A DNA stretch of 5,326 nucleotides from Candidatus Sumerlaeota bacterium (GTDB lineage Bacteria > CG03 > SLGR01): positions 1 through 5,326 of the forward strand of contig SLGR01000069.1 of assembly GCA_007136585.1 (NCBI GenBank), given 5' to 3'. The notes beneath the pieces were generated by a model. It saw only the letters and a program-made list of their open reading frames with translations, searched no databases and had not been told where the DNA came from. Made by a program: the position numbers and the translations under genes. Below are positions 1 to 5,326 of the stretch, in pieces (position 1 is the first letter of the stretch; each line of letters opens with the position of its first letter).

Positions 1-1948
1 GGCCAGCCCCAGAGATAAAGACTTAAATTGTGAACACCCAGCATATCGGATCCCATATAGTACCCGCCTCCCACAAAACCTATATCGGTTGAATAAAGAA
101 AGGAGGGAAGAAAAAAATCAGTAGAGAAAGGGGACCTTGCCTCGTAAACCCTGTACTCCTCTTCAGAGAGCTCGTATGCATAATCCCTTGAGCCGTTATC
201 CGGGTCCGCGACCTCAGGTTCAGTTTCGGCGGAGCCGGCCGCCTTTCCCGAGGCAGCCGCCTCAAGGGTAAAACTTACAATCCTGTAACTCCCGTCGTAG
301 TAGCAGGAGGCTATAACCCCGTCTCTGTAAGAGGAAACCCCGAAAGCTCCCCCTTTCAGATTGGTAACCCTTACAGGGGTCTCTCCGCCGCCGGAAGATA
401 ACCTGTATATATTAAAAACCCCGTCCGGATCGGATATAAAGTACACCTCCCCTTCCGGAGAGATATGGGGATGGATCTCAAGGCTGGGAGTATCGGTAAG
501 CCATTCGGCAGTTCCTTCATCTGTCCGGATCACCCTAAGATCCGTCGAGAGGTTACGCTCGGTTGCGGCCAGTATACGGCCGGAGTCAAGGAAAACCGGT
601 CCGTAATCAACCAGACGGTCAGAAGTAACCTGTCTGAGAGACCCCGAACCGGTCTCATAAACAAAAATATTTCTCATCGCATCTTTCAGCGCCGTAAAGA
701 TAACCTTTTTTCCGCAGGGAGAAAGGGCGGGGGAGCGGGGCTCGTGAAGATCTTCCAGGTGGACCATTACGGTATCATTACTCACGGTATCGTGAAGGCA
801 AAGATAATTTCGGTGATTCCGTCCGGCAATGAAAGCCAGAAGCCCGGAACCGGGGCTGTAATCTATTATCCTGTCATAACGGTGCCCGGAAACGAGCGTA
901 TCGACCTTAGAGCCGAAAAACCCTTTAAGAACTTTCTTCTCCCCGTCCGGGGTATGGCGGTATATCTCATTCCGGAGCCACCTGTCTGAAACATAATAAA
1001 AACCGCCCTCTCCGTCGGGGACCGGAGTCCGGCAGTGATAATCCCCTCCTATTATCTCGGTTCCGGAATCGGAGGCGGAGTCCCTCCCCTGTGTGAAATC
1101 GCGGGTTTCTTCCTTTATCCGGTTCCGCATTTTCCTGTCAAAATCGTGGAGACCCGCAAATTCCGTAGAGGCTACCTCAAAAGCCTTAATGGGATCAAGG
1201 TTGTTCCTAAGAGACCTGAGAAGACGGAAGTTTACCCTCTCGCCCTCGACTTCTGTCAGATAATCAATCGCGTAATGACTTATCTTATACCCCAGGTACA
1301 CGTGCCTATATAGGGGGCTGAAATTCTGAAGCTCTCTCAGGGTGTAAAGATAATCATAGAGGGCCGCATCTCTTAGTATCATCCTGTCATATGAAGACCA
1401 CTCTCTTTCCAGAACGGCGTGGGCCACGTGTTCGGCCTGACCCTCCATTACCCAGAGCGGGACCACCCCTCCCATAGCCTTGAGGAGCCTGGGTGAGCGC
1501 CAGAATCCCCCGTAGAGTATCTCAAACTGGGATATGTGGGCAAGCTCATGCGCCATCAGGTGCAGGTCATCGTATTCGGACATACTGAGGGGAAGAACGG
1601 CCCTGTTCTTAAAGGGTTCAGCGAACCCCTCCACCCCCTCCCCCACGGGGGATATGGTATTCTGCATAAAGTGGCTTCGTGTATAGTAAATGAAAACAGG
1701 CATGCGGTCGCCGGATTCGGCGTTAAGGTATCCCTGAACTTCCCTGTGTATACCTTCAAGGTTCTCCAGAAGCCCTTTAAGGTAAAAACCCTCTTCAGGG
1801 GTTATGTAGTGGTATATTTTAAGACTGGGAGTTTCTGCAGTCCGCCAGTCAAAACTTTCTAGGCGGACCTGAAACGCATGCAGATTTAAAGTCGGTAAGA
1901 CCGCAAAAAAAAAAGAAAGAATAAGAGTCTTTTAATTTTCAGACTCAT
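1..1948 (-). CDS. Putative secreted zinc protease (peptidase MA-like) with TolB-like propeller and outer-membrane barrel start; partial, frameshifted in the signal peptide
   Basis: A long frame open from 1904 to the left edge with no stop; I know no gene symbol. Numbering starts at the ATG at 1946-1948 and assumes one extra T in the homopolymer at 1905-1914. Residues 1-25 then form a signal peptide: KIKR, a Leu/Phe-rich core, and likely cleavage after LHA. Residues about 28-300 form a gluzincin-like protease domain with HELAH at 134-138 and a likely third zinc ligand, Glu169, in WVMEGQAEH, as in peptidase MA-like proteins. Residues about 308-562 hold six PD40/TolB-like blades, most about 45 residues apart (near Pro312, Pro366, Pro411, Asp455, Pro498 and Asp543). 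An acidic linker follows (564-610). From about 612, aromatic- and glycine-rich segments (DIGFVGGGYYMGSDMLGVHNLSLYLWGW split over 622-649) resemble the first strands of a BamA-like surface-antigen barrel. The expected location is the outer membrane or periplasm; the substrate is unknown. The ATG overlaps the rpsA stop as ATGA. As written, that ATG runs into a TAA at 1886-1888 after 20 codons, and the first in-frame ATG downstream is at 1701-1703. Confidence 0.85.
1536..1550 (-). other. HELAH zinc-binding motif of the putative protease
   Basis: Codons for His-Glu-Leu-Ala-His, preceded by Leu-Met-Ala and followed by Ile-Ser-Gln-Phe-Glu. The HExxH motif, with a Glu 31 residues after the second His (WVMEG), fits the gluzincin layout of peptidase MA-like domains. 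All putative catalytic and metal-binding residues are intact. Confidence 0.85.
1905..1914 (-). other. Ten-base homopolymer (T run on the coding strand) that breaks the frame of the protease gene
   Basis: Ten consecutive A on the plus strand, read as T10 on the coding strand, inside the hydrophobic core of the predicted signal peptide. From the ATG at 1946-1948 the run shifts the frame and leads to TAA at 1886-1888. With 11 T or 8 T, the start, the signal peptide and the 630-codon downstream frame join perfectly. The tract is either a length error in the assembly or a slippage site. Confidence 0.85.
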
Positions 1949-3216
1949 TTTTTCTTATCGTCCTTATCCTTATCCTGGGTAAGCCCGTCCAGCTTATCGC
2001 CTATCAGGTCGTATAAAGTGGAACCTGACCCGGAAGAATCCATATACTTTTTCATCTCCTGTTTTTCTTCCTCAGCCTGAAGATCTTTTATGCTAACCTC
2101 TATGTATTTTTTATCCGGGTTATTCTTTATTACCCGGCACTCGACCTTATCCCCCTGGTCAAGCTGGTCACGCAGATCCTCTGTGCGGTCCCGCGAGTAA
2201 TTGGATACGTGAAGGTAGGCCTCAAGACCGTTCGGAAGCTCAAGGTATGCACCGGAACGGCTCACTTTACCGGCCTCCGCCTCTACAGTGGCGCCCACAG
2301 GGTACTCCTGGTAGGGGTTTTCTTCCATCTGCTTAAGTCCCAGGGATATTTTCTGTTTGTCGGAGTCTATTCCGAGAACTTTCACTTTCAGGGTATCCCC
2401 CACATTCAATGCATCCGAGGGATGCGATATATCCCTGTTCCAGGATATATCGGATATATGAACCAGACCTTCCACACCTTCAGGGAGCATTACAAAAGCC
2501 CCGAAATCCGTCAGGTGAGTGACCTCACCCTCTAAAACATTCCCTTCCTGGTAATTTTTTTCCACTTCTTTCCAGGGGTTGGGCTGGGTCTGCCTGACAC
2601 TTAAGGCTATACGCTGCGCCTCCGGGTCCACCTCAAGTATACGAACCTTAAGCTTCTCATCCGTCTTTACCGCGTCAGCCGCATTCTTTATATCATCCAC
2701 CCATGAGAGCTCCTCGGTTCTGACAAGCCCTTCCACTCCGGGCTCAAGCTCTACAAAACACCCGTAGTTAGTGACCCCGGTCACCCGCCCTTCCAGTTCA
2801 TCACCGGGCTTGTATTTCTCATCAATATCTTCCCAGGGGTGGGGCTGGTTATCCTTGAGGCTCAGGGCTATCCTGTTGGAGTTGGGATTAAAGCTTTTTA
2901 TGCTGACCTCCACCTCCTGGCCGGGTTCAAGAACATCCTCAACTTTATTTACGTGACCCCAGGAAAGTTCGCTTATATGGAGAAGCCCGTCCACTCCTCC
3001 AAGATCCACGAAAGCTCCGAAACTTTTTATCCCGGAGACCTCGCCTTTTACAACCTTTCCGGGATAGAGCTGTTCAAAAAGCTCCTCTCTTTTCTGTCTT
3101 ACATCTTCTTCAATGGCTTTACGCCAGGAGACCACTATGTTTCTTTTATCGCGGTCAAACTCGATTATCTTGCAGGGGACGCTTTTATCTATAACGCTGT
3201 CAAGGTTCTTTACCAT
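1945..3216 (-). CDS. rpsA: 30S ribosomal protein S1, C-terminal part (rest of R2 plus R3-R6)
   Basis: Same frame as the upstream part, two codons after its TAA. The 423 codons hold the second half of R2 (VKNLDSVIDKSVPCKIIEF, residues 2-20), then four full S1 domains: R3 about 53-121 (GEVSGIKSFGAFVDLGGVDGLLHISELSW), R4 about 138-207, R5 about 225-294 and R6 about 308-377. Linkers carry the recurrent QPHPWED and QPNPWKE motifs typical of S1. In E. coli these later domains provide most of the mRNA binding. The tail (378-423) ends in a highly charged Lys/Asp stretch. The ATG at 3214-3216 may be only an internal methionine of full-length S1. It could also serve for reinitiation, since GTAGGG precedes it by six bases. 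By itself this ORF would start mid-fold in R2, so it is best read as part of one rpsA. The TGA stop overlaps the next gene's ATG. Confidence 0.92.
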   Translation of the reverse strand: MVKNLDSVIDKSVPCKIIEFDRDKRNIVVSWRKAIEEDVRQKREELFEQLYPGKVVKGEVSGIKSFGAFVDLGGVDGLLHISELSWGHVNKVEDVLEPGQEVEVSIKSFNPNSNRIALSLKDNQPHPWEDIDEKYKPGDELEGRVTGVTNYGCFVELEPGVEGLVRTEELSWVDDIKNAADAVKTDEKLKVRILEVDPEAQRIALSVRQTQPNPWKEVEKNYQEGNVLEGEVTHLTDFGAFVMLPEGVEGLVHISDISWNRDISHPSDALNVGDTLKVKVLGIDSDKQKISLGLKQMEENPYQEYPVGATVEAEAGKVSRSGAYLELPNGLEAYLHVSNYSRDRTEDLRDQLDQGDKVECRVIKNNPDKKYIEVSIKDLQAEEEKQEMKKYMDSSGSGSTLYDLIGDKLDGLTQDKDKDDKKK

Positions 3217-3219
3217 AGG

Positions 3220-3222
3220 TTA
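3220..3222 (-). other. In-frame TAA interrupting rpsA
   Basis: On the minus strand the sequence reads CTC GTA GGG TAA CCT ATG GTA AAG AAC in one frame. Both sides are S1 protein and align to the family without a gap, so the lesion is a single codon, not a frameshift. It sits inside the second OB fold, between the ribosome-anchoring and RNA-binding halves of S1. Confidence 0.93.
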
Positions 3223-3639
3223 CCCTACGAGAGAAGCAGGCATCACACCCTTGCTCCCGGAAATATCAACTATAACCCCGCCCCTGACTCTCTTTTCTAT
3301 TATAGCGTCAATGACAAGTTCGTCCTCGTAGGCCTTGTAAAGCGTTTCCCAGCGGTGTTCCATTCTGGCCCGTTTGTGGGAGAGGACAGGAGGATGCTCG
3401 TAATTCCTGCTTTTCTTTACGATGAAGACTTCAACTTCGTCCCCAATTTTTATATCTTCACCCTCAAACTCATCCAGGGAGACTATACCCTCGGATTTAT
3501 ATCCGATATCAACGAGAGCAGTTCCTCCCCCGGTATCTATATCAATAACGGTTCCATTGACAACCCTGTTGCTCTGCTCCTGCTGGGCTTCTTCAACCTG
3601 CTTAACCACATCTTCCATACTGATCTTTTCTTCTGCCAT
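3220..3639 (-). CDS. rpsA: 30S ribosomal protein S1, N-terminal part (ends at a premature in-frame TAA)
   Basis: First 139 codons of the S1 gene. S1 binds the 30S subunit and mRNA leaders during initiation; in E. coli its first two S1 (OB-fold) domains anchor it to the ribosome. Domain R1 spans about residues 25-92 (NGTVIDIDTGGGTALVDIG). R2 begins near residue 106 (VIDAIIEKRVRGGVIVDISG) and stops abruptly at MPASLVG followed by TAA. In S1 homologs this strand continues as PASxVxxxPVxNLD. The reading frame here continues unchanged after the TAA with Pro-Met-Val-Lys-Asn-Leu-Asp, which aligns without gaps. The piece therefore looks like half of one interrupted gene of about 564 codons, the normal six-domain length (E. 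coli S1 has 557 residues). The start ATG (MAEEK) is three bases after ispH. The stop may be a base error, a true nonsense mutation, or a site of reinitiation or readthrough. Confidence 0.9.
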   Translation of the reverse strand: MAEEKISMEDVVKQVEEAQQEQSNRVVNGTVIDIDTGGGTALVDIGYKSEGIVSLDEFEGEDIKIGDEVEVFIVKKSRNYEHPPVLSHKRARMEHRWETLYKAYEDELVIDAIIEKRVRGGVIVDISGSKGVMPASLVG

Positions 3640-3642
3640 TAA

Positions 3643-4503
3643 CTATTTACCTTCCTTGTTTTTATTTACCTCTTCTCTTATTTTATTTTCAATACTGTCT
3701 ACAGTTCCTATAGGAGTCGAGGCACCAGCTACTATACCAATTCTTTTTTTTCCAGTCAATCGGTCCGGGGATATCTCATCCGGAACCTCAATACAGTAAG
3801 CCTCAACCCTGCCGCTTACCGCTTCGTAAAGGCGCTTTGTATTGGAGCTGTTACGCCCGCCTGCGACGTAAAGAATATCAACTTTCCGGGCTATCTCCCT
3901 CACTTCGCTCTGCCTGCTGAGAGTCTCCTCGCATATAGTGTTATGTATCTTAAGAACCCGGGATTTCTTCAGGAGCTCCGAAACTATGCTGTAGAACTTC
4001 TCCACCCGGAACGTTGTCTGCACCAGCACACCGGCATCCGGAAACTCGTCAAGGGCGGCTGCCTCTCCGAGACTTGAGATTACCACAGCCTTGCCTCCGG
4101 CGCGCGAAACGATACCTTTTACTTCAGGATGCTCGGGAAGCCCTATTATAATTACTCGGCTGAACTCTTCACCCAGACCGCTGCATATACGCTGCGCGCG
4201 TTTTACTTTGGGACAGGTGGCGTCAACCAGATTAAACCCGCGGCAGCGGATTTCGGCCTCAAACTCGGCGGTTATACCGTGGCTTCTTATTAATACTGTA
4301 TCGGTTTCTTCAAGACCCTTAATATCGTCAACGGGTATTATATTACTTTCTGCCAGCTTTTCAACCGCCTGAGGGTTATGGATAATCGGACCCAGGGTGT
4401 ATACTGAGCCGTGTTTCCCGGCAGCGCGCCGGGCGGTCTCAACGGCTCTTGTAACCCCGGTGCAGAACCCGCAGTACTTTCCCCTTATAATCTCTCTTAC
4501 CAT
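3643..4503 (-). CDS. ispH: 4-hydroxy-3-methylbut-2-enyl diphosphate reductase (LytB/IspH)
   Basis: Last enzyme of the MEP isoprenoid pathway: an iron-sulfur protein in the cytoplasm that reduces HMBPP to IPP and DMAPP. The 286-residue length is normal for the short bacterial form. The three cluster cysteines are visible: Cys14 in GFCTGV, Cys97 in DATCP and Cys191 in TICEETLSRQ. Substrate residues are also in place: His42 (IIHN), His75 (RSHG), His125 and Glu127 (EHPE), Thr164 (QTT), Ser219-Asn221 (NSSN) and Ser262 (AGAST). An extra Cys11 creates a CGFC motif next to the first ligand. The start is the ATG at 4501-4503, with a good ribosome binding site. The TAG stop is three bases before the rpsA ATG, implying tight coupling; in some clostridia IspH and S1 are fused in one polypeptide, so this neighbourhood is a recognised one. 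The frame is intact. Confidence 0.97.
   Translation of the reverse strand: MVREIIRGKYCGFCTGVTRAVETARRAAGKHGSVYTLGPIIHNPQAVEKLAESNIIPVDDIKGLEETDTVLIRSHGITAEFEAEIRCRGFNLVDATCPKVKRAQRICSGLGEEFSRVIIIGLPEHPEVKGIVSRAGGKAVVISSLGEAAALDEFPDAGVLVQTTFRVEKFYSIVSELLKKSRVLKIHNTICEETLSRQSEVREIARKVDILYVAGGRNSSNTKRLYEAVSGRVEAYCIEVPDEISPDRLTGKKRIGIVAGASTPIGTVDSIENKIREEVNKNKEGK
3650..3657 (-). promoter_or_regulatory. Ribosome binding site of rpsA (AAGGAAGG)
   Basis: AAGGAAGG on the minus strand, ten bases before the ATG at 3637-3639 and within the last codons of ispH. Spacing is slightly long but workable. Its position inside ispH suggests that S1 synthesis is coupled to ispH translation. Confidence 0.6.
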
Positions 4504-4572
4504 AATTTAAAACCCCCTACGGGTAAGATTGCTGTAAATACCCTTATAGAACAAATTTTTAAGGTTATTTAA
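4504..4572 (-). other. 69-base cmk-ispH intergenic region
   Basis: This is the only substantial gap in the window. It is AT-rich near cmk and carries the ispH ribosome binding site near its downstream end. A TATAAG hexamer (minus strand, 4543-4548) resembles a -10 box, but no good -35 element is seen at the right distance, so an internal promoter is possible and unsupported. A tiny stem, ACCC pairing with GGGT around GTAGG, would overlap the Shine-Dalgarno sequence; four base pairs are too few to claim a regulatory hairpin. No terminator-like stem followed by a T run is present, so transcription probably continues from cmk into ispH. Confidence 0.5.
4513..4518 (-). promoter_or_regulatory. Ribosome binding site of ispH (AGGGGG)
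   Basis: AGGGGG on the minus strand, nine bases before the ispH ATG at 4501-4503. Spacing and purine content are normal for a Shine-Dalgarno sequence, and it supports the chosen start. Confidence 0.7.
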
Positions 4573-5250
4573 TCAGGGTTTATCCCGGTATGCAAGCGAG
4601 ACTATCTGCTGAACCACATCTTCAATCGAAAGGTTCGTAGAATCAATTATCACAGCATTTTTGGGCACCCGGAGCGGGGCGAGACCCCTGGACTCGTCAA
4701 GCATATCGCGTCTTTTTATCTTTTCCTCCAGGGAACCGAAATCAACATCTATACCCTTATCCTTAAGTTCCTGCCACCTCCTGCGCGCCCTCTCGGATAT
4801 ACCGGCATCAAGGTAAACCTTGAGATCCGCCCCGGGAAAGACTATGCTCCCCATATCCCTTCCTTCAAAGACCGTTCTTCCCAACTTCCCGGCCGAACTT
4901 CTCTGCAGCCTGGCCAGCTTATACCTTACCCCCGGGATAGCCGCAACAAGAGAGGTGTTCTCAGTAACCTGCGAACCGCGGATATCATCGGAAACTTCAC
5001 GCCCGTTAAGAAATATAAGCATCTTTCCGTCTTCAAAATCAATCCTGATATCCATCTTCCCGGCAAGCTCCTCTATCTCCGGGACACTGTCAAACTCCAC
5101 CGATGCTTCTATGACCCCCAGTGTTACGGCCCGGTACATAGCCCCTGTATCTACATACTTAAAACCCAGGCGCCGTGCAACGGTCCTGGCTATGGTGGTC
5201 TTACCGGCCCCGGCAGGGCCGTCAATAGTTATTATGTATTTATCTTTCAA
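4573..5250 (-). CDS. cmk: Cytidylate kinase (CMP/dCMP kinase)
   Basis: Cytoplasmic nucleoside monophosphate kinase that phosphorylates CMP and dCMP with ATP, in pyrimidine salvage and recycling. The 225-residue length is normal for bacterial Cmk. Visible motifs are the P-loop GPAGAGKT at residues 11-18; the substrate-side DTGAMYR at 34-40; GRDMGS at 130-134, the family GRDxG(T/S) motif that contacts CMP; and the lid segment RDMLDESRGLAPL at 181-193, carrying the conserved Arg181, Asp185 and Arg188. Start choice: the first codon is TTG at 5248-5250, preceded by GGAGGG with six bases of spacing. No ATG precedes the P-loop in this frame, and the start puts the P-loop at its usual distance from the N-terminus. 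The gene overlaps the aroA stop by 11 bases. It ends with TGA and is followed by a 69-base gap before ispH. No disruption was seen. Confidence 0.97.
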   Translation of the reverse strand: MKDKYIITIDGPAGAGKTTIARTVARRLGFKYVDTGAMYRAVTLGVIEASVEFDSVPEIEELAGKMDIRIDFEDGKMLIFLNGREVSDDIRGSQVTENTSLVAAIPGVRYKLARLQRSSAGKLGRTVFEGRDMGSIVFPGADLKVYLDAGISERARRRWQELKDKGIDVDFGSLEEKIKRRDMLDESRGLAPLRVPKNAVIIDSTNLSIEDVVQQIVSLAYRDKP

Positions 5251-5326
5251 CCAGACCCTCCAGAAGTTCCAGAAACCCGGGGAAGGAGGTATCTATACAG
5301 GAAACATCGTCTATGAGAGTCTCGCC
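5240..5326 (-). CDS. aroA: 3-phosphoshikimate 1-carboxyvinyltransferase (EPSP synthase), C-terminal end only
   Basis: Only the last 28 codons and a TAA stop are inside the window; the gene enters from the right edge. The visible tail contains CIDTSFPGFLELLEGL, which matches the conserved C-terminal CVxTSFPxFxxLL signature of EPSP synthases, the shikimate-pathway enzyme that joins phosphoenolpyruvate to shikimate-3-phosphate in the cytoplasm. The stop lies 11 bases inside the following cmk frame, so the two genes overlap and are probably co-transcribed and translationally coupled. aroA next to cmk is a common bacterial arrangement, which supports the call. Nothing can be said about the catalytic residues, which lie outside the window. 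The identification rests on a short tail plus context. Confidence 0.85.
   Translation of the reverse strand, partial: GETLIDDVSCIDTSFPGFLELLEGLVER
5256..5261 (-). promoter_or_regulatory. Ribosome binding site of cmk (GGAGGG)
   Basis: GGAGGG on the minus strand, six bases before the TTG at 5248-5250. This strong Shine-Dalgarno sequence lies inside the aroA coding region and decides the non-ATG start of cmk. Confidence 0.8.

Follow-up and report, generated by a model that had tools for sequence, protein, structure and literature searches.

The window analysed here, a stretch of 5,326 nucleotides, is contig C221 of G000, the draft genome of an uncultured bacterium resembling Elusimicrobia, which totals 1.88 Mb across 257 contigs at 88% completeness and 1.6% contamination. 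It carries the gene order cmk-ispH-rpsA, followed by one further gene that runs to the contig end. The cmk frame, whose start codon is the TTG at 5250, overlaps the tail of a frame upstream that resembles the C terminus of aroA and lies at the other contig end (5250-5326).

The rpsA frame lies on the minus strand, extending from an ATG at 3639 to a TGA at 1947-1945, and would comprise 564 codons if read through. It holds a single interruption, an in-frame TAA at 3222-3220, such that an uninterrupted rpsA frame is not found in this contig. The stop is codon 140 of the gene and falls within the second S1 domain, where positions 3228-3214 read GTA GGG TAA CCT ATG. The 5′ part (3223-3639, 139 codons) encodes S1 domain 1 together with the N-terminal half of domain 2, while the 3′ part (1945-3219) encodes what is left of domain 2, the four domains 3-6, and the conserved C-terminal tail. 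The corresponding ORFs, 3639-3220 (139 aa) and 3216-1945 (423 aa), share one reading frame, the latter opening as listed with the ATG at 3216-3214, a conceivable restart codon.

In a profile search, the two parts matched adjoining, non-overlapping stretches of NF004952 (positions 28-163, then 168-577), and their matches to TIGR00717 covered positions 7-132 and then 137-516. A whole-genome profile search placed six S1 (PF00575) domains on the contig, all in one frame when the stop is read through, with one TAA inside the second domain (3315-3124). The gene therefore shares with the bacterial six-domain S1 family (rpsA; TIGR00717, NF004952) its six S1 domains and conserved C-terminal tail, and differs from it by a stop at one codon of domain 2, in this contig only. 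The first-pass annotation had described a TAA in the middle of the second S1 domain with no change of frame, and sequence, ORFs, and profile matches agree with that description; its further claim that the stop fills exactly one residue position is borne out by the alignment with genomes of the same order, in which the TAA occupies a single column without any indel. An in-frame TAA occupying one column amid S1 matches on both sides is far beyond chance.

No second rpsA was found by searching the whole G000 draft, which is 88% complete. The sole other S1-domain match lies within a 706-codon frame on contig C202, which, judged from its length, is probably PNPase. The nearest named record shows 74% identity over the 3′ part of rpsA and is labelled ‘Elusimicrobia bacterium’.

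The order-level relatives compared for rpsA represent other genera, not strains. All six order genomes with a full-length rpsA carry Tyr in the stop column, encoded by TAT or TAC within the motif GYPMVK, and members of the phylum further off have Tyr or Phe there; a stop in this column was seen in none of the six or of the more distant phylum members. The flanking residues, MPASLVG-PMVKNLDS, are unaltered in most of the order genomes. Apparent stops inside the rpsA of L009, L010, L013, and L016 proved to be terminal stops taken into the alignment, and the in-frame TAA of L014 is at a different site, near the C terminus. The comparison with relatives that the first-pass annotation had called for thus returns a sense codon in every order-level relative and supports the reading it preferred, a sequence error, without separating an error from a very recent mutation.

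The surroundings of the stop speak to its age. Identity between the S1 of G000 and that of its relatives, whether before, after, or around the stop, is about the level found among the relatives themselves. In relative-rate counts, the part before the stop holds 3 changes unique to G000 and 12 unique to G002, and at no more than 15 residues from the stop the corresponding counts are 1 and 4. These counts reveal no relaxation of the residues beside the stop, and neither half is eroded, whereas a split of long standing within an S1 fold should have left a relaxed joint. A real nonsense mutation would therefore have to be very recent.

S1 is normally indispensable, as established in E. coli. For this reason we infer a defect of the sequence record rather than of the cell itself. 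The TAA, private to this contig, is likely to be a single wrong consensus base, or a base of a minor strain taken up by the assembly. The cell would then make an ordinary full-length six-domain S1, with the TAA a fault of a fragmented draft consensus, and the stop most likely does not represent a new way of making S1. In its features the case resembles the isolated premature stops of draft metagenome assemblies, sharing with this class a single stop, a kept frame, sense codons in all relatives, and conserved flanks, and no difference from it was seen. The literature on premature stops in metagenome assemblies yielded no paper with the search terms used.

How often such faults occur was assessed in G000 and in related drafts. 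The stop scan and the count of terminators covered about 400 kb of G000 contigs, sampled in stretches, and the scan used non-overlapping matches, an earlier version having been swamped by antisense frames. The rpoB, uvrA, and dnaE genes of G000 are uninterrupted. G000 is low in noise, with one such stop per about 19,500 aligned residues, and for a random consensus error to hit this very gene would be somewhat unlucky. The G005 draft, for its part, contains three in-frame TAA codons in an alignment of just 4,506 residues. The first interrupts rpsA close to its C terminus, ahead of the conserved tail, the second stands in aroA where the alignment has a Tyr column, and the third is five codons away from the end of a contig. 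These three are probably errors or decay, and they demonstrate that lone premature stops do arise in drafts of this group. The G005 sites were recorded at L182 (G005:C191:14000-21367) and L199. Separately, an rpoB match in G004 (G004:C108:18307-21963) has one TAA inside, which could be a terminal stop.

It is less probable, though an account of some weight, that the sampled strain really acquired a nonsense mutation very recently, so that its S1 is damaged or the cell survives by residual readthrough or restart. In favour of this, the base belongs to the consensus of an assembly that otherwise shows few faults of this kind, and the sequence contains nothing incompatible with a real mutation. 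On the other side, the unrelaxed flanks compress the event into a very short time, and the genome, at its 88% completeness, offers no other rpsA copy to stand in for a protein that is generally essential. It is this usual indispensability of S1, a matter of general knowledge, that leads us to prefer an error over a recent mutation.

Far less credit can be given to termination at the TAA followed by restart at the ATG, whereby two S1 chains would be made on purpose. The two codons do share a frame and are separated by three bases, but the stop is present in none of the relatives, the ATG encodes the Met that the order conserves within GYPMVK, and the cut lies within an S1 fold. Shine-Dalgarno pairing at this ATG is also at background level: its −4.0 kcal/mol with the standard anti-Shine-Dalgarno is equalled or bettered at 55% of rpsA codon positions, whereas the starts of rpsA, ispH, and cmk pair at −9.0 to −10.5 kcal/mol. 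Two relatives without the stop share the GGG ahead of it, a normal Gly codon. Programmed readthrough or restart would be marked by a stop kept in relatives and by an initiation signal at the restart codon, and neither was found. The readthrough and reinitiation that the first-pass annotation had also offered gained nothing in their favour. More generally, it is very improbable that the stop is real and the gene truly split in domain 2, with S1 made as two chains or by way of readthrough; a literature search on split S1 gave nothing relevant.

The weakest account supposes that a changed genetic code or a suppressor tRNA lets UAA be decoded as an amino acid, if not everywhere then at some sites. 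It can appeal to the in-frame TAA codons of G005, which likewise fall in rpsA, at the aroA Tyr column, and at a contig end, but is scarcely credible, since TAA is a common terminator in both genomes, ending 75 of 188 ORFs of at least 200 aa in the roughly 400 kb sampled from G000 and 37 of 50 ORFs in G005. The 19,489 aligned G000 residues, which include 400 conserved Tyr, hold no further believable internal stop, nor does a second TAA stand at a Tyr column in a real gene; the few other stops listed in the scan look like antisense frames or sequence 5′ of a start. A reassigned stop codon is rare as a terminator and frequent inside genes, which is not the pattern of G000, and a tRNA with a UUA anticodon was not seen among the six tRNA genes in the sampled stretches of this genome. 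Together, the use of TAA to end these G000 ORFs and the lack of another believable in-frame TAA in the aligned residues exclude general recoding.

The gene 3′ of rpsA begins with an ATG at 1948-1946 that overlaps the rpsA stop. Its product would comprise a signal peptide, a metallopeptidase-like part with an HExxH motif, and a TolB-like propeller, although the family matches are weak. Within the region encoding the signal peptide lies a run of ten T on the minus strand (1914-1905), past which the mature protein continues in a different frame that lacks a nearby start of its own (ATG, GTG, or TTG). The same arrangement, a run of 8 to 10 T with the mature protein out of frame, occurs in seven of eight order genomes, spanning three families: six of them need one additional T, and G007, with a run of eight, needs a change of −1 or +2. 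G003 has no T run, and its gene is in frame. Once frame-corrected, each of the genes with a T run yields a plausible signal peptide. The chance of all seven being out of frame is about 0.06 if the genomes are treated as independent, which they are not fully, and runs of at least 9 are rare in G000; the conservation of the T run is hence a stronger point than the shared out-of-frame state. Published work describes homopolymers of at least 8 as a signature of transcriptional slippage and links poly-A/T runs to phase variation as well (PMC3711429). From its sequence, this gene is perhaps a phase-variable locus or one expressed by transcriptional slippage.

The case is chiefly a warning: when a core gene in a draft assembly shows a single premature stop, relatives should be consulted before any mechanism is put forward. 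Were the rpsA stop real, it would part the ribosome-binding S1 domains from the mRNA-binding ones and provide a natural test of S1 function. Of the two features, the gene with the T run merits more attention than the stop in rpsA.
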